From positions 62,001 through 126,000 of the forward strand of contig NZ_SBIU01000003.1 in the NCBI RefSeq assembly GCF_004765805.1: a stretch of DNA of 64,000 nt, written 5' to 3'. The translations under genes and the position numbers were made by a program. Positions 1-64,000 of this stretch are shown here, piece by piece. Numbering within the stretch: position 1 is the first letter of the stretch; every line of letters begins with the position of its first letter. The notes beneath the pieces were generated by a model. That model worked only from the letters and a program-made list of their open reading frames with translations. It was not told the DNA's origin and made no database searches. This stretch comes from Halorussus halobius (GTDB lineage Archaea > Halobacteriota > Halobacteria > Halobacteriales > Haladaptataceae).

Positions 1-57
1 CTTCCCCACCCGACCGCCGAAGATAGAGAGGAACCCGCGGAGGATGCTGCGGTCCAT
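1..57 (-). CDS. Start of a probable oligosaccharide flippase (partial)
   Basis: Only the first 19 codons lie in the window, reading right to left from an ATG and running off the left edge without a stop. The residues MDRSILRGFLSIFGGRVGK resemble the start of haloarchaeal Wzx-type oligosaccharide flippases, which move lipid-linked glycans across the membrane. The divergent glycosyltransferase next door fits that role. The assignment rests on a short N-terminus plus context, so it is tentative. Confidence 0.45.
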   Translation of the reverse strand, partial: MDRSILRGFLSIFGGRVGK

Positions 58-177
58 CGCTCGCGTAGTAACTGTCGGCGCGACCATAGAACTGCCGGCT
101 CTCGGCGCGCGAACGGGGTGCTTAACGCCGGGGGAGCCTGAACGCTTTTCAGGACCGCCGTCGACACGACGTGACGA

Positions 178-1347
178 ATGACCCCCCTGCGCGTCGGATT
201 GCTCGCCGCGTTCGTCACCTCGCTCTCGCTGGCCTCGTTCGCCTACGTCCTCTATCCCGCGCTCCTCCACGTCCTCGCCCGGTTCGCGCCCTCGAACGAG
301 GGTCAGGCGCTGTCCGACGACGACCTCCCCGCGGTCTCGCTGATAATCGCCGCGTACAACGAGGAGGCCGTGATCGCCGACAAGATAGAGAACAGCCTCG
401 CGCTCGACTATCCCGCCGAGAAACTGGATGTCGTCGTGTTCTCGGACGCGTCGAGCGACCGGACCGACGAAATCGTGCGGTCGTACGCCGACCGGAGCGT
501 CGAGCTCGAACGCATCGAGGGCCGGGTCGGCAAGACCGAGTGCCAGAACCGCGTCGCCGAGAGGGTCGGCGGCGAGATACTCGTGTTCTCGGACGCCAAC
601 TGCATGTACGACGCCGACGCGATTCGCCGCCTCGTCGCGCGGTTCGACGACGACGTCGGCTGCGTGGTCGGCGAACTCCGCCACACCCGGACCGAAGACG
701 ACGTGGAGGGCGAGTCGCTGTACTGGCGCTACACCCGGCTGGTCAAGCGACTGGAGAGCCGACTCGGCTCGGTCGTGAAGGGCAACGGCGCGATATACGC
801 CGTCCGCCGCGAGGACTACGTCCCGCTGCCGGCCGACGCCATGAGCGACTTCGCCGAACCGCTCGCCGTCCGGGAGCGTGGCGGGCGAGTCGCGTACGCC
901 CACGACGCCGTGGCGCGCGAGCGCACCGCCGGGTCGGTCGAGGCCGAACTGTCGCGCAAGACCCGCATCGCGACCCGGTCGTGGCACACGGTGGCCCAGC
1001 ACCGCGGGCTGTTGAACCCCCTGCAGTACGGTCGCTACTCGCTCCAGTTGTTCACCGACACCGTCCTGTGGTGGACGACCCCGCTGCTGTTCGCGGTGGC
1101 GTTCGCCAGCGCAACTGCGCTGTGGGTCCTGACCGGCAGCGTCGTCTTCGGGCTCGTGGTGGCCGGGTTCGTTGCGCTGTTGCTCGCAGGGCTGGTCGGT
1201 CACGTTCTGAACCGGCAGGGGAGTTCGGTGCCGTCGCTGTTTCACGTCCCCCACTACTTCCTCGTCGGGAACTACAGCCTCCTCGTCGGCGTGTGGAACT
1301 TCCTCCGAGGGCACAACGTCGTGACGTGGAACACGGCGAACGAGTGA
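178..1347 (+). CDS. Membrane-bound family 2 glycosyltransferase
   Basis: A 389-residue GT2 enzyme expected to transfer an activated sugar to a lipid-linked or polymer acceptor at the inner face of the membrane. One hydrophobic segment lies at about residues 7-33. The GT-A domain follows, with the opening strand LIIAAYNEE at about 55-63, VFSDASSDRTDE at about 87-98 and a second acidic motif SDANCMYD near 140. Two C-terminal helices (about 295-345) anchor it. A T-rich TATA-like stretch near position 145 suits a short leader. It is divergent from the flippase fragment on its left, so the two probably belong to one surface-glycan locus. Donor and acceptor cannot be read from sequence. Confidence 0.88.
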   Translation: MTPLRVGLLAAFVTSLSLASFAYVLYPALLHVLARFAPSNEGQALSDDDLPAVSLIIAAYNEEAVIADKIENSLALDYPAEKLDVVVFSDASSDRTDEIVRSYADRSVELERIEGRVGKTECQNRVAERVGGEILVFSDANCMYDADAIRRLVARFDDDVGCVVGELRHTRTEDDVEGESLYWRYTRLVKRLESRLGSVVKGNGAIYAVRREDYVPLPADAMSDFAEPLAVRERGGRVAYAHDAVARERTAGSVEAELSRKTRIATRSWHTVAQHRGLLNPLQYGRYSLQLFTDTVLWWTTPLLFAVAFASATALWVLTGSVVFGLVVAGFVALLLAGLVGHVLNRQGSSVPSLFHVPHYFLVGNYSLLVGVWNFLRGHNVVTWNTANE

Positions 1348-2239
1348 CGGTCGCGGTAAACTCACCACGAGAACTGGACCGTTGGCGTACGGGACTCGTT
1401 ATGAGTCCGACTCGCGGAACTATTCGAGAGGCTCCCAACCGAGTGCGTCTCGTTGCCCGCCGGAGGCGCACACGAACCCCGCGTTGGCTTTCCTCCGCTA
1501 GGGTGTGGAAGATGCATTCGGGATACTTGTCCCCAATCAACGCGCTGTACGCGTCTTGCTGGGCGATATATTATCTCGGTGTACGCTTCGGTTGCGGCGA
1601 AGAGGGACGCCGGATGTCGTCCGGCACCCCGTCGGCAGACACTACGAGAGGACGCCCGGTGAAAGCGACACGACGCTCGCCTGGAAACTGGATTCCTGAA
1701 CGGCCGCGTGCGTTCGAATCCGACCAGAAACGCCGGAACGAAATAGAGAGGCGTCACCAGCCACGAGAGACAGTGCGCGATAACGAGTAGGCGGGATTGT
1801 TCAGACCGTGCAGTACTGGGACCGAATACGGCCCAAGTGACGGGTATGCGAACGGGAAGCCATCGTTCGTAAAGTAGGGAGTTGGTGCCACGACCAGTAA
1901 CTTGCGGATTCACCCGCCGAGCTATTTCTAAAAGCGATCCGGCGTCGGTTCCCGGAAACGAAGCCATAGACGGTGCGTCGCGTAGACGATGGCCCTGCGA
2001 CGAATGGCGAAGCGTACCAATCGACGATTGCGTTCCACTTCATATGAATTCGACGACTATATTTTCTGTATTTTCTAGAGTACCATAGAACGACTATGTA
2101 TTGTTGGTAATATTGGAGGGATGGGCTCGTCGAAACTCGCTTTGTGACCTCTAACGAGATGAGCTACAGGATGTAGTTTTTGGAACTAGCGTCATGGGGG
2201 GGTAGAGCACAGCAACTTAAACCAAAAGGCTCATATTGA
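1348..2239. other. Long gene-poor gap, AT-richer to the right
   Basis: No open frame here has convincing haloarchaeal coding character. A minus-strand frame over roughly 1800-1967 contains a hydrophobic stretch (LSWLVTPLYFVPAFLVGF) followed by disordered arginine-rich translation, and may be the remnant of a membrane-protein gene. Base composition falls toward the right end, matching the next gene. No tRNA, transposase or clear inverted terminal repeat was seen. Confidence 0.5.
2215..2221 (+). promoter_or_regulatory. TATA-like box for the lyase gene
   Basis: ACTTAAA ends 18 bases before the first ATG of the next gene, so transcription should begin almost at the start codon. This supports a leaderless or nearly leaderless message. 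Inferred from spacing only. Confidence 0.5.
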
Positions 2240-3439
2240 ATGCTCCGAGCGTTCCGGATGCGCATGGCACGCGAGCAATCGAGCGCAAAAAGGCGAACAG
2301 ATGAATCACTACTCAATCGTCGGTCGTACCTTCGGCTGGCTGGCAGTGCCGCGGCGGCTGCGGTAACCGGAACTGCAGGAGCGGTAGCGAGTCAGGGGTC
2401 CGACTCCTCCCCCACAATCGAGCGGTTTCGGATCTCGAAGAGCGAACAGCTCGGATCAGATCAAATGTTTTCCGTCAGGTGGACCGTGGCTGACGACGAA
2501 GAGGACCTAGATTTCGTCGAAGTGGCCGCAAACGATGGCAGTTCTAGCCTCGATTTCGCAGTGCAAGACGTCAGTGGTGGCCAGGCCTCCGGCTGGGAGC
2601 TATTTCAGTTTCCCGTCGGGAAGGAACTGGACGTTCACGTTAGAGCCACCGACTCGAACGGAGATACCTCACGAAAGACGAAAACGGTCACTCTGGGTAA
2701 AGTCGGAGAGGCCGATATTCTCATCCCGTTCGACGAGCGGTCCGATCTCGATGAATTCACTGAGATGAACCACGATGACAATCGTATCGCGTCCGCGCCG
2801 AATCGAGATGGGGACGCCTTTGAGGTCCCCATTTCGGAGGGTAGCCATTACGGAACGAGTTGTAGATCTAAATTCGAAAACGAGACTGGGAGCGAGCCGA
2901 TAGAAGCATATGCTGAGTTCTACATATACTTCCCTTCGTCGTTCGAGTACGCAGACGCTGGCCCCGGTGGCACCAAACTTCCAGGGTTCGCCGGTACCTA
3001 CGATAAAGCGGGTTGGGGCGGACGCTCATCCGATGGCACGAACGGCTGGTCTGCGCGAATGATGAATCACGATCCTACTGAGGGCCATTGGTCGCGAGAT
3101 CACGGGCTATTATCGTACGTGTACCACGCGGATATGTCGGGCACGTACGGTGACGAACTCGAGTGGAACATCGGAGCAAACAGCGAGCAGTGGCACAAAA
3201 TAAGTCAATACGTAAAGATGAATACGCCCGGCCGGAATGACGGGGTCATTCGTGGGTGGGTCGATGATGACCTTGCACTTGAGCGAGAAGAACTGATGTT
3301 CCGAGAAGAAGGATACGAGAACATTAAAATAGAGCAGTTCTGGTTCAACGTTTACCACGGCGGAAGTTGGACTGCTCCGACTGACACGGCCATCTACTTC
3401 GACGATCTAAAAATCAAGAAAAACGCCAGTTCACTGTAA
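2240..3439 (+). CDS. Tat-exported polysaccharide lyase, PL14-like
   Basis: A 399-residue secreted protein. A twin-arginine signal (RRSYLRLAGS, from about residue 27) is followed by an Ala-rich core and a probable cut near residue 50. An Ig-like or linker region reaches about residue 145. The C-terminal two thirds carries marks I associate with polysaccharide lyase family 14: KLPGFAG at about 246, a Gly/Ser-rich GWSARMM segment at about 268, and YVKMNTPGRNDG with a following tryptophan near 325-340. The family cleaves uronic-acid polymers such as alginate by beta-elimination, in this case outside the cell. GC is clearly lower than in most of the window, which suggests acquisition with the surface-glycan island. 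Starts at 2261 or 2267 are possible. Confidence 0.6.
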   Translation: MLRAFRMRMAREQSSAKRRTDESLLNRRSYLRLAGSAAAAAVTGTAGAVASQGSDSSPTIERFRISKSEQLGSDQMFSVRWTVADDEEDLDFVEVAANDGSSSLDFAVQDVSGGQASGWELFQFPVGKELDVHVRATDSNGDTSRKTKTVTLGKVGEADILIPFDERSDLDEFTEMNHDDNRIASAPNRDGDAFEVPISEGSHYGTSCRSKFENETGSEPIEAYAEFYIYFPSSFEYADAGPGGTKLPGFAGTYDKAGWGGRSSDGTNGWSARMMNHDPTEGHWSRDHGLLSYVYHADMSGTYGDELEWNIGANSEQWHKISQYVKMNTPGRNDGVIRGWVDDDLALEREELMFREEGYENIKIEQFWFNVYHGGSWTAPTDTAIYFDDLKIKKNASSL

Positions 3440-3538
3440 ATACTGTCGGATTTCTCGTTTTAGCACTGATATCGTAGACAACGTCCCCCAGAGTTTAATA
3501 TCGCTAATATAGTATCGTATTATTGTTCTATTATACTC

Positions 3539-4564
3539 CTACTCCGATTGCCTCGCAGTCGAACGCAACTCGCCGACTAACTCTTCCTTTCGCCGCTTCC
3601 AGTGAAACCGATTCGCAATGCTGTTTCTTGCGACGTCTGCACGCCCGTTTGTTTGAAAGGCCCTCTCAATCGCTTCACGCGTCGCTTCTACGTCCCCGAA
3701 CGGAACCAGAAATCCGGCGTCCCCGATAGCTGTTCGAATCCCCTGCACGTCCGCACCGACGGGCGTACAGCCACACAGCATCGCTTCGCAGAGCGAGTTC
3801 GGTAACCCCTCACGAAACGAAAGCTGACAGTATACCTGGGCGCGTTGGTACCACGAAACGAGTTCGTCCTGTGGGACCGGCTTTACGAGCGTGACATTGG
3901 GTGGCGCGTCAGCCGCCAGTCGCTCGTACGCGTCTCCGCTGACGCCGACGACGACGAATTCGGTATCGTCGAACCCCGATGCGGCTGACACGAACGTATC
4001 GAGGCCCTTCAGACGTGCTCGGTTCCACTTCGATTCCGCGGCGACGGTGAGCACTAACCGCCGTTCCGACGCCGGTTCGGGAGTGAACCGCTCCGGATCG
4101 TACCCCGTCGGAACCGTTCTGATGTGGTCTCCCGAAACGCCGAGGTTTCGCTGAGCATCCCGTTTGAGACCGTCGTCGACCGTGAGCACGGTGTCCGCGT
4201 GTTCGAGAACGTACCGTATCCTCCGTGCATCCGTCGAATCGAGAAGTCCTCCGTACTCGAACTGAGGGACGTGCGCGACCTCGAAACCCCCGACCGTAAC
4301 GACTGTCGGCGTTCCGACGACCTCCGCTACTCGGAGGCCCACGTACGCGTGTAGATTTGCGAACCAGTGGTAAACGACGTCCGCTCGCGCAATCTCCAGA
4401 ATCATCCGGGAAAACCCTTTGACGTCCTTGGCGAGCGTTCGGAGCTGCCGGTTGTAGTCCACTTCCACGTGCGTTACTCGGAAGTCCTTCTCGAGTAATC
4501 TCACGTCTTTTCTCACGTACGGTTGCGGAGTCCCCACCGAGAGAACTCGAATTTTGTCGGCCAT
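3539..4564 (-). CDS. Family 4 glycosyltransferase (GT-B)
   Basis: About 341 residues, starting at MADKIRVLSVG; the upstream in-frame extension lacks glycosyltransferase character and was left out. The GT-B fold shows as an N-terminal Rossmann half and a C-terminal half with the family's E-x7-E signature in REGLPNSLCEAMLCG (about residues 250-264). LVLTVAAESKWNRARLKGLD is the usual nucleotide-sugar lobe opening. It should add a sugar to a growing surface glycan in the cytoplasm. GC is moderately low. It is divergent from the GT2 gene to its right, with about 210 bases of promoter region between them. Confidence 0.85.
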   Translation of the reverse strand: MADKIRVLSVGTPQPYVRKDVRLLEKDFRVTHVEVDYNRQLRTLAKDVKGFSRMILEIARADVVYHWFANLHAYVGLRVAEVVGTPTVVTVGGFEVAHVPQFEYGGLLDSTDARRIRYVLEHADTVLTVDDGLKRDAQRNLGVSGDHIRTVPTGYDPERFTPEPASERRLVLTVAAESKWNRARLKGLDTFVSAASGFDDTEFVVVGVSGDAYERLAADAPPNVTLVKPVPQDELVSWYQRAQVYCQLSFREGLPNSLCEAMLCGCTPVGADVQGIRTAIGDAGFLVPFGDVEATREAIERAFQTNGRADVARNSIANRFHWKRRKEELVGELRSTARQSE

Positions 4565-4774
4565 CGAGGTCCCTACATTCGTATCTCTCCGAACGGACCT
4601 ATACCTTGCGTCGCCACTGCTACGCTCCACCCGTCGGTACTCCGTATCGGTTCCCTGCAGCGCCTCGAGCTGGTTTCCTAGCGTGCCACGAGTGCACCCC
4701 ATCGAGGACGGGAAACGGCCTCGCGAGACCAGCCAGAACAGATATAGGTCCGCTGATGTTGCAAAGGAGTAGAA

Positions 4775-5758
4775 ATGGCTCCTTCGACCGTCTCGACGAC
4801 TGAGAACGATTCGTCGGGAGACTTCCGGAGCGACGACCGGTCACTTCCGTCGGTGTCGGTCATCGTTCCAGTCTTCAACGACCCCGACGGCATCAGGCAG
4901 ACGCTCGAATCACTCGTACGCCAGACCTACCCGACGGGGAAGCACGAGATCGTCGTCGTCGACAACGGCTCAACCGACGACACCCGATCGGTGGTGCGGG
5001 AGTATCAACGCGAGTGGGACCACGTGACTCTGGAAATCGAGGACGAAATTCAGGGGTCCTACGCGGCGCGAAACGCCGGTATCCGTGCTTCGGAGAGCGA
5101 TATCTGTGCGTTCGTCGATGCAGACATGTTCGTCGACGAGGAGTGGCTCGAATCGGTCGTCGGCCGGTTCGCCGACACCGACGCCGAGTACATCGGTTGT
5201 AACGTCGAAATGACCGTTCCTGCCGACGGTGACACGATATTCGCCCGATACAATCGACGCGTAGGCTTTCCAGTTCGGTTCGACGTCGAACAGAAGAAGT
5301 TCGCGCCGACCTGCTGTCTGTCCGTTCGGCGGTCCGTCTTCGAGGACGTCGGGACGTTCGACGCACAGTTGCTCTCGGGCGGTGATTTGGAGTTCGGTAA
5401 TCGCGTCTACGAATCGGGAAGGGAACTGTACTACGCGGAAGACGTCGTCCAGAACCACCCCGCTCGGTCGTCGTTTCGGTCGCTCGCCAAGAAGGCGGTA
5501 AGACAGGGACGGGGTGTCGGGCAGTTACAGCGACGCTACCCCGAACGGTACGGCCGTCCCGGGATTCCGCCGCGACCCGACGCTCCACTTGCCGGGGATT
5601 CTGACGGCGAATCGGCCCCGGTACGGGAACAAGTCGTGTTCCTCACACTCACAGTGCTATTCACCTTGCTCCGAGGCGCTGGCTACTATCTGGAAGTTCT
5701 CGAAAGCGTGTACGACCAGCGAATCGTACGGTCGGGGAAACGGAGTGTTCACGAATAG
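4775..5758 (+). CDS. Family 2 glycosyltransferase
   Basis: A 327-residue GT2 enzyme. After a disordered start, the GT-A domain opens with SVSVIVPVFNDPDG (about residue 28), continues with VVDNGSTDDT (about 63) and has the metal-binding D115-A-D117. The GGDLEFGNRV motif follows near 207, and a hydrophobic C-terminal segment (about 287-308) probably attaches it to the membrane. An unusually clear Shine-Dalgarno (AAAGGAG, 4763-4769) sits five bases before the ATG and fixes the start. A TATA-like ATATAGG lies about 30 bases upstream. Substrate unknown; the role in surface polysaccharide or N-glycan synthesis is inferred from neighbours. Confidence 0.87.
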   Translation: MAPSTVSTTENDSSGDFRSDDRSLPSVSVIVPVFNDPDGIRQTLESLVRQTYPTGKHEIVVVDNGSTDDTRSVVREYQREWDHVTLEIEDEIQGSYAARNAGIRASESDICAFVDADMFVDEEWLESVVGRFADTDAEYIGCNVEMTVPADGDTIFARYNRRVGFPVRFDVEQKKFAPTCCLSVRRSVFEDVGTFDAQLLSGGDLEFGNRVYESGRELYYAEDVVQNHPARSSFRSLAKKAVRQGRGVGQLQRRYPERYGRPGIPPRPDAPLAGDSDGESAPVREQVVFLTLTVLFTLLRGAGYYLEVLESVYDQRIVRSGKRSVHE

Positions 5759-6431
5759 CCCCGTCACATTTCAGGTACGTGGAATCGTCCGGTGTCCGTC
5801 CGATGTCTTGTCCTTGTTCTGCCTTCTCAACCCGGTTCGTCTGTCACGGCGGTATTATGTTCGTTGGCGGGTCACCTGGCGCACGGTGGTCGAAACCAGC
5901 CATCACCCAACAGACGGCGAATCGACTCGGGACACGTGGGCCGCCGATAGTCGCTCGCGATCTATCGATTCGGTATCGTGTAGAATGCGTCGTCCTAGTC
6001 GAAGACCCAGGGGGGAAGGCAAAGGTAACTCGAATAAGGCTCCCATAGCCTGTCAGCGACGAAGAGGATACGAACCGGCGACGTCGTGTTTCCGTAGTCA
6101 CTCACGTCGACCCTCTGGATTCGCAACCGATTCGAGCGGACGCCAAACGGACGCGGGCGTGTGACGGATTAACCGGGATTGGCTGGCTGAATTCACTCGG
6201 TCGGGATAGATTCCGTCTCCTGCAACCGCTAATCCGCGTTGTGGCAAACGCGGGTCGGCGGTGGACGGCCTCCCGTCCGTCCACAATGCCGTGAGACGAG
6301 CCGATTCAAGCCGAGTAGTGATTTGCGCCACGGTATAAGAAGTATCACAATTTTCGTTTCGTCCGGTCGCCGATTCGACCGCTCGAAACTCGGGCGCCTT
6401 CGTCCTCCGGAAGCATTCGGCTACCGACTCG
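5759..6431. other. Gene-poor gap between two glycosyltransferases
   Basis: No frame looks coding. The gap has short inverted repeats, for example GTGGACGG pairing with CCGTCCAC around 6261-6284 and CCGCGTT with AACGCGG around 6235-6251, and an AT-rich segment near 6340. It lies between two convergent genes and may be decayed sequence from an earlier gene at this recombination-prone locus. Nothing more definite is visible. Confidence 0.5.
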
Positions 6432-7835
6432 TCACGGTCTGGTCCGGGCTGTCACCAGCGTCTCTATCTGCGCGTTCAGCGCGTGAAGGATTACGCCCGT
6501 AAACGAAAGCAGCGCCCCGAGGAACGTGCTGAAGAGACAGAACAACACGATGCCGACGGGGAACGTCCCGGACTGGACGTAGTTCGCCACGGCCCAGTAC
6601 CCCGTGCCGACCCCGACCAGCACGGCCGCGACGCCGGGGAGCCCGACGAAGGTCAGGGGTCGCTCGCGCTCGACCGTCCGGAGGATGTTGCCCACGACCG
6701 CGACGCCGTGGACGACCGGGTTCTGCGTGCTGGTCTCCTCGCCGTCGTAGGAGATGGTCGTGTCGACCTCCGCGACGTCGTAGCCCCTGCGCCTGGCGTG
6801 GTAGAGGATGTCGGTGCTCGCGCTCATGTTCTCGCTGAGCGTGTCGTCGGCCGCGAGGCTCCGGATGGCGTCGCGGTCGAACGCCCGGAAGCCGCTCTGA
6901 GTGTCGGTCACCCACGAGCGCGCGGGCGACCCGCCGAGCGAGACGTTCGTGAGCACGTTGATGACGAACAGGCCGACCCGGCGGTAGCGCGGGACGCGGT
7001 GGCTGGCGTCGTCGTGAAACCGATTCCCCACGACCACGCTCGCGCCCGTCTCGCGCTGGGCGTCGAGCAGCTTGGGCACGTCGTCGACGTCGTGCTGGCC
7101 GTCGCCGTCGAGGGTCACGAGCGCGTCGGCGTCCCGGGCGTCGGCCGCCTCGAACGCGGACTTGAGCGCCGCGCCGTAGCCCCGGTTGGTCCCGTGTTCG
7201 ACGACGGTCGCGCCCGCCCGCTCGGCCGCGGCGACCGTGTCGTCGGTGCTCCCGTCGTCGACCACCAGCACCTCGTCGACGTGCCGCCGGACGTCGGTCA
7301 CCACCGACCCGATCGTCTTGCCCTCGTTGTACGCGGGAATCGCGGCGACCGTCTCGACCGCGCTGGCGTCCCCGTTCCCGACGCCGCTCCCGTCGCCGGC
7401 GTGGCCGACGTCGTCCTCCTGGCCGTCGTCGCGGTCGGCGAGCGGTGCCGGCGCGCCGTACCCTTCGGCCGCCTCGGCGGCCGCCTCGAACCGCGAGAAG
7501 TCCACGGTCGCGTCGCGGTCGACGTGGAGGACGCCGGGAAAGCCGAGTGCTCGCGCGACTCGCTCGACGGATTCGCGCCCGGCCGCCCGGTCCGACGGGT
7601 CGAGTTCGAGGACCAGAGCGCCCAGCTCGTCCGCGAGCGCACCGACCACCGAGTCGGCGTCGTCGACCACGACGAACGCGAAGACGTCGCGTTCGTCGGC
7701 CCGGAGTATCGTTCTGGCGACCGTGCCGACGTCGAGGTCGGCCGCGACGACGCTCACGGCCGGCGACGACCGCTCCTCGGCGGATATCTCGGCCGCGACG
7801 TGTTCTGTTTTCGTCTTCTCGCTCGTACTCCCCAT
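6432..7835 (-). CDS. Dolichyl-phosphate hexose synthase-like GT2
   Basis: A 467-residue protein with an unusual N-terminal extension. Residues about 25-105 look like a small alternating beta/alpha domain, followed by an acidic linker to about 160. The GT2 domain then opens with AAIPAYNEGKTIGSV, continues with LVVDDGSTDDT and carries the DGDGQHD metal site; this is the DPM1/AglJ type that charges polyprenyl phosphate with a sugar. Two helices near the C-terminus (about 395-455) anchor it. A TATAAAT box 23 bases before the ATG suggests a leaderless message. It lies downstream of the DUF1616 gene on the same strand. The precise sugar is unknown. Confidence 0.85.
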   Translation of the reverse strand: MGSTSEKTKTEHVAAEISAEERSSPAVSVVAADLDVGTVARTILRADERDVFAFVVVDDADSVVGALADELGALVLELDPSDRAAGRESVERVARALGFPGVLHVDRDATVDFSRFEAAAEAAEGYGAPAPLADRDDGQEDDVGHAGDGSGVGNGDASAVETVAAIPAYNEGKTIGSVVTDVRRHVDEVLVVDDGSTDDTVAAAERAGATVVEHGTNRGYGAALKSAFEAADARDADALVTLDGDGQHDVDDVPKLLDAQRETGASVVVGNRFHDDASHRVPRYRRVGLFVINVLTNVSLGGSPARSWVTDTQSGFRAFDRDAIRSLAADDTLSENMSASTDILYHARRRGYDVAEVDTTISYDGEETSTQNPVVHGVAVVGNILRTVERERPLTFVGLPGVAAVLVGVGTGYWAVANYVQSGTFPVGIVLFCLFSTFLGALLSFTGVILHALNAQIETLVTARTRP

Positions 7836-7857
7836 CGACCCCCCGTAGGGCAGTCTA

Positions 7858-7864
7858 ATTTATA
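7858..7864 (-). promoter_or_regulatory. TATA box, leaderless GT2 transcript
   Basis: TATAAAT read on the minus strand, 23 bases ahead of the start codon. This is the spacing expected when transcription starts at the initiator codon. Confidence 0.65.
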
Positions 7865-8065
7865 GTTAGAAGCCCCGTATCCTCCGGAAACGGCGGATGG
7901 AAGGTTGGCGGGTCGCGGGCGGTCGAGCTCCACGAGTCAATACCGCCGGCCGTCGCCGGAGCCCGACGGGCGCGTTCGATTCCGCCCGGTCCGGTCGCCA
8001 GTCCCGGCTCCCGTCGGCGTCTTCGCGGCTCCGGAAACGGGCCAATACCGCGGCTCGCGCGCCGG

Positions 8066-9196
8066 TCACCGCCCCGTCGCGTTCACCCAGATGTGGACGC
8101 TCCGGTAGGCGGTCCCGGCCGACGGCTCGGCCGGGACGTCGTCGCGGTACAGCAGGTACTGGAGCCTGAGCCGGTCGCCGGTCGTCTCAGGGCGGACGGC
8201 GTGGCGGCGCTCGACCGTCTCGTTCGCGCCGACGGTCTCGCGGAACCGGTCGACCCGCCGGCTCTCGGCGACGGTCGCGTTCCCGCCCTCGACCGTCACG
8301 CGCTGGAGCCGGACCACCACCTCGTACGCCGTCGATTGGCCCTCGTGGTTGTCGATGCCGACGACGACCGTGGCGTTCTCGCCCGGTCCGAGCGTCTCGG
8401 GGTAGTCGTCGGCGACCAGGTCGCCCGTCTCGTTCTCGCCGAGGACGTAGAACTCGGTGAACGACTGGCCCTGCTGGGGCCCCGCGACGGCGTACGCGCC
8501 GCCGGCGACCGCGACCACGACTGCTGCAACCAGTACCCCGTCGAGGACGGCGTCGGCCCGCGAGGCCGGGTCGAGCAGCTCCGAGCGGGCCGCGTCGGCC
8601 CACTCGCGGGCGGGCACCCGGAACCGCTCGTCGGCGGGCACCCGGCGGCGGCGGACCGCCGCGACCGCGACCGCCGCCAGCGTGAGCGCGCCGAGCGAGA
8701 CGGCCAGCGAGGCCAGCCCGACGTCCCACGGCGTGAAGTTGACCACGAGCGCGACCAGCGGGACGACGACGACGCTCAGCGCCACCGAGAACAGCGCGCG
8801 CTCGGGGAGCGTGACGGTCCCGCGACCCCCGAGCGACCGGAAGCCGAGCCCCGAGGCGTCCGGTGACGACGAGTCGCTGCTCGCCGGGGCGGTCGCCCCC
8901 GACTCGCGTCTCGCCCCGCCCTCCGAGTTCGACTCGCCCTCCGGACCCGCCTCGCCCGGCCCCGAGTCGGACGCCCGCGACCGCTTGGCCTCGGGGAACA
9001 GGGCGGCGGTCAGCGCGTAGCCGGGGGCGACGAGGACGAAGACCGCTCCGAGCGCGACCCGGACCATCGAGTCGCGGACGCCCGGCAGGACGACCGCGAG
9101 CGCGGTCGCGACGACGAGTCCGACGACGACCGCCAGGTCCGGCGGGAACCTGCGGACCGGTCGCGGGACGAGCAGCCATCGGTTCGTCCGTGCCAT
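8066..9196 (-). CDS. DUF1616 membrane protein
   Basis: A 376-residue membrane protein. Two helices follow the start (about 19-65, with the VLVAPGYALTAALFPE signature of DUF1616). A disordered Ser/Glu-rich loop comes next, then two more helices (about 130-180), and another near 235. The last 130 residues form an outward-facing beta-rich domain (QGQSFTEFYVLGENETGDL onward) that resembles CARDB-like ectodomains. The family is common beside glycosyltransferases in archaea, but its biochemical role is not established; envelope or glycan assembly is an inference from position. It probably forms one unit with the small membrane gene upstream. Confidence 0.8.
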   Translation of the reverse strand: MARTNRWLLVPRPVRRFPPDLAVVVGLVVATALAVVLPGVRDSMVRVALGAVFVLVAPGYALTAALFPEAKRSRASDSGPGEAGPEGESNSEGGARRESGATAPASSDSSSPDASGLGFRSLGGRGTVTLPERALFSVALSVVVVPLVALVVNFTPWDVGLASLAVSLGALTLAAVAVAAVRRRRVPADERFRVPAREWADAARSELLDPASRADAVLDGVLVAAVVVAVAGGAYAVAGPQQGQSFTEFYVLGENETGDLVADDYPETLGPGENATVVVGIDNHEGQSTAYEVVVRLQRVTVEGGNATVAESRRVDRFRETVGANETVERRHAVRPETTGDRLRLQYLLYRDDVPAEPSAGTAYRSVHIWVNATGR

Positions 9197-9259
9197 GGTG
9201 GATTACGTCGGTGCTCCCGCTTCGCGGTTGTCAGGTAAAAATAGTGGGTTCATTTGAAC

Positions 9260-9529
9260 TCACAGGGCTCCCTCGGGGAGGAACTCCAGCACCCGGCGCA
9301 CCATGAAGTAGCCAAACAGCAGGAGGCCGCCCGCGACGAGCCACCGCACCCGGGACCGCCACCGGGGCGCGAGGTTGACCGGCGCGGTCAGTTCGGTCAA
9401 CACCAGCAGGCCGAGCAGCGACCCGACCACGAACAGCTCCATCGACAGCCCGCCGAGCGCCGCGAGGGCCAGCACCGTCGCGAGCATCCACGAGAGCTGC
9501 CCGTAGACGAACCGCTGGTGGCGTCGCAT
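9260..9529 (-). CDS. Small three-helix membrane protein
   Basis: 89 residues with hydrophobic stretches at about 12-30, 33-47 and 62-80 and a basic N-terminus (MRRHQRFVYGQ). I do not recognise a named family. It reads in the same direction as the DUF1616 gene 63 bases downstream, so the two may be co-transcribed. GC-rich codon use matches its neighbours, which supports it as real. Confidence 0.65.
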   Translation of the reverse strand: MRRHQRFVYGQLSWMLATVLALAALGGLSMELFVVGSLLGLLVLTELTAPVNLAPRWRSRVRWLVAGGLLLFGYFMVRRVLEFLPEGAL

Positions 9530-9647
9530 CGCACCGTCTTACGACGCCGCCCCACGAGAATGTACCGCCCGACCGGTTCCGTCCGGCGCGGTCAATCGCG
9601 GGATAATGCGAACCATTCTATGCGGTCGCCGTCGTAGCCCCGTCAGG

Positions 9648-10769
9648 ATGGGGCGTCGGGGACCGAGCGCGGGGGAGCGTCGCGACCGACCGACCGTGGC
9701 GAGCGGCGTGAGCGACCGAGCGACGCCGACGATTCCGCAGGTCGCGCTCGCGGCCCTGACGCTCGCCGTGGTGGCGGCCGTCGTAGTCGCCGGCACCACC
9801 TCCTCGGCGGCGTTCGGCCCGTACAACGCCAACTGGGAGGGGACGACCGAGCTCCGGTCGGTCGCGGGCGAGGCCGGCGCAGACGTCTCGGTCGTCCGGG
9901 GGACCGCCGGCTACGCGTCGACCCCCGCCGACGGGACGGTCGCGTTCGTGCTGTCGCCCGAGTCGGCCTACAGCCCCGCGGCGGCGTCGCGAGTCGCCGA
10001 CTTCGTGCGGAGCGGCGGCACGCTCGTCGTCGCCGACGACGTCGGGGGGCGCGCCAACGGCCTCCTGCGGTCGGTCAACGCCTCGGCCCGCGTCAACGGC
10101 ACTCCGCTCCGCGACGCGGGGTCGAACTACCGCTCGCCCGCGATGCCGGTCGCCACGGGGGTCGCCAACCACTCGCTGGTCGCGGGCGTGGAGTCGCTGA
10201 CACTCAACTACGGGACGGCGGTCGACCCGCGCGGAGCGACCCCGCTGGTCAACACCTCCGGGTCGGCGTACCTCGACGCCGACCGGGACGGCGACCTCGG
10301 GCCGAACGAGTCGCTCGCCACCTACCCGGTGGCGACCGTCGAGCGCGTCGGCGACGGCCGGGTGGTCGCGGTCGGCGACCCGAGCCTGTTCATCAACGCG
10401 ATGCTCGACCGGCCGGGCAACCGCCGGTTCGTCCGCGTGCTGGCGGTCCAGCACGACCGCGCGCTGTTCGACGCCTCCCACTCGGCGAGCCTCCCGCCGC
10501 TGCGGCTCGCGCTCCTGGCCGTCCGGGAGTCGGCCCCGCTCCAGTTCGGGCTGGTCGCGCTCGCGGTCGGCGCGCTCGCGGTCTGGTCGCGTCGGCCCGA
10601 CCTGTCGCTCCGGGCGCTGGCGGACGCCCGCGGGACGGCCGAATCGACCGCGTTCGAGTCGGTCGATGCGTCGGGACTGGCGGCCCACCTCGAACGCCGC
10701 AACCCCGAGTGGGACCGCGAGCGCGTCGAGCGAGTCGCCGAGTCGCTCGAACGCACGCGGAAGCGATAG
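9648..10769 (+). CDS. DUF4350-type membrane-anchored protein
   Basis: About 373 residues. One N-terminal helix (about 30-50) is followed by an extracytoplasmic Rossmann-like domain with FVLSPESAYSPAAASRVADFVRSGG and a later VAVGDPSLFIN, the arrangement seen in DUF4350 proteins. A second helix near 305-325 precedes a cytoplasmic tail. Such proteins recur beside MoxR ATPases and DUF58 proteins, and the MoxR gene follows directly. The start at 9648 sits about 27 bases behind a TATA-like TTCTATG. A GTG at 9696 is the alternative. Function unknown; envelope biogenesis is inferred from context. Confidence 0.75.
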   Translation: MGRRGPSAGERRDRPTVASGVSDRATPTIPQVALAALTLAVVAAVVVAGTTSSAAFGPYNANWEGTTELRSVAGEAGADVSVVRGTAGYASTPADGTVAFVLSPESAYSPAAASRVADFVRSGGTLVVADDVGGRANGLLRSVNASARVNGTPLRDAGSNYRSPAMPVATGVANHSLVAGVESLTLNYGTAVDPRGATPLVNTSGSAYLDADRDGDLGPNESLATYPVATVERVGDGRVVAVGDPSLFINAMLDRPGNRRFVRVLAVQHDRALFDASHSASLPPLRLALLAVRESAPLQFGLVALAVGALAVWSRRPDLSLRALADARGTAESTAFESVDASGLAAHLERRNPEWDRERVERVAESLERTRKR

Positions 10770-10957
10770 GCGCTGGCGGGCCAGAACCGATAGGTTCGGG
10801 CGTACCCCAGGCGATGTGTTCGGACAAACGCGAAAGACGGTATCGAGCGGGCTCGAACGCGAAACTGGTGGGAACTCGACCGGCGACGGCGTTACTCCGG
10901 GCCTACCGACCGCGATCAACCGTTCGAGTTATCCGACTCCGGGTGGTGGCGTCCACG

Positions 10958-12001
10958 ATGACCGAACCTGCCGCCGTCTTCGAGGACCTGCGGACGGAGA
11001 TAGCGAGCGTGCTGGTCGGCAACGAGGACGCGGTGGAGGTCCTCACCGTCTCGTTGCTGACCCGGGGCCACGTCCTGATGGAGGGCGTACCCGGGGTCGC
11101 CAAGACCACTATCGCTCGGCTGTTCGCCCGCGCGACGGGGCTGGACGCCAGCCGGGTCCAGATGACCCCCGACATCCTGCCGGCCGACATCACCGGCACG
11201 CACGTCTATCGGGAGGCGACCGGCGAGTTCGAGCTCCAGCGCGGCCCGGTGTTCGCCAACCTCGTCATCGCCGACGAGATAAACCGCGCGACGCCCAAGA
11301 CCCAGTCGGCGCTGCTGGAGGCGATGCAGGAGCGGGCCGTGACCATCGAGGGCGACACCCTCCAGCTCCCGGAGCCATTCCTCGTGGTGGCGACCCAGAA
11401 CCCAGTGGAGATGGAGGGCACCTACGAGCTGCCGGTGGCCCAGCGGGACCGCTTCCAGTTCCGGTTCAGGGTCGAGACCCCCGACGAGGCCGACGAGCTC
11501 GCGCTGCTCGACCGGTTCGACGACGACCCCGACCTCGGCCCCGACGACGTCTCGCAGGTCGTGAGCGTCGAGGACGTGCTGTCGGCGCGCGAGGTCGTCG
11601 CGGACGTGTACGTCGCCCGCCCGGTCAAGCGGTACGTCCGGGACCTCGCGGTCGCGACCCGCGAGCGCTCGGACCTCGAATACGGCGCGAGTCCGCGCGC
11701 GGCCCTGTCGCTGCTCGACGCCGCGAAAGCCCGGGCCGCGCTCCGGGGCCGGGCGTACGTCGTCCCCGACGACGTGAAGGCCCTCGCCGTGACGGTGTTC
11801 GCCCACCGGCTGGTCCCCGGCACCGAGGCCGAACTCAGCGCCGTGACGGCCGACGAGATAGTCGCGGACGTGCTCGAGGAGGTCGAGCCGCCCGAGCGAG
11901 CGCCCGACGAGTTCCGGACCGACGACGGGACGCCCGAGGACCCGCGGTCGGGCGAGCGGCCGGACGACTCGATTCCCGAGGACCCCGCGACCAGCGAGTG
12001 A
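10958..12001 (+). CDS. MoxR-family AAA+ ATPase
   Basis: 347 residues, starting at MTEPAAVFEDLRTEI. Walker A is GVPGVAKTT, Walker B is VIADEINRA, and the sensor-1 region is VVATQNPVEMEGTYELP, all diagnostic of MoxR. These ATPases act as chaperones that mature or activate partner proteins, very often the DUF58/VWA-like protein encoded nearby, and a DUF58 gene follows 1.6 kb away on the other strand. The C-terminus is an acidic, disordered tail. A long upstream frame extension is GC-driven and was not accepted as coding. Confidence 0.93.
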   Translation: MTEPAAVFEDLRTEIASVLVGNEDAVEVLTVSLLTRGHVLMEGVPGVAKTTIARLFARATGLDASRVQMTPDILPADITGTHVYREATGEFELQRGPVFANLVIADEINRATPKTQSALLEAMQERAVTIEGDTLQLPEPFLVVATQNPVEMEGTYELPVAQRDRFQFRFRVETPDEADELALLDRFDDDPDLGPDDVSQVVSVEDVLSAREVVADVYVARPVKRYVRDLAVATRERSDLEYGASPRAALSLLDAAKARAALRGRAYVVPDDVKALAVTVFAHRLVPGTEAELSAVTADEIVADVLEEVEPPERAPDEFRTDDGTPEDPRSGERPDDSIPEDPATSE

Positions 12002-12015
12002 CCCCTGCCGGCCGA

Positions 12016-13005
12016 TTATTCGCCTCGACCGCCCGGTTCCGCGTCCCACTCGCAGGTGACGAGGTAGTCGGCGGCCCCATCGTCGACCGCGACCACCTCG
12101 GTCGTCACCGGCCGCCGTACGTTCGCGGCGAGGCCCACCCCGAGGAAGGAGGCGACCGGGTTGTCGAACGAGTCGACCGGGCCGTAGACGCTCCCGGCGA
12201 CCGCGACCGTGACGCGGCCACCCGCCGCGTTCCGGTCCGCCGCCGCGTCCGGGCGGGCGGCTCGCTCGGCGGCCGGGGTCGCGTCGGCGCGGGCGCTGTC
12301 GACCACCTCGAACCCCTCCACGAGCGCGTCGGCGAGCTGGGTCGCGAGCGCGCCCGGGTCCGACCGGACCTCGCCCGCCATCGTCGCCTCGAACTCCCGG
12401 TAGAGCGCCCCGCCGGTCGGCGGCAGCGCGACCCCGCGCTGGCCGGACTCGTCGACGACGAACAGCGAGTCGAGCCGGTAGGGGTCGGGCACCGCGTAGT
12501 CGGGGTGCTGGGGGACGAACAGCCGCACGTCGGCGAACGACTCGTCGGTCGCCCGCGCCGGGGCGTACACCCGGTCGTCGCGCAGGCCGAGTTCGCCCAC
12601 CAGCTCCCGCCCGGTCGCGGCCAGCGCGGCGTAGACGCGCTCGCCGGTCCCGGCCGCGACGAACCGCTCGGGCGTGAGCCAGTATGTCATCGCGGCCCCG
12701 AACAGCCCGGTGGCCCCGAGCGCGAACAGCACGTCCCGGGCGTCGGGGAACGCCAGCGCGCCCACCACCGCCAGCGTCCCGACCGCGAGCAGGCCGAGCG
12801 CGGTCCGGCGGTGGGTGGTCCGGCGCGCCCGAACGTACTCCTCGCGGAGCCGGCGGTTCTCCGCGGCGAGGAGGTCGACCTGCGCGGCGAGGTCCTGACG
12901 GGTCGTCTCGACATCCGGAGCCGCCCCGTCGTCGGGCTCGTCGCGGGACCCGTCCTCGCGCGCCTCCCCGGGCGCTCCGGCGCGTTCGACGCCGTCACCG
13001 CTCAT
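12016..13005 (-). CDS. Conserved haloarchaeal protein of the MoxR/DUF58 cluster
   Basis: About 329 residues. An acidic disordered start is followed by a heptad-like coiled coil (LAAQVDLLAAENRRLREEY, about 34-52), two transmembrane helices (about 62-105) and a soluble alpha/beta region. I do not recognise a named function. The ATG is preceded by a good Shine-Dalgarno (GGAGGT, 13014-13019), which favours it over an in-frame GTG at 13014. Its start overlaps the end of the gene upstream, so it is translated as part of that operon. A partner role for the MoxR/DUF58 system is inferred from position only. Confidence 0.75.
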   Translation of the reverse strand: MSGDGVERAGAPGEAREDGSRDEPDDGAAPDVETTRQDLAAQVDLLAAENRRLREEYVRARRTTHRRTALGLLAVGTLAVVGALAFPDARDVLFALGATGLFGAAMTYWLTPERFVAAGTGERVYAALAATGRELVGELGLRDDRVYAPARATDESFADVRLFVPQHPDYAVPDPYRLDSLFVVDESGQRGVALPPTGGALYREFEATMAGEVRSDPGALATQLADALVEGFEVVDSARADATPAAERAARPDAAADRNAAGGRVTVAVAGSVYGPVDSFDNPVASFLGVGLAANVRRPVTTEVVAVDDGAADYLVTCEWDAEPGGRGE

Positions 13006-13576
13006 CACTACCACCTCCCGGCCGCTCGGCCCCCGCCGCGAGCCCGAGCGAGACGACCTGATAGCGGTGCAGGAGGCCGGCGGCGAGCCCGGTAGCCCCC
13101 AGCAGGACGAGCGCGCCCAGCCACGGGGCCAGCCACGACCGCCCGGCCCACGCGAGCGCGCCGCCCCCGAGCGCCCACCCGACCGCGAGCGCGGCCGACC
13201 CGGCCGGGGTCGCGGGCCGGCGGTCGGGCGCGAACAGGAGCCCGAACAGGCCGGCCTCCGCGAGTGCGACGCCGGCCACCGTGGCGGTCGACGCCCCGCC
13301 CGGGAGCCCGATTCCGAGCCCGAACGGCCCGCCGTCGACCGCGAGCGCGACCGCGGCCGCCTGCCCGACCGCGAAGGTCTCGGTCGGCGCGAGCAGGAGC
13401 CACGCGATGCCGAGGACGGCCGCGCCGGCGACGCCCCGGAGCCCGCCCAGCGCGACGAGACCCAGCGCGGCCGCCAGCAGGGCGACCGCCCCGGCTCGGG
13501 TGCGCTCGCGGTCGGCCCGCTCGACCGCGCCGGCGAGGTCGCTCCGGTCGGGAGCGGGGATTCCCGCCATCGTCAC
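12995..13576 (-). CDS. Multi-helix membrane protein of the DUF58 operon
   Basis: 193 residues, almost entirely hydrophobic Ala/Gly/Leu helices (about six) after a short charged start. The GTG start overlaps the DUF58 stop in a GTGA junction, the classic sign of coupled translation; an ATG at 13570 is an alternative. The 3' end overlaps the next gene as well. The family is small and restricted to haloarchaea as far as I know, with no assigned activity. Confidence 0.72.
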   Translation of the reverse strand: MTMAGIPAPDRSDLAGAVERADRERTRAGAVALLAAALGLVALGGLRGVAGAAVLGIAWLLLAPTETFAVGQAAAVALAVDGGPFGLGIGLPGGASTATVAGVALAEAGLFGLLFAPDRRPATPAGSAALAVGWALGGGALAWAGRSWLAPWLGALVLLGATGLAAGLLHRYQVVSLGLAAGAERPGGGSDER

Positions 13577-15069
13577 CCACCCGGTCGGCCGCCGACCCGT
13601 CGCTCGCCGGCCCGGGAGCCGCCCGCGGCTGCCCGGTCGCGCGCGTCGGCCAGCAGGCGCGCCAGCCGGTCGCCAGGCCCGACCTCGAACGCCGACACCC
13701 CCTCGACGCTCGCGAGGTCGCGCCGGAACCGCTCGAAGTCGACGTACCGGTCGTAGGCGGCCTCGACGTCGGCGTCGTCCGCGAACAGCGCGGTCGGGGT
13801 CAGGAACGCCAGCACGCGGTCGACGTGGCGGGCCGCGACCGTCGCGGCCTCCCGGGTCTCGGCCCGGTTCGCGTCGTCGGTCACGACGACCGCGGTCGTC
13901 GCGCCCGCGGACTCGCGGGTCGCGGCCCTAACGCCGGCGTAGAGCGGGTCGGCTGTCGCGCGCTCGACGTACGGGTCGGCGGCCGCGAAGAACGGCCGGA
14001 GCCGGTCGGCGAACGCACTCGACTCGCCCCGGAGCGCGACCGCGCGCTCCCGTGCGACCGCCGGCGTGCCGGCCCGCGCGCCGCGAGGCGAGTCGACGCC
14101 CTCCGACCCGTCGCCCTCCGGGTCGAGCGCCCGGAGTCGGCGTTCGAGCCGGGCGTACCCCTCGGGGCTGGCGGTCGGCGGGGTCCGGTCGAGCAGCCCC
14201 TCCGCGCCGACCTCCGAGAGCGCGACGGGTTCGCCACGCTCGCGGGCGTGGCCGACCACGCCGAGCGCGAACTGGCGGGCGTACTCGAAGGCGGTCCCGC
14301 CCGGCGGGCCGACCGCCATCGACGCCCGGCGGTCGAGCACGAGCGCGGTCCCGCGCCGGGTGTCGGTCTCGAACTCGCGGACGTGGGGCTCGCCGAGTCG
14401 CGCGGTGGCGTTCCAGTCGATGGTCCGCACCGCGTCACCCGGCACGTACGCCCGGATGTCGGCGAGCTCGCTGCCAGCGCCCCGGGCCTCGCTGCTGTGT
14501 TCGCCGTACGCGGCGTCGAGCGCCTCGCCGCCCGCGCCGACGTGGAGGTCGCTGGGCTCGCGCGGGTCGACGGTCAGCCGCGCGGTCTCGCCAGCCGGGA
14601 ACGACGCCCGGAAGCGCCCGGTTGCGTCGGTCGCGGTCGCAGTCGGCGGGTCGAACTCGAATTCGCCGGCGACCGGACACCGGACCCGGAACGCGGTCGT
14701 CGCGGTCCGCTCGCCGGCCGGCACGACCGCGCGACGGTCGTCGGGCGCGGCGTCGGCCGCCGGTTCGACGCCGACCGGGAGCCTCGACTCGACCGCGAGC
14801 GCGACCGGCGCGGGCTCGGCCAACTCGACCCGGAGCGCGACCGACACCTCGTCGTCGACCCTGTTCGCCTCGCTGGCGGGCGACTGGACGACCGTCAGGT
14901 CGGCGGCGACCTCGCCGACGGCCCGCACGAACGCGTACTGGCGGGCCAGCAGCCAGCCCGCGAGCCCGGCGGCCCCGACCAACAGGAGCGGTCGGGCCAA
15001 CAGCGCGGCCGACCCCGCGAGCGCGACGACCAGTCCGGCCTCTCCCCAGTACCGGCGCGTAACCCCCAT
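13573..15069 (-). CDS. DUF58 domain protein
   Basis: 498 residues. Two N-terminal helices (about 12-45) are followed by a beta-rich domain and then the DUF58 signature ADIRAYVPGDAVRTIDWNA with ARLGEPHVREFETD just after it (about 265-300). A VWA-like segment beginning LVLDRRASM follows. DUF58 proteins pair with MoxR ATPases and are thought to help assemble or mature membrane or secreted proteins. It is the first gene of a three-gene overlapping operon. The ATG at 15069 is preferred over a GTG two codons upstream. Confidence 0.9.
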   Translation of the reverse strand: MGVTRRYWGEAGLVVALAGSAALLARPLLLVGAAGLAGWLLARQYAFVRAVGEVAADLTVVQSPASEANRVDDEVSVALRVELAEPAPVALAVESRLPVGVEPAADAAPDDRRAVVPAGERTATTAFRVRCPVAGEFEFDPPTATATDATGRFRASFPAGETARLTVDPREPSDLHVGAGGEALDAAYGEHSSEARGAGSELADIRAYVPGDAVRTIDWNATARLGEPHVREFETDTRRGTALVLDRRASMAVGPPGGTAFEYARQFALGVVGHARERGEPVALSEVGAEGLLDRTPPTASPEGYARLERRLRALDPEGDGSEGVDSPRGARAGTPAVARERAVALRGESSAFADRLRPFFAAADPYVERATADPLYAGVRAATRESAGATTAVVVTDDANRAETREAATVAARHVDRVLAFLTPTALFADDADVEAAYDRYVDFERFRRDLASVEGVSAFEVGPGDRLARLLADARDRAAAGGSRAGERRVGGRPGG

Positions 15070-15179
15070 GGCCACTCCGACGGTACTCCGGAAGTTGAAG
15101 GTAGCGGTCGTTCGGGGCCGAATCGCGGTCGCGAAGGGTCATCCCAATCCTTTTTCTCGGTGGCGGAGAACCCACGGCC

Positions 15180-16436
15180 ATGACCCTCGACCCGGCGCAC
15201 TTCGACGGCATCGCGGGGCTGGCCGACCGCATCGACTACGACGCCGCGGACGAGGACCACCGCGACGCCGCCGAGACCGTCTGGGAGCACTACCTCGACC
15301 CGCTCCGGGACGCCGAGGGCGTCGTCCTCGAACCCCTCGACGACCTCGCGCGCCGCCGCGTCGACGCCGAGGCGGTTGCGCTCGAAGACCCGCCGTTCCC
15401 CACGACCCACGGGCTCGACGCCGGGACGCTCAACCCCCAGCCGTTCAAGAACGGGCTGGTGCTCGACGTGGCTCACGCCGCGATGTGCGCCGACCCCTCG
15501 GACCTTCCGCTCCACGACCGCCGGACCGTGGTGAAGGCCGTCCACTCGAACGACGCCTCGACGAACTTCGGCACCGAGTGGGAGCGCTACGACGAGGGGA
15601 GCAGGCGCAGAATCGTCCACACCCACCTGCCCCACGACCAGTACGAGGAGGACGTGGTCCACGCGCTCGCGCTGTATCTGGCCGAGAGCACCCACGCGCT
15701 CGACCACGCCGACCGGGTCGAGGACCTCCTCGTCCTCGACGGCCCCATCTACCCGACGGGCGTGCTCCGATGGTACTACCGGAGTCCGGCCCTGACCGAC
15801 CTGTTCGAGGAGTCGGACCACGTCGCGCGCATCCTCGACAACTACGTCGAGCTGGTCGAGACGTTCGTCGACCGGGGCGTGCCGTTCGCGGGGTTCGTCA
15901 AGAACCTCTCGTCGAAGGGCGTCGTCCGGACGCTCAAGCGCGACACCGACTTCGGGCCGGTGCCGTGGGCCCACGACGCGGGCCTGTTCGCCCAGATGCT
16001 CGAACGCCGCGAGTCGGTCGACGGCGAGTTCGAGCGGTTGACCGACGAGCTGACGTTCACCAACTGGTTCGCCTCCACGGGCGGGATGGACCGCTTTTTC
16101 AGCGACGCCGGCAACCCGCACCTCGACCGCGACCTCGCGCCCGAGCAGTACGAGGTCACGTTCTGCGTCGTCTACGACCCGCGCCGGGACCTCGTGTTCA
16201 AGGTCGAAGCCCCGAGGGCGTTCACCGACGACCCGGACGTCCGCGAGCGAATCGAGCGGGGGATTCTGCGGGAGGTGGCGGTCCAGCGCGGCCCGCCCCG
16301 CGCCGTCGCGAAGGCCGACGAACTCGCGGCCATCGACCACGGGAGCGCCGAATCGCTCGTGAAGTCGTTCGAGCGCTCGCTGGACACCGAACTCGACGAC
16401 AACTACAACGCGGTCCGGTGGGGCCGGAACTACTGA
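15180..16436 (+). CDS. nurA: NurA-family nuclease, DNA end processing
   Basis: 418 residues. The opening (MTLDPAHFDGIAGLADRI) and the strand GLVLDVAHAAMCAD near residue 95, which should hold the first metal-binding aspartate, match haloarchaeal NurA proteins; later acidic and aromatic positions (TNWFASTGGMDRFF) fit the same family. NurA is a 5'-3' nuclease that works with the HerA translocase in resecting double-strand breaks. The herA gene lies 1.1 kb downstream on the same strand, which strongly supports the call. Unlike many archaea, no mre11 or rad50 gene lies beside it in this window. Confidence 0.8.
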   Translation: MTLDPAHFDGIAGLADRIDYDAADEDHRDAAETVWEHYLDPLRDAEGVVLEPLDDLARRRVDAEAVALEDPPFPTTHGLDAGTLNPQPFKNGLVLDVAHAAMCADPSDLPLHDRRTVVKAVHSNDASTNFGTEWERYDEGSRRRIVHTHLPHDQYEEDVVHALALYLAESTHALDHADRVEDLLVLDGPIYPTGVLRWYYRSPALTDLFEESDHVARILDNYVELVETFVDRGVPFAGFVKNLSSKGVVRTLKRDTDFGPVPWAHDAGLFAQMLERRESVDGEFERLTDELTFTNWFASTGGMDRFFSDAGNPHLDRDLAPEQYEVTFCVVYDPRRDLVFKVEAPRAFTDDPDVRERIERGILREVAVQRGPPRAVAKADELAAIDHGSAESLVKSFERSLDTELDDNYNAVRWGRNY

Positions 16437-16479
16437 CCGCGACGGGGTTGTTCGTCGGTGAAAAGGCCGACGGCGAGGC

Positions 16480-16498
16480 GGCGACTCGCCGAGTCGCC
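16480..16498. terminator. Perfect 9-bp-arm palindrome after nurA
   Basis: GGCGACTCG and CGAGTCGCC flank a single central base, forming a perfect inverted repeat 44 bases after the nurA stop and between convergent genes. No T tract follows, so it may act as a bidirectional processing or termination hairpin rather than a simple terminator. Confidence 0.4.
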
Positions 16499-16581
16499 AC
16501 CCCACCCTCGGTGAAACGCCTCGCTTCGCTCGGCGTACAGTTCCCATCCGTCGTGGGCGACAGCGCGACCGGAAACGTCGG

Positions 16582-16932
16582 CTACTGCGGTTCGGCGGTC
16601 TCGGCTTCCTGCTTCTCGACGGTTATCTCGACGTCCTCGGCGTCGACGCCGATGCGGGCGAACTGCGTCCGGACGTGTTCGTTCGCGGCGGCGAGCGCCT
16701 GCTCTTTGGTGTCGAACCCCCGTGGCATCGGCGACTCGAAGGCGACGTTGACCTCCTCGCCGTCGACCTTCTGGACCGTCCCGCCGCTCTCGACCGCGTA
16801 GAACTCGTCGCAGACCCACACGTAGGGGGCGTCCTCGTCGGGCGCGCCCTTGAACCGGGGCGCTCGCTCGCCACGCTCGTACAGCGTGCCCGTCAGAGTG
16901 GTACCCCCGGCTTCGCCACGGATGAGTAGCAT
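16582..16932 (-). CDS. Small conserved protein between nurA and herA
   Basis: 116 residues starting at MLLIRGEAGG. The N-terminal half is beta-rich (LTGTLYERGERAPRFKG, WVCDEFYAVESGG), followed by a helix (EQALAAANEHVRTQF) and an acidic end. I recognise it only as a conserved haloarchaeal protein of unknown function. It points against nurA and herA, so it is not in their operon. Its codon use matches the neighbours. Confidence 0.7.
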   Translation of the reverse strand: MLLIRGEAGGTTLTGTLYERGERAPRFKGAPDEDAPYVWVCDEFYAVESGGTVQKVDGEEVNVAFESPMPRGFDTKEQALAAANEHVRTQFARIGVDAEDVEITVEKQEAETAEPQ

Positions 16933-17011
16933 AGAGCGGTGGTACGTGACGCGAAGGTAAAAGGGCCGCGTTGGGCAGTGTTCGAATGTACGGCTGTGAC
17001 CGCGAACAGCT

Positions 17012-17450
17012 CCTCGAACGCCCTCGGCGCGCACTGACTCGATTTTCCACGTCGGCGCGCGCTGGCGCGAGTTCATCTCGCGCCAACATGCGCGAGGGAG
17101 GGGCGCTCTCGTGCGCCCCGAGGCTGGGGAGGCGTGAGGCCCGCCGTCGCGGTGTGGGGCCGTACGGGCGCGGTGCGGGGCGGCGCGGTACGGGGCGGCG
17201 CGGCGCGGTGCGGGGCGGCGCGGTCGCCTTGGCGTCTGGGCAAGCGAAGCGCGCGCAGGCTCGGCAGACGCGGTTTGTCTGCCGGCGGACTGAAACGGCG
17301 AGCGCGCCGAGGGCTTTCGAGGTCGTGGTTGCAGGCCGAGGGCTTTCGAGGCTGTGGTTGCAGTTCCAGCGTTGTCGCAGAGCGCGGCGAGGGCGTTCGG
17401 GGACACGATTGCGATTCCAGCGTCGTCGCAACGACCCCACGTCTCTGAAC
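17012..17450 (+). repeat. Dispersed modular repeat, copy R1
   Basis: Copy of a composite intergenic repeat seen at several places in this window. In order it has an inverted end module (17013-17033), a hairpin whose arms are GGCGCGAG and CTCGCGCC (17064-17084), the conserved core GAGGCTGGGGAGGCGTGAGG (17120-17139), a G-rich tract with several runs of three or four G (17156-17220), a second hairpin (17262-17284, arms CGGCAGAC and GTCTGCCG) and three direct end modules of the type GCGCCGAGGGCTTTCGAGG (from 17304, 17335 and 17384). It ends about 60 bases before herA and has no coding character. Confidence 0.8.
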
Positions 17451-17507
17451 GCTGGGGCCGCGTTGGAGGGAAACCTGTTTGTCGGATGCGTTCGTTGCCG
17501 GGGAACG

Positions 17508-19280
17508 ATGGACGATTCCGACTCCAGTCTCGGCGACTTCGGGACCGGTACGTCCGGGAGCAGTGCGCGCGACGACGACCGGTTCGACGCGGTCGAGGCC
17601 GACCCCGTCGGGAACGACCGGGGCGTCGGCGCGCTCTCGGCGGCCGACGGCCTCCGCATCGGCGAGCGCGAGGACGACACCCACCTGCAGGCGTACGTCA
17701 CCGCCCACAACCGCGGGGACGTGCGGGTGGGCAAGTACCTGCTCGTGCCCTACCCCGACGGCGAGAAGCTGTTCTGTAAAGTCGCCGCGCTGGAGTACCG
17801 CCAGGAGTACCGCGTCGACGACGCGACCGAGATTCACGCCCGGCGCGCGATGCGCAACGACGACATCGAGGAGGCCGACTACAAACTGCTGGCCGACCTC
17901 GACCCGGTGGCGGTCCTCTACGAGGACGGCGGGGAACTGAAACGTCGGATGACCGACCGAGTGCCCAAGCCCAAGTCGGTCGTCCGCGAGGCCGACGACA
18001 AGTCCGAGATAAAGACCGGCCTCAAGATGCCCGCCGAGGGCGTCTTTCTGGGCCACCTCTCGGTCGGCGGCGAGAAAGTGAGGACGGCGGCCGAACCGCC
18101 GACCATCGACTACCGGCTGAAAGACGACTACGAGGACGGCGACCCGCTCGTCTTCCGGCACACGCTGGTCGCGGGCGGCACCGGGTCGGGCAAGACCCAC
18201 GGCGCGAAGAACGTCCTCCGGCAGTTCCTCGCCGAGGACCGCCGGTACGAGATGGACGACGGCGCAAAGCGGCGGGCGGCGGTCGTCCAGTTCGACCCCC
18301 AGGACGAGTACGCCCAGATGCACGACGACAACTCGGCGGTGACAGCCGAGGACAGACGACGGTGGGAGTCCGAAGGCATCGCCCACGGCGGCCACGACGA
18401 CACGCTCGTACTCGTTCCGAAGGAAGACGGCGTGTCCTACGCGGCGGACAACCACCGCGCGGAGTGCGAGCGGTTCACGATTCCGTTCTCGATGGCCGGC
18501 GACAGGCCGTGGCTCGTCGCGGGGAGTTCGCTGAACGAGAACCAGTATCCCGCGCTGAAGGAACTGCTCGGGCGGTTCTTCCGGGAGCGGCCCGACGGGA
18601 CGTACCAGCAGTTCCTGTCGTTCCTCGACGACCCGGCGCTCAAAGAGGAGTTGGACGAGTCTGGGAAAGTCCACGAAGCGACGTACGACGCCGTCAAGCG
18701 TCGCGTTCGCGGGATTCCGAGCGGCGTCTTCGACCAGGACGCCGAACCGATAACCGAACTCGACCACAAACTCGTCCGCTCGGGCGGACTGACCACGATT
18801 CCGACGTATCACCTCACGTCCAGTCGGGCCAAAGAGATGTTCGTCCTCGCGGTCGCCAGCCTGCTCATCGACGACAAACTCTCGAACACGCCGTCGAGCG
18901 ACCGCATCAAGGAGACGCCCCTCGTGGTCGGGATGGACGAGGCCCACAACTTCCTCACGGACGCCGACAACGTGCAGGCCCGGAAAGTCGTCGGGAAGTT
19001 CACGGACGCCGCAAAGCAGGGTCGCAAGGAGCGACTCGGCCTCTTTCTCATCACCCAGGACCCCCAGGACATCGCCGAACCCGTCTTCAAGCAGGTGAAC
19101 ACGACCGTCGTGTTGAACCTCGGCGACGAGGACGCCATCAAGAGCGTCAACATCCCGCCGGAGTTGGAGGGCAAGGTGCCGTACATGGAGACGGGCCAGA
19201 TGGTGGTCTACTCGCCCGACAACTCCGAACCGGTCGAGATAATCGGGCTGTCGAAGTGCGTGACCAGACACGGCGACTGA
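17508..19280 (+). CDS. herA: HerA-family bipolar DNA translocase/helicase
   Basis: 590 residues. An acidic disordered start is followed by a beta-barrel HAS domain (about 50-200). The RecA-like motor then opens with Walker A GGTGSGKT at 223-230 and has Walker B LVVGMDEAHNF at about 473-483. SSRAKEMFVLAVASLL and LFLITQDPQDIAEPVFKQVNT complete the HerA/FtsK-type core. A hexameric HerA drives NurA in resection of broken DNA ends. The start chosen (ATG at 17508) follows repeat R1; an upstream frame extension runs through that repeat and is not protein-like. Confidence 0.88.
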   Translation: MDDSDSSLGDFGTGTSGSSARDDDRFDAVEADPVGNDRGVGALSAADGLRIGEREDDTHLQAYVTAHNRGDVRVGKYLLVPYPDGEKLFCKVAALEYRQEYRVDDATEIHARRAMRNDDIEEADYKLLADLDPVAVLYEDGGELKRRMTDRVPKPKSVVREADDKSEIKTGLKMPAEGVFLGHLSVGGEKVRTAAEPPTIDYRLKDDYEDGDPLVFRHTLVAGGTGSGKTHGAKNVLRQFLAEDRRYEMDDGAKRRAAVVQFDPQDEYAQMHDDNSAVTAEDRRRWESEGIAHGGHDDTLVLVPKEDGVSYAADNHRAECERFTIPFSMAGDRPWLVAGSSLNENQYPALKELLGRFFRERPDGTYQQFLSFLDDPALKEELDESGKVHEATYDAVKRRVRGIPSGVFDQDAEPITELDHKLVRSGGLTTIPTYHLTSSRAKEMFVLAVASLLIDDKLSNTPSSDRIKETPLVVGMDEAHNFLTDADNVQARKVVGKFTDAAKQGRKERLGLFLITQDPQDIAEPVFKQVNTTVVLNLGDEDAIKSVNIPPELEGKVPYMETGQMVVYSPDNSEPVEIIGLSKCVTRHGD

Positions 19281-19341
19281 ACGGATAATCTCCGGCGTGC
19301 GACCGACGCCCGATTCTCACGTCGCCGGAACTGCCTGAATG

Positions 19342-19347
19342 TTTAAA
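19342..19347 (+). promoter_or_regulatory. TATA box of the UspA gene
   Basis: TTTAAA ends 24 bases before the ATG at 19372, implying a leaderless transcript and deciding between this ATG and a frame extension that starts upstream within the promoter. Confidence 0.65.
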
Positions 19348-19371
19348 CGACGCGGGGGCGTACCCCCGGTC

Positions 19372-19800
19372 ATGGCGAAGAACGTACTCGTTCCCACCGA
19401 CGGATCGCCCCAGTCCGACGACGCGCTCGTCCACGCCCTCGAGGAGTTCGACGGCGGGACCATCACCGTCCTCCACGTCATCGACCCCATCGACGCGGGG
19501 TACAACGCGCCGGTCGGGATGCCCGGCGGCTCCGAGGAGTGGTACGAGAACGCCCAGGAGCAGAGCGAGGCGGTGTTCGCCGACGCTCAGGAGATAGCCG
19601 ACGAGTACGGCGTCGAACTCGACACCAGACAGGAGATGGGCCGGCCGGCCCGAACCATCGTGGCGGTCGCCGAGGAGGACGACTTCGACCAGATAGTCAT
19701 GGGTAGTCACGGTCGCTCGGGCGTCTCGCGCATCCTGCTCGGCAGCGTGGCCGAGACCGTGGTCCGGCGCTCGACGATTCCCGTGACAGTGGTGCGGTAG
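19372..19800 (+). CDS. Universal stress protein, UspA type
   Basis: 142 residues, a complete single Usp domain. KNVLVPTDGSPQSDDALVHAL opens it and GSHGRSGVSRILLGSVAETV near the C-terminus is the ATP-binding G-x2-G-x9-G-S motif, with STIPVTVV as the last strand. These dimeric cytoplasmic proteins help cells through stress and starvation by mechanisms that remain unclear. Monocistronic, with its own TATA box. Confidence 0.92.
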   Translation: MAKNVLVPTDGSPQSDDALVHALEEFDGGTITVLHVIDPIDAGYNAPVGMPGGSEEWYENAQEQSEAVFADAQEIADEYGVELDTRQEMGRPARTIVAVAEEDDFDQIVMGSHGRSGVSRILLGSVAETVVRRSTIPVTVVR

Positions 19801-19902
19801 GGAGTTCCGGTCGACCCGTGACGGCATTTCGTCACGGCCGCCGCCGATTCTTCCGGGAAGAAATAGTTAGATATTAGAATATTGTTCGTATGGCCTCTTC
19901 CA

Positions 19903-20373
19903 ATGATTTCGATTCGATTCAAGCGACCACGGTCGTCGGTGCCGGCGAATGTCCTAAAAGTCGGAGCAGTGGTTCTGTCTTTCTTCGGTATCGGGTCGCT
20001 CCTATCCGCAGTCGTACAGTTGTACGTCGGAATACGAGGGACGGCTGGCATCCTCGCCGCCGTCGCAATGCTACTCCCCGGCGTGGTCCTGTTCATGATG
20101 ATGGAGGACCGCGACTTCGACTGGGACGCCTACCGCGAGCGCGGCGACCACCGGGTCGACGCGGTCGTGGTTCTGGCTGCGAGCGGAATCGGGACCGGAA
20201 TCGGCTACCGACTCCCGGCGGCGACCGCGTTCGCCACCGACATTCAGGTGGCGACCATCTGCGGTCTCGCGGCCGCGTACGAGGTGTTCGTCTATCGGAA
20301 TCGGGAACTGTTCCCGCCCCACGTCTGGCCGTGGTTCGGGAGCATCTACTTCCGGGTTCGGCTGGACGAGTGA
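19903..20373 (+). CDS. Four-helix membrane protein of unknown function
   Basis: About 156 residues from MISIRFKRPRSSV. Hydrophobic segments at about 20-40, 43-63, 83-103 and 110-128 suggest four helices. A charged loop (EDRDFDWDAYRERGDHR) and an aromatic tail (HVWPWFGSIYFRVRLDE) flank them. An AT-rich box (TAGATATTAG, 19868-19877) lies about 26 bases before the chosen ATG; an earlier in-frame TTG is less likely. No family recognised. Confidence 0.6.
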   Translation: MISIRFKRPRSSVPANVLKVGAVVLSFFGIGSLLSAVVQLYVGIRGTAGILAAVAMLLPGVVLFMMMEDRDFDWDAYRERGDHRVDAVVVLAASGIGTGIGYRLPAATAFATDIQVATICGLAAAYEVFVYRNRELFPPHVWPWFGSIYFRVRLDE

Positions 20374-20412
20374 GCGAGAAACGTCGGCGTCGGGACTGGT
20401 ATCAGGTTGGAC

Positions 20413-21726
20413 TCAGAAGATGTTGGCCTGCCGATACACGCTGATGCCCTCGTTGGTGATGGCGTAGGGCTTTATCTCCCGGGAGTGGTTGGCGTCGCGT
20501 ATCTTCTGTATCTCGACCGCGAGTCGCGTCTCCCGGAAGTCGTCCGAGCCACGGATGTACTGCAGGACGAACACCGCGTCCACGAGGTACTCGATGATGC
20601 CGTGCCGGGAGGCGTAGGGCGTGTCTTGGCTGGCCTCGCTGGTGAGCATGGTCGTCACGCCCGCCTCCTTGAGGCTCTTGGTGAAGTCGTACACCTCGTT
20701 GCGTCGGGTGGCCTGGTCGTCGTACATCATCTCCAACAGCGACACCGAGTCGAGCACCAGTCGGGTCGCGCCGAACTCCTCGACGAGGCGGGGCAGGTCG
20801 TTGCTGATGGACGTGAGGCTGTTGGCCATCTCGATGGGGTCGAGGTCGATGACCGCGAGCCTGTCCTCCTCGACGTACTCGTCGAAGGCCCACCCCTTCT
20901 CCGTGGCGGTGTCGACGATGCGGTCCTTGCTCTCTTCGAGGGTGATGAACACCGCGTTCTCGTCCTGCCGAAGCGCCTCGTGGAGGAACTGAAGGCCGAA
21001 CGTGGTCTTGCCGGTGCCGGCCGAGCCGATGGTGGTCATTAGCGAGCGCTCGGGGACGCCGCCCTGGACCATGCTGTCGAGGCCCTCGATGCCCACGTCG
21101 ATGCGCGGGATGGACGACTCGAACTCCTCGTCGTCGAAGTCCTCCTCGAAGGAGTCGTCGGAGTCGCCGAAGCCGCCGCCGAACCCGTCGCTGGCGTCCG
21201 GGCCGAAGCCGCCGCCGCCTCCGAAGTCGTCGACCGAGCCACCGCCGTCCCCGAAGCCGCCGGGCGACTCGCCGCCAAATCCGCCCGGCGGGTCGTCGCC
21301 GCCGGGCATCGAACCGCCCGTGCCGGCCCCGCCGCCGGGCGCGTTCTCGAAGGCGCTGGCGAAGTCCTCGTCGAAGAGGTCCGCGTCGTCCGAGTCGCTG
21401 GGGTCGCCGCCGGTCGCGGCCTCCGACGACCCCGAGCCGTCCGGCGAGTCGCCGGCGTCGTACGGCTCGGCGTCGGCGAATCCCGTCGGCGACGGGTCGG
21501 CGTCCGACGCGTCGCCGCCACCGAATCCACTACGCCCGGATTCGTCGCCGCCACCGCCCCCAGGCTCGTCGTCCCCAGCGAAGCCACCGCCCTCGCTCGC
21601 ATCGAACTCCGCACCGTCCGACGGAGAGTCGGGGGACCGGGCCGCCTCGGAATCCGGGTCGGCGTCCGATTCGGCGTCCTCGTCCTCGCGGAGCGCGCGC
21701 TCGAACCAGTCGTCGTCATCGGACAC
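20413..21726 (-). CDS. HTR-like protein: KaiC/RecA-type ATPase with long acidic linker
   Basis: 437 residues. The first 190 or so are a low-complexity Asp/Ser/Gly/Pro segment, probably disordered. A KaiC-type ATPase domain follows, opening PRIDVGIEGLDSMVQGGVPE, with Walker A GSAGTGKTT and Walker B TRLVLDSVSLLEMM. Haloarchaeal annotation calls such proteins HTR-like. They are presumed signalling or regulatory ATPases, but none has a firm biochemical role that I know of. The GTG at 21726 is preferred because GGAGGTGA lies just upstream (21735-21742). Confidence 0.8.
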   Translation of the reverse strand: MSDDDDWFERALREDEDAESDADPDSEAARSPDSPSDGAEFDASEGGGFAGDDEPGGGGGDESGRSGFGGGDASDADPSPTGFADAEPYDAGDSPDGSGSSEAATGGDPSDSDDADLFDEDFASAFENAPGGGAGTGGSMPGGDDPPGGFGGESPGGFGDGGGSVDDFGGGGGFGPDASDGFGGGFGDSDDSFEEDFDDEEFESSIPRIDVGIEGLDSMVQGGVPERSLMTTIGSAGTGKTTFGLQFLHEALRQDENAVFITLEESKDRIVDTATEKGWAFDEYVEEDRLAVIDLDPIEMANSLTSISNDLPRLVEEFGATRLVLDSVSLLEMMYDDQATRRNEVYDFTKSLKEAGVTTMLTSEASQDTPYASRHGIIEYLVDAVFVLQYIRGSDDFRETRLAVEIQKIRDANHSREIKPYAITNEGISVYRQANIF

Positions 21727-21841
21727 GGGCGTCACCTCCCGGGCGAGCGCGGTACACGTCCGGCACCTCGGACCGACCGCATTTCAATGTTTCTCGCCGC
21801 CGGTCGGCGGACTTTTGACGGCCCGACGAGAAGTGCCGACG

Positions 21842-22663
21842 ATGAACGTCGGCATCGTCGCACAGAAGGACAACGACCGTGCGGTCGAGTTGGCCGGGCG
21901 GATGCGCGACGCGCTCGCCCCGGAGGTGGCCGTCAGGCTGGACGTCGAGACCGCCGACCGGCTCGGTTCGGAGGGGTCGCCGGTCGACGAGATGGACGCC
22001 ACGGACCTCGTCGTGTCGGTGGGCGGGGACGGCACCTTCCTGTTCGCGGCGCGGGGCGCTGGGACGACGCCCGTCCTCGGCGTCAACCTCGGCGAGGTGG
22101 GCTTCCTGAACGGGGTCGCGCCGGACGACGCGGTCGAGACGGTCGAGGCGGTCGTCGCCGGTTACCGGGAGACGGACACGATTCCCTGCCGGGAGGTGTC
22201 CCGGCTCCGGGCCACCGGCGGGGGCGACTGGACCCTCCACCCGGCGATAAACGAGATCGTGGTTCAGGGCCCCCAGCGCGGCCACGGACGCGGCCTCGAC
22301 TACGAGGTCTCGATCGACGGCCACCGCTTCACCGGGGGTCACGCCGACGGCGTACTGGTCGCGACGCCAACCGGGAGTACCGCGTACAACCTGAGCGAGG
22401 GCGGCCCGCTGGTCCATCCCGAGGTGGACGCGCTGGTGGTCACGGAGATGAGCGGGGCCGAGTCGATGCCGCCGCTGGCGGTCCCGCCCGACAGCCGGGT
22501 CGAGGTTCGCGCCGAGGGGGCGGCGTTCGGCTACGTCAGCGCCGACAGCACCCGCGAGCAATTCGAGATGCCCGAGCGTGTGACCGTCCGCGCTGCCGCG
22601 GAGCCGATCCGAATCGCCGAACCCGCCAGCGACTTCTTCGAGGCACTCGGGAAGCTCGACTGA
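21842..22663 (+). CDS. nadK: NAD kinase
   Basis: 273 residues. VVSVGGDGTFLFAARG carries the GGDG catalytic/nucleotide motif of NAD kinases, and GVNLGEVGFLNGV plus GHADGVLVATPTGSTAYNLSEGG are the other family signatures. It phosphorylates NAD to NADP in the cytoplasm. The ATG at 21842 is the first in the region with family homology; a long upstream frame extension translates the reverse of the neighbouring low-complexity gene and is a shadow. Divergent from the HTR-like gene. Confidence 0.93.
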   Translation: MNVGIVAQKDNDRAVELAGRMRDALAPEVAVRLDVETADRLGSEGSPVDEMDATDLVVSVGGDGTFLFAARGAGTTPVLGVNLGEVGFLNGVAPDDAVETVEAVVAGYRETDTIPCREVSRLRATGGGDWTLHPAINEIVVQGPQRGHGRGLDYEVSIDGHRFTGGHADGVLVATPTGSTAYNLSEGGPLVHPEVDALVVTEMSGAESMPPLAVPPDSRVEVRAEGAAFGYVSADSTREQFEMPERVTVRAAAEPIRIAEPASDFFEALGKLD

Positions 22664-22758
22664 CTCGACGGTCACCCGTCCAGCCAGCGGGCAAGCGGAC
22701 GAGTCGAGTTCTTCCTGAAGGGAAAGCCCTAATCCCGCTGCTTCGCTAGCGACTGCTA

Positions 22759-23688
22759 ATGGACGAGCAACTGCCGGACGTACAGGCGTCCGAACCCGAC
22801 GTGAGCGTCGGACTCAATCGCGTCGGCGTGACGGGCGTCAAGAAGCTGGTCGAACTCGCCCGGCCCGACAAGCGTCCCATCGTGCTGACGGCGGAGTTCG
22901 AGGTGTTCGTCGACCTGCCCAGCTGGCGGAAGGGCGCGGACATGAGCCGGAACATGGAGGTCATCGACGAGATTCTGGAGGACGCGGTGAGCGAACCCAC
23001 CTACCGGGTCGAGGACGTCTGCGGCGAGGCGGCCGAGCGCCTGCTCGACAAACATGAGTACACGAGCAAGGCCGAGGTCCAGATGGAGGCCGAGTACATG
23101 CTCAAGGACCGCACGCCCGAGAGCGACCGGCCCACCCAGGCCACCGCCGACATCGTCGCCGGCGCGACCGCGACCGACGAGGGCACCCGCGAGAAGATCG
23201 GCACGCGCGTCACCGGGATGACGGTGTGTCCCTGCTCGCAGGGGATGATGGGCGCGACCGCCCGCGAGAAGCTGGAGGAACTGGGCGTCGGCGAGCGCGA
23301 GGTCCGGGAATTTCTGGAAGAAGTGCCCCAGGCCGGTCACTCCCAGCGCGGCCACGCCACGCTCACGGTCGAGAGCGGCGGCGCGCCCGAGGTGAACCTC
23401 GACGACCTCATCGAGGTGGCACGGGACTCGATGAGCGCCCGCATCTACAACCTCGCGAAACGGCCCGACGAGGACCACATGACCTTCGCGGCCCACGCCG
23501 ACGCCAAGTTCGTCGAGGACTGCGTGCGCGACATGGCCGAGGGCGTGGTGGGCGAGTTCCCCGACCTGCCAGACGACGCCGTGGTGACGATGAAACAGAG
23601 CAACGACGAGTCCATCCACCAGCACAACGCCCACGCCGAGCGCGTGGCCGACGTCGGGACGCTTCGGGAGGAACTGGGCGAGGACTGA
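22759..23688 (+). CDS. mptA: GTP cyclohydrolase MptA (type IB)
   Basis: 309 residues. The family signature [10 protein letters not shown] (about 194-203) supplies metal-binding histidines, with TVCPCSQ before it and SRNMEV near the start. MptA/FolE2 enzymes open the ring of GTP to give a cyclic dihydroneopterin phosphate that leads to tetrahydrofolate-type cofactors and to archaeosine precursors. Full length, with a normal start and short spacing from nadK, whose direction it shares. Confidence is high for family, slightly less for exact product. Confidence 0.92.
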
Positions 23689-23772
23689 GCCCCCGCACTC
23701 CGTTCGATTCCGCTCTTCTGTCCGAACGAGCCACGCCCCCAGACTCAACTCCGTCCAGCGCGAAGTCCGACT

Positions 23773-23976
23773 ATGAGCGTCACCGGCCTCTGCCAGATTT
23801 GCGAGACCAACGAAGCCGAACATTCGTGTTCCAACTGCGGCACGCTCGCGTGCGCGGACCACTGGGACGAGGCGCTGGGTCTGTGCGCGGAGTGCGCCGC
23901 GACCGTCGAGCGCGGTGATGATAGAGAGCGTGTCCAGCCCGACGATCTGGACGACGACGACGTGATGCGGTTCTGA
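23773..23976 (+). CDS. Small HIT/B-box-like zinc finger protein
   Basis: 67 residues. CQICETNEAEHSCSNCG and LACADHWDEALGLCAEC together place cysteines and histidines as in HIT-type zinc fingers, enough for two zinc sites. An acidic tail (QPDDLDDDDVMRF) follows. Likely a protein-interaction adaptor; no specific partner can be proposed. It follows mptA by 84 bases on the same strand and may share its transcript. Confidence 0.75.
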   Translation: MSVTGLCQICETNEAEHSCSNCGTLACADHWDEALGLCAECAATVERGDDRERVQPDDLDDDDVMRF

Positions 23977-24000
23977 ATTTGCTGTTTCGGGCTTGAGAGC

Positions 24001-24245
24001 GTCGGGACGAACGTCTCGAAAGCCCTCGGCGTACTCTCCCACAGCAGTACAGCAAACCCGGCCTCGAAAGCCCTCGGCGCGGTCACGCGAGCGAAGCGAG
24101 TGTGACGTTGTCGGAGCTTGCCTCCGACAGAACTCGCGGTCGCTCGCCGACATATCTGACGGACGTAGTTGCGTCAGATAGGGGTCGGCGAGGCGACCAC
24201 GCGATGCGCGAGCCCGCCTCGCCCTTTCAGTCCGTCAGGGAGTCA
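24001..24245 (-). repeat. Dispersed modular repeat, copy R2
   Basis: Read on the minus strand, this copy holds the ACTGAAAGGGCGAGGC module at its start, a long hairpin (24138-24198) and two end modules of the type GCCGAGGGCTTTCGAGG (24062-24080 and 24014-24030). The inner arms ATCTGACG and CGTCAGAT enclose a loop containing GACGTAGTTG, and the outer arms are GGTCGC and GCGACC. The core with GAGGCTGGGG is absent, so this is a partial copy. It fills most of the gap between the zinc finger gene and the HAD gene. Confidence 0.75.
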
Positions 24246-24321
24246 ACTGTGTCACCGAGCGCGAACTTGGCCGTAGTCCACTCCCGCAGGTATCAAGAGG
24301 CCGTCGCTCCAACTCCCGGCC

Positions 24322-24978
24322 GTGACCGTCTCCGCCGTCGTCTTCGACTTCGACTACACGCTGACAGTTCCGGACCGCCCCCGGCAGGCGGTTCTCGACG
24401 AGGCCACTGCGGCGGTGGGCGCGCCCGACATATCCCGCGAGGCGTACCTCGACGCCCACTCGCGGCACCTCGACAGCGAGAGCCGGGTGCCCATCTTCGC
24501 CGAACTGTTGCCCGAGACCGGCGACGTCTCCCCGGAGGCGCTGACCGACGCCTACCGCGAGAAGGTCGCCGACTCCCTCGTGGCTGTCGAGGGCGTCCCC
24601 GAACTGCTCGCCGACCTCCGCGAGGAGTACGCGCTCGGCCTGCTGACCAACGGCCCGGGCGACGCCCAGCAGAGCAAGCTCGACCGGTTCGGCTGGGTCG
24701 ACGCGTTCGACGCGGTGGTCATCACCGGCCACATCGAGGCCGGCAAGCCCGACGAGCGCGCGTTCCGCGCGGTGCTGGACGACCTCGGCGTCGCGCCCGA
24801 CGAGGCGGTCTACGTCGGCGACGACCCCGAGGCCGACGTCGAGGGCGCGACGAACGTCGGAATGGCGGCAGTGCAGGTCGTCTTCGAGGGCGGGCCGGAC
24901 CGCCACCCGGACGCGGACGCCTACGTCGAGCGCGACGCACTGGCCACCGACCTGCCGGGGATTCTGGCGACTCTATAG
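24322..24978 (+). CDS. HAD-superfamily hydrolase (phosphatase type)
   Basis: 218 residues with all HAD motifs: VVFDFDYTLT (motif I with both aspartates), LLTNGPGD (motif II), GKPDERAF (motif III lysine) and YVGDDPEADVEGA (motif IV). A helical C1 cap separates motifs I and II, as in phosphoglycolate-phosphatase-like enzymes. Cytoplasmic small-molecule phosphatase; substrate not predictable. The start is a GTG. Confidence 0.88.
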   Translation: MTVSAVVFDFDYTLTVPDRPRQAVLDEATAAVGAPDISREAYLDAHSRHLDSESRVPIFAELLPETGDVSPEALTDAYREKVADSLVAVEGVPELLADLREEYALGLLTNGPGDAQQSKLDRFGWVDAFDAVVITGHIEAGKPDERAFRAVLDDLGVAPDEAVYVGDDPEADVEGATNVGMAAVQVVFEGGPDRHPDADAYVERDALATDLPGILATL

Positions 24979-25040
24979 AGCGTTTCCGGCCGGTGGACCG
25001 ACCACGAGTTCGGCCGGGTGCCAAACCGCTATCCCGGCGG

Positions 25041-25079
25041 ACGAAAGGGCGAGGCGAGCGCGCCGAGGGCGTTCGGGAA
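25041..25079 (+). repeat. Truncated modular repeat, copy R3
   Basis: A short fusion of two modules of the repeat family: GAAAGGGCGAGGC runs directly into GCGCGCCGAGGGCGTTCGGG, with all hairpins missing. It looks like an internal-deletion remnant lying just downstream of the HAD gene. Confidence 0.65.
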
Positions 25080-25146
25080 CCTGTTTGCTAGTGCAGTGTC
25101 CGAGCGGACGTTCGAGGACTCCTCGCCTCTGCAGTCGCGTTCGCAG

Positions 25147-25536
25147 CTACGATTCGTCCAGAACCGCCACGAAGACGTCCGTCGCGCGCTTGACCGCAGC
25201 GCCGTCCTCGACGAACACCAGCGTTCGCGGCGGTCGCACCGCCTTCGGTCGCACGCGCAGTTCGACCTCTGCAGCGGCTTCGGCCGCGGCGTCGACGCGC
25301 TCGCGGAACTCGACCCGGACGCGGTCGGGGTGGACGTACACCTCCGCGAGCGATTCGGAGTCACCCTCGCGCTCCCGACCGACCTCGTAGGCCAGGTTGC
25401 CATCCTCGGACGGTTCCGCGTCGGGGTCTGCGTTCACCACGGCGAGCGCGCCGAGGCCGGAGTCCTCGCGGCCCGAGACCTCCGAGGAGAGCAACTGAGC
25501 GATGCGCGTGCCGTCGGTGGTTCGGTCCTCGACCAT
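25147..25536 (-). CDS. Conserved small acidic protein, unknown function
   Basis: 129 residues starting MVEDRTTDGTRIAQ. An N-terminal helix (TRIAQLLSSEV) is followed by alternating strands (LGALAVVNADP, EVYVHPDRVRVEF) and a helix-strand ending in VFVAVLDES, a compact alpha/beta layout. I do not recognise a function. It lies just downstream of the DUF2240 gene on the same strand (50 bases), so the two are probably co-transcribed. Confidence 0.7.
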   Translation of the reverse strand: MVEDRTTDGTRIAQLLSSEVSGREDSGLGALAVVNADPDAEPSEDGNLAYEVGREREGDSESLAEVYVHPDRVRVEFRERVDAAAEAAAEVELRVRPKAVRPPRTLVFVEDGAAVKRATDVFVAVLDES

Positions 25537-25586
25537 ACCGGACCTTCCGGGCGCGGCGGAATCAGGCTTCGGCTTTGGGCTCCTGG

Positions 25587-26039
25587 TCAGCCGTCGTCTC
25601 TCAGTTCCGCGCGCGCCTCTGCGGCTTCCGCGCCGACGTCGATACCCCGTCTGCGGGCGTACACCACGGCGGCGGCCTCGATGGTCACGCCGAGCCGTCC
25701 CTGGAGGTCGTTTATCTCGGCCACTGCGGTCTGTTTGTCCGTGTCCGCCGCGACCACTCTGTCGAGCAACTTCTCGAAGGTCGATTGTTCCTGCAAGATG
25801 GACTCGTCGGGGACGAAGGCTTCGGGAATCTCGACGTCCCCGGGGTCGAACGCCGCGACCACGTCGCCGTCCTCGCGGGCGAGCAGTCCCTGCCCGGCGG
25901 CCACGTCGACCAGTCGCTCGGCCTGGTCGGGCGAGAACCAGTCGCGGTCGAGCGACAGCGCGACCACGAACTCGCTCTCGGGCATCGATTCGGTCCCCTT
26001 CTGCTGGAACGGGGCGGCGACCGCACTCCGGAGGCTCAT
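25587..26039 (-). CDS. DUF2240 family protein
   Basis: 150 residues. A winged-helix-like N-terminal part (RSAVAAPFQQKGTESMPESEF through LVDVAAGQGLLARE) and a C-terminal helical region (FEKLLDRVVAADTDKQTAVAEINDLQ) match the archaeal DUF2240 family as I know it. The family is widespread in Euryarchaeota without an assigned activity; the fold hints at nucleic-acid or protein binding. Confidence 0.75.
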   Translation of the reverse strand: MSLRSAVAAPFQQKGTESMPESEFVVALSLDRDWFSPDQAERLVDVAAGQGLLAREDGDVVAAFDPGDVEIPEAFVPDESILQEQSTFEKLLDRVVAADTDKQTAVAEINDLQGRLGVTIEAAAVVYARRRGIDVGAEAAEARAELRDDG

Positions 26040-26147
26040 TCGGTTGGAGTGGTGCGGGAGTGGCGCGTAAAAGTGGCGGTTCCCGTCGGCGCTGTCGCTC
26101 GTGGCAGATGGCGACTTGGACCGGAAAAGATTCGAACGCCGTCGCAG

Positions 26148-26417
26148 TTAGCAGATCGGCGACGGACTGCCGATGCACGGGAATTCGCTGCCACCGCCGC
26201 TCCCACCGCCACCACCGCCACCGCAGAGCAGCGAGATGTCACTCTCTATCTGAACCGGACAACTGTTGTCCGACGTGACGACGTCGATCTGGGTGGCACC
26301 GTCGTTCTCGACGTCCTGTGCGGTCGGGGCGTCGGCAGCAGCCCCGGTGGCCGTGAGTCCTGCGAGCAGTACGAGCGCCGCGAGTCCGAGTTTCGCCGTT
26401 TTTCGCATCATGGTCAT
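26148..26417 (-). CDS. Secreted four-cysteine, glycine-rich peptide (copy 1)
   Basis: 89 residues. A basic start (MTMMRKTAK) and hydrophobic core (LGLAALVLLAGLTATG) form a Sec signal, with a likely cut in GAAAD near residue 29. The mature part of about 60 residues has exactly four cysteines: Cys-Pro followed 11 residues on by Leu-Cys, then a run of seven glycines plus GGG, then Cys-x7-Cys at the very end. It shares signal, cysteine order and Cys-x11-Cys spacing with the neighbouring copy. It could be a microhalocin-like or signalling peptide, but that is inference. It has its own AT-rich promoter region. Confidence 0.75.
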   Translation of the reverse strand: MTMMRKTAKLGLAALVLLAGLTATGAAADAPTAQDVENDGATQIDVVTSDNSCPVQIESDISLLCGGGGGGGSGGGSEFPCIGSPSPIC

Positions 26418-26444
26418 CGATAACTTTTGTCTTGGAAGACATCA

Positions 26445-26453
26445 GCTATTATC
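26445..26453 (-). promoter_or_regulatory. TATA-like box of peptide copy 1
   Basis: On the minus strand GATAATAGC lies about 30 bases ahead of the ATG, inside a very AT-rich stretch that also contains TATTAATACTAATA further up. Each peptide gene has such a separate AT-rich upstream region, suggesting individual promoters. Confidence 0.45.
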
Positions 26454-26499
26454 GTCTAGTGGGTAAAATACTTTTTTATTAGTATTAATACTGGAACTT

Positions 26500-26667
26500 C
26501 TAGTGATGTACGGTACTCCGCGCATCCGAGCCGGCCGACGGACAGGGAAGAGTCGGGTCCGATGCGGACGAGGCCCGTCGCGCGTCGCCAGCGGCCGCAC
26601 CAGCCGTGAATCCAGCGAGTGCGACGAGCGCCGCGAGTCCGAACTTCGTCGTGTATCGAGTCCGGAC
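26500..26667 (-). pseudogene. Decayed third copy of the four-cysteine peptide
   Basis: The minus strand between the two intact copies reads RYTTKFGLAALVALAGFTAG and AAAGDARRASS, clearly the same signal peptide as the intact MRKTAKLGLAALVLLAGLTA type. There is no start codon in register, only one cysteine (LPCPS) remains, and the frame ends in an early TAG at 26500-26502. This is a dead paralogue. Confidence 0.7.
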
Positions 26668-26707
26668 CGAGCGACCGGGGAGAAAGCGATTTGTACCGTT
26701 CCGATAG

Positions 26708-26971
26708 TTAGCAGGGGATCAACGGGTCGTTACACGGGTCAGGACTGATAGGGATGTCGCCGCCACCGCCGCCACAGAGCGGCGACACGCCGCCCTGTAG
26801 CCTGAATGGACAGTCGTTGTTCGCCGTGACGACGTCGACCTGGGTGGCACCGTCGTCGGGCGTCACCTGCTGGGCGGCCTGACTGTCGGCAGCGGCCACG
26901 CCGCCGGTGATGCCCGCGAGCAACACGAATGCCGCGAGTCCGAGTTTCGCCGTTTTCCGTATCATGGTCAT
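26708..26971 (-). CDS. Secreted four-cysteine, glycine-rich peptide (copy 2)
   Basis: 87 residues. The signal MTMIRKTAKLGLAAFVLLAG is nearly identical to copy 1, cut near AAADS. The mature chain keeps DDGATQVDVVTANNDCP (compare NDGATQIDVVTSDNSCP in copy 1), Cys-x11-Cys, a five-glycine run and Cys-x6-Cys at the end. Conservation of the cysteine frame while other residues drift suggests selection for two disulfides in a secreted peptide. No export or immunity gene is adjacent. Function unknown. Confidence 0.75.
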   Translation of the reverse strand: MTMIRKTAKLGLAAFVLLAGITGGVAAADSQAAQQVTPDDGATQVDVVTANNDCPFRLQGGVSPLCGGGGGDIPISPDPCNDPLIPC

Positions 26972-27120
26972 CGGTAACTGGTTTCTATCCAGCCACCCGA
27001 CGTTGTATTCTCACACCTGAAGTATTTTTTCATAGAAATATCTACTATAATTCTACGTATAGCAGCGTGGTCGTGAGCTCCGACTCGAACCACCGAACGA
27101 AAAGGGGAGCGTGGGCTCCG

Positions 27121-27354
27121 TTACGTGTACTCGTCGCAGTCCCCGTAGTACTCGCCCGTACTGGGGTCGTACCGGCAGTCACAGTCGATCGGGTCGACGC
27201 AGTAGTCGAACGTGCCGACGTCGTCGGGCGTCGTCACGAGGTCGGCCCCGGCGTCGGCCGAGGTGTCGGCGACGGTCGCCCCCGCTCCGACGCCCGCGAG
27301 CAGGGTCGTGGTTGCCAGCGCCAGCAGCGTGGTGTACAGGATTGCTTTCTTCAT
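27121..27354 (-). CDS. Secreted four-cysteine acidic peptide (divergent member)
   Basis: 77 residues. The signal is MKKAILYTTLLALATTTLLAG with a cut near GATVAD. The mature part is acidic and also carries four cysteines, but arranged YCVDPIDCDC and GDCDEYT at the C-terminus and without the glycine run. Same strand, similar size and the same neighbourhood as the two glycine-rich copies, so probably a distant relative or functional partner. A perfect hairpin lies just before the start codon. Confidence 0.65.
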   Translation of the reverse strand: MKKAILYTTLLALATTTLLAGVGAGATVADTSADAGADLVTTPDDVGTFDYCVDPIDCDCRYDPSTGEYYGDCDEYT

Positions 27355-27365
27355 GGTGTTCTCAC

Positions 27366-27382
27366 GGGTGCGTGCGGCACCC
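27366..27382 (-). promoter_or_regulatory. Hairpin in the leader of the acidic peptide gene
   Basis: GGGTGC and GCACCC flank a five-base loop, 12 bases upstream of the ATG and downstream of AT-rich promoter sequence (TTTAATAATG near 27403-27412). It could be an operator or an RNA hairpin limiting translation. Confidence 0.4.
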
Positions 27383-27445
27383 AGGAAACATTATCCACGA
27401 AAACATTATTAAACTAATGGCTAGAAACGTGGAATATTATGGGGC

Positions 27446-27470
27446 GCGAGTCGAACGCTGTTCGACTCGC
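27446..27470. terminator. Perfect 11-bp hairpin downstream of aspS
   Basis: GCGAGTCGAAC and GTTCGACTCGC surround a three-base loop. It lies about 125 bases beyond the aspS stop and before the promoter of the acidic peptide gene. On the minus strand it is followed by an AT-rich tract, compatible with a terminator or an RNA processing site. Confidence 0.45.
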
Positions 27471-27595
27471 GGGAGCGACTCGCAGAGACGAGACAGCAGC
27501 CGACACCGCGAGGCGCGGACGCCTGCGGTCACGTCGGACGCCGGGAGGCGTCTCACACCACGTTCGCGGCTGGAACCTTCTACTCCCGGAGACCG

Positions 27596-28897
27596 TCAGG
27601 GCGAGAGCCGCTGGCGGTCCCGCGGGAACAGCACGGCCTCGCGGATGTTCTCCAAGCCCAACATCGTCATCACGAGTCGCTCGCCGCCCAGACCCCACCC
27701 GGCGTGGGGCGGCATGCCGTACTTGAACATCTTGGTGTAGTACTCGAACGCCTCGGGGTCGAGGCCCTGCTGTTCGAAGCCCTCGACGAGCCGGTCGTAG
27801 CGGTGTTCGCGCTGGCCGCCCGAGACGAGCTCCATGTTCGGAGCCATCAGGTCGAAGCCCGTCGAGAGGTCGGGGTCGTCGTCGTGGTCCTTGATGTAGA
27901 AGGGCTTGATCTCGCTGGGCCAGTCGGTGACGAAGTAGTGGCTCCCGACGTCCTCGCCGAGCGCCTTCTCGCCCTCGGTCGGCAGGTCGTCGCCCCACAC
28001 CAGTTGCTCGTCGAGCGCGCCCGTCGCGTTGATGCGCTCGATGGCCTCCTCGTAGGAGAGCCGGGGGAACTCGCCCGACGGGGCCTCGAAGTCCTCGTAG
28101 CCCAGTGCTTCGAGCTGCTCCTCGCAGTTCTCGGCGACGCCCTCGTAGGCGGCCTTCACGACGGTCTCGCAGGCGTCCATGGCGTCGTGGTGGTCGTAGA
28201 AGGCGCTCTCGAAGTCGATGGAGGTCGCCTCGTTGAGGTGGCGGGGCGTGTTGTGTTCCTCGGCCCGGAAGATGGGGCCGATCTCGAACACCCGTTCGAG
28301 GCCGGAGCCGACCATCAGCTGCTTGAACAGCTGGGGCGACTGGTTCATGAACGCCTCCTGCCCGAAGTAGGTGATGGGGAACAGCTCGGTGCCGCCCTCG
28401 GTGCCCGTCGCCACGATCTTGGGCGTGTTTATCTCCGTGCAACCGAGGTCGCGGAACGCCTCGCGGGCCGACCGCAGGACCTCCGCGCGAATCTCGAAGA
28501 CGGCCTTGGATTCGGCCTTCCGGAGGTCGAGGGTGCGGTTGTCCAGTCGAGTCGAGAGGTCAGCGTCGACCTTGCCCGAGGGGTCGAGCGGGAGTTCGGG
28601 GTCGGCCTCGGCGACGACCTCGACCGACTCGGGGACGATTTCGACGCCGGTCGGGGCTCGCTCCTCGGCCTCGACGTCGCCCGAGACCTGCACGACGCTC
28701 TCGCGGTTGACGTTCGTGCCGGTCTCGACGAGGTCGTCGTCCATCTCGTCTTTCTCGAACTTGACCTGAATCTTGCCGGTGGTGTCCCGGACGATGAGGA
28801 ATGCGATGCCGCCGAGGTCGCGTATCTCGTGGGCCCAGCCGGCGACCGTCGCGCTGTCGCCGGGTTCGGCGTCCGCCGCGTACGTTCGGTCTTCCAT
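27596..28897 (-). CDS. aspS: Aspartyl-tRNA synthetase (archaeal type)
   Basis: 433 residues from [14 protein letters not shown]. An OB-fold anticodon domain (about 15-105) leads into the class II core: motif 2 around [21 protein letters not shown] and motif 3 in [28 protein letters not shown] at the C-terminus. It charges tRNA-Asp, and in archaea lacking AsnRS often tRNA-Asn as well. The start is set by a TATA-like box (GCGTTTAAGA) 24 bases upstream; a further upstream in-frame start would lie inside that box. Confidence 0.95.
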
Positions 28898-28920
28898 ACG
28901 CGTGGATTCTGTCGGGCCGG

Positions 28921-28930
28921 TCTTAAACGC
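28921..28930 (-). promoter_or_regulatory. TATA box of aspS
   Basis: GCGTTTAAGA on the minus strand, 24 bases before the ATG, implies a leaderless aspS message. Confidence 0.6.
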
Positions 28931-28996
28931 GGTCATTTGAATCGGGCGGCCGTCGCGAGCGAGCCCCGGTCACTCTACCGGGCGTGTGCCAACTCG

Positions 28997-29797
28997 TCAC
29001 TCGATGTCCGTCCGGCCGAACCACCACGCGCTTACCGCCACGAGGACGGCCGTTCCGGCGAGCAGGACGGCCGCGCCCGCCAGGTCGTACTCGCCCGAGA
29101 CCAGCACGGCGGTCGGGTCGTAGTACCGGGTCGGGCTGACCGCGCCCAGCAACCCCACGTCGGCGGCCCCGCTGACGGTCTCCAGCAAGAAGAGACCGAA
29201 GATGGCACCGAGGCCCCCGCGCTTGGCCACGTCCGAGTCGCCGACCGCGACCGAGAGGACGAGCCCGATGGCACCGCAGGCCAGCAGGTAGGGAATCGAC
29301 AGCAGGTGGACCGCCGCGAGGTCGGCGGCCGGAACCGACTCGCCGATGACGAGCACGCTGGCGTACACCACCGCACCGACCACGAGGTTGAGTGCGAGGA
29401 CGCCCGGCACCAGCGAGAGGAACTTCTCGACCACGACCCGGCGGCGGGTGACGGGCGCGGCGAGCAACACGTCCATCCGGCCGCGCTCGACGTCGCCCGC
29501 GACGAGGCCGCCCGCCTGATAGGCGACGTAGACGCCCAGCATCAGCAGCCAGAAGAACTGGTAGAGCTCCACCGCCAGAAAGCCCTCGATGGTCGCGATG
29601 GAGAACGCGCCGGTCGCGCCGAACGCCGCCTGCATCGCGGGCGGCAGGCTCGCCACGTAGGCGTCGAGGTCCGCGCCCGAATTGGCGATGGAGGGGAACA
29701 GCCCGACGAACAGCACCGACATGACCGCCAGCAGGACCGCCAGCACCAGCGCGCCCGTGAGGCGGCGCTCGGCCTCGTACTCGGCGATGTCAAGCAT
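28997..29797 (-). CDS. ABC-2 type exporter permease
   Basis: 266 residues with about six transmembrane helices (first at about 15-35) and the long extracytoplasmic loop after helix 1 (ANSGADLDAYVASLPPAMQAAF) typical of ABC-2 permeases of the NatB/Nod type. VERGRMDVLLAAPVTRRRVVVEKF is the usual cytoplasmic coupling stretch. Its start overlaps the ATPase gene stop by eight bases, so the two subunits are translated together. Substrate unknown; lipids, drugs or peptides are all possible for this class. Confidence 0.88.
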   Translation of the reverse strand: MLDIAEYEAERRLTGALVLAVLLAVMSVLFVGLFPSIANSGADLDAYVASLPPAMQAAFGATGAFSIATIEGFLAVELYQFFWLLMLGVYVAYQAGGLVAGDVERGRMDVLLAAPVTRRRVVVEKFLSLVPGVLALNLVVGAVVYASVLVIGESVPAADLAAVHLLSIPYLLACGAIGLVLSVAVGDSDVAKRGGLGAIFGLFLLETVSGAADVGLLGAVSPTRYYDPTAVLVSGEYDLAGAAVLLAGTAVLVAVSAWWFGRTDIE

Positions 29798-30734
29798 CCC
29801 GCTCGCCTCCCGCGACCGCCGACCGCTCCGGGCCGACCGCACGGCCGTCGGAGTGCTCGCCGTAAAAGCGCATGAACACGTCTTCGAGGGGCGCTTCCTC
29901 GACGTCGAGGTCACGGACCCGGTAGTTCTGGAGGTGGTCGAGCAGCGCGTCGTACTCCCCGGTGAACATGAACGAGGCGGTACCCCGCTCGGCGTCGACG
30001 TCGAGGTCGTGGACGCCCGCGAACGCGAACTCCCCGGGGTCGAGGCTGTCCTCGACCGCGACCGAGACGTGCTTGCCGCTCCGGTCGAGCAGGTCCTCGA
30101 CGCCCTCCAGCGCGGCCAGACGGCCGTCACGGACGATGCCCACGCGGTCACAGACCTTCCGGACCTCGCTCAGGATGTGACTGGAGAAGAAGACGGTGGT
30201 GCCCCGGTCCCGTTCCTCGCGGACGAACTCGTAGAGCCGTTCCTGCATCAGAGGGTCGAGTCCCGACGTGGGCTCGTCCATGATGACGAGGTCGGGGTCG
30301 TGCATGAACGTCAACACGAGCGCGAGCTTCTGGCGGTTGCCCGTGGAGTACTCGCCCACTTCGCGGTCGACCGGCGCGTCGAACAGGTCGAGGAGGTCGT
30401 CGCTGCGCTCGTCGCCCTTCAGGTCGGCGTGATACTCGACGAGCCGCCGGCCGGTCACGCCCTCGTCGAATCCGGGGTCGCTCGGGAGGTAGCCGAGCCG
30501 TCGCTTGGCCGCGACGAGCGCGGACTCGTCGGTCACGTCCCGGCCGAGCACGGTCGCCGAGCCGGCGGTCGGCGAGAGCAGCCCCAGCAGGGTCCGGATG
30601 GCCGTCGTCTTGCCCGCGCCGTTCGGCCCGAGGAAGCCGAACACCTCGCCCGACTCGACCTCGAACGAGAGACCCTCGATGCCCCGCGTGTCGCCGTAGT
30701 ACTTCGTGAGCCCCGAGGTTTCTATCGCGCCCAT
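29790..30734 (-). CDS. ABC exporter ATP-binding protein
   Basis: 314 residues. Walker A is GPNGAGKTT, the signature region reads VGEYSTGNRQKLALVLTFM, Walker B is LVIMDEPTSGLD and the switch histidine is in FFSSHILSEV. The C-terminal DUF4162-like region follows. It powers the ABC-2 permease encoded next. The canonical LSGGQ is replaced by YSTGN, which is common in this subfamily. Promoter sequence lies in the short gap to the divergent Lrp gene. Confidence 0.93.
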   Translation of the reverse strand: MGAIETSGLTKYYGDTRGIEGLSFEVESGEVFGFLGPNGAGKTTAIRTLLGLLSPTAGSATVLGRDVTDESALVAAKRRLGYLPSDPGFDEGVTGRRLVEYHADLKGDERSDDLLDLFDAPVDREVGEYSTGNRQKLALVLTFMHDPDLVIMDEPTSGLDPLMQERLYEFVREERDRGTTVFFSSHILSEVRKVCDRVGIVRDGRLAALEGVEDLLDRSGKHVSVAVEDSLDPGEFAFAGVHDLDVDAERGTASFMFTGEYDALLDHLQNYRVRDLDVEEAPLEDVFMRFYGEHSDGRAVGPERSAVAGGERDA

Positions 30735-30838
30735 GGGTCCAGTCTACGAACAGGGGCGGTTTCAGGTTTGGGTCCCCGTCGGTCGGCGCGCTCGCGAAAG
30801 CGAAACGGTTCTGTCTGCGGGAGCGAAATCCATCCCGT

Positions 30839-31339
30839 ATGGGCGACGACCGTCTCGACGACCTCGACAAGTACATCATCCACGCGCTCCAGTGCGACGC
30901 CCGGAAGACCTCCACGAGCACCATCGCCGAGCACGCGGACGTGTCGGCCAGCACCGTTCGACACCGCATCCGGAAGATGGAGGACGCCGGCATCATCAGC
31001 GGCTACCACCCCTCGATCGACTACGAGAAGGCGGGGTTCCAGCTCCACACGCTCGTCGTCTGCACCGCCCAGATTCCCGAGCGCGAGGAGCTCGCCAGGC
31101 GCGCGAAGGAGGTCGAGGGCGTGGTCGCCGTCCGGGAGGTGATGACCGGCCACGAGAACATCCACGTCGAGGTCATCGGGACCGACGGCGACGACCTGCG
31201 CCGCATCGGCCAGGAGCTCGACGCGCTCGGGCTCGAAATCGAGGACGAGGACCTGATACGCGACGAGTACGAGAACCCCTACGAGGGGTTCCGGACGGTC
31301 GACGCCGACGAGGACTGCCAGGGCGGCGACGCTACGTGA
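30839..31339 (+). CDS. Lrp/AsnC-family transcription regulator
   Basis: 166 residues. The winged helix (LDDLDKYIIHALQCDARKTSTSTIAEHADVSASTVRHRIRKMEDAGII) is followed by a beta-alpha-beta-beta-alpha-beta RAM domain (FQLHTLVVCTAQIPEREELARRAKEVEGVVAVREVMTGHENIHVEVIG), which binds amino acids or other small effectors and makes oligomers. It may control the amino-acid permease that follows on the same strand, or the divergent ABC exporter; this is inference from position. Confidence 0.9.
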   Translation: MGDDRLDDLDKYIIHALQCDARKTSTSTIAEHADVSASTVRHRIRKMEDAGIISGYHPSIDYEKAGFQLHTLVVCTAQIPEREELARRAKEVEGVVAVREVMTGHENIHVEVIGTDGDDLRRIGQELDALGLEIEDEDLIRDEYENPYEGFRTVDADEDCQGGDAT

Positions 31340-31680
31340 CCCTATTACCGATTTGTGAATAATTATGCCTTATATTGACGAACCGGGGACATAGTCGGGT
31401 CTCTTATGGTGGTCCGGCGAGAACGCTCTCGTGACGAAGACATGAATTCGAAACGCCAACAGGTACGGGTCCGACTCTCGCGGTTCGCCGGCGTCCGCGG
31501 TCGACGACGAACGTCGCGCGCTCGCCCCGACGGAGGTGAACCCGGATGTTCCGAAACGGGCGGGCCGCCGGGCTGAGCGCCGACGCGGTCCGGGCGACCG
31601 CCGGCGGGATGCGGGGGTCGAGCGCGGTCGGGAGCGCGGAGCGACCCGACCCCGCGGCCGGGAGCGGGAGGTAATCCGCC
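31340..31680. other. Intergenic region upstream of the permease
   Basis: The left third is AT-rich (GAATAATTATGCCTTATATT, from about 31358) and should hold the permease promoter; another box, CTCTTATGG, lies near 31401. A 44-codon frame from the ATG at 31442 is arginine-rich and not convincing as a gene. The right part is GC-rich and featureless. If the promoter is at either AT-rich site, the permease message has a leader of roughly 250 bases, long for a haloarchaeon. Confidence 0.45.
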
Positions 31681-33915
31681 ATGGGAAAGGAACTCGAACG
31701 CGACCTCGGCCTGTTCGCGGTCATCGCCATCAGCATCGGCGCGATGATCGGCAGCGGCATCTTCATCCTGCCCGCGCTCGCGCTCGAAATCGCGGGTCCG
31801 GCGGTCATCCTCGCGTACCTGGTCGCCGGGGTGCTCGTCCTCCCGGCGGCGCTGAGCAAGGCCGAGATGGCGACCGCGATGCCCGAAGCCGGCGGGACGT
31901 ACATCTACATCGAGCGCGGGATGGGGCCGCTGTTGGGCACCATCGCCGGGCTCGGGACGTGGTTCTCGCTGTCGTTCAAGGGCGCGCTCGCGCTGGTCGG
32001 CGGGGTCCCGTACCTCGTCGTGCTGTTGGACCTGCCGGTGACGCCCGTGGCGCTCGGGCTGGCGGTCCTGCTCATCGGGGTGAACTTACTGGGGGCGAAG
32101 CAGACCGGCCGCCTGCAGGTCGGCATCGTCGTCGTGATGCTGGCCGCGCTGGTCTACTTCGTCGCGGGCGGCACCGGCTCCATCCAGCCCGCCCAGTACG
32201 AGGGCTTTTTCGACAAAGGGGCCGGCGGCGTGCTGGCCGCGACCGGGCTGGTGTTCGTCTCGTACGCGGGCGTGACCAAGATCGCCAGCGTCGCCGAGGA
32301 AATCGAAGACCCCGGCCGGAACATCCCGCTGGGCATCCTCGGCTCGCTGGGATTCACCACGATACTGTACGTCCTCATCGTGTCCGTGGTGGTCGGCATC
32401 GTCCCCGGCTCGGAGCTGTCGGGGTCGCTGACGCCGATGGCCGACGCCGCGCAGGTCGCGCTCGACAGCACGGGCGTAATCGTCGTGGTGGTCGCGGCGG
32501 TGCTGGCGCTGGTGAGCACTGCGAACGCCGGCCTGCTGTCGTCGTCGCGGTACCCGTTCGCCATGAGCCGCGACGGGCTGATGCCCGACTCGCTGGGCAC
32601 CGTCAGCGACCGGACCAACACGCCGTCGCTGGCGATATCGCTCACCGGCGCGGTGATGCTGGTGCTCATCGCGTTCGTCCCGGTGCTGGAGATAGCGAAA
32701 CTCGCCAGCGCGTTCCAGATACTCGTGTTCGTGCTGGTGAACGTCGCGCTCGTGGCGTTCCGCGAGGGCGACGTCGAGGGGTACGACCCCGAGTTCAGGT
32801 CGCCGCTGTACCCGTGGACGCAGGCGTTCGGCGCGGTCGGCGGCCTCGTCCTCCTGACCCAGATGGGGACGATACCAATCCTCGGTGCGGTCGTCATCAC
32901 GCTCGGGTCGGTCGCGTGGTACTACACCTACGTCCGGGGTCGCATCGACCGCGAGGGCGTCGCCAGGGACGTCGTGCGCCGGTCGGTCGGTCGCCGGGTC
33001 GTCGAGCAGACCCGCTCGACGGTCGACGACAGCGACGACTACGAGGTCCTGGTCCCAATCACCGAGGGGACCAGCGAGCGACGCGAGTCCGCCCTCCTGG
33101 GCATCGCGGCGGGGCTCGTCGGCCAGCGCGACGGGCGGGTCCGCGTGGTCCAGTTCGACGAAGTGCCCGACCAGACGCCGCTCGAACGCGCCTCGGCCGA
33201 GCAGTCGCCGGCCGACGTGGCGTTCGAGGAGCGAACCGACCGGCTGGCGGCGGACGTGGACGTGCCGGTCGAGTACGGCGAGATCGTGAGCCACGACACC
33301 AGACACGCCATCGTCAACTTCGCCGACCACCACGGCTCGGACCTCATCGTCCTCGAACGGGACGCGACGCCCCTGCGGTTCGGGCTCGTCCGCAACGACT
33401 TCGAGTGGATAATCGACCACGCGCCCTGCGACGTCGTCGCGGTCGGCGAGGACGTGGTCGGGGCCGACGAGTACGACGTCGAGGCCGACCACGTGCTGGC
33501 GCTGGTCACCGACCGCGGCCCCTACGACCCGCTGAAGGTCGAAATCGCCGACGCGCTCGCCAGCGAGGGCGACGCGACCATCCAACTGCTCTACCCCGTC
33601 TCGCCCGACGCCAGCACGCAGCGCCGGGAGACGATTCGGGAGTACCACGACGAACTCGCGTCGGTGTGCTCGGTCCCCGTCGAGTCCGTCCTCGTCGAGT
33701 CCGATAGCGACCGATTCGAGGAACTGAGCGACGCGACCGGGGCGGTCGACCTCGTCATCGTGGGCGACGACGGCGGGCGGGTTCGCCGGACGCTGTGGCG
33801 ACGCTCCCAGGACAGGCTCGCGGCCGACGCGCAGGCGGCGACGATTCAGGTCCACCCCCACGGCTCCGAGCGCCCCGGACTGCTCGGCCGAATCGTCGAG
33901 CGGCTGGCGTTCTGA
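31681..33915 (+). CDS. APC-family amino-acid permease with two C-terminal Usp domains
   Basis: 744 residues. The first 440 hold about twelve helices, with the APC signature at the start (LGLFAVIAISIGAMIGSGIFILP) and FVSYAGVTKIASVAEEIEDPGRNIP near residue 197. Two stress-protein-like domains follow, roughly 455-595 (ending SDLIVLERDATPLRFGLVRNDFEWIIDHAPCDVVAVG) and 598-740. The fusion probably lets the cytoplasmic Usp pair sense nucleotide and adjust transport; such fusions are known in haloarchaea. It follows an Lrp regulator. Substrate not identifiable, a neutral or cationic amino acid being likely. Confidence 0.9.
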   Translation: MGKELERDLGLFAVIAISIGAMIGSGIFILPALALEIAGPAVILAYLVAGVLVLPAALSKAEMATAMPEAGGTYIYIERGMGPLLGTIAGLGTWFSLSFKGALALVGGVPYLVVLLDLPVTPVALGLAVLLIGVNLLGAKQTGRLQVGIVVVMLAALVYFVAGGTGSIQPAQYEGFFDKGAGGVLAATGLVFVSYAGVTKIASVAEEIEDPGRNIPLGILGSLGFTTILYVLIVSVVVGIVPGSELSGSLTPMADAAQVALDSTGVIVVVVAAVLALVSTANAGLLSSSRYPFAMSRDGLMPDSLGTVSDRTNTPSLAISLTGAVMLVLIAFVPVLEIAKLASAFQILVFVLVNVALVAFREGDVEGYDPEFRSPLYPWTQAFGAVGGLVLLTQMGTIPILGAVVITLGSVAWYYTYVRGRIDREGVARDVVRRSVGRRVVEQTRSTVDDSDDYEVLVPITEGTSERRESALLGIAAGLVGQRDGRVRVVQFDEVPDQTPLERASAEQSPADVAFEERTDRLAADVDVPVEYGEIVSHDTRHAIVNFADHHGSDLIVLERDATPLRFGLVRNDFEWIIDHAPCDVVAVGEDVVGADEYDVEADHVLALVTDRGPYDPLKVEIADALASEGDATIQLLYPVSPDASTQRRETIREYHDELASVCSVPVESVLVESDSDRFEELSDATGAVDLVIVGDDGGRVRRTLWRRSQDRLAADAQAATIQVHPHGSERPGLLGRIVERLAF

Positions 33916-33922
33916 ACGAAAC

Positions 33923-34621
33923 TCAGGCCTCTTTCGCGCCCTCGACGGTCTCGCGGACCGCGTCGACGCCCTCGTCGTGGACCAGGTCGCCGACGACCAC
34001 GGTGTCGGCGTGCCGTCCCATCTCGCGGGCCGTCTCGTAGTCGTGGACGCCGCCGCCGTAGAACAGCGCGGACTCGTCGAGCGCGTCGGCGGCGGCCGCG
34101 ACGAGTTCGGGGTCGCCGAAGGTGCCCGAGTACTCGACGTAGACGACGGGCTGGCCCAGCTGGTGCTCGGCCACCTCGGCGTAGGCCGCGACGTCCTCGG
34201 CCGAGAGGTCGCAGTCGGCCTCGGTGTACTCGGCCACGCTGGCCTCGGGGTTGAGGACGACGTACCCCTCGGCGTGGGTCCGCGACCAGTCGACGTCGTC
34301 CATCCGCACCCACTCCTTGTGCGCGCCCGCGAGCCAGAACGGGTCGCCCGCGTTCAGCACCGTGGGCACGAGGTAGCCGTCGAGTTCCTCGCGCTCGACC
34401 ACGACGGCCGGGTTCGACGGCTCCTGATAGACGGGCACGTCGTAGGTGCCACAGGCAGCGATGACTCGCTCCATCTTCTCCTCGGTCATCCCGGTCGTCC
34501 CGCCGATTTCGAGCGCGTCGGTGCCGGTCTCGCAGACGTCCTCGAACGTCTCGCCCGGCGCGAGGCTCTTGTCGGGGTCCAGCTTGACGACGTGCTCCCA
34601 GTCGGCCCACGGTGTACTCAT
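33923..34621 (-). CDS. Geranylgeranylglyceryl phosphate synthase
   Basis: 232 residues with a TIM-barrel layout. [16 protein letters not shown] opens it, [16 protein letters not shown] provides the first phosphate-site strand, and [15 protein letters not shown] with [13 protein letters not shown] completes the GGGP synthase signature. It joins geranylgeranyl diphosphate to glycerol 1-phosphate, the first committed step of archaeal ether lipid synthesis. The start at MSTPWAD is preferred to an upstream ATG in the same frame. It converges on the permease with only seven bases between them. Confidence 0.9.
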
Positions 34622-34768
34622 TGGCTGAGCTATCCCCGGTCGAGGCCAAAACATCTTCGAAACGAGGGGACGGTCGGCGGGCGGACGCGACTCCGCGCGG
34701 GCGTCGCGGGCCGACGGGACCGTTCGACACTTTCATGTCGGTCGTGTTCGTGCCCCCACGTATTCCAG

Positions 34769-37700
34769 ATGAGCCAATCGACGCTCTCGCGAACGCCGTT
34801 CCGGAACTCGAATCTGTTCTCCGGCTACTATCTCGACGAGCGAATCCACGACCGCGACGAGTGGGCCGACCCCGAGGGAGTCGAAGCGGCCTTCGAGCGA
34901 CTGCAGGACCTGTACGAGACCGAGCGGGAACTGGTCGAGGGCCACAAGGAGGACGCGCTGATAGACAGCTGGATAGACCCCGTCCTCGACGTGCTGGGGT
35001 ACGGCGCGCGCTCGGAGGCGACCCTGCCCGACGGCGGCGGGTACGTCGACCGACTGCTGTTCGAGTCGGAGGAGACCCGGCGCGAGGCCGAGATGGAGGG
35101 GATGGACGCCGGAGCCGGGGAGATGTTCAAGCGGGCGTCGGCGGTGATGGAAGCCAAGCAGTGGGGCGCGAACTTCACCGAGCGGTTCGACGAGGACCGC
35201 CAGTACCGCGACGCCTCCCACCAGGTGAAGTTCTACCTCGAACGGACCCCCGAACCGGTCAGGTGGGGCATCCTGACGAACGGCAAGAAGTGGCGGCTGT
35301 ACGGCACCAAAGACTACGAGACCCAGACCTACTACGAGGTCGACCTGCCGGAGTTGCTCGACGCCGGGAACCTCGCGGAGTTCAAGTACTTCTACCTGTT
35401 CTTCCGGCCCCAGGCGTTCGCGGAGGTCGCGGGGACGAGCTTCCTCGATTCGGTCTGGAACGAGAGCGAGACCGCGGCCCAGGAGCTCGGCGAGGACCTG
35501 CAGGACAACGTGTTCACCGCGCTGCGGGTGCTCGGCAAGGGGTTCGTCGAGACGAACGACCTCGACATCGACCCCGACGACGAGGCGGCGCTGGACGAAC
35601 TCAAAGAGCAGTCGCTGGTGTTGCTCTACCGGCTGATGTTCATCCTCTACGCCGAGTCGCGCCAGCTCGTCAACCCCGACGACCCGGAGGCCGAGCGCGA
35701 GTACGACGAGAACTTCAGCCTCGACCAGCGGCGGCTGGAAATCCTCGAAACCGTCGCGGACGGCGAGACGTTCGACGAGGCGTACAGCGAGTTCTCGACG
35801 GTCATCTGGCAGCGCCTGCGGAACCTCTTCGAGCTCATCGACGAGGGCAACGACGCGCTCGGGGTCACGGCGTACAACGGCGGGCTGTTCGACGCCGACG
35901 ACCACGAGTTCCTCGCCGACAACGAGGTGTCCGACCGCTACCTCGCCGAGGTTATCTACCGGCTGTCGACCACGGAGACCGACGACGGGGAGTTCGTGCT
36001 GGCGGACTACGCCGACCTCGACACGCGCCACCTCGGGTCGATATACGAGGGGCTGCTCGAACACGAGTTCCGCATCGCGCCAGAGCAGTACGCGGCGGTG
36101 GCCGAGGACGGCGGGCAGGTGTGGAAGCCCGCGACCGAGGTGTCGGTCGCCGACGCGGTCGAGACGGTCCCCGAGGGGAGCCTGTACGTCGTCAACGACG
36201 AGGGCGAGCGCAAGGCGACCGGCGCGTACTACACGCCCGACTACGTGGTGACCTACATCGTCGAGGAGACGGTCGACCCGCTAATCGAGGAGATAGAAGA
36301 CGACCTCGCGGCCACCGACCTCGAACCCGGCACCGTCGAGTACGTCACGGAGTTCTGGAAGCGCGTGCGCGAGCTGCGGATTCTCGACCCCGCGATGGGG
36401 AGCGGGCACTTCCTCACGAAGGCGACGGGGTACGTCGCCGAGCAGGTGATGGCGGAGGTCCGCGAGCTGGAGACCGCGACGCTGTTCGACGAGGAGCAGA
36501 TTCGCCGGGCGGTCTCGAAGGAGTGCATCTACGGCGTCGACCGCAACGGCATGGCGGTGGAACTGGCGAAGCTGTCGATGTGGCTGGAGACGCTGTCGTC
36601 GGACCAGCCGCTGGCGTTTCTCGACCACCACCTCAAGACGGGCAACTCGCTGGTGGGGTCGGACATCACCGAAATCCTGTCGACCGACGACGACGGCCCC
36701 TCGGGCCAGACCACGCTGTCGGACTGGCTGACCCAGACCCGCCGCGAGGCGCTCGAACAGGTGATGGACCGGATGCAGGACCTGCTGGCCATCGAGAACG
36801 ACTCGCTGGCCGACATCAAGGAGATGGAGCAGATGTACGCCGACATCCGCGAGGACTCGCTGTTCGTCCACCTGCTGGAGATGGCGTCGGTCCACACCGC
36901 CGGCCAGTTCGGCCTCGACGTGCCCGACGACGCCGACGAGCGGATGGCGAAGGCGCTCCGGGACGACTCGTGGGCGGACGTGTCGGGAACCGACTGGTTC
37001 GAGAGCGCGCAGGCGATGGCCGCCGAGGAGCGGTTCTTCCACTGGCAACTGGAGTTCCCCGAGGTGTTCTTCTCGGAGAGTGGTGCGGTGTCCGACGAGG
37101 CAGGGTTCGACGCTGTGGTCGGGAATCCGCCATATATCCGTAGTCGAAATCTCCCAGAGAGCCAAAAGTCATTCTACAAGAGCTACTACGAATCAGCGGA
37201 AGGAGCGTTCGACATTTACATTCTCTTCCTCGAACGCTTTGGAAAGTTGTCGGGAACTAGCTCGTTCATCATTCCAAATAAGTGGACGACGACGAACTAC
37301 GGTCGCGAAATCCGAAACATTCTGCTCGATGACTACAAGGTGTCCGATATTGTAGACGTGTCCAATTTGGATGTTTTCCCTGATGCGGATATCTATCCTG
37401 TCATCGTCAAATACTCCGGCTCGTATGAAAGTGATTCTATCAACATTAAATCGGTTGACCACCCTCAGAACATTACGACGATAAATAGCGTCGCGGTTCC
37501 CCACGATTTCATCGACGAATTGGGCGATAGGGTCATTCCTGTAAATTTGGAATCTTCCTTCGAGACCATCGCTCAGAAAGCACTAGATTTCCCAACGAGG
37601 CTTGCGGACCACGTGAACATGACCGAGTGTATCCACACCGGAAATGTTCGGGACAAGCTCGTTGTCGAGGAAAAACAGGGCGATGAGTGTGAAAAGCTCA

Positions 37701-38833
37701 TTGGCGGTAACGACATTAGTCGGTACGAAATCGATTGGGATGATAGATGGGTTCGGTACGACGAGTCCCTAATTGATTCTGAGTCCGGAGACTACGGGGA
37801 TTTGAGAGACAGGGATATCTTCGACCGAGAAGAAAAGTTGTTCATCAGAGACATCAGCTATCGGCCGGTCGCGGTGTACGACGACGATAGCTTCTTCGCG
37901 TTGAACACCCTTTACTCCGTAAGGAAGACCGATGAAACTGAACTTCCACTACGGTATATTCTGGGAGTGTTCAACTCCGAGTTCGTAAACAAGTTCTATC
38001 GGCAAATGTATGGAGGTAACCACGTCAGCGGCGGGTACTTGCGATTTAAGCCGATGTTCTCCTACAACATTCCGATCCCAACTGACGGGGATATCAGTGA
38101 CGAATTGCAAAAGGAGCTTGAATCACAACTTGACAATACGGATAGAGATGTCCGAGAGTGGATTTCCTACCTGACAAAAAAGATGGAGAAACATAAAAAA
38201 CAGATTAACAATCTCAACCTCTCCCTCCTCGACCACCTCCGAATCGACCCCGAGTCCAGCGACCTCGACGGCCCCACCATCACCGAAATCGGCTTCAGCC
38301 AACCGCCGGCGAACAGCGCGGACTCCATCCTGAACGAGACCACCGAGACCAGAACCAAACTCCAGATAGAGCGTGCGAAGGTCGAGCGCGAGAGCCCCAA
38401 CTCCGTCACCGTCCACCTCACGGCGCGGTACAAGCCCGACGAGGACGAGGCCGACGAGGACGACCTCGACCAGTACGGCTACACCGAGACGGAGTTCCTG
38501 CCCGCGCTCCGCATCACCGACCTGAGCGAGACCGAGGCCGACCTCGTGGAGGCGTTCGTCCCGGTCGCGGTCGAGGAGGCCGGCGGCTTCGCGGGCTTTC
38601 GCGACAACGCGACCAAGACGAACTCGCTGCTCGACCGACTCGAAAAGCTGACGCTCCCGGCGGTCGCGGACGTCGAGCGCGGCCTCGAAAGCTACGTCGA
38701 GACGAGCGCGCGCGCCGCGGACCTGGACGAGAAAATCGAGCGCACCGACGACCTCATCGACGAAATCGTCTACGAACTGTACGGCCTGACCGACGAGGAG
38801 ATCGAAATCGTCGAGGACGCGGTCGGGGAGTGA
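34769..38833 (+). CDS. Type IIG restriction-modification enzyme (Eco57I-like)
   Basis: 1354 residues, nuclease, methylase and specificity in one chain. The N-terminal PD-(D/E)xK nuclease shows GGGYVDRLLFES (D94) and VMEAKQW (E128-x-K130). A helical linker follows to about residue 460. The adenine methylase has motif I LDPAMGSGHFL (about 538-548) and motif IV NPPY (786-789). The specificity segment runs to about 1150, then a helical C-terminus. It should cut and methylate an asymmetric DNA site. From just before NPPY to about residue 1148 the DNA is much more AT-rich than on either side (28 of 60 G+C at 37441-37500 against 42 of 60 at 36361-36420), suggesting exchange of the specificity domain. 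BREX PglX is a relative, but no BREX genes are nearby. Confidence 0.88.
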   Translation: MSQSTLSRTPFRNSNLFSGYYLDERIHDRDEWADPEGVEAAFERLQDLYETERELVEGHKEDALIDSWIDPVLDVLGYGARSEATLPDGGGYVDRLLFESEETRREAEMEGMDAGAGEMFKRASAVMEAKQWGANFTERFDEDRQYRDASHQVKFYLERTPEPVRWGILTNGKKWRLYGTKDYETQTYYEVDLPELLDAGNLAEFKYFYLFFRPQAFAEVAGTSFLDSVWNESETAAQELGEDLQDNVFTALRVLGKGFVETNDLDIDPDDEAALDELKEQSLVLLYRLMFILYAESRQLVNPDDPEAEREYDENFSLDQRRLEILETVADGETFDEAYSEFSTVIWQRLRNLFELIDEGNDALGVTAYNGGLFDADDHEFLADNEVSDRYLAEVIYRLSTTETDDGEFVLADYADLDTRHLGSIYEGLLEHEFRIAPEQYAAVAEDGGQVWKPATEVSVADAVETVPEGSLYVVNDEGERKATGAYYTPDYVVTYIVEETVDPLIEEIEDDLAATDLEPGTVEYVTEFWKRVRELRILDPAMGSGHFLTKATGYVAEQVMAEVRELETATLFDEEQIRRAVSKECIYGVDRNGMAVELAKLSMWLETLSSDQPLAFLDHHLKTGNSLVGSDITEILSTDDDGPSGQTTLSDWLTQTRREALEQVMDRMQDLLAIENDSLADIKEMEQMYADIREDSLFVHLLEMASVHTAGQFGLDVPDDADERMAKALRDDSWADVSGTDWFESAQAMAAEERFFHWQLEFPEVFFSESGAVSDEAGFDAVVGNPPYIRSRNLPESQKSFYKSYYESAEGAFDIYILFLERFGKLSGTSSFIIPNKWTTTNYGREIRNILLDDYKVSDIVDVSNLDVFPDADIYPVIVKYSGSYESDSINIKSVDHPQNITTINSVAVPHDFIDELGDRVIPVNLESSFETIAQKALDFPTRLADHVNMTECIHTGNVRDKLVVEEKQGDECEKLIGGNDISRYEIDWDDRWVRYDESLIDSESGDYGDLRDRDIFDREEKLFIRDISYRPVAVYDDDSFFALNTLYSVRKTDETELPLRYILGVFNSEFVNKFYRQMYGGNHVSGGYLRFKPMFSYNIPIPTDGDISDELQKELESQLDNTDRDVREWISYLTKKMEKHKKQINNLNLSLLDHLRIDPESSDLDGPTITEIGFSQPPANSADSILNETTETRTKLQIERAKVERESPNSVTVHLTARYKPDEDEADEDDLDQYGYTETEFLPALRITDLSETEADLVEAFVPVAVEEAGGFAGFRDNATKTNSLLDRLEKLTLPAVADVERGLESYVETSARAADLDEKIERTDDLIDEIVYELYGLTDEEIEIVEDAVGE

Positions 38834-38874
38834 GCGTGCGGTCCGAGCGAGCGCGCGGCCCCGCCGCCGACGAC

Positions 38875-39192
38875 TCACTCCCGAACTCGCGCGTCCTCTA
38901 TCCGGTGGGCGACCGCCACGAGGTCGCTGGCGGTCTCGAGCAGTTCGGTCATCATCGCCGAGGGGTCGACCTCGCCGGCGTCTTCGCCCGCGTCGGCGTC
39001 GCGGTCCCCGTCGACGTCGGCGAGCCGGTCGAGGTCGTCGGCGAGGGCCGCGCCCTGCTCGGCGAGCGCGGCGGTCTTGTTCCGGATGGACTCGGCGAGG
39101 ACCTCGGGCGGGACGCCGCCGTCGGCCGCCAGCACGTCGTGGTCGTCCGTCGCTTCGACAGTTCTTTCCTCCGCGGCTCTCGAACTGGACAT
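38875..39192 (-). CDS. Small acidic protein beside the restriction enzyme
   Basis: 105 residues from MSSSRAAEERTVEATD. Mostly helical, with heptad-like helices (AESIRNKTAALAEQGAALADDLDRLADV and MMTELLETASDLVAVAHRIEDAR) joined by an Asp-rich loop. Its stop lies 41 bases beyond the restriction gene stop and faces it. I do not recognise a family. Its codon use is typical and helical periodicity supports a real protein. Confidence 0.55.
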   Translation of the reverse strand: MSSSRAAEERTVEATDDHDVLAADGGVPPEVLAESIRNKTAALAEQGAALADDLDRLADVDGDRDADAGEDAGEVDPSAMMTELLETASDLVAVAHRIEDARVRE

Positions 39193-39409
39193 CGTCGTGG
39201 GTCTCCACGACACCCGGCAGGGTGTTCGGGCACCCTGTCACTTCCCGGAGTGACGCACCGAGCGTCGTGAGTTGTGCTTGTGCCCGGCGGCCCTTAAAAT
39301 TAGGGAATATAGTCGAAGTCGGGCTTGTCGGCGTTCGTAGTGTCGTTGGTGGGTTTGTGACTCGAATTGCGTCCGGACGGCTCTCGGTGTACTCTCGGAG
39401 GCGGGGATA

Positions 39410-39965
39410 GCACTCACGTCCTCGAACGCCCTCGGCACGCTCTGCGACGACACTGGAACTGCAACCATAGCCTCGAACGCCCTCGGCACGCTCTCAGACA
39501 ACAGGACAGTAACCACAGCCTCGAAAGCCCTCGGCGCGCTCGCCACCGTCAGACGTTCCTGCTCGCTTCGCTGCGCGGGCTGCGACTGACGAGGTCTCGT
39601 TCGCTTCGCTCACGAGACGGTCGCTCTGCGGGATATCCGACGGACGTAGTTGCGACGGATACTGGCCCGTAGAGACGACCACCCGAACGCGAGCGCGCCT
39701 CGCCCTTTCAGTCTGCCAAGGGCATCCGCACCCGCAACCGCACCGCTCCGCGACCGCACGGCACCGCCCCGCAACCGCCCCGCGACGGCGGGCCTCACGC
39801 CTCCCCAGCCTCGGCGAGCGCCTGAACGCGCTCGCCTCCACCGTCAGAGGCACGCTCTGACGAGCCCTCGTTCGCATCCGCTCACGAGGACCTCGCGCGT
39901 TTCGGCGTGACCACTTGCGGGTCACGCCAGCACGCGCCAACGTGGAAGAACGTCCGCGCGCCCGG
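39410..39965 (-). repeat. Dispersed modular repeat, copy R4 (most complete)
   Basis: Read on the minus strand this copy carries the first hairpin (39904-39928; arms GGCGTGACC and GGTCACGCC), the core GAGGCTGGGGAGGCGTGAGG (39793-39812), a degenerate GCGG-type tract (39727-39790), the module ACTGAAAGGGCGAGGC, a second hairpin (39619-39680; inner arms ATCCG and CGGAT around the loop GGACGTAGTTGCG) and three end modules of the type GCCGAGGGC-x-TTCGAGG (39519-39539, 39471-39491, 39420-39440). It fills the gap between the small acidic gene and the next membrane protein gene. No protein-coding signal. Confidence 0.85.
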
Positions 39966-39984
39966 CGACCGAGCGCACCCGGAG

Positions 39985-40815
39985 ATGCCAACTATCATAC
40001 GGAAGCCGACCGAACCGACTACCGTGCGATTCCGTCACCCCGAACTCCGCTCCCTCCCGGTCGCCCTCGGCGCGCTCGTCGGCATCGCGGGCGTTCTTGC
40101 CACGCCCGCGCCGTGGCCGACCGACCCCGTCACCAGCCTCGTCACCGGCACGTACGTCGGCATCCTCGCCTGGACGGTCGTCGAGCAGGTCCCGGACGCG
40201 GTCGACCGGGCGGTCGACGCCGGCGTCCACCGGCTCGCGGGCGGACTCGGTCTCCTCGGCGTCGTCGGCCTCCTCGGGGCGGGCCTGCTCGGCGGGTCGC
40301 CGCCCGACGAGGGGGCCGTAATCCGGCTGCTGGTCTTCGCGACCGCGCTCATTCTGGTCACCAGCATGGCCGACAACCGTCGCGGGACGCTGGTTCGCGA
40401 GCGCGAGCAGGTGCGAGCGACGGTCACGGCCGTCCAGCTCCGACGGTACCGCGTCGCGCTGTCGGTCGCAGCCACCGTCGTCGTCGGGAGCGCGCTCTCG
40501 CTGACGACGGGCGAGTTCCTCGCGGTCGGGACGGTCGCCGGCGGCGTCGTCGGTTCGACGGTCGGGGTCGTCCTCACCGGCCGGGAGGAGTACGAACTCC
40601 TCGCGCTCGACGACCACCTCCTGGTCCGGCAGGTCGGCGACACGGGCGGGACCGCAGTTCGGTGGGAGCGACTCCGGGACGTGAGCGTCGAGGGCGACCG
40701 ACTCCGGGTCGCTCGCGGGCTCCCGTGGCCGACCGTCTACGCGGTCGACCTCTCGGCGGTCGAGGACCGGCGCGCGGTCCTCGGCGCGTTCCGGTCGTAC
40801 CCCTACCTCCACTGA
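39985..40815 (+). CDS. Multi-helix membrane protein with C-terminal PH-like region
   Basis: About 276 residues from MPTIIRKPTEPTTV. Five or six hydrophobic segments (about 22-40, 50-65, 85-105, 112-130, 158-205) precede a soluble end of strands (YELLALDDHLLVRQVGDTGG, AVRWERLRDVSVEGDRLRV) that looks like a small PH-type domain. No family recognised. An upstream extension of this frame runs into repeat R4 and was excluded. Confidence 0.65.
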   Translation: MPTIIRKPTEPTTVRFRHPELRSLPVALGALVGIAGVLATPAPWPTDPVTSLVTGTYVGILAWTVVEQVPDAVDRAVDAGVHRLAGGLGLLGVVGLLGAGLLGGSPPDEGAVIRLLVFATALILVTSMADNRRGTLVREREQVRATVTAVQLRRYRVALSVAATVVVGSALSLTTGEFLAVGTVAGGVVGSTVGVVLTGREEYELLALDDHLLVRQVGDTGGTAVRWERLRDVSVEGDRLRVARGLPWPTVYAVDLSAVEDRRAVLGAFRSYPYLH

Positions 40816-40892
40816 CGGTCGAGGCCCGGGTACGGGGCGCGGAGTCACACCGTGTAGTCACCGTTTTACCCGTCGAGGCCCACTCGGCGAGT

Positions 40893-42617
40893 ATGACAGA
40901 CCTCGCTCTCGACGTGACTCTGGTGGACGGGTACGTCGACGAACCGGCCCACTTCGGCGTACCGCCGTACATCTCGACGTATCCGCGATACACCGCCGGC
41001 GCGATAGTCGATGCGGGCGTCCCCGCGGCCAACGTCACCTACCACACCATCGACGAGCTCCGGGACGACCGCCGGAAGTGGCTCGACGTCGAGGACGCCG
41101 ACCTCATGGTCTACCTCGGCGGGATGACGGTGCCGGGCAACTACGTCGGCGGCACGCCGGCCGAACCAGACGAGGTGCGAAAGCTGGCGTGGACCGCCGA
41201 GGGGACGAGCCTGATGGGCGGTCCGGTCAAGTTCGGCGTCGGCGACGAGAACGCCGGGGCGACCGAGACCGAGCGCGACGATCTGGACTTCGACTTCGTG
41301 GCGAAAGGCGACGTGGAGGCGGCCGCCTACGACCTGCTCGACAGCGGGCTGGAGGGCTTTGGCGACCGGATGCGCGACAACGCCGAAATCGACCGGTGGG
41401 CCGCGAAGGGGGCGTTCGTCGTCGAACAGCACCCCAACCACCCCGACTACCTCATCTGCGAACTGGAGACCTCCCGGGGGTGTCCCTACCGGTGTTCGTT
41501 CTGCACGGAACCGCTGTACGGCGACCCCTCGTTCCGGCGGCCCGAGTCGGTCGTCCGCGAGGTCGAGACGCTGTCCGACCGGGGCGCGCGCCACTTCCGG
41601 CTCGGCCGGCAGGCCGACATCCTCGCGTACGGCGGCGACGGCGAGAAGCCCAACCCCGACGCCCTGCGCGAGCTCTACGGCGGCATCCGCGAGGTCGCGC
41701 CCGACCTCGAAACCCTCCACCTCGACAACATGAATCCCATCACCGTGGTCGAGTGGCCCGACCTCGCCCGCGAGGGCATCCGGGTCATCGCCGAGCACAA
41801 CACGCCCGGCGACACCGCCGCGTTCGGGCTCGAATCCGCCGACCCCGTGGTCCAGGAGGAAAACAACCTGAACGTCACCGCCGAGGAGTGTTTCGAGGCC
41901 GTCAAAATCGTCAACGAGGAGGCGGGCTGGCGACCCGGCGAATCGCGCGAGGACGCGCCGACTCACGGGACGGAGGCCGCCGACCGCCTCCCCAAACTCC
42001 TGCCGGGCATCAACTTGCTCCACGGACTGAAGGGCGAGCGCGCCGAGACGTTCGAGCACAACGAGGCGTTCCTGAACCGGGTGTACGACGCGGGGCTGAT
42101 GCTCCGCCGGGTCAACATCCGGCAGGTGATGGCGTTCGACGGCACGGAGATGAGCGACGTGGGCGCGGACATCGCCAACGACCACAAGAAGCTGTTCAAG
42201 CAGTACAAGCGCGAGGTCCGCGAGGAGATAGACAACCCGATGCTCCAGCGGCTCGCCCCGCCGGGCACGATACTGCCGGACGTCCACCTCGAATACCACG
42301 AGGACGGCAAGACGTTCGGCCGCCAACTCGGCACCTACCCGCTGTTGGTCGGCCTGCCGGGCGAGCGCGAACTGGGCCGGACGCTCGACGTCGCGGTGGT
42401 CGACCACGGCTACCGCTCGGTGACGGGCGTGCCCTACCCGCTGGACGTCAACAGCGCGTCGATGGACGAACTCGCGGCGATTCCCGGGCTCGGAAAGCAA
42501 CGCGCGGGCAACGTGGTGGTCGACCGGCCGTACGAGTCGCCCGCGGAACTGTCCGAGGACGTGCGCGTCGACCTCGCGAAGTTCGCGACCGCGGAGACGC
42601 CCGAAGGCGCTGACTGA
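40893..42617 (+). CDS. Radical SAM protein with helix-hairpin-helix tail
   Basis: 574 residues. The N-terminal 180 resemble the B12-binding-like fold of the B12/radical-SAM class (LALDVTLVDGYVDEPAHFGVPP, LMVYLGGMTVPGN). The cluster-binding motif is C197-P-Y-R-C201-S-F-C204. A TIM-barrel core follows, and the last 60 residues are a helix-hairpin-helix pair (NSASMDELAAIPGLGKQRAGNVV) that suggests nucleic-acid binding. This architecture is conserved in archaea; the reaction is unknown, with RNA modification a reasonable guess from the tail. A TATA-like TTTTACC lies about 25 bases upstream. Confidence 0.88.
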   Translation: MTDLALDVTLVDGYVDEPAHFGVPPYISTYPRYTAGAIVDAGVPAANVTYHTIDELRDDRRKWLDVEDADLMVYLGGMTVPGNYVGGTPAEPDEVRKLAWTAEGTSLMGGPVKFGVGDENAGATETERDDLDFDFVAKGDVEAAAYDLLDSGLEGFGDRMRDNAEIDRWAAKGAFVVEQHPNHPDYLICELETSRGCPYRCSFCTEPLYGDPSFRRPESVVREVETLSDRGARHFRLGRQADILAYGGDGEKPNPDALRELYGGIREVAPDLETLHLDNMNPITVVEWPDLAREGIRVIAEHNTPGDTAAFGLESADPVVQEENNLNVTAEECFEAVKIVNEEAGWRPGESREDAPTHGTEAADRLPKLLPGINLLHGLKGERAETFEHNEAFLNRVYDAGLMLRRVNIRQVMAFDGTEMSDVGADIANDHKKLFKQYKREVREEIDNPMLQRLAPPGTILPDVHLEYHEDGKTFGRQLGTYPLLVGLPGERELGRTLDVAVVDHGYRSVTGVPYPLDVNSASMDELAAIPGLGKQRAGNVVVDRPYESPAELSEDVRVDLAKFATAETPEGAD

Positions 42618-42647
42618 GCGGGAAAACGGGACCGCCGCGTCGCCGGG

Positions 42648-43265
42648 TCAGACGACCCGCGAGACGACTTTTCTGGCGACTAGCCCGGTCGAAATCGAGC
42701 AGCCGACGTACCACGCCAGCCAGACCTGTACCGGCCCGACCAGCGTGGCGGTCCACGCGACGTGGCCGAGCATCGGCACCGCGAACGCGGCGGGCGCGAT
42801 GGCCGCCGTCGGCGCGAGGAACAGCCACCGGAGGTAGAGGAACGCCGGCACCGTGACGAGCATGCTCCAGACCGCCGGCCGGAACTGGCTCTTCATCGCG
42901 GTCATCCAGTCGACCATCAGCTCCTGCTGTTCGGTCTGTAGCTCCTCGACGGCGTCGTCGTCGTCGCGCTCGCGGGCGCTCTCCATCCGGTCGCGCAGGT
43001 CGTTCATCCGGTCGCGCAACTCGTCCATCCGGTCCTGATTCCGGAGCTTGAGGTTGAGCAGCGCCGACGACAGTCCCGTGGTCCCGGCCAGCAGGAGTAT
43101 CAGCACCGAGAACGGCAGGACGGTGGTCGCCGGACCCAGCAGGGCCTGCATCGCGACGCCGACCGCCTCCTGAATCGGCGTGACGTAGTACCCCGACAGC
43201 AGGGCCAGCGAGGCCAGTCCGGCGAGCTTGTCGTACCGGCTCCAGCCGCGGGATTCGGTTGCCAT
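42648..43265 (-). CDS. DUF106 membrane insertase-like protein (EMC3/YidC superfamily)
   Basis: 205 residues. Helices at about 15-35, 48-66 and 140-195 surround a charged coiled coil (KLRNQDRMDELRDRMNDLRDRMESARERDDDD). This is the DUF106 layout, the archaeal member of the Oxa1/YidC/EMC3 group that inserts proteins into the membrane. Function in this organism is by family analogy. The start at MATESRGWSRYDK is the only one giving the expected N-terminus. Confidence 0.85.
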   Translation of the reverse strand: MATESRGWSRYDKLAGLASLALLSGYYVTPIQEAVGVAMQALLGPATTVLPFSVLILLLAGTTGLSSALLNLKLRNQDRMDELRDRMNDLRDRMESARERDDDDAVEELQTEQQELMVDWMTAMKSQFRPAVWSMLVTVPAFLYLRWLFLAPTAAIAPAAFAVPMLGHVAWTATLVGPVQVWLAWYVGCSISTGLVARKVVSRVV

Positions 43266-43391
43266 AGCGACACGTTCGAAACGAGGGCGTATCAATCTGT
43301 TCCCGGGGCCGGTGGGCCGGTCGGCGGGCGTGGGCGAGCCGTCGGCGACAAGCGGGGTATTCAAATGCGTCCTGTGCGTATAGGGAGCCAC

Positions 43392-43901
43392 ATGACCAAG
43401 TATTCGACGGGTGGGTCGTCGGGCGGCAGCGGCGGCGGCTCCTGTGAGCTCTGCGGGAAGTCCTCGGACTCGCTGACCGACGTCAGCGTGGCCGGAGCCC
43501 AGTTGCAGGTGTGCTCGGAGTGTGCCTCGCACAACGACGACGTCGGGGCGGACGCGAGCGACGACGAGCGCGACCGCGAGCAAGAGCGCAAGAAGACGGC
43601 CGCCCGCAACACCGCGAAGGCCAGCGGGGTCTACGACGGCGACTCGCGCCACTGGGAGGAGGAGGGCACGAACTACGACGACGACCCCCTGCCGTATCTG
43701 GTGTCCGACTACGGCGAGCGGGTCGAGACGGCCAGACGCGACGCCGGCCTCCAGCGCGACGAACTCGCCGAGGAGCTCGACCTGCCCGAGAACGACCTGC
43801 TCGCGGTCGAACAGGGCCGGGCGAACCGGGCCAACGTCGCCGGCTCGGTGGTCCGGGCGCTGGCGGAGCGGCTGGACGTGGAACTGGTCGAAGAGACCTG
43901 A
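43392..43901 (+). CDS. Multiprotein bridging factor-like protein, aMBF1
   Basis: 169 residues. A zinc ribbon at the start (CELCGKSSDSL through LQVCSECA) is followed by a charged linker and a Cro/C1-type helix-turn-helix (VETARRDAGLQRDELAEELDLPENDLLAVEQG). Archaeal MBF1 is thought to act in translation or transcription by contacting general factors or the ribosome. The ATG at 43392 follows a TATA-like TATTCAAAT by about 25 bases, favouring it over an upstream in-frame start. Confidence 0.88.
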   Translation: MTKYSTGGSSGGSGGGSCELCGKSSDSLTDVSVAGAQLQVCSECASHNDDVGADASDDERDREQERKKTAARNTAKASGVYDGDSRHWEEEGTNYDDDPLPYLVSDYGERVETARRDAGLQRDELAEELDLPENDLLAVEQGRANRANVAGSVVRALAERLDVELVEET

Positions 43902-44168
43902 GACGGGCCGCCGACCGGCGGCCGCGCGCTCGCCCAACCGTTCTACGGGAAGACGCCCGACGACCATTCTACCGGAAGCGCTCCGACCACGCATTCTCCC
44001 GACGAGCGCTCGGTCACCCATTTCGCGCGATTCCGGTCGGCGGCCGGTCCGCCAGGGCGACCGCAGGCGGGTGGGGGCTCTCTCGGGTCCCGAACTGGCG
44101 ACGTATCCGCGCGGCGTTCCGAGCCGACTCCCGAAATGTTATTCACGGCGCGAGTGGTGGTTTCGGGC

Positions 44169-45137
44169 ATGGATATCGGCGTTCACACACCGCCGCTGTA
44201 CGGAGAGTCGCTGGACGACGCGCTGGCGTACCTCGACGGCATCGGGGTCGACGCCGTCGAGCCAGGCGTCGGCGGGCATCCGGGCGACGACCACCTGCCC
44301 CGCGAGGAGTACCTCGACGACGAGGCGGCCCAGTCGGAGCTGGCCGACTTGCTCGACGAGTACGACATGCGCATCTCGGCGCTGGCGACCCACAACAACC
44401 CGCTGCATCCCGACGAGGAGGTAGCCGAGCGGGCCGACGTCGAACTCCGGGAGGCGGTCGAACTCGCCGCGCAGCTCGACGTTGGGACGGTGACGTGCTT
44501 TTCCGGACTGCCGGCCGGCGGGCCGAACGACGAGGTGCCCAACTGGATTACCGCGCCGTGGCCCGACGAGCACGCCGAGGCCCACGAGTACCAGTGGGAG
44601 GCGGTGGCGATTCCGTACTGGTCGGACCTCGCGGCCCACGCCGACGAGTACGGCGTCGACCTCGCCATCGAGATGCATCCCAACATGCTGGTGTACGAGC
44701 CGACCGGGATGCTCCGCCTGCGGGAGGCGACCAACGAGCGCGTGGGCGCGAACTTCGACCCCAGCCACCTCTACTGGCAGGGCGTCGAGGTGACCGACAC
44801 CATCCGGCTGCTGGGCGAGCACGACGCCATCCACCACTTCCACGCCAAGGACACGAAGGTCTACGACGCCCAGGCCCGCCACAAGGGCGTCCTCGACACC
44901 ACGCCGTACGACGAGGAAGCCGACCGCTCGTGGCTGTTCCGCTCGGTGGGCTACGGCCACGGCGAGGCCCACTGGAAGGACGTCGTCTCGACCCTGCGGA
45001 TGGTGGGCTACGACGGCGCGCTCTCCATCGAACACGAGGACTCGCTGACCAGTTCCAGCGAGGGACTGGAGAAGGCGGTGGCGATGCTCCAGCGCGCGGT
45101 GTTCCGCGACCAGCCCGGCGACGCGTACTGGGCCTGA
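44169..45137 (+). CDS. Sugar phosphate isomerase/epimerase-like protein (AP endonuclease 2 fold)
   Basis: 322 residues, TIM barrel. Metal-binding strands are recognisable as LAIEMHPNML, GANFDPSHLYWQG, IHHFHAKDTKV and LSIEHED, the usual Glu-Asp-His-Glu set of the xylose-isomerase-like superfamily. Likely converts a sugar or polyol; substrate unknown. The start MDIGVHTPPLYG lies about 25 bases behind a TATA-like TGTTATTC, so the upstream in-frame ATG at 44136 is rejected. Confidence 0.85.
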   Translation: MDIGVHTPPLYGESLDDALAYLDGIGVDAVEPGVGGHPGDDHLPREEYLDDEAAQSELADLLDEYDMRISALATHNNPLHPDEEVAERADVELREAVELAAQLDVGTVTCFSGLPAGGPNDEVPNWITAPWPDEHAEAHEYQWEAVAIPYWSDLAAHADEYGVDLAIEMHPNMLVYEPTGMLRLREATNERVGANFDPSHLYWQGVEVTDTIRLLGEHDAIHHFHAKDTKVYDAQARHKGVLDTTPYDEEADRSWLFRSVGYGHGEAHWKDVVSTLRMVGYDGALSIEHEDSLTSSSEGLEKAVAMLQRAVFRDQPGDAYWA

Positions 45138-45254
45138 CTCGGCCGGTTCCGAGTTCCGAGCCAGTGACGCTCGCCTTCGTCCTCGCTCTCGCCCTCGCTT
45201 CTCCGCCTTCGCCCTTGCTCTCGGTCCCCGCCGGCGCGAAAACGGACGAACTGA

Positions 45255-45660
45255 GAACCCGGCGCGCGCTGGCGCGGCCCGGAGTGGCCGCGCCGACATG
45301 CGCGAGGGAGGCGAGCGCGTTCAGGCGCTCGCCGAGGCTGGGGAGGCGTGAGGCCCGCCCTCGCGGTGGCGGGTGCGGGGCGGGGCGGTCGCGGCCGCGC
45401 CGTCCCTGGTGGACTGAACGGGCGAGGCGCGGTCGCGTGCAGTTCAGTCGCCTCAGCGACCGCTATCTCGGCCGGGCGGTGCGGAGAGGCCGAGATATGT
45501 CGCTGAGCGAGCGCGAGCGCGCCGAGGGCGTTCGAGGCTGTGGTTGCGTCGTAATCGTTGTTGAGCGCGCCGAGGGCGTTCGAGGCCGTGGTTGCAGTTC
45601 CAGTGTTGTCAGAGAGCGTACTGAGGGCTTCGGGGACTCGTCACGGGTTCCGGACCAATA
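45255..45660 (+). repeat. Dispersed modular repeat, copy R5
   Basis: Modules in plus-strand order: first hairpin (45271-45294; arms GGCGCGGCC and GGCCGCGCC), core GAGGCTGGGGAGGCGTGAGG (45334-45353), short G-rich tract, ACTGAACGGGCGAGGC, a long second hairpin (45452-45507; outer arms CTCAGCGAC and GTCGCTGAG, inner arms TATCTCGGCC and GGCCGAGATA) and end modules at 45517-45537, 45565-45585 plus a decayed third. No open frame across it looks like protein. Confidence 0.85.
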
Positions 45661-45774
45661 GTTGTCCCAGAGCGCACCGAGCGGTTCGAGAAGCCCGTAA
45701 TCGACTTCCCGTATCCGAACGCGACCATCGCCGAAGCCCTCGCGTTTATGGTCGCCGGGGCGTTAGGTTCGACC

Positions 45775-45933
45775 ATGCCCGCCACGCTCGAAGTCAAGTG
45801 TACGAACGACGAGTGCGAACTGGACATGTTCGAGATGCACTACACCTACGACATGCCCGACGACGTCGGCCTCGACGAGTTCGAGTGCCCGTACTGCGCC
45901 CGGACCGACTCGCTCAGCGAGATCGAGCTATGA
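45775..45933 (+). CDS. Tiny zinc-ribbon-like protein
   Basis: 52 residues. CTNDEC in the first strand and CPYC near the end give four cysteines able to bind one zinc, with an acidic middle (HYTYDMPDDVGLDEFE). Small zinc ribbons like this are abundant in haloarchaea and mostly uncharacterised. The start lies about 28 bases behind a TATA-like GTTTATGG. Its stop overlaps the Hsp20 start in an ATGA junction, so the two genes are translationally coupled. Confidence 0.75.
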   Translation: MPATLEVKCTNDECELDMFEMHYTYDMPDDVGLDEFECPYCARTDSLSEIEL

Positions 45934-46346
45934 CGCTGCGGGAGATGGGCCGCTCGCTGGGCGGCGCGGTGCTTCGGCGCGTCGGGCGCGCGGCCGGCAA
46001 GGTCCAGGAGTCCAAGCCGCTTCCCGTCGACGTGCTCGAGGGCGAGGACGCCTACCTCGCGGTGTTCGACGCGCCGGGCGCGACCGGCAGCGACGTGCAG
46101 GTCCGGTACGCCGACGGGGCCGTGCTGGTCCGCATCGACCGCTTCCGGGACTTCCACGAGGGCTTCGAGATGGTGTTTCCCGGCCGCGGGCTCTCGCTCG
46201 ACGGTCGAGCCGACCTCCCGACCGACGCCGCCGTCGACGCCGAGTCGGCGACCGCCACCCTGACCGAGCACGGCACCCTGCAGGTCCGCGTGCCGAAGGT
46301 CGTCGAGGCGAGCGAGGGGTCGGACGCCCCATCTGCCGAGGCCTGA
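45930..46346 (+). CDS. Hsp20/alpha-crystallin-like small chaperone
   Basis: 138 residues. After a basic N-terminal helix (REMGRSLGGAVLRRVGRAAGK) the central beta sandwich follows the Hsp20 plan: YLAVFDAPGATGSDVQVRYADGAVLVRIDRF, then GLSLDGRADLPTDAAVDAESATATLTEHGTLQVRVPK. The C-terminal I-x-I anchor is not obvious. Small heat-shock proteins hold unfolding proteins in solution. It overlaps the zinc-ribbon gene by four bases, an unusual partner that may be co-regulated. Confidence 0.8.
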   Translation: MTLREMGRSLGGAVLRRVGRAAGKVQESKPLPVDVLEGEDAYLAVFDAPGATGSDVQVRYADGAVLVRIDRFRDFHEGFEMVFPGRGLSLDGRADLPTDAAVDAESATATLTEHGTLQVRVPKVVEASEGSDAPSAEA

Positions 46347-46360
46347 GCGTCGCCGACCGG

Positions 46361-47491
46361 CTATTCTCTCGTCATCCCCTCTCGAATCTCGAACGCCTCG
46401 TCGCCGTCGAACCGCGAGGGGTCGAACTCGGGAAGAGGGTTCCCGCCCCGAATCGCCTCGGCGGCCGCCTCGCCCGTCGCGGGCGCTCGCATGAACCCGT
46501 GGCCCTGCCACCCCGCCGCGACGTAGAGTCCGTCCCGCACCTCGCCCAGCAGGGGGTCGCGGTCGGGCGTCGCCACGCACAGGCCCGCCCACGACTCCCG
46601 GACCGCGCCGAACTCGCCAAGTCGGTGGCCCAGGCGCTCGCGGGTGACCTCGCGGAACGCCCGGTCGGCGTCGCGGGCCCAGTCGTCGGGGTCGCTCTCG
46701 ACCTCTTCGGTGCCGTCGCCGACCAGCAGTCCTTCGGGGTGGGGTCGGAGGTAGTAGCCGGCGGTCGCGTCGTACAGCATCGGCAGGTCGACCCGTCGGC
46801 CCTCGGCGAAGCCGGCGGTCAGCGCCTGCACGCGGTAGGGTTTGAGCGGGACCGGGACGCCGGCCCGGGCCAGCACGCGCGCGGTGTGTGGGCCCGCCGC
46901 GACGAGAACCGCGTCGAACGACTCGGACGCCTCGCGGGTCCCGGAGTCGTCGCCCTCGACTTCCAGCGCCTCGGCGTCGACGCTCGCCGCGACGCCGGTC
47001 CGGAGGGTCGCGCCCGCCGCGCGAGCCTCGTCGGCGAGCAGGTCGGCGTAGCTTCCGGGGTCGGTCCAGCCCGCGTTCTCCGCGACCGCCGCGACCGACA
47101 CGTCGCGCCAGTCGACCGTGGGGAATCGCTCCCGGAGGTCTGCGGGGTCGGCGAGAGCGACGTCCCGGCCCTGCTCGCGCATGCGGTCGACCTGCTCGCG
47201 GACGACCCCGGCGCGCTCGTCGTCGCCCTCGCGGGCGAACCAGACGTATGGCGTCTCGTTGAACTCGAACTCACCCTCGCCGGAGAACTCGCGGAATCGC
47301 TCAAGCGCGCGGTCGCCGACCCGCGCGTCCTCCGGGGCGGCGTAGGCGTCGTAGAGGAGGCCTGCGGCCCGGCCGGTGCTACCGCTTCCGATTTCGTCCT
47401 TCTCGTAGAGGACCACCTGCTCGCCCGCTCGCGCGAGGTCGTAGGCCGCCGTGACCCCGACCCCGCCGCCGCCGACGATACCGATTTTCAT
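46361..47491 (-). CDS. FAD-dependent amine/amino-acid oxidoreductase (DAO family)
   Basis: 376 residues. The dinucleotide fold opens with IGIVGGGGVGVTAAYDLARAGEQVVLYEKDEIG and the FAD site is closed by GLYVAAGWQGHGFMRAPATGE at the C-terminus. Closest in layout to sarcosine, glycine or D-amino-acid oxidases and dehydrogenases. Cytoplasmic; exact amine unknown. The start at MKIGIVGGGG leaves the usual two or three residues before the nucleotide strand, so the longer upstream frame is rejected. Confidence 0.88.
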   Translation of the reverse strand: MKIGIVGGGGVGVTAAYDLARAGEQVVLYEKDEIGSGSTGRAAGLLYDAYAAPEDARVGDRALERFREFSGEGEFEFNETPYVWFAREGDDERAGVVREQVDRMREQGRDVALADPADLRERFPTVDWRDVSVAAVAENAGWTDPGSYADLLADEARAAGATLRTGVAASVDAEALEVEGDDSGTREASESFDAVLVAAGPHTARVLARAGVPVPLKPYRVQALTAGFAEGRRVDLPMLYDATAGYYLRPHPEGLLVGDGTEEVESDPDDWARDADRAFREVTRERLGHRLGEFGAVRESWAGLCVATPDRDPLLGEVRDGLYVAAGWQGHGFMRAPATGEAAAEAIRGGNPLPEFDPSRFDGDEAFEIREGMTRE

Positions 47492-47589
47492 GGTCGGGCG
47501 ATGGGCGGTCGGGCACTTAGAGGGGTCGGTCGGCGCGCGCGAGGGTGGCGTTCGATTCCGAGTCGGTCGCCAGCGCGACGAGGCTCTCC

Positions 47590-47710
47590 GCGTCGGCGCG
47601 CGCTGGCGCGCCCCCCGTGGCGCGCCACGATGCGCGAGGGACGAGTAGCGCAGCGGAGCGAAGCGACCGAGCAACGGAGGAGGCTGGGGAGGCGTGAGGC
47701 CCGTCGTCGT
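47590..47710 (+). repeat. Partial modular repeat, copy R6
   Basis: Holds only the first half of the repeat: the hairpin with arms GGCGCGCC and GGCGCGCC (47605-47626), an insert rich in GCGAAGCGACC-type sequence, and the core GAGGCTGGGGAGGCGTGAGG (47680-47699). The second hairpin and end modules are missing; a different duplicated sequence follows immediately. Confidence 0.75.
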
Positions 47711-47730
47711 GGTCGCGGGGGCGGTCGCGG

Positions 47731-47905
47731 TTGCGGTCCTCACTGGCTCAAGCAGTCGTCGCGGTCATTCCGGTTCGATTTAAATAGAGCGGTTGCTGTG
47801 CGGGGTCGTGCAGTCACGGTCCTCACTGGCGCAAGCAATCGGAGCGGTTACTTCCGGTTCGATTTAAACAGAGCGGTTGCGGTCCTCGGTGGCTCACGCG
47901 ACAGC
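47731..47905. repeat. Tandem direct repeat of about 83 bp carrying TTTAAA
   Basis: Two long copies begin GCGGTCCTCACTGG or ACGGTCCTCACTGG and each ends with CCGGTTCGATTTAAA then AGAGCGGTTGC (about 47731-47795 and 47813-47880). A third, truncated copy starts at 47880. Each full copy holds a TATA-like TTTAAA palindrome. No gene starts within 100 bases on either strand, so the copies are either orphan promoters for short RNAs or remnants of a duplicated promoter. Confidence 0.65.
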
Positions 47906-47938
47906 CGTACTCGCCGCGCGCTCGCTTCGATAGAACTG

Positions 47939-48499
47939 TCACTCCTCGCGCGTCTCGGCGTCGAGCAACACGTCGGTCGCGGTCGCGGTCGCCGGGCCGG
48001 GCGTCTCCTCGCGGGCGAACCGCGCGACCGCCGCCTGCGCGTCCCGGACCGAGCAGTCCCCGGTTTCGAGCGCGGCCAGCAGGCGCTGGTAGAGGCGCAA
48101 CTCGGCTTCGAGCGCGGCCCGAAGCTCCTCGCGGGCGTCCCCGTAGGACTGCTCCTCGTCGAGGAACGCGTGGAGCTTGGTGCTGTACTCTCTGAGCCGG
48201 CGCTTGGTGTCCTCGGTCACGTCGGGGTGGGAGAGCAGGTCCGCCGCCGGAATCTCGTCGGGGTCCGGGTCGTCGCCCTCCGAGTTCGCCCCCGATTCGC
48301 GTATCTCGTCGCGCGCGAGCGACGTGACCGTCTCGTACTTCGAGACCAGTTCCGTCCGGGTCTCGCGGCTCCGTTCGGTCCACGACTCGAGCACGCCGAC
48401 GGCGTCGCCGACCGCCTCGATGCGGGCCGACGTCCGGCGTCGGAACTCCGGGGCGTCGTCGGCCGCGACCGACTGCACCGCCTCGACGAACGTTGGCAT
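47939..48499 (-). CDS. Conserved haloarchaeal helical protein
   Basis: 186 residues, predicted almost wholly helical and acidic (SARIEAVGDAVGVLESWTERSRETRTELVSKYETV, REELRAALEAELRLYQRLLAALE). A possible coiled coil spans the middle. I do not recognise a function. It is divergent from the glycosylase gene, with about 110 bases between them. Confidence 0.7.
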   Translation of the reverse strand: MPTFVEAVQSVAADDAPEFRRRTSARIEAVGDAVGVLESWTERSRETRTELVSKYETVTSLARDEIRESGANSEGDDPDPDEIPAADLLSHPDVTEDTKRRLREYSTKLHAFLDEEQSYGDAREELRAALEAELRLYQRLLAALETGDCSVRDAQAAVARFAREETPGPATATATDVLLDAETREE

Positions 48500-48608
48500 G
48501 GGCGGGGCTACGGCCGCCCGACGGATGCGTGTTCGGGAACGCAGCGCCTGGCGACGGGGCGACAGCGAAGCGAAAGGCTTCCACCGTCCCGGCCCCTCGA
48601 CTCGCCCG

Positions 48609-49532
48609 ATGGAAACGGGTTCGATACCTGTGGCCGACCTCCCCGGCGGACTCGACCTGCAGGCGACGCTCGAGAGCGGCCAGACCTTCCGCTGGCGGCG
48701 CGACGACGGGCGAGCCTACGAGAGCGACGACCCGACCGGCGGGTCGGCCTGGTACTACACCGTCGCGGGCGGGGTCGAAAGCGGGCGCGAGTGGGGTTCG
48801 GACGACCACGAGGTCGTCCGCGTCCGCCAGCGCGACGGCCTGCTCGAATGGGAGGCGACGACCGACGCCGACCCCCTGCTGGTCGAGTGGCTCCGGCTCG
48901 ACGACGACCTGCCGGCCATCTTCGAGGCGGTGCCGGACGACCCGCTTTTGGCCGACGCGCGCGAGGCCTACCGGGGCCTGCGCGTCGTGAACGACCCCTT
49001 CTTCCCGTGTCTGGTGTCGTTCATCTGCTCGGCCCAGATGCGGGTCGCGCGCATCCACGGGATGCAGACCGCGCTCGCCCGCGAGTTCGGCGAGCAGGTC
49101 GCGGTCGACGGCCGGACCTACCACGCCTTCCCGACGCCCGAGCGCCTCGCGGCCGCGACCGAATCAAAACTCCGCGAGCTGGGGCTGGGGTATCGTGCGC
49201 CCTACGTCCGGCGCTCGGCCGAACTGGTCGCCACGGGCGAGGTGACGGCGGCCGACGTGGCCGGACTCGACTACGAGGCCGCCCGCGAGGCGATGCAGGC
49301 GTTCGTCGGCGTCGGCGACAAAGTGGCCGACTGCGTGTTGCTGTTCGCGCTGGGCTACCTGGAGGCGGTGCCCCTCGACACGTGGATTCGTACGGCGGTC
49401 GCCGACCACTACCCCCACTGCGAGCGCGACTCGTACGCCGAGACCTCGCGGGCGCTCCGGGCGGAGTTCGGCGGCGAGTTCGCGGGCTACGCCCAGACGT
49501 ACGTGTTCCACTACCTCAGAACGCGCGGGTGA
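48609..49532 (+). CDS. ogg: 8-oxoguanine DNA glycosylase (OGG1 type)
   Basis: 307 residues. The HhH-GPD active site is complete: GVGDKVADC puts the catalytic lysine at K238, and PLDTWI gives the helper aspartate D257, 19 residues on as in eukaryotic OGG1. An N-terminal TBP-like lobe (LDLQATLESGQTFRWRRDDG) precedes it. It excises 8-oxoguanine and nicks the strand. The last codons and stop lie inside a 25-base tandem repeat, so the C-terminus may be under variation. Confidence 0.92.
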   Translation: METGSIPVADLPGGLDLQATLESGQTFRWRRDDGRAYESDDPTGGSAWYYTVAGGVESGREWGSDDHEVVRVRQRDGLLEWEATTDADPLLVEWLRLDDDLPAIFEAVPDDPLLADAREAYRGLRVVNDPFFPCLVSFICSAQMRVARIHGMQTALAREFGEQVAVDGRTYHAFPTPERLAAATESKLRELGLGYRAPYVRRSAELVATGEVTAADVAGLDYEAAREAMQAFVGVGDKVADCVLLFALGYLEAVPLDTWIRTAVADHYPHCERDSYAETSRALRAEFGGEFAGYAQTYVFHYLRTRG

Positions 49533-49585
49533 GAACCTCCTCAGAATGCGCGGGTGAGAACCTCCTCAGAATGCGCGGGTGAGAA
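49515..49585. repeat. Three 25-bp tandem copies spanning the end of the glycosylase gene
   Basis: Copies start at 49515, 49540 and 49565, each CTCAGAA, then C or T, then GCGCGGGTGAGAA. The first copy encodes the last residues and stop of the glycosylase; the others continue beyond it. A 25-base unit shifts frame each time, so copy-number change would not extend the protein because the first copy ends in the stop. Confidence 0.85.
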
Positions 49586-49606
49586 TCGGCGCTCGCGGCC
49601 GAGCGC

Positions 49607-50389
49607 TCACGCGACGTCGCCAGCGCCCCGACCCGACGAATTGCGCCCGATGGTGGGAATCTCGCCCGTCTCGGCGAGGCTCTTGAACCGGTCGAGCGCG
49701 GTGCCCGCCAGCGCTTCGGGGACGACGCCCAGTGCGCTCAGGGCGGCGTCGCCGACCCGACCACCCGGCGGGTCGAACTCCAGCGTCAGGGTCACTTCCG
49801 TCCCGCGGTCGCCGGGAGCGGGCCGGAACCGGACCGACCCGGTGGCGGGCAGCGCCGCGCCCTCGACCGACTCCCAGCGCAGGCGTTCGCCCGGGCGGTC
49901 CTCGACTATCTCGGCGTCCCACTCCACGCTCCGGTCGAACGGCCCGGTCACGCGCCAGTGGTGGCGGTCCTCGCCACCGGACGTGACGGACACCGAATCC
50001 CCGAGGACGCGCGACAACTCCTCGGGGTCGCGCCAGAACTCGTGGAGTTCGTCGGCCGGCCTGCCGACCGTGACGGTTCGTTCGACCGGCGGCGCGGGCG
50101 AGTCCGGCCGGGAACGGCCGGACTCGCCGACCGCGGTGCCCGCGTCGGTCGCGGTGGCGGCGTGGCTCTCCCGGCCGGCGTCACCGCCCCCGGCGACGCC
50201 GCGATACAGGAGCCAGCCGCCGGCGAGCGCCAGCGCCACACCGGGCAGCGAGCGGCGGCGCGCTCCCAGCGTCAGGAGCGCGCCGCCGAGTGCGGTCGTG
50301 GCCAGCCGTGCCAGTCGGTTGGTGTCACCGCCCGCCGCCGGGCTCCTGACGTCGATATCGGCCGGCAGGTCGTCACTCGCCGCTGTCAT
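49607..50389 (-). CDS. SRPBCC/cyclase-like protein with N-terminal membrane segment
   Basis: 260 residues. A hydrophobic region (about 30-70, LATTALGGALLTLGARRRSLPGVALALAGGWLLYRG) resembles the YgaP/DUF2892 membrane pair. After a charged linker comes an SRPBCC domain (VERTVTVGRPADELHEFWRDPEELSRVLGDSVSV through WRVTGPFDRSVEWDAEIVEDRPGERLRWESVEG), a hydrophobic-pocket fold found in polyketide cyclases and coenzyme Q-binding proteins. A membrane-tethered lipid or small-molecule binding role is plausible. Confidence 0.82.
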   Translation of the reverse strand: MTAASDDLPADIDVRSPAAGGDTNRLARLATTALGGALLTLGARRRSLPGVALALAGGWLLYRGVAGGGDAGRESHAATATDAGTAVGESGRSRPDSPAPPVERTVTVGRPADELHEFWRDPEELSRVLGDSVSVTSGGEDRHHWRVTGPFDRSVEWDAEIVEDRPGERLRWESVEGAALPATGSVRFRPAPGDRGTEVTLTLEFDPPGGRVGDAALSALGVVPEALAGTALDRFKSLAETGEIPTIGRNSSGRGAGDVA

Positions 50390-50700
50390 GGTAGCTCCCC
50401 CGGACCGCTGGTGGTTGGTCCCCCGACTCGCGTTCCCCCCGGTAATCGGTGTCGTTCGGCGTCACGGTAGGTCCCCACCCAAGACTGGGCGGATTCGCCA
50501 TTGTATCTTGTGCCCGGCGTCGCCGGCGGCCTCCCGTCGGCGTCGCCCCCGCCGAGGGGGAGCCCCCGTCGCGCCCGCCACCGATAATTAGTTCCTACTC
50601 CGACACAACCGGTGCCGGCCGGGCGAGAACGAGGATTATTTACTCGGATTCGGAATCAAAAACACGGAGACGGGAGTCGAACGGTTCGGGTAAATGGCGC
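50390..50700. other. Promoter-proximal gap before pckA
   Basis: GC-rich on the left with the dyad-like CCCCCGCCGAGGGGG near 50557, then distinctly AT-rich on the right (GAGGATTATTTACTCGG, AATCAAAAACAC). No open frame looks coding. The AT-rich right half is probably the regulatory region of pckA. Confidence 0.5.
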
Positions 50701-50710
50701 ATAATTATAG
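50701..50710 (+). promoter_or_regulatory. TATA box of pckA
   Basis: ATAATTATAG ends 24 bases before the ATG at 50735, the spacing of a leaderless haloarchaeal promoter, and it decides that start over an in-frame GTG at 50711. Confidence 0.65.
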
Positions 50711-50734
50711 GTGCGGGTACGCTCTCTCCGCACG

Positions 50735-52285
50735 ATGTCAGAATCCGGGACGACAGCGCAACCGCCCTCGACGGACCCTCCGGACCCCGTCGAGGCCGAG
50801 AACGTCGAACACGACCCGTCGCCCGAGCGCCTGCGCGAACTGTCGGCGCACCTCGAAACCACCACGGAGTTCGGGTCGCCGTCGTACGTCAGCGACCAGC
50901 GCTCGCGCAACGCCGACCGGACGAAGAACGCGGTCGACGACGGCTTCGACGCGACCGACTACGCCCGCGTCGAGGAAGCGTTCGCGCGCGCCGCCGACCG
51001 CGAGATGGTCTGTGTCGACCGCCGGATGGGACGCCACCCCGACCACTCGTACGTCTGCCGGCTCTACGTCCCGAGCGAGTACGGTCGCATCGCGCTGGCG
51101 TGGGCGAAGCTGTTCGAACCGGTCGACGGGGACGAACCGGTCGACGGAGGCGACGAAGCCGGTCCCGCGCCCGACCCCGACTTCGTGACGGTCCAGCTTC
51201 CGGACGCCGAGGAGGTCGCGGTCCGCGTCCTGCCCGACGAGGGCGTCACGGCGGTCCTCGGCAGCGACTACACCGGCGAGGCCAAGAAGTCGTTCCTCCG
51301 GCTGTTCATGTACTACGCCAAGCGGAAGGGCGGGCTGGGTCTCCACGCCGGGAGCAAGCGCGTGCGCCTCGAAACCGACGCGGGCGAGTCGGCCGAGGTC
51401 GGCCAGTTGTTCCTCGGGCTGTCGGCCACCGGCAAGTCGACGCTCACGGCCCACGGCCTCTGGCTGGACGAGGACGCGGGCGAGGACGCCGCAATGTTAC
51501 AGGACGACGTGTGCGCGCTGTTGCCCGACGGCTCGGTCGCGGGCAGCGAGGGCAACGGGCTGTACATCAAGACGCTCGGCCTCGACGCCGACGAACAGCC
51601 GGCGCTCCACGACGCGGTGACCCACGAGTCGGCGGTGCTGGAGAACGTCGACGTGGCCGAGGACGGCACCGTCGACTTCGATTCGGACGAGCACACGGCC
51701 AACGGCCGGGCGGTAATCGAGCGCGACCACCTCTCGTCGGCCGACGAGGCCATCGACCTCGACGGGGTCGACCAAGTGTTCTTCATCACGCGCAACCCCG
51801 TGATGCCCCCGGTCGCGAAGCTCTCGCCCGAGGAGGCCGCCGCCGGGTTCATGCTCGGCGAGTCGGTCCAGACCAGCGCGGGCGACCCCTCGAAGGCGGG
51901 CGAGTCGATTCGCGTGGTCGGCACCAACCCCTTCATCGTCGGGTCGAAAGGCGAGGAGGGCAACCGCTTCCGGGAGCTGGCGACCCGGCTCGACCTCGAT
52001 TGCTACGTCCTCAACACCGGGCATCTGGGCGGCCGGGACGTGGGCGTCGAGCAGTCGGTGACGCTCCTCAGGGAGATCGCGCGGGGCACGGTCGCGTGGA
52101 CCGACGACGAGGCCACCGGGCTGACGGTGCCAAGCGAGGTGCCCGGACTGGACGTCGAGGCGTACGACGTGGCCGACAACGTCGAGAACCTCGACGAGAG
52201 GTTGGCGACGCTCCGGGCCGAGCGTCGCGCTCACCTCGACACGTTCGAGGACCTCGACGACGAGATTCGGGACGCGGTGTACTGA
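50735..52285 (+). CDS. pckA: Phosphoenolpyruvate carboxykinase (ATP)
   Basis: 516 residues. The kinase-1 motif GLSATGKSTL (228-237) and the acidic kinase-2 stretch LQDDVCALLPDGSV are typical of the ATP-dependent enzyme, and FITRNPVMPPVAKLSPEEAAAGFMLGESV supplies the nucleotide-binding end. The enzyme decarboxylates and phosphorylates oxaloacetate to PEP at the start of gluconeogenesis. The protein is unusually acidic and has a Gly/Asp/Pro insertion near residue 130. It stands alone with its own promoter. Confidence 0.9.
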   Translation: MSESGTTAQPPSTDPPDPVEAENVEHDPSPERLRELSAHLETTTEFGSPSYVSDQRSRNADRTKNAVDDGFDATDYARVEEAFARAADREMVCVDRRMGRHPDHSYVCRLYVPSEYGRIALAWAKLFEPVDGDEPVDGGDEAGPAPDPDFVTVQLPDAEEVAVRVLPDEGVTAVLGSDYTGEAKKSFLRLFMYYAKRKGGLGLHAGSKRVRLETDAGESAEVGQLFLGLSATGKSTLTAHGLWLDEDAGEDAAMLQDDVCALLPDGSVAGSEGNGLYIKTLGLDADEQPALHDAVTHESAVLENVDVAEDGTVDFDSDEHTANGRAVIERDHLSSADEAIDLDGVDQVFFITRNPVMPPVAKLSPEEAAAGFMLGESVQTSAGDPSKAGESIRVVGTNPFIVGSKGEEGNRFRELATRLDLDCYVLNTGHLGGRDVGVEQSVTLLREIARGTVAWTDDEATGLTVPSEVPGLDVEAYDVADNVENLDERLATLRAERRAHLDTFEDLDDEIRDAVY

Positions 52286-52319
52286 CTCGGGCGGGTCGGA
52301 CCGGACGCGGTCGGCCCGA

Positions 52320-52541
52320 CTACGGGCCGTCCCGCGAGCAGGTGTCGATTCCGAGCAGCGCGTTCACGCCGCAGAACTGGGTCGCGGCGTTGAACAGCAG
52401 TCCCGCGCCCGCGAGCGCGGCGACCGCTCCGAGGCCGCGTCGCTGCGCGAGGACGGCGACGACCGCCACCCCGACCAGCGCCGCGCCGACGACTCCGCGA
52501 GCGATTCGGTCGAGTCCGCCGACGTTCTTTCGGAATTCCAT
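52320..52541 (-). CDS. YgaP-like two-helix membrane protein (DUF2892)
   Basis: 73 residues from MEFRKNVGGLDRIARG. The DUF2892 motif N-x-G-x-x-D-R is followed by two helices (about 16-34 and 36-55) and a conserved CGVNALLGIDTC end with two cysteines. This is the transmembrane part of YgaP-like proteins without the rhodanese domain. A TATA-like GAATTAAC lies about 27 bases before the start. Confidence 0.82.
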   Translation of the reverse strand: MEFRKNVGGLDRIARGVVGAALVGVAVVAVLAQRRGLGAVAALAGAGLLFNAATQFCGVNALLGIDTCSRDGP

Positions 52542-52617
52542 GCCGGACGATTTCGGCCGGACGCAGTTAATTCTACCCCGGCAGTTCGCGCTCGACGGCA
52601 CCTGACGCTCCGCGCTC

Positions 52618-52745
52618 GGTGACACCGACCACGGGAACGTGGTCGGTGACACAGACCACGGGAACGCGGTCGGTGACACAGACCACGGGAACGCGGTCGG
52701 TGACACAGACCACGGGAACGCGGTCGGTGACACAGACCACGGCAA
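52618..52745. repeat. 27-bp tandem repeat, about five copies, each a near-palindrome
   Basis: Copies start at 52618, 52645, 52672, 52699 and 52726 (the last is cut short). Each reads GGTGACACAGACCACGGGAA, then CGCGGTC; the first has CGTGGTC, which makes ACCACG-GGAA-CGTGGT a perfect hairpin, while the rest carry one mismatch. All spacings are exactly 27 bases with no variable spacers, so it is not a CRISPR. The unit keeps both strands open over the array. Confidence 0.9.
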
Positions 52746-52772
52746 ACGCCCGACGACCCAATCGTCCGGGCG

Positions 52773-52935
52773 GACTGAAAGGGGCCGCCCGCTCGCGTCC
52801 ATTTTAGTCGTCTCAGCGACCACTATCCGAGCGAGCGGGGGCTTTCGGGAGGTCGTTCCCGGCCGTGTTTTCTCGGGTTTGAACATCACCGAGGCATCGG
52901 ACCGAGCGGGGGCTTTCGGGGGCTCGTTGCGCCGT
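52773..52935 (+). repeat. Degenerate modular repeat, copy R7
   Basis: Begins with GACTGAAAGGGG, keeps GTCTCAGCGACCACTATC as in the second hairpin of R5, and ends with two decayed end modules containing GAGCGGGGGCTTTCGGG (52831-52850 and 52904-52920). The opposite arms of the hairpin are lost. The remaining bases up to the GIY-YIG gene look like fragments of the same family (ACCGCAACCGCC and similar). Confidence 0.6.
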
Positions 52936-53086
52936 ATTGTAGCGTCTCGCAGTTCGACGACTCTGAAACGTCAGGTCGATGGAGTTGTCACAGCCAGACG
53001 AACCGACCGAACGACTGCGTGAGCCACCGAGTACCGCACCGCAACCGCCATCACAACCGCGACCGCACGACAGCCCCACACCTCGA

Positions 53087-53515
53087 TCACGGGTCAGTTA
53101 CCGACTCGTGAGCGCGCCTGACGGCTCGCTCCAGCGCGTCGCGGTCGGGCGCGAACAACAGATGCGAGCCACAGTCACAATCGGACGCGCCCAGACCCGC
53201 GACCGCTTTGCAGTCGGCGTCCGAGGAGATATCGCGACTCACCGCACACTCGGCGTCGACGCCGGCGGAGGTCACGGCCTCCGCGAACCGACTCTCGGGG
53301 TGGCCCAGCAGGTAGTCGACGTGCCAGTGGCGGACGTCGCGCTCCCCGCGAGCGAGTTCGCGATGGCGTTCGACCCGCGAGAAGCCGCCGGGCCCGAACG
53401 CGGTGCCGACGTAGGCGTACCAGCCGGCCGGGAGGTCACGTCGGCCCGCCGCGCCGAACTCGATGGCCGCGGCTTCGGGGAGTTCGATCAACAGCGTGTA
53501 GGTTCCCCGGGGCAT
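53087..53515 (-). CDS. DUF123 / GIY-YIG-like Uri family nuclease
   Basis: 142 residues. The first strand GTYTLLIELPEA, then AGWYAYVGTAFGPGGFSRVERH gives the GIY-YIG-like Y...YVG core with the following Arg. HWHVDYLLGHP and CDCGSHLLFAP are the other DUF123 marks. The family is thought to be a small nuclease, possibly in DNA repair. It starts eight bases beyond the response regulator stop on the same strand, so the two are co-transcribed. Confidence 0.85.
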   Translation of the reverse strand: MPRGTYTLLIELPEAAAIEFGAAGRRDLPAGWYAYVGTAFGPGGFSRVERHRELARGERDVRHWHVDYLLGHPESRFAEAVTSAGVDAECAVSRDISSDADCKAVAGLGASDCDCGSHLLFAPDRDALERAVRRAHESVTDP

Positions 53516-53522
53516 CGCCGCC

Positions 53523-54086
53523 CTACAGGTCCTGGAAGGCCCCGACGAAGTCCTCGTGGTCGTTCAGTTGCGCGCGGATGTCCTCGACGTCCTTCCGGAG
53601 CACCTCGATATCGGAGCGAAGCTCGCGGTACTCCTCGGTGGCTTCGAGGGCCTCGGGGTCCTTCTCGGCTTCGAGGACCGCCTTCTTCGAGACCAGCGAG
53701 AAGTACTCCTGGAGCTGGCCGCTGTAGTCGACGCGAGTGAGCATCTGCTCGACCGTTCCCTGGAGGTCCTCCCGGGACACCGGCTTGACGAGGTAGTCGT
53801 CGAACCCCATCTCCAGGATGTCGAAGTCCGGCTTGACCGCCGTCACCATGACGACCCGACAGTCGATGTCGCGCTCGCGAATCTCCTCGAGTACCTCGTC
53901 GCCGGACTGGCCGGGCATCCGGCGGTCGAGGAGAACGACGTCTACGGACTCGTCGAGGACGTCGAGCGCCTGCTCGCCTTCGTAGGCACTCCGCACGCGA
54001 TAGTCGTCCTGGAGCCACATCGCGTAGAGGTCGGCAACGTCTCGCTCGTCGTCGACGACGAGAACGGTCGATTGATCCGGGGACAT
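53523..54086 (-). CDS. Response regulator with HalX domain
   Basis: 187 residues. The receiver domain has the acidic pair DD (12-13), the phosphorylation site D54 in VVLLDRRMPGQ, a Thr in VTAVKPDFD and the conserved lysine in DDYLVKPV. The HalX domain, a helical haloarchaeal output module, follows to the end (KKAVLEAEKDPEALEATEEYRELRSDIEVL). No sensor kinase is adjacent. The upstream region has a perfect palindrome over the TATA box, suggesting autoregulation. Confidence 0.92.
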   Translation of the reverse strand: MSPDQSTVLVVDDERDVADLYAMWLQDDYRVRSAYEGEQALDVLDESVDVVLLDRRMPGQSGDEVLEEIRERDIDCRVVMVTAVKPDFDILEMGFDDYLVKPVSREDLQGTVEQMLTRVDYSGQLQEYFSLVSKKAVLEAEKDPEALEATEEYRELRSDIEVLRKDVEDIRAQLNDHEDFVGAFQDL

Positions 54087-54135
54087 AGTCGTGTCGAGCG
54101 CGACTCGTGACCGCGATTACCGAGTGAATCATGCA

Positions 54136-54157
54136 ACAAGATAGACTTATATCTTGT
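54136..54157. promoter_or_regulatory. Operator-like palindrome over the response regulator TATA box
   Basis: ACAAGATA and TATCTTGT are perfect inverted repeats separated by six bases. The palindrome includes the TATA-like GATATAAGTC (minus strand) of the response regulator gene about 55 bases downstream, so a bound dimer would block transcription. Confidence 0.6.
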
Positions 54158-54304
54158 GGTTGGTGAACGGAAATGATTCGACCCCGACGCTGGCACCCGA
54201 TTTTCCGCCCGGTCCGGAACGCGATTCCCGGGTTCGATTGCCGGTTTTGTTCGCGCCAGACACCGCAACAACTAATTGGAGGGGTTGCGTACCCACGAGT
54301 GGCT

Positions 54305-54617
54305 ATGTCGAAGACCAGTGATCGTTTTTGCCACGGGCAGTGACTCGGGACCGACGCCCGAGCAGCGTTTCGACCGACTCGTCGACCTGCCGCCGAGTTC
54401 GAAACTCGTCTACCGGACGCTGGACGAGGACGGCCCGCTGACACAGCGGGGGATACGACAGCGGGCGCTACTCCCCGCGAGGACGACTCGGGACGCCCTC
54501 GCCAAACTCAAGGAGGCCGACCTCGTCGAGGAGCGGATGTACGTCCCCGACGCGCGCAAGCGACTGTACGCGCCCCGGCCGGTCGTCCGACCCGACGAGG
54601 TGGACCTGAGCGCGTAA
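54305..54617 (+). pseudogene. HTH regulator gene with an apparent one-base frameshift
   Basis: From the ATG at 54305 the frame reads MSKTSDRF and stops at 54341-54343, but in the next register the expected family sequence continues (PTPEQRFDRLVDLPPSSKLVYRTL and LLPARTTRDALAKLKEADLVEERMYVPDARKRLY), a winged-helix regulator of about 103 residues. Removing one T from the five-T run at 54325-54329 joins the two perfectly. Either a real inactivating insertion in a homopolymer or a sequencing error; if the gene is intact through another start, a GTG at 54318 is possible. It would be divergent from the response regulator. Confidence 0.7.
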
Positions 54618-54900
54618 GCCGACGGGCGCGGTAGCGCTCTTCCGGACGGTACTTAAAGAAGCGCCATACCAAGCAGTACAGCTATACGAGTACCGGACCA
54701 GCATTCGGACGCCTGCAGAGGGGACGTTCGGACTCCGGTCCGACGGACCCTCCGGTTGCCGGCCGGAGGTCCCCGCCGTCGCAGGCAACCGAGTCGTACG
54801 TCAACCACTGTGCCTCTGACACCGGGCGGTCGAACGCGCCGCCCTGATTTTCCGCGGTCGTATCGGCCTCGCTCGCGTCTCGTAGCGACGCGACCCCCGC

Positions 54901-55641
54901 TCACGCGGTCGACAGCCCCTCGACGTTCTGCTGGAGCCGTATCGACGCCGTGACGAGGAATCCGGCGACGAGCACGACGAACACGTTCTTGACCGCCTGA
55001 ACCACGACGGGGTCGACCCCGACCGCGACGCCGAGGTCCGCCACGCCGAGCACGCCCAGCGACACCAACACCGGAAGGAGGTGTCGCCGGAGGGTGTCGA
55101 GCGAGGTGCCCCGGGCCATCGCCTCCAGTTTCTCGGCGAACACCGCGCCGTACGTGGCGAACGCGACGCTCCCGAGCGCCTTGACGAGCCCGGTGACCGC
55201 CGACTGGCCGATGACCAGCACCGCGACCCACTCGACGAGGATGACGCCGACGAACGCCGCCTCCAGTCGACGCAGGGTCGCCAGCGAGTACCGCCGGTCG
55301 TCGGGCGGCGGTGCCAGCGCGGAGTTGAAGTACACCTCCCGCATCGAGAACGCGAGGAAGACGATACACAGCAGCAACGCCCCGTTGCCGAACGCGGTCA
55401 GCGCGCGCGAGTCGACGACCGCGGCCCCGACTCCGAACACGCCGTACAGACCGGCCGTCGCGGCGACCAGCCCGAGGTAGCGCCAGAACGGCCCCTGGGA
55501 CGCCAGCCGGTTGAGCCGGAGGTTCAACACCACGTAGTAGCCGAACACGCCGGCGGCGGCGACCAACAACACCGACCCGAGGAAGTGGACGGCCGCGGCA
55601 CTGGCGTCCCCGACGTGGGCCGTGAGCGGCGCGAGCGCCAT
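54901..55641 (-). CDS. Seven-helix membrane protein, unknown function
   Basis: 246 residues with about seven hydrophobic segments spread along the chain (for example AAVHFLGSVLLVAAAGVFGYYVVLN, GALLLCIVFLAFSM, LEAAFVGVILVEWVAVLVIG, VFVVLVAGFLVTASI). No retinal lysine in the seventh helix was evident, so it is not an obvious rhodopsin. Its promoter shares a palindromic TATA box with the gene on the other side. Confidence 0.65.
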   Translation of the reverse strand: MALAPLTAHVGDASAAAVHFLGSVLLVAAAGVFGYYVVLNLRLNRLASQGPFWRYLGLVAATAGLYGVFGVGAAVVDSRALTAFGNGALLLCIVFLAFSMREVYFNSALAPPPDDRRYSLATLRRLEAAFVGVILVEWVAVLVIGQSAVTGLVKALGSVAFATYGAVFAEKLEAMARGTSLDTLRRHLLPVLVSLGVLGVADLGVAVGVDPVVVQAVKNVFVVLVAGFLVTASIRLQQNVEGLSTA

Positions 55642-55669
55642 GTCCGTCCGGGGGGAGGCGTCGAGCCCA

Positions 55670-55675
55670 CTTAAG
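55670..55675. promoter_or_regulatory. Palindromic TATA-like box shared by divergent genes
   Basis: CTTAAG is self-complementary and sits 29 bases from the membrane-protein start on one side and about 24 bases from the first possible start of the small zinc protein on the other, so one box could serve both directions. Confidence 0.5.
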
Positions 55676-55698
55676 CGGGGTGGACCGCCGCCCCGGGA

Positions 55699-55968
55699 TT
55701 GAAGCGTCTCGCGCCCGTGTACTCGAACGTGCAGTCGCGCGACCCCGACGAGGCGGCCTGCCCGGTGTGTGGACAGCCGTACGACCAGCGCGTCGTCGTC
55801 GAGCGGGGTGACCGATGGGCCGACGTGTTCGGCGGCCCGCCGTTCTCGACCCTGTCGAAGTACAGCCGTCGGTGCGCGAGTCGGACGGACGTCGAGGAGG
55901 AGCGCCAGCGCGGTCCGGGCGAGCAGGTGGTGTACCTCCACGACGACGGGCCGGCGGGCGGTCGGTAG
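55699..55968 (+). CDS. Small single-zinc-knuckle protein
   Basis: 89 residues if the TTG at 55699 is used, 83 from a GTG at 55717. One CPVCGQPYDQRV knuckle gives two cysteines near the N-terminus; a third cysteine lies in SRRCASR. The rest is charged and flexible. The leaderless spacing from the CTTAAG box favours the TTG. No family recognised. Confidence 0.55.
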   Translation: MKRLAPVYSNVQSRDPDEAACPVCGQPYDQRVVVERGDRWADVFGGPPFSTLSKYSRRCASRTDVEEERQRGPGEQVVYLHDDGPAGGR

Positions 55969-56012
55969 TCGGTCGCGGCCCCGACGAAAGTGCAGCTCTA
56001 GGGGCCCGCTCC

Positions 56013-57650
56013 TCAGGGCTCCCAGTCGGTCGGGCCGTGCTCGGCGGCGACGACCTCCAGTCGCCGCCGGAGGTCCTCGGCGGTCTCGAACCGGGCGCGC
56101 TTCTCCTTGGTGAGCGCCCGCTCGACCACGTCGTCCACGGACCCGGGGAGGTCGGGCGCGAACTCGCTGGGGGTCGGCGGCGGCTCGCTCCGGACGCGCC
56201 GAGCGACGGTCGCGGGGTCGCCCGCGAACGGCGGCCGGCCGGCGAACAGGACGTAGCAGAGCGCGCCGAGCTGGTAGACGTCCGTGGCGGGGTCGGGCCG
56301 GCCGAACTCGTCGGGCGCGAGGTGTTCGGGCGCGGCGAACGCCGGCGGCACCGGCGGCGTCCGGACCGCGGCGAGCGCCTCGCCGAACCCCCAGTCGCCG
56401 ACCTTGGGGACGGGCCACGCGCCAAGCGCCCGCGAGAGCCCGACCGCGCCGGGCCGGAGCGCGCCGTGGACCACGCCGCGTGCGTGAGCGTGACACACCG
56501 CGGTCGTCACGCGGTGGGCGTACCACAGCGCGCGGTCGAAACCGACGCGGCCGACGTGGTCCCGGAGCGTTCCGGCGTCGGCGAACTCGGTGGCGAGCCA
56601 CGGCCGCGGAGTCCGTCCCCGGTCGAGCACCGGCAGGACGTGGTCGTGGTCGTCGACGCCCGCCCACGCGCGAAACGCCGCTTCGACGACCGACGGGTCC
56701 ACGTCCGCGTCCGACCGGAGCGTCCGCACCGTCGTCACGACCCCCTGCGGGTCCTCGGCTCCGGCGGGTGCCCGGGCCTTCACGGCGGTCGTGAGCGGGT
56801 CGCCTCCGAGGTCGCCGAGCGACTGTAGCTCCGCGCGCTCGGCGTCGAACGGCGACGGCTCGGTGATGCGGTCGGGCGGGCCGAGCGACTCGACCGAGTC
56901 GCTCGGCCCGGTCGTCGCCTGCTCGTCGTCGGCGTCGGACTCCGAGCCGCCGACCCGGACGGGCGAGTCCCCGGATTGCTCGTCGTCGGTCGCCACGACC
57001 ACCTCCGCGTCGTCGGGCAGGAGGTCCGCCACCTCCGAGGTGGCCGCGATGGTCTCCGGAAACCCGTTCTCGTCGAGTTGCCGGACGAGCAACTGGAGGG
57101 TTTCGGCGGCGTATTGGCGGGCCAGCCCGTCGTCGTTCCGGACGACGGCCACGAGTCGGTCCAGAGCGGGCTTGGCCGCGAACGGGAACTCGCTGGCCAC
57201 GTCGGACACCGCCAGCACGGTGTTCTCGCGGACCAGCGGGTCGTCGTCGGTGAGGCTGTCGGCCAGCGCCGACACGGCGGGCCGGACGCGCTCGGGGTGG
57301 CCGTCCGCGACGGTCGCCATCGCCCACGAGGCACCCCGGCGGACCCACTGGTCGTCGTCGTCCAGCAGCGGCGCGAGCGTCGACTCCACTGGGAGCCGCC
57401 ACGACCTGTCGGGGTGGTCGGTCGCGAGTTCGGCGATGTCCCACGCCGCCTCCGCCCGCTCTTCGGGGTCCTCATCGCCGAGGCGCGCGAACAGTTGGTC
57501 GAGGTGGGCCGGGTCGGGGTCCGAGTCCAGTCGGGCGTTCGCGCGAATCCGCCGGGCGCGCTCGCGGAGTCGGTCGGCGCGAGCGCTGGTGGCGTCGGCG
57601 TCGCGCTCGTCGACACCCCGTTCTCCGGCGTCGCGCTCGTCGCCAGGCAT
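56013..57650 (-). CDS. HEAT-repeat protein fused to a degenerate protein kinase
   Basis: 545 residues. The first 220 form HEAT-like helical repeats (LFARLGDEDPEERAEAAWDIAELA, WVRRGASWAMATVADGHPE, LVRENTVLAVSDVASEFP). After an acidic linker comes a protein-kinase-like fold, but the catalytic loop HRDLKP has become HGALRP (395-400), with Ala in place of the catalytic Asp, and the N-lobe lysine position reads VVTTVRTL. The metal-binding D419-W-G and FAAPEHL (the APE motif) survive. It is probably a pseudokinase scaffold that binds partners through the repeats. Confidence 0.8.
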   Translation of the reverse strand: MPGDERDAGERGVDERDADATSARADRLRERARRIRANARLDSDPDPAHLDQLFARLGDEDPEERAEAAWDIAELATDHPDRSWRLPVESTLAPLLDDDDQWVRRGASWAMATVADGHPERVRPAVSALADSLTDDDPLVRENTVLAVSDVASEFPFAAKPALDRLVAVVRNDDGLARQYAAETLQLLVRQLDENGFPETIAATSEVADLLPDDAEVVVATDDEQSGDSPVRVGGSESDADDEQATTGPSDSVESLGPPDRITEPSPFDAERAELQSLGDLGGDPLTTAVKARAPAGAEDPQGVVTTVRTLRSDADVDPSVVEAAFRAWAGVDDHDHVLPVLDRGRTPRPWLATEFADAGTLRDHVGRVGFDRALWYAHRVTTAVCHAHARGVVHGALRPGAVGLSRALGAWPVPKVGDWGFGEALAAVRTPPVPPAFAAPEHLAPDEFGRPDPATDVYQLGALCYVLFAGRPPFAGDPATVARRVRSEPPPTPSEFAPDLPGSVDDVVERALTKEKRARFETAEDLRRRLEVVAAEHGPTDWEP

Positions 57651-57745
57651 CGATACGGAACCGGTGTCGCGCCGGCGATAAAAGGATTCGCGTCGTGGCG
57701 AAACCGCGGTCGACTTCGGCGAGCGAATCGGCCGACGGCAGCGAC

Positions 57746-58639
57746 TCAGGGCAACTCGACGTCGACGCCCGTCTGTCGGCTCGCGGCCGCGACCGTGTTG
57801 TACAGCAACATCGCGCGGGTCATCGGGCCGACGCCGCCGGGGACCGGCGTGATGGCGCTGGCTTTCTCCTCGGCGCTGTCGAACTCGACGTCGCCGACGA
57901 GTTCGTACCCCTTGTCGGTGTCGGCCTCCACGCGGTTGATGCCCACGTCCACCACGACCGCGCCCTCGGCGAGCATCGACCCGTCTATCATCTCGGGGAC
58001 GCCGGCGGCCGCGACCACGACGTCCGCATCGCGGGTCTTGGCCGGGAGGTCCTCGGTCCGGGAGTGACACAGCGTCACGGTGGCGTTGCCGAGGTCGGTC
58101 TTCTGAACGAGCAGGTTGGCCAGCGGCTTGCCCACGATGTCCGACCGGCCCAAGATAGTCACGTCCGCGCCCTCGGTCTCGACGTCGGCCGCGTCGAGGA
58201 GCTTCTGGACGCCGTGGGGCGTGCAGGGCTTGAAACGGGGATTGCCGGCGACGAGTCGGCCCACGTTCTCGGGGTGGAAGCCGTCGACGTCCTTCTGCGG
58301 GTCGACTGCTCGCACGACCTCGCGGTCGTCGACGTGGTCGGGGACCGGCATCTGGACGAGGACGCCGTGGACCTCGGGGTCGGCGTTGAGGTCCGCGACG
58401 GTGTCGTAGAGTTCCTCGGCGGGCGCGTCGGGGTCTATCTCGACGTGGATGCCCTCGATGCCGACCTCCTCGCAGTCGCGCTGTTTCATCGAGACGTAGG
58501 TCTCGCTCGCGGGGTCGTCGCTCATCAGCACGGTGGCGAGCCCTGGCCGGACGCCGGCGTCGGCCAGCGTCTCGATGCTCGCTCGGAGGTCCGACCGCAG
58601 TTCGGCGGCGACGGCGTCGCCGTCGATGATGTCCGTCAT
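57746..58639 (-). CDS. folD: FolD: methylenetetrahydrofolate dehydrogenase/cyclohydrolase
   Basis: 297 residues. The tyrosine/lysine active site region reads SETYVSMKQRDCEEVG, GVLVQMPVPDHVD is the family signature, and TILGRSDIVGKPLANLLVQK opens the NADP-binding half. GGVGPMTRAMLLYNTV closes it. The enzyme interconverts methylene-, methenyl- and formyl-tetrahydrofolate, feeding purine synthesis. The SHMT gene that makes its substrate lies 1.8 kb away. Confidence 0.95.
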   Translation of the reverse strand: MTDIIDGDAVAAELRSDLRASIETLADAGVRPGLATVLMSDDPASETYVSMKQRDCEEVGIEGIHVEIDPDAPAEELYDTVADLNADPEVHGVLVQMPVPDHVDDREVVRAVDPQKDVDGFHPENVGRLVAGNPRFKPCTPHGVQKLLDAADVETEGADVTILGRSDIVGKPLANLLVQKTDLGNATVTLCHSRTEDLPAKTRDADVVVAAAGVPEMIDGSMLAEGAVVVDVGINRVEADTDKGYELVGDVEFDSAEEKASAITPVPGGVGPMTRAMLLYNTVAAASRQTGVDVELP

Positions 58640-58728
58640 TGGGAGTGAGTGGGACGCCGAGCCATTTCAACCCTCGGGTTCGTGTGTATTCTCTCGCCCC
58701 CTACACCGAACTTATGCAAATTCGTGCA

Positions 58729-59400
58729 TTACTCTTGCTGGAGGTCCATCTCGCGGGTCGTCACCGAAACGACGCAGGAGCGCGTCTGCCCCGAAAATTC
58801 GACGGTCACTCCGACGCGCTCGGGTGCGACCCGTTTCACGCGCTCGTAGGAGACGGTCGGTTCCGAGACGAGGTCGCCCTCGCGGTCCGACATCGTCTGG
58901 TGGACGACCAAGACGGCCATCTCGCCGTCCGCTTTCGTGACGCCGGCCGAGACGCCGTCTGTCTCGCCGTCGAGTCGGTCGGCCATCACCTCGTTGACGC
59001 GGTCGGCCGCGACGCTGGCGCACTCGGTCTCGGCCCACTCGTCGAACGGGACGGTCTCGTAGACCGGTTCGCGCTCGGGCGGGGAATCGTCGCCGGAGTC
59101 CGTGCTCCGATACGCCGCGACGTACCGGACGGTGTCGTTCTCCGGAACGTACTCGACCTCGTCGCGCTCGACCGTGGCCGTCGCGTTCACCGTCGCGGGG
59201 TAGTCCGACGCGTCGGTCGTCGAGCGGGTCGAGGCTTCGGTCGTCGTCCGCGTTCGTCGGTCGGTCGGCTCGGGGGCGTCTGTCGAGGGCGGGTCGGCCG
59301 AAGGGTCCTCGGGGAACGCGCCGAGGCAGCCCGCCAGCGACGCGGCGACGCTACCGGCGGCTGCGAGGAGGCGGCGACGGGGACCGTTCACACCGAGCAT
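58729..59400 (-). CDS. Secreted lipoprotein, unknown function
   Basis: 223 residues. The start (GPRRRLLAAAGSVAASLAGCLG) combines a twin-arginine stretch with a lipobox LAGC, so C25 should be lipidated after Tat export. A Thr/Ser-rich disordered linker follows (about 30-68) and then a compact beta-rich domain. No family recognised. An AT-rich box (AAACTTATTC, minus strand) lies about 25 bases upstream. Confidence 0.75.
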   Translation of the reverse strand: MLGVNGPRRRLLAAAGSVAASLAGCLGAFPEDPSADPPSTDAPEPTDRRTRTTTEASTRSTTDASDYPATVNATATVERDEVEYVPENDTVRYVAAYRSTDSGDDSPPEREPVYETVPFDEWAETECASVAADRVNEVMADRLDGETDGVSAGVTKADGEMAVLVVHQTMSDREGDLVSEPTVSYERVKRVAPERVGVTVEFSGQTRSCVVSVTTREMDLQQE

Positions 59401-59615
59401 CTTCGTCAGACGAAGAATAAGTTTTGTGGAGGGTTCGCGCCCGCGTTACGCCGTCCCTACTCGTACAGCGGGGTTGTCTCCCACGGCGCGTGTCCGTCCT
59501 CAGCGACTCGGCTTTCGCGTCCTCGTCGTTGAAAGCCACCTATCGTGGCTGTTTTCGTCACCGGAGCGGTGGGACGATAAGACCTAATAGCTTCTAATAC
59601 AAATGAATACTACAA

Positions 59616-60008
59616 ATGCCTATCTCCAAGGACGAATTTCGGACGCTCGACGACGACACCTCGCTTCCCGACCTCTCGCCGGACACCACGCAGGGGACGG
59701 TGTACCGATTCCTCCTCCGGCACGCCGACCAAGCGTTCCGCCAGCGCGAGATCGTCGCTGGCGCTGACGTCCCGGAGGGGAGCGTCGGTCCGACACTCCA
59801 TCGACTCGAACAGCACCGTCTCGTCGAGCACCGGGGCCGGTTCTGGACGGTCGCTGACGCCGAACACGCTGTCGCCGCCGCTGGACTTCACAGTGGCGTG
59901 GCCGCCGACGCCGTCGACGATGGATTCTCCGACGACGCTATCGACGACTGGATGGAGACGGCGGTCGAACCCATCGAACGGGACGACCGCGCCGAAGACG
60001 GGGCGTGA
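59616..60008 (+). CDS. Winged-helix protein, probable antitoxin of a MazF-like pair
   Basis: 130 residues. GTVYRFLLRHADQAFRQREIVAGADVPEGSVGPTLHRLEQHRLVEHRG is a MarR/ArsR-like winged helix. The C-terminal third is acidic (DDGFSDDAIDDWMETAVEP) and could wrap the toxin. It starts six bases before the toxin gene ends its promoter gap, and an AT-rich box (CTAATAC) sits 17 bases upstream. Antitoxins normally bind their own promoter; the domain is consistent with that. Confidence 0.75.
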   Translation: MPISKDEFRTLDDDTSLPDLSPDTTQGTVYRFLLRHADQAFRQREIVAGADVPEGSVGPTLHRLEQHRLVEHRGRFWTVADAEHAVAAAGLHSGVAADAVDDGFSDDAIDDWMETAVEPIERDDRAEDGA

Positions 60009-60014
60009 CGCCGG

Positions 60015-60371
60015 ATGACGGACCGAGGCACCGTCGTCTGGGCACCGGACCCGTTCAAGTCGGACGAATCGAACCCTCGCCCGTGGCTGATAGTCTCCGA
60101 CGAACGGATGCCGTACCCGGAAGCCGAGTCGATTGCCGTCGCGTTCACGACCCAGTCTCACCATCCCGGAAGCCTCGTGGTTCCGAGCGACGCTTGGATT
60201 CGCGGCGAACCCGCGCGACGGAGTTACGTTCTGCCGTGGACGGTGACGACGCTAAAAGACGACCTTCACGTCGTCGGTACGCAGGGGTCCATCACGGACG
60301 AGTTCACCGATGAGATTACTGCGGCCACGATTTCCTATCTGGACGACGCTTCGGCGGCGAAAACGAAGTAG
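60015..60371 (+). CDS. PemK/MazF-family toxin (endoribonuclease)
   Basis: 118 residues. The first strand reads RGTVVWAPDPFKSDESNPRPWLIVSD, which matches the PemK/MazF barrel with its conserved proline-arginine-proline, and SIAVAFTTQSHH plus WTVTTLKDDLHV follow. Such toxins cut single-stranded RNA and are neutralised by a cognate antitoxin; the upstream winged-helix gene ends six bases before it. Whether it is active has to be tested. Confidence 0.85.
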   Translation: MTDRGTVVWAPDPFKSDESNPRPWLIVSDERMPYPEAESIAVAFTTQSHHPGSLVVPSDAWIRGEPARRSYVLPWTVTTLKDDLHVVGTQGSITDEFTDEITAATISYLDDASAAKTK

Positions 60372-60398
60372 CGCGGGACTAGGGCGAGACGGTCGTCG

Positions 60399-61646
60399 TC
60401 ACTCGTACAGCGGGTTGGCCTCGCAGAGTTCCTGGACCTGCTCGGCGACCTCGCCCATCACGTCGTCGTCGTCGACGTTGTCGACCACCTCGGCGATGAG
60501 GTCGGCGACGTACCGACAGTCGTCCTCGTCGAACCCGCGCGTCGTCAGCGCCGGCGTGCCCGCGCGGATGCCGCTGGTGACGAACGGCGACCGGGTCTCG
60601 CCCGGCACGGTGTTGGCGTTCAGCACGATTCCCACGTCTTCGAGCGCCTCCTCGGCGTCCTTGCCGGTCACGTCCTCGTGGGACTCCCGGAGGTCGACCA
60701 GCACGAGGTGGGTGTCGGTGCCCTCGGAGACGAGTCCGAACCCGTGTTCCTGCAGGCGCTCGCCCAGCGCCTCGGCGTTGGCGACGGTCTGCTCGGCGTA
60801 GTCCTCGAATTCGGGGTCGAGAGCTTCCCTGAACCCGACCGCCTTGCCCGCGACGTTGTGCATCAGCGGGCCGCCCTGCATGCCGGGGATGACCGCCGAA
60901 TCGACGTCGTCGGCGTACGCCTCGTCGCACATCACGATGCCGCCCCGACCCGCCCGGATGGTCTTGTGGGTCGAGCCGGTCACGAAGTCGGCGACCCCGA
61001 CCGGCGAGGGGTGGACGCCGGCCGCGACGAGGCCGGTGATGTGGGCGATGTCCGCGAGGTGGTAGGCGTCGGCCGCGTCGGCGGCGTCCTGAATCCGCTC
61101 CCACTCGACTTCGCGGGGGTACGCCGAGTAGCCCGAGACCACGATGTCGGGGTCGAATTCCTCGGCGTGTTCGCGCAGCGCCTCGTAGTCGAGATAGCCC
61201 GTCTCGGGGTCGACCTCGTACTGCTCGACCTCGTAGAGCTGCCCGGTGAAGTTGGCGTGGTGGCCGTGGCTGAGGTGGCCGCCGTGGTTGAGGTCCAGCG
61301 ACAGAATCCTGTCGCCGGGGTCGAGCATGGCGAAGTACACCGCCATGTTGGCCTGCGTTCCCGAGTGCGGTTGGACGTTGACGTGGTCGGCACCCCACAG
61401 CTCTTTGGCGCGCTCGATTGCGAGTTCCTCGACGGTGTCGACGTGTTCACAGCCGCCGTAGTAGCGCGCGCCCGGATAGCCCTCGGCGTACTTGTTGGTG
61501 AGGACGCTTCCCTGCGCCTCCATGACCGCTTCGCTGACGTGGTTCTCGCTGGCGATCATCTCCAGAGTCTCGCGCTGGCGGTCGCGCTCGGCTTCGAGAG
61601 CGTCTGCGACGTCGGGGTCGGACTCGCGGACGCGGTCGTAGTCCAT
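60399..61646 (-). CDS. glyA: Serine hydroxymethyltransferase
   Basis: 415 residues, full length. The PLP lysine K228 lies in FVTGSTHKTIRAGRGG, HSGTQANMAVYFAMLDPGD binds phosphate, and ASENHVSEAVMEAQGSVLTNKYAEGYPGARYYGG is the N-terminal signature. It moves a one-carbon unit between serine and glycine using tetrahydrofolate or a related pterin. A leaderless promoter (TTATAC about 26 bases upstream) drives it away from the CHAT gene. Confidence 0.96.
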   Translation of the reverse strand: MDYDRVRESDPDVADALEAERDRQRETLEMIASENHVSEAVMEAQGSVLTNKYAEGYPGARYYGGCEHVDTVEELAIERAKELWGADHVNVQPHSGTQANMAVYFAMLDPGDRILSLDLNHGGHLSHGHHANFTGQLYEVEQYEVDPETGYLDYEALREHAEEFDPDIVVSGYSAYPREVEWERIQDAADAADAYHLADIAHITGLVAAGVHPSPVGVADFVTGSTHKTIRAGRGGIVMCDEAYADDVDSAVIPGMQGGPLMHNVAGKAVGFREALDPEFEDYAEQTVANAEALGERLQEHGFGLVSEGTDTHLVLVDLRESHEDVTGKDAEEALEDVGIVLNANTVPGETRSPFVTSGIRAGTPALTTRGFDEDDCRYVADLIAEVVDNVDDDDVMGEVAEQVQELCEANPLYE

Positions 61647-61671
61647 GCCGGGAAATCGGCCCGCCCGGCGT

Positions 61672-61678
61672 ATAAGCT
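61672..61678 (-). promoter_or_regulatory. TATA box of glyA
   Basis: CTTATAC on the minus strand, 26 bases before the ATG, gives the normal leaderless spacing. Confidence 0.55.
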
Positions 61679-61710
61679 TACCTTTCCCGGCTCTAACGGC
61701 GTCGACAGGA

Positions 61711-61718
61711 ATATAAGC
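61711..61718 (+). promoter_or_regulatory. TATA box of the CHAT gene
   Basis: ATATAAGC ends 30 bases before the ATG at 61749, predicting a leader of only a few bases and rejecting the in-frame TTG at 61734, which would fall too close to the box. Confidence 0.6.
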
Positions 61719-61748
61719 TCCCAGTGAGACACGTTGTACGACACCGAC

Positions 61749-63845
61749 ATGATAGCGTGGGAGGCGACCGAGGGCGGGTTGCGCGTGTTCGACCGGACCA
61801 AGACCGAGGTCTCAATCGAGGCCGACGACTGGACGACCGCCGACGCGAGCTACGAGGTCGACCGGCCGCTGGACGAGACGGTGTCGGGCTACGTTTCGGA
61901 GCTCCGGCTCCCGGCCGCGCTCGTGAAGGTACAGGACCTCGCTTCCGGCGAGGAGTACGAACACGGGAGCGACGCGGGCACGCTCGAACTCGACGACGGG
62001 GAGTACCTGTTCAACGTCAGCCTCAACATCAAGACCTACCTCCGGTTCGCCGGGTCGGCCGACGTGTGGATGACCGACGACTTCAACACGCTCCACGTCT
62101 CCTTTCGCGAATCCACGCTCGTAACCTTTGGATTCAGGAGCCATCAGGAGGTGCCCGTCGACACCGTGACGGTGCCACCGACGCCCGCGGGCGTCGCGAC
62201 GGCGGTGACCTACGCCTCCGCCTCGCACAAGGTGACGGGACCCGACCGGTCGTATCCCAACCTCCGGGGCCATCCCCCGCGGGTCGAGCTGGGTCCGGAG
62301 CGGGCGATTCCCGACCCCGTCCGGGAAGAACGGTCGGACGTGGGCATCGAGTTGGTCGTCCCCGACCGGTTCGAGTACGTCTTCGTCGCCGCCCCGCTGG
62401 CGTACTACCTGCAGGCCGAACTGTCCGTCGAGCGCCGGGAGTCGGCGACGCTTCGCGCGCCCGAGGCGGGCGTCGACCACGAGTTCGGTCCGCTGCCCGG
62501 GTTCCAACACGAGGTCGCGGACGTCCTCCGTCGCGTGTTCTTCCTCGATTGTCTGGTCCGGAACGGCGGGGCGTACAGCTGGGAGCTGGCGGAGCTGTCG
62601 CTGCTCGACGAGGTCGGCCTCGACGCCGAGAGCGTCTACGACTCCGAGCCGGCCGAACAGCTCGCGACCTACCTGGACGCGCCGTACGGGCGGATAGACG
62701 ACGAACTTCCCGAGTGGCACCTCGCGATGCACGTCGACCCGGTTCCGGACAACGTCGAGTCGCTCCCGTACTTCCTCGACAACCTCAGCCTCGTCTATCT
62801 CCCGGAGTCGACGGACCTCGAGAAAGAGGAGTTGCTGAACAAGTCCATCGACGACTTCTACCGGGGCGGCGTCGGGCCGCGACCGCAACGGGCTACCCCC
62901 GGCGGAATGGCGCGAAACGGCCCGGGACCGGTCGAGTCCGTCGACAGGCGCGACCCCATCCTCCACGAGGGGCAGGTCAACGGATGGCTCGCGGACGGCG
63001 TTCCCATCGACGTGTTCAAGGTCGTCCCCGAAGCGTACGAGAACCGGTTCGAGTACCTCGACCAGAGCGAGGGGGACATCGACGTGACGGTCATCCTCAA
63101 CGACGCGGAGATGGCCGACGAACACAGGTCCGTCGCCAAAATCTACGAGGAACGCGCAGAACAACTCCCCATCGAAGTGACAGTCCACGAGCAGTTGCGG
63201 ACCGACGAACTCGCCGCAGTGCTGGAATCCCCGCACGACTTCGTGCACTACATCGGTCACTGCGAGACCGACGGCCTGCGCTGTACGAACGGGAACCTCG
63301 CGGTCTCGGACATCGCGGAGAGCAACGTCCAGACGTTCTTCCTGAACGCGTGCGGGTCGTACTACGAGGGGCGGAACCTCGTCGAGAAGGGGAGCGTCGC
63401 GGGCGCAGTGACGTTCACCAAGGTTCTGAACAAGCAGGCCGCGAAAGTGGGCGTGGCGTTCGCCCGACTGCTGATTAACGGCTTTAACATCGACCTCGCC
63501 CTTCGCTTCGCGCGCCGTCGCATCATGATGGGCAAAGACTACTCGGTCGTCGGTGACGGGACTCACACCCTCACGCAGACGGACAACCGATTTCCGGTGT
63601 TGCTAACCGTCGAAGAAATCGGCGAGGAGACCTACGAGATGATGCATCGACAGATGTCTATCGACACCAACGGGTCGGTCTACCAGATTTACCACGACGA
63701 CCACGACGAATACCACCTTCACAGCACGGAAGTCGAACTAACCTTCGACCGGTCCGACCTGCTCGAATTTCTGGACAGGGCAAAAGCGCCCGTCATCTAC
63801 GACGGAGGCCTCCACTGGTCCGACGAATTGAAAGGAATTCTGTAG
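61749..63845 (+). CDS. CHAT-domain caspase-like protease
   Basis: 698 residues. The first 470 are acidic alpha/beta sequence without a domain I recognise. The C-terminal part has the CHAT/clan CD layout: VHYIGHCETDGLRC with the likely catalytic H504, then QTFFLNACGSYYEG with the likely C535 after a hydrophobic strand. In bacteria CHAT proteases are activated by partner proteins, sometimes cutting gasdermin-like pore proteins or other effectors. The immediate downstream convergent gene encodes a 48-residue membrane peptide; the two stops lie two bases apart. Function here is inferred. Confidence 0.82.
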   Translation: MIAWEATEGGLRVFDRTKTEVSIEADDWTTADASYEVDRPLDETVSGYVSELRLPAALVKVQDLASGEEYEHGSDAGTLELDDGEYLFNVSLNIKTYLRFAGSADVWMTDDFNTLHVSFRESTLVTFGFRSHQEVPVDTVTVPPTPAGVATAVTYASASHKVTGPDRSYPNLRGHPPRVELGPERAIPDPVREERSDVGIELVVPDRFEYVFVAAPLAYYLQAELSVERRESATLRAPEAGVDHEFGPLPGFQHEVADVLRRVFFLDCLVRNGGAYSWELAELSLLDEVGLDAESVYDSEPAEQLATYLDAPYGRIDDELPEWHLAMHVDPVPDNVESLPYFLDNLSLVYLPESTDLEKEELLNKSIDDFYRGGVGPRPQRATPGGMARNGPGPVESVDRRDPILHEGQVNGWLADGVPIDVFKVVPEAYENRFEYLDQSEGDIDVTVILNDAEMADEHRSVAKIYEERAEQLPIEVTVHEQLRTDELAAVLESPHDFVHYIGHCETDGLRCTNGNLAVSDIAESNVQTFFLNACGSYYEGRNLVEKGSVAGAVTFTKVLNKQAAKVGVAFARLLINGFNIDLALRFARRRIMMGKDYSVVGDGTHTLTQTDNRFPVLLTVEEIGEETYEMMHRQMSIDTNGSVYQIYHDDHDEYHLHSTEVELTFDRSDLLEFLDRAKAPVIYDGGLHWSDELKGIL

Positions 63846-63847
63846 TA

Positions 63848-63994
63848 CTACGGGCCGGTCGTCGCACCCGATGCGTCGTGAACCCCGATGTCCACCAGAA
63901 TCGAACCGCTCATCAGCACGAAGTACGCCGCAGTCATCGCACGCGGACGCTCAGCGAACCACTGTCGGATTTTGCCTCGCATGACTTGTCCCAT
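63848..63994 (-). CDS. 48-residue single-helix membrane peptide beside the CHAT gene
   Basis: MGQVMRGKIRQWFAERPRAM, then a hydrophobic run (TAAYFVLMSGSILVDIGV, about 21-38), then HDASGATTGP. One transmembrane helix with a basic N-terminal tail and a short outside end finishing in Gly-Pro. It resembles the general plan of small haloarchaeal peptides with NPR-like and C-terminal GP features, but I cannot name a family. Its stop lies two bases from the CHAT stop, and the promoter is outside the window. Confidence 0.6.
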   Translation of the reverse strand: MGQVMRGKIRQWFAERPRAMTAAYFVLMSGSILVDIGVHDASGATTGP

Positions 63995-64000
63995 GGTACT

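Follow-up and report, generated by a model that had tools for sequence, protein, structure and literature searches.

The locus downstream of aspS in the window analysed here (the whole stretch of DNA, 64 kb in length) encodes two members, A and B, of a family of small, exported-looking four-cysteine peptides, which, judged from profile searches, appears to be previously undescribed and restricted to Halorussus. Their architecture and the way they have evolved agree with a peptide that is secreted and works extracellularly, and a role in defence, competition or signalling, as put forward in the original prediction, is plausible. The most likely single reading, which we hold tentatively, is that A and B are microhalocin-like peptides, exported via Sec to antagonise related haloarchaea.

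The peptide locus beside aspS

Three intact short genes had been predicted at this place, and ORFs of 89, 87 and 77 aa were indeed found there on the minus strand (Table 1). On this strand, the gene order 3' of aspS is C, B, relic and A, followed by a DUF2240 gene. The AspRS encoded in the window has its best named match in H. litoreus (93%), and the genome is Halorussus-like. A, B and C each carry N-terminal Lys/Arg residues, a hydrophobic segment and an AxA-like region; their signal peptides were assessed from composition. An AT-rich block lies ~40-85 nt 5' of the ATG in these three genes and in the remaining family genes. The start codons of A and B are probably the downstream in-frame ATGs, because the homologue in genome G014 starts with MIRK; A would then comprise 86 aa.

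Table 1. Features of the peptide locus, in window coordinates. AT-rich blocks were recognised from the sequence alone.
Feature	Coordinates	Strand	Remarks
DUF2240 gene, neighbour past A	25587..26039	-	away from aspS in relatives examined
Peptide A, 89 aa	26148..26417	-	Sec-type signal, acidic spacer, core C-x11-C-x15-C-x7-C, glycine run; profile E 1.4e-29
AT-rich block 5' of A	26460..26493	-	TATA-like
Relic of a third family member, 77 nt	26582..26658	-	signal-peptide part, start codon absent; alignment against shuffles, profile match
Peptide B, 87 aa, family of A	26708..26971	-	core C-x11-C-x13-C-x6-C; profile E 3.8e-32
AT-rich block 5' of B	27019..27057	-	TATA-like
Peptide C, 77 aa, unrelated family	27121..27354	-	FDYCVDPIDCDCRYDPSTGEYYGDC core, C-x5-C-x-C-x12-C, net charge -8
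AT-rich block 5' of C	27399..27442	-	TATA-like
aspS (aspartyl-tRNA synthetase)	27596..28936	-	syntenic anchor of the locus
ABC-2 permease and ATPase (exporter pair)	28997-30734		beyond aspS

A and B align along their length with 58% identity and have in common the features already ascribed to them, namely Cys-Pro, C-x11-C, a glycine run and a terminal cysteine pair. The sequence between them matches the signal-peptide part of A with a local score of 64 (maximum of 200 shuffles: 29) and is also matched by the family profile (E 1.2e-5). These alignments indicate that A and B are paralogues, with a decayed third copy between them. The predicted dead copy is thus real, but it amounts to a relic of the signal peptide: the core, the start codon and an AT-rich promoter of its own are all absent. 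Accordingly, the proposal that each copy has a signal and its own promoter region holds for A, B and C, but not for the relic.

The chance background was gauged with a crude filter that demands a signal and at least three later cysteines. A and B were the only ORFs in the 64-kb window to pass; C misses the filter, its hydrophobicity being under the threshold. On 1.65 Mb of other haloarchaeal loci, which were chosen as neighbours of aspS, PPS, LanM or family genes, overlap in part and are not a random sample, nine matches were obtained, seven of which belong to the A/B or C family; the H. halobius copy appears twice among these seven. The occurrence of cysteine peptides A and B exceeds chance.

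Peptide C lacks a glycine run, and its four cysteines are differently spaced. Its relative in Haladaptatus halobius (L037:7674-7886) is located directly 3' of aspS, between aspS and the pantoate kinase gene (PoK), i.e., on the same side of aspS as C in the window, and the C family is present in two of the 392 genomes searched. Between these two copies the core YCVD..DCDCRYDP.TGEY.GDC is strongly conserved (dN 0.15, dS 1.0), whereas signal and spacer drift (signal dN 0.62), which is opposite to the A/B family. Because the cysteine pattern differs, the glycine run is absent and the pattern of conservation is reversed, C is not a diverged copy of A or B, and the locus holds two peptide families that are unrelated but adjacent; the single diverging array originally proposed is therefore limited to A, B and the relic. 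AlphaFold gave a low-confidence beta-hairpin for C (pLDDT 55.2 overall, 70s across the core) and a model without a confident fold for B (pLDDT 47.5). C is probably a second exported cysteine peptide with a hairpin-like conserved core and a different role.

Distribution, synteny and evolution of the A/B family

Profile searches covered 18 Halorussus genomes, then 28 genomes of the taxonomic family, and then 392 haloarchaeal genomes of the order. Such a genome search, which had been proposed along with the original prediction, gave profile matches in 5 of the 18 Halorussus genomes, and among the 392 haloarchaeal genomes the family was seen in Halorussus alone. It comprises seven genes: A and B, a pair in G014, and single genes in G004, G009 and G016. 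E-values of the family profile across the five genomes range from 1e-24 to 1e-34. A core-only profile, from which the signal peptide was excluded, recovered the same seven genes (E 1e-11 to 1e-19) and nothing convincing outside Halorussus among the 392 genomes; the weak matches, inspected singly, were mostly chance frames. Searches of Pfam, NCBIfam, PHROGs and PDB sequences returned no credible match for the A/B family, and searches of plasmids and viral contigs with B and C revealed no relatives, and so nothing that points to an origin from plasmids or viruses.

Two further ORFs may be mentioned here. A 106-aa exported-looking ORF in G002 (L181:5065-5385), with six cysteines and an AT-rich block upstream, is a doubtful eighth relative, since its profile match (E 2.2e-6) lies chiefly in the signal. 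The core profile also matched a 343-aa Haladaptatus protein (L213 1411-2439) with E 0.001 per genome, where about one such match is expected by chance in 392. This protein looks exported, has a twin-arginine-type start and is without Pfam or NCBIfam matches; just past its signal it contains CSSDISTQCSGGGGG, a stretch similar to the first loop in the peptide of G016 (CSLSGISTQCGGGGG). As a possible family relative it is a lead only.

All seven intact members, including A and B, follow one pattern: a Sec-type signal, an acidic spacer, and a core of exactly four cysteines (C-x8-11-C-x4-15-C-x6-8-C), the last of which is at or near the C-terminus. The spacings are 11-15-7 (A), 11-13-6 (B), 10-5-7, 11-10-6, 9-5-7, 8-4-7 and 8-7-8, and the stretch between the second and third cysteine is Gly-rich in most members. 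The cores have net charges of -2 to -4 and are without clear hydrophobic or amphipathic character.

The gene order aspS, PoK and PPS (phosphopantothenate synthetase) is kept across the genus, and the site between PoK and PPS holds a family member in G014 and G016. A second common site, between a rhodanese-like gene and uvrB and beside the MSSLG gene, holds a member in G004, G009 and G014; at this site, no filter-passing peptide was found in the window's own genome. The window lacks the PoK-PPS pair beside aspS (27354-27596 region). PPS was found neither by protein search nor with the Pfam model PF02006 in the window's assembly (G000, 99.99% complete), and likewise not in G007 or the H. litoreus genome, which are possibly one and the same. 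PPS is required in archaeal CoA synthesis, and its absence reflects either a lineage loss with an alternative route or assembly gaps.

Across the family's sites, no immunity, processing, regulatory or dedicated export gene was found to accompany the peptides. The earlier statement that neither immunity nor export genes are nearby thus stands for dedicated genes, but overlooks the ABC-2 exporter pair beyond aspS. The ABC-2 permease and ATPase, an AsnC-type regulator and an amino-acid permease are located near aspS in many peptide-free relatives. Since it is kept there without peptides, the exporter is not considered peptide-specific and was rejected as a partner, as was the AsnC-type regulator.

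Substitution rates differ between signal and core. For the pair A and B, dN is 0.12 in the signal and 0.37 in the core; for the syntenic copies of G004 and G009, the values are 0.14 and 0.44, with dS of 0.63-1.08. These figures derive from short sequences, with several dS values saturated. They indicate that the core evolves in a relaxed or faster manner on a fixed scaffold, and give no sign of positive selection: in all core comparisons pN stays under pS, and no arms race is therefore claimed. Only some genomes of the genus carry the family, which also includes duplicates and a single relic. The predicted course of duplication, divergence and death thus describes A, B, the relic and the wider family, with its fixed scaffold, drifting core and patchy occurrence, but it does not extend to C and shows no sign of positive selection.

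Possible roles and known systems

Antagonism is ranked as the likeliest single role because small exported peptides of haloarchaea are known to date chiefly as halocins, which is reasoning by precedent. Among these, HalS8 and HalC8 contain cysteine and are released from precursors that have ~280-310 aa and Tat-type signals, unlike A, B and C, whose precursors have 77-89 aa and a Sec-type signal. Like the microhalocins HalS8 and HalC8, with masses of 3.58 and 7.4 kDa (PMC8699383), A, B and C would be small exported haloarchaeal peptides. A hydrophobic signal, an AxA-like region and four cysteines were found, corresponding to the export signal and small cysteine-containing core expected of a microhalocin; A, B and C matched no halocin family model of Pfam or NCBIfam at E <= 10. 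In Haloferax mediterranei, HFX_0892 (HmHapP) is described as a secreted precursor that is activated by protease and frees an antagonistic fragment (PMC12893001). It is larger than A and B and requires N-terminal alpha-helices for activity, and the text describing it mentions neither cysteines nor disulfides.

For A and B, the precursor would be exported via Sec and lose its signal and perhaps also the acidic spacer of ~20 residues. The product would be an acidic core, roughly 27-40 residues long and containing four cysteines. In the simplest pairing, these cysteines could close two small disulfide loops (C1-C2 and C3-C4), and the linker between the loops varies and is glycine-rich in most members. 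The mature core might then antagonise related haloarchaea, with producer resistance being intrinsic or encoded elsewhere. Expression, export, cleavage and disulfide pairing of A and B are what we infer; their antagonism is a guess. In its favour count the bounded cysteine scaffold, a signal more conserved than the core, and the patchy presence with duplicates and a relic; against it count the low core pN, the lack of immunity, processing or regulatory genes that travel with the family, the acidic cores without clear hydrophobic or amphipathic character, and the missing match to halocin models. A fairly unlikely proposition goes further: the peptides would form a class of haloarchaeal antimicrobials not described before, exported via Sec and folded into two disulfide loops. 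Their genes would stand alone among housekeeping genes, lack associated genes for immunity, modification or dedicated export, and diversify by duplication and decay in one genus. If the peptides do inhibit neighbours, haloarchaea would be able to make disulfide antimicrobials by a short route that depends on Sec, and mining by modification enzymes or large halocin precursors would overlook such peptides. Regardless of their role, a usable profile (cysteine spacing and signal) and located syntenic relatives are now at hand for bench tests of the family.

A possible, if somewhat unlikely, alternative is that the peptides are loosely constrained accessories of the extracellular space or envelope, which associate with the S-layer, inhibit proteases or handle redox or metals. 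The low pN in the cores would agree with such a role, and the conserved core of C, with its net charge of -8 and weak beta-hairpin model, suits binding better than an arms race; the narrow distribution of both families speaks against an accessory of this kind, and the PDB search yielded no relative. Self- or community-signalling is an unlikely explanation: peptides that leave the cell, undergo trimming and are detected by a receptor at the surface could shift their specificity as the core drifts. Small size, export and a fixed scaffold with a variable core would be expected of such signals, as would the apparently single-gene units, each with its own AT-rich upstream block, but no sensor or receptor gene common to the family sites was found, and occurrence within the genus is patchy. 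Taken together, the signalling and envelope or inhibitor roles are about as likely as antagonism.

It is quite improbable that the genes are young orphans of little function that are gained and lost. Their narrow distribution, the relic and the empty second site of the window's genome would be in keeping with such turnover; against it speak the four-cysteine scaffold kept in all seven members, the excess of pS over pN, and the synteny of copies from different species at each of two loci. Zinc-finger micro-proteins of Haloferax, which contain two C(P)XCG motifs each (PMC11241148), resemble A and B in size and in having four cysteines, but A and B have a signal peptide and no C(P)XCG motif. This assignment was rejected, as the spacings are 11-15-7, 11-13-6 and 5-1-12 and no CxxC pair occurs in any of the three peptides.

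Archaeal class II lanthipeptides (archalans and larlans) are known from Halorussus and Haloferax (PMC12144867). They are small cysteine-rich peptides from the same genus as A and B, but are LanM-adjacent and have an acidic leader without a signal peptide. That A, B and C are lanthipeptide precursors, modified in trans by a LanM encoded elsewhere in the genome, is highly improbable: a LanM is present in the window's genome, and all seven family members have a Ser/Thr three residues ahead of the second cysteine, but Sec-type signals differ from LanM leaders, LanM is absent from every family site, and the LanM of this genome lies on another contig (C1:1327471) beside its own LanA-like peptides, two ORFs of 50-59 aa with acidic leaders and no signal, which bear no resemblance to A, B or C. 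Counted in favour of the antagonist reading, LanM synthases occur in all five carrier genomes, compared to 11 of 18 in the genus (one-sided hypergeometric ~0.054), an association that weakens if the doubtful relative in G002, a genome without LanM, is counted.

Several LanM neighbourhoods deserve mention in their own right. The class II locus of the window's genome (G000:C1 L187 6528-10283) consists of LanM and two divergent LanA-like ORFs with the cores ...GSTGCHVSDKPLC... and ...GTSCPESLSVQPAC..., the first of which is near the described PelA core STGCYISDKPVCI. In G011 (C8, L201 7192-10684), LanM and a small cysteine-rich ORF are located beside a cold-shock gene and PPS, in the aspS-PoK-PPS neighbourhood that hosts secreted peptides in other species. 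Finally, an 88-aa ORF near a LanM in G009 (L190 2186-2452), whose start is twin-arginine-like and whose acidic C-terminus contains many cysteines (CEENPDCCVFDCSDCPYDCYDGCRC), is a further candidate for an exported cysteine peptide.
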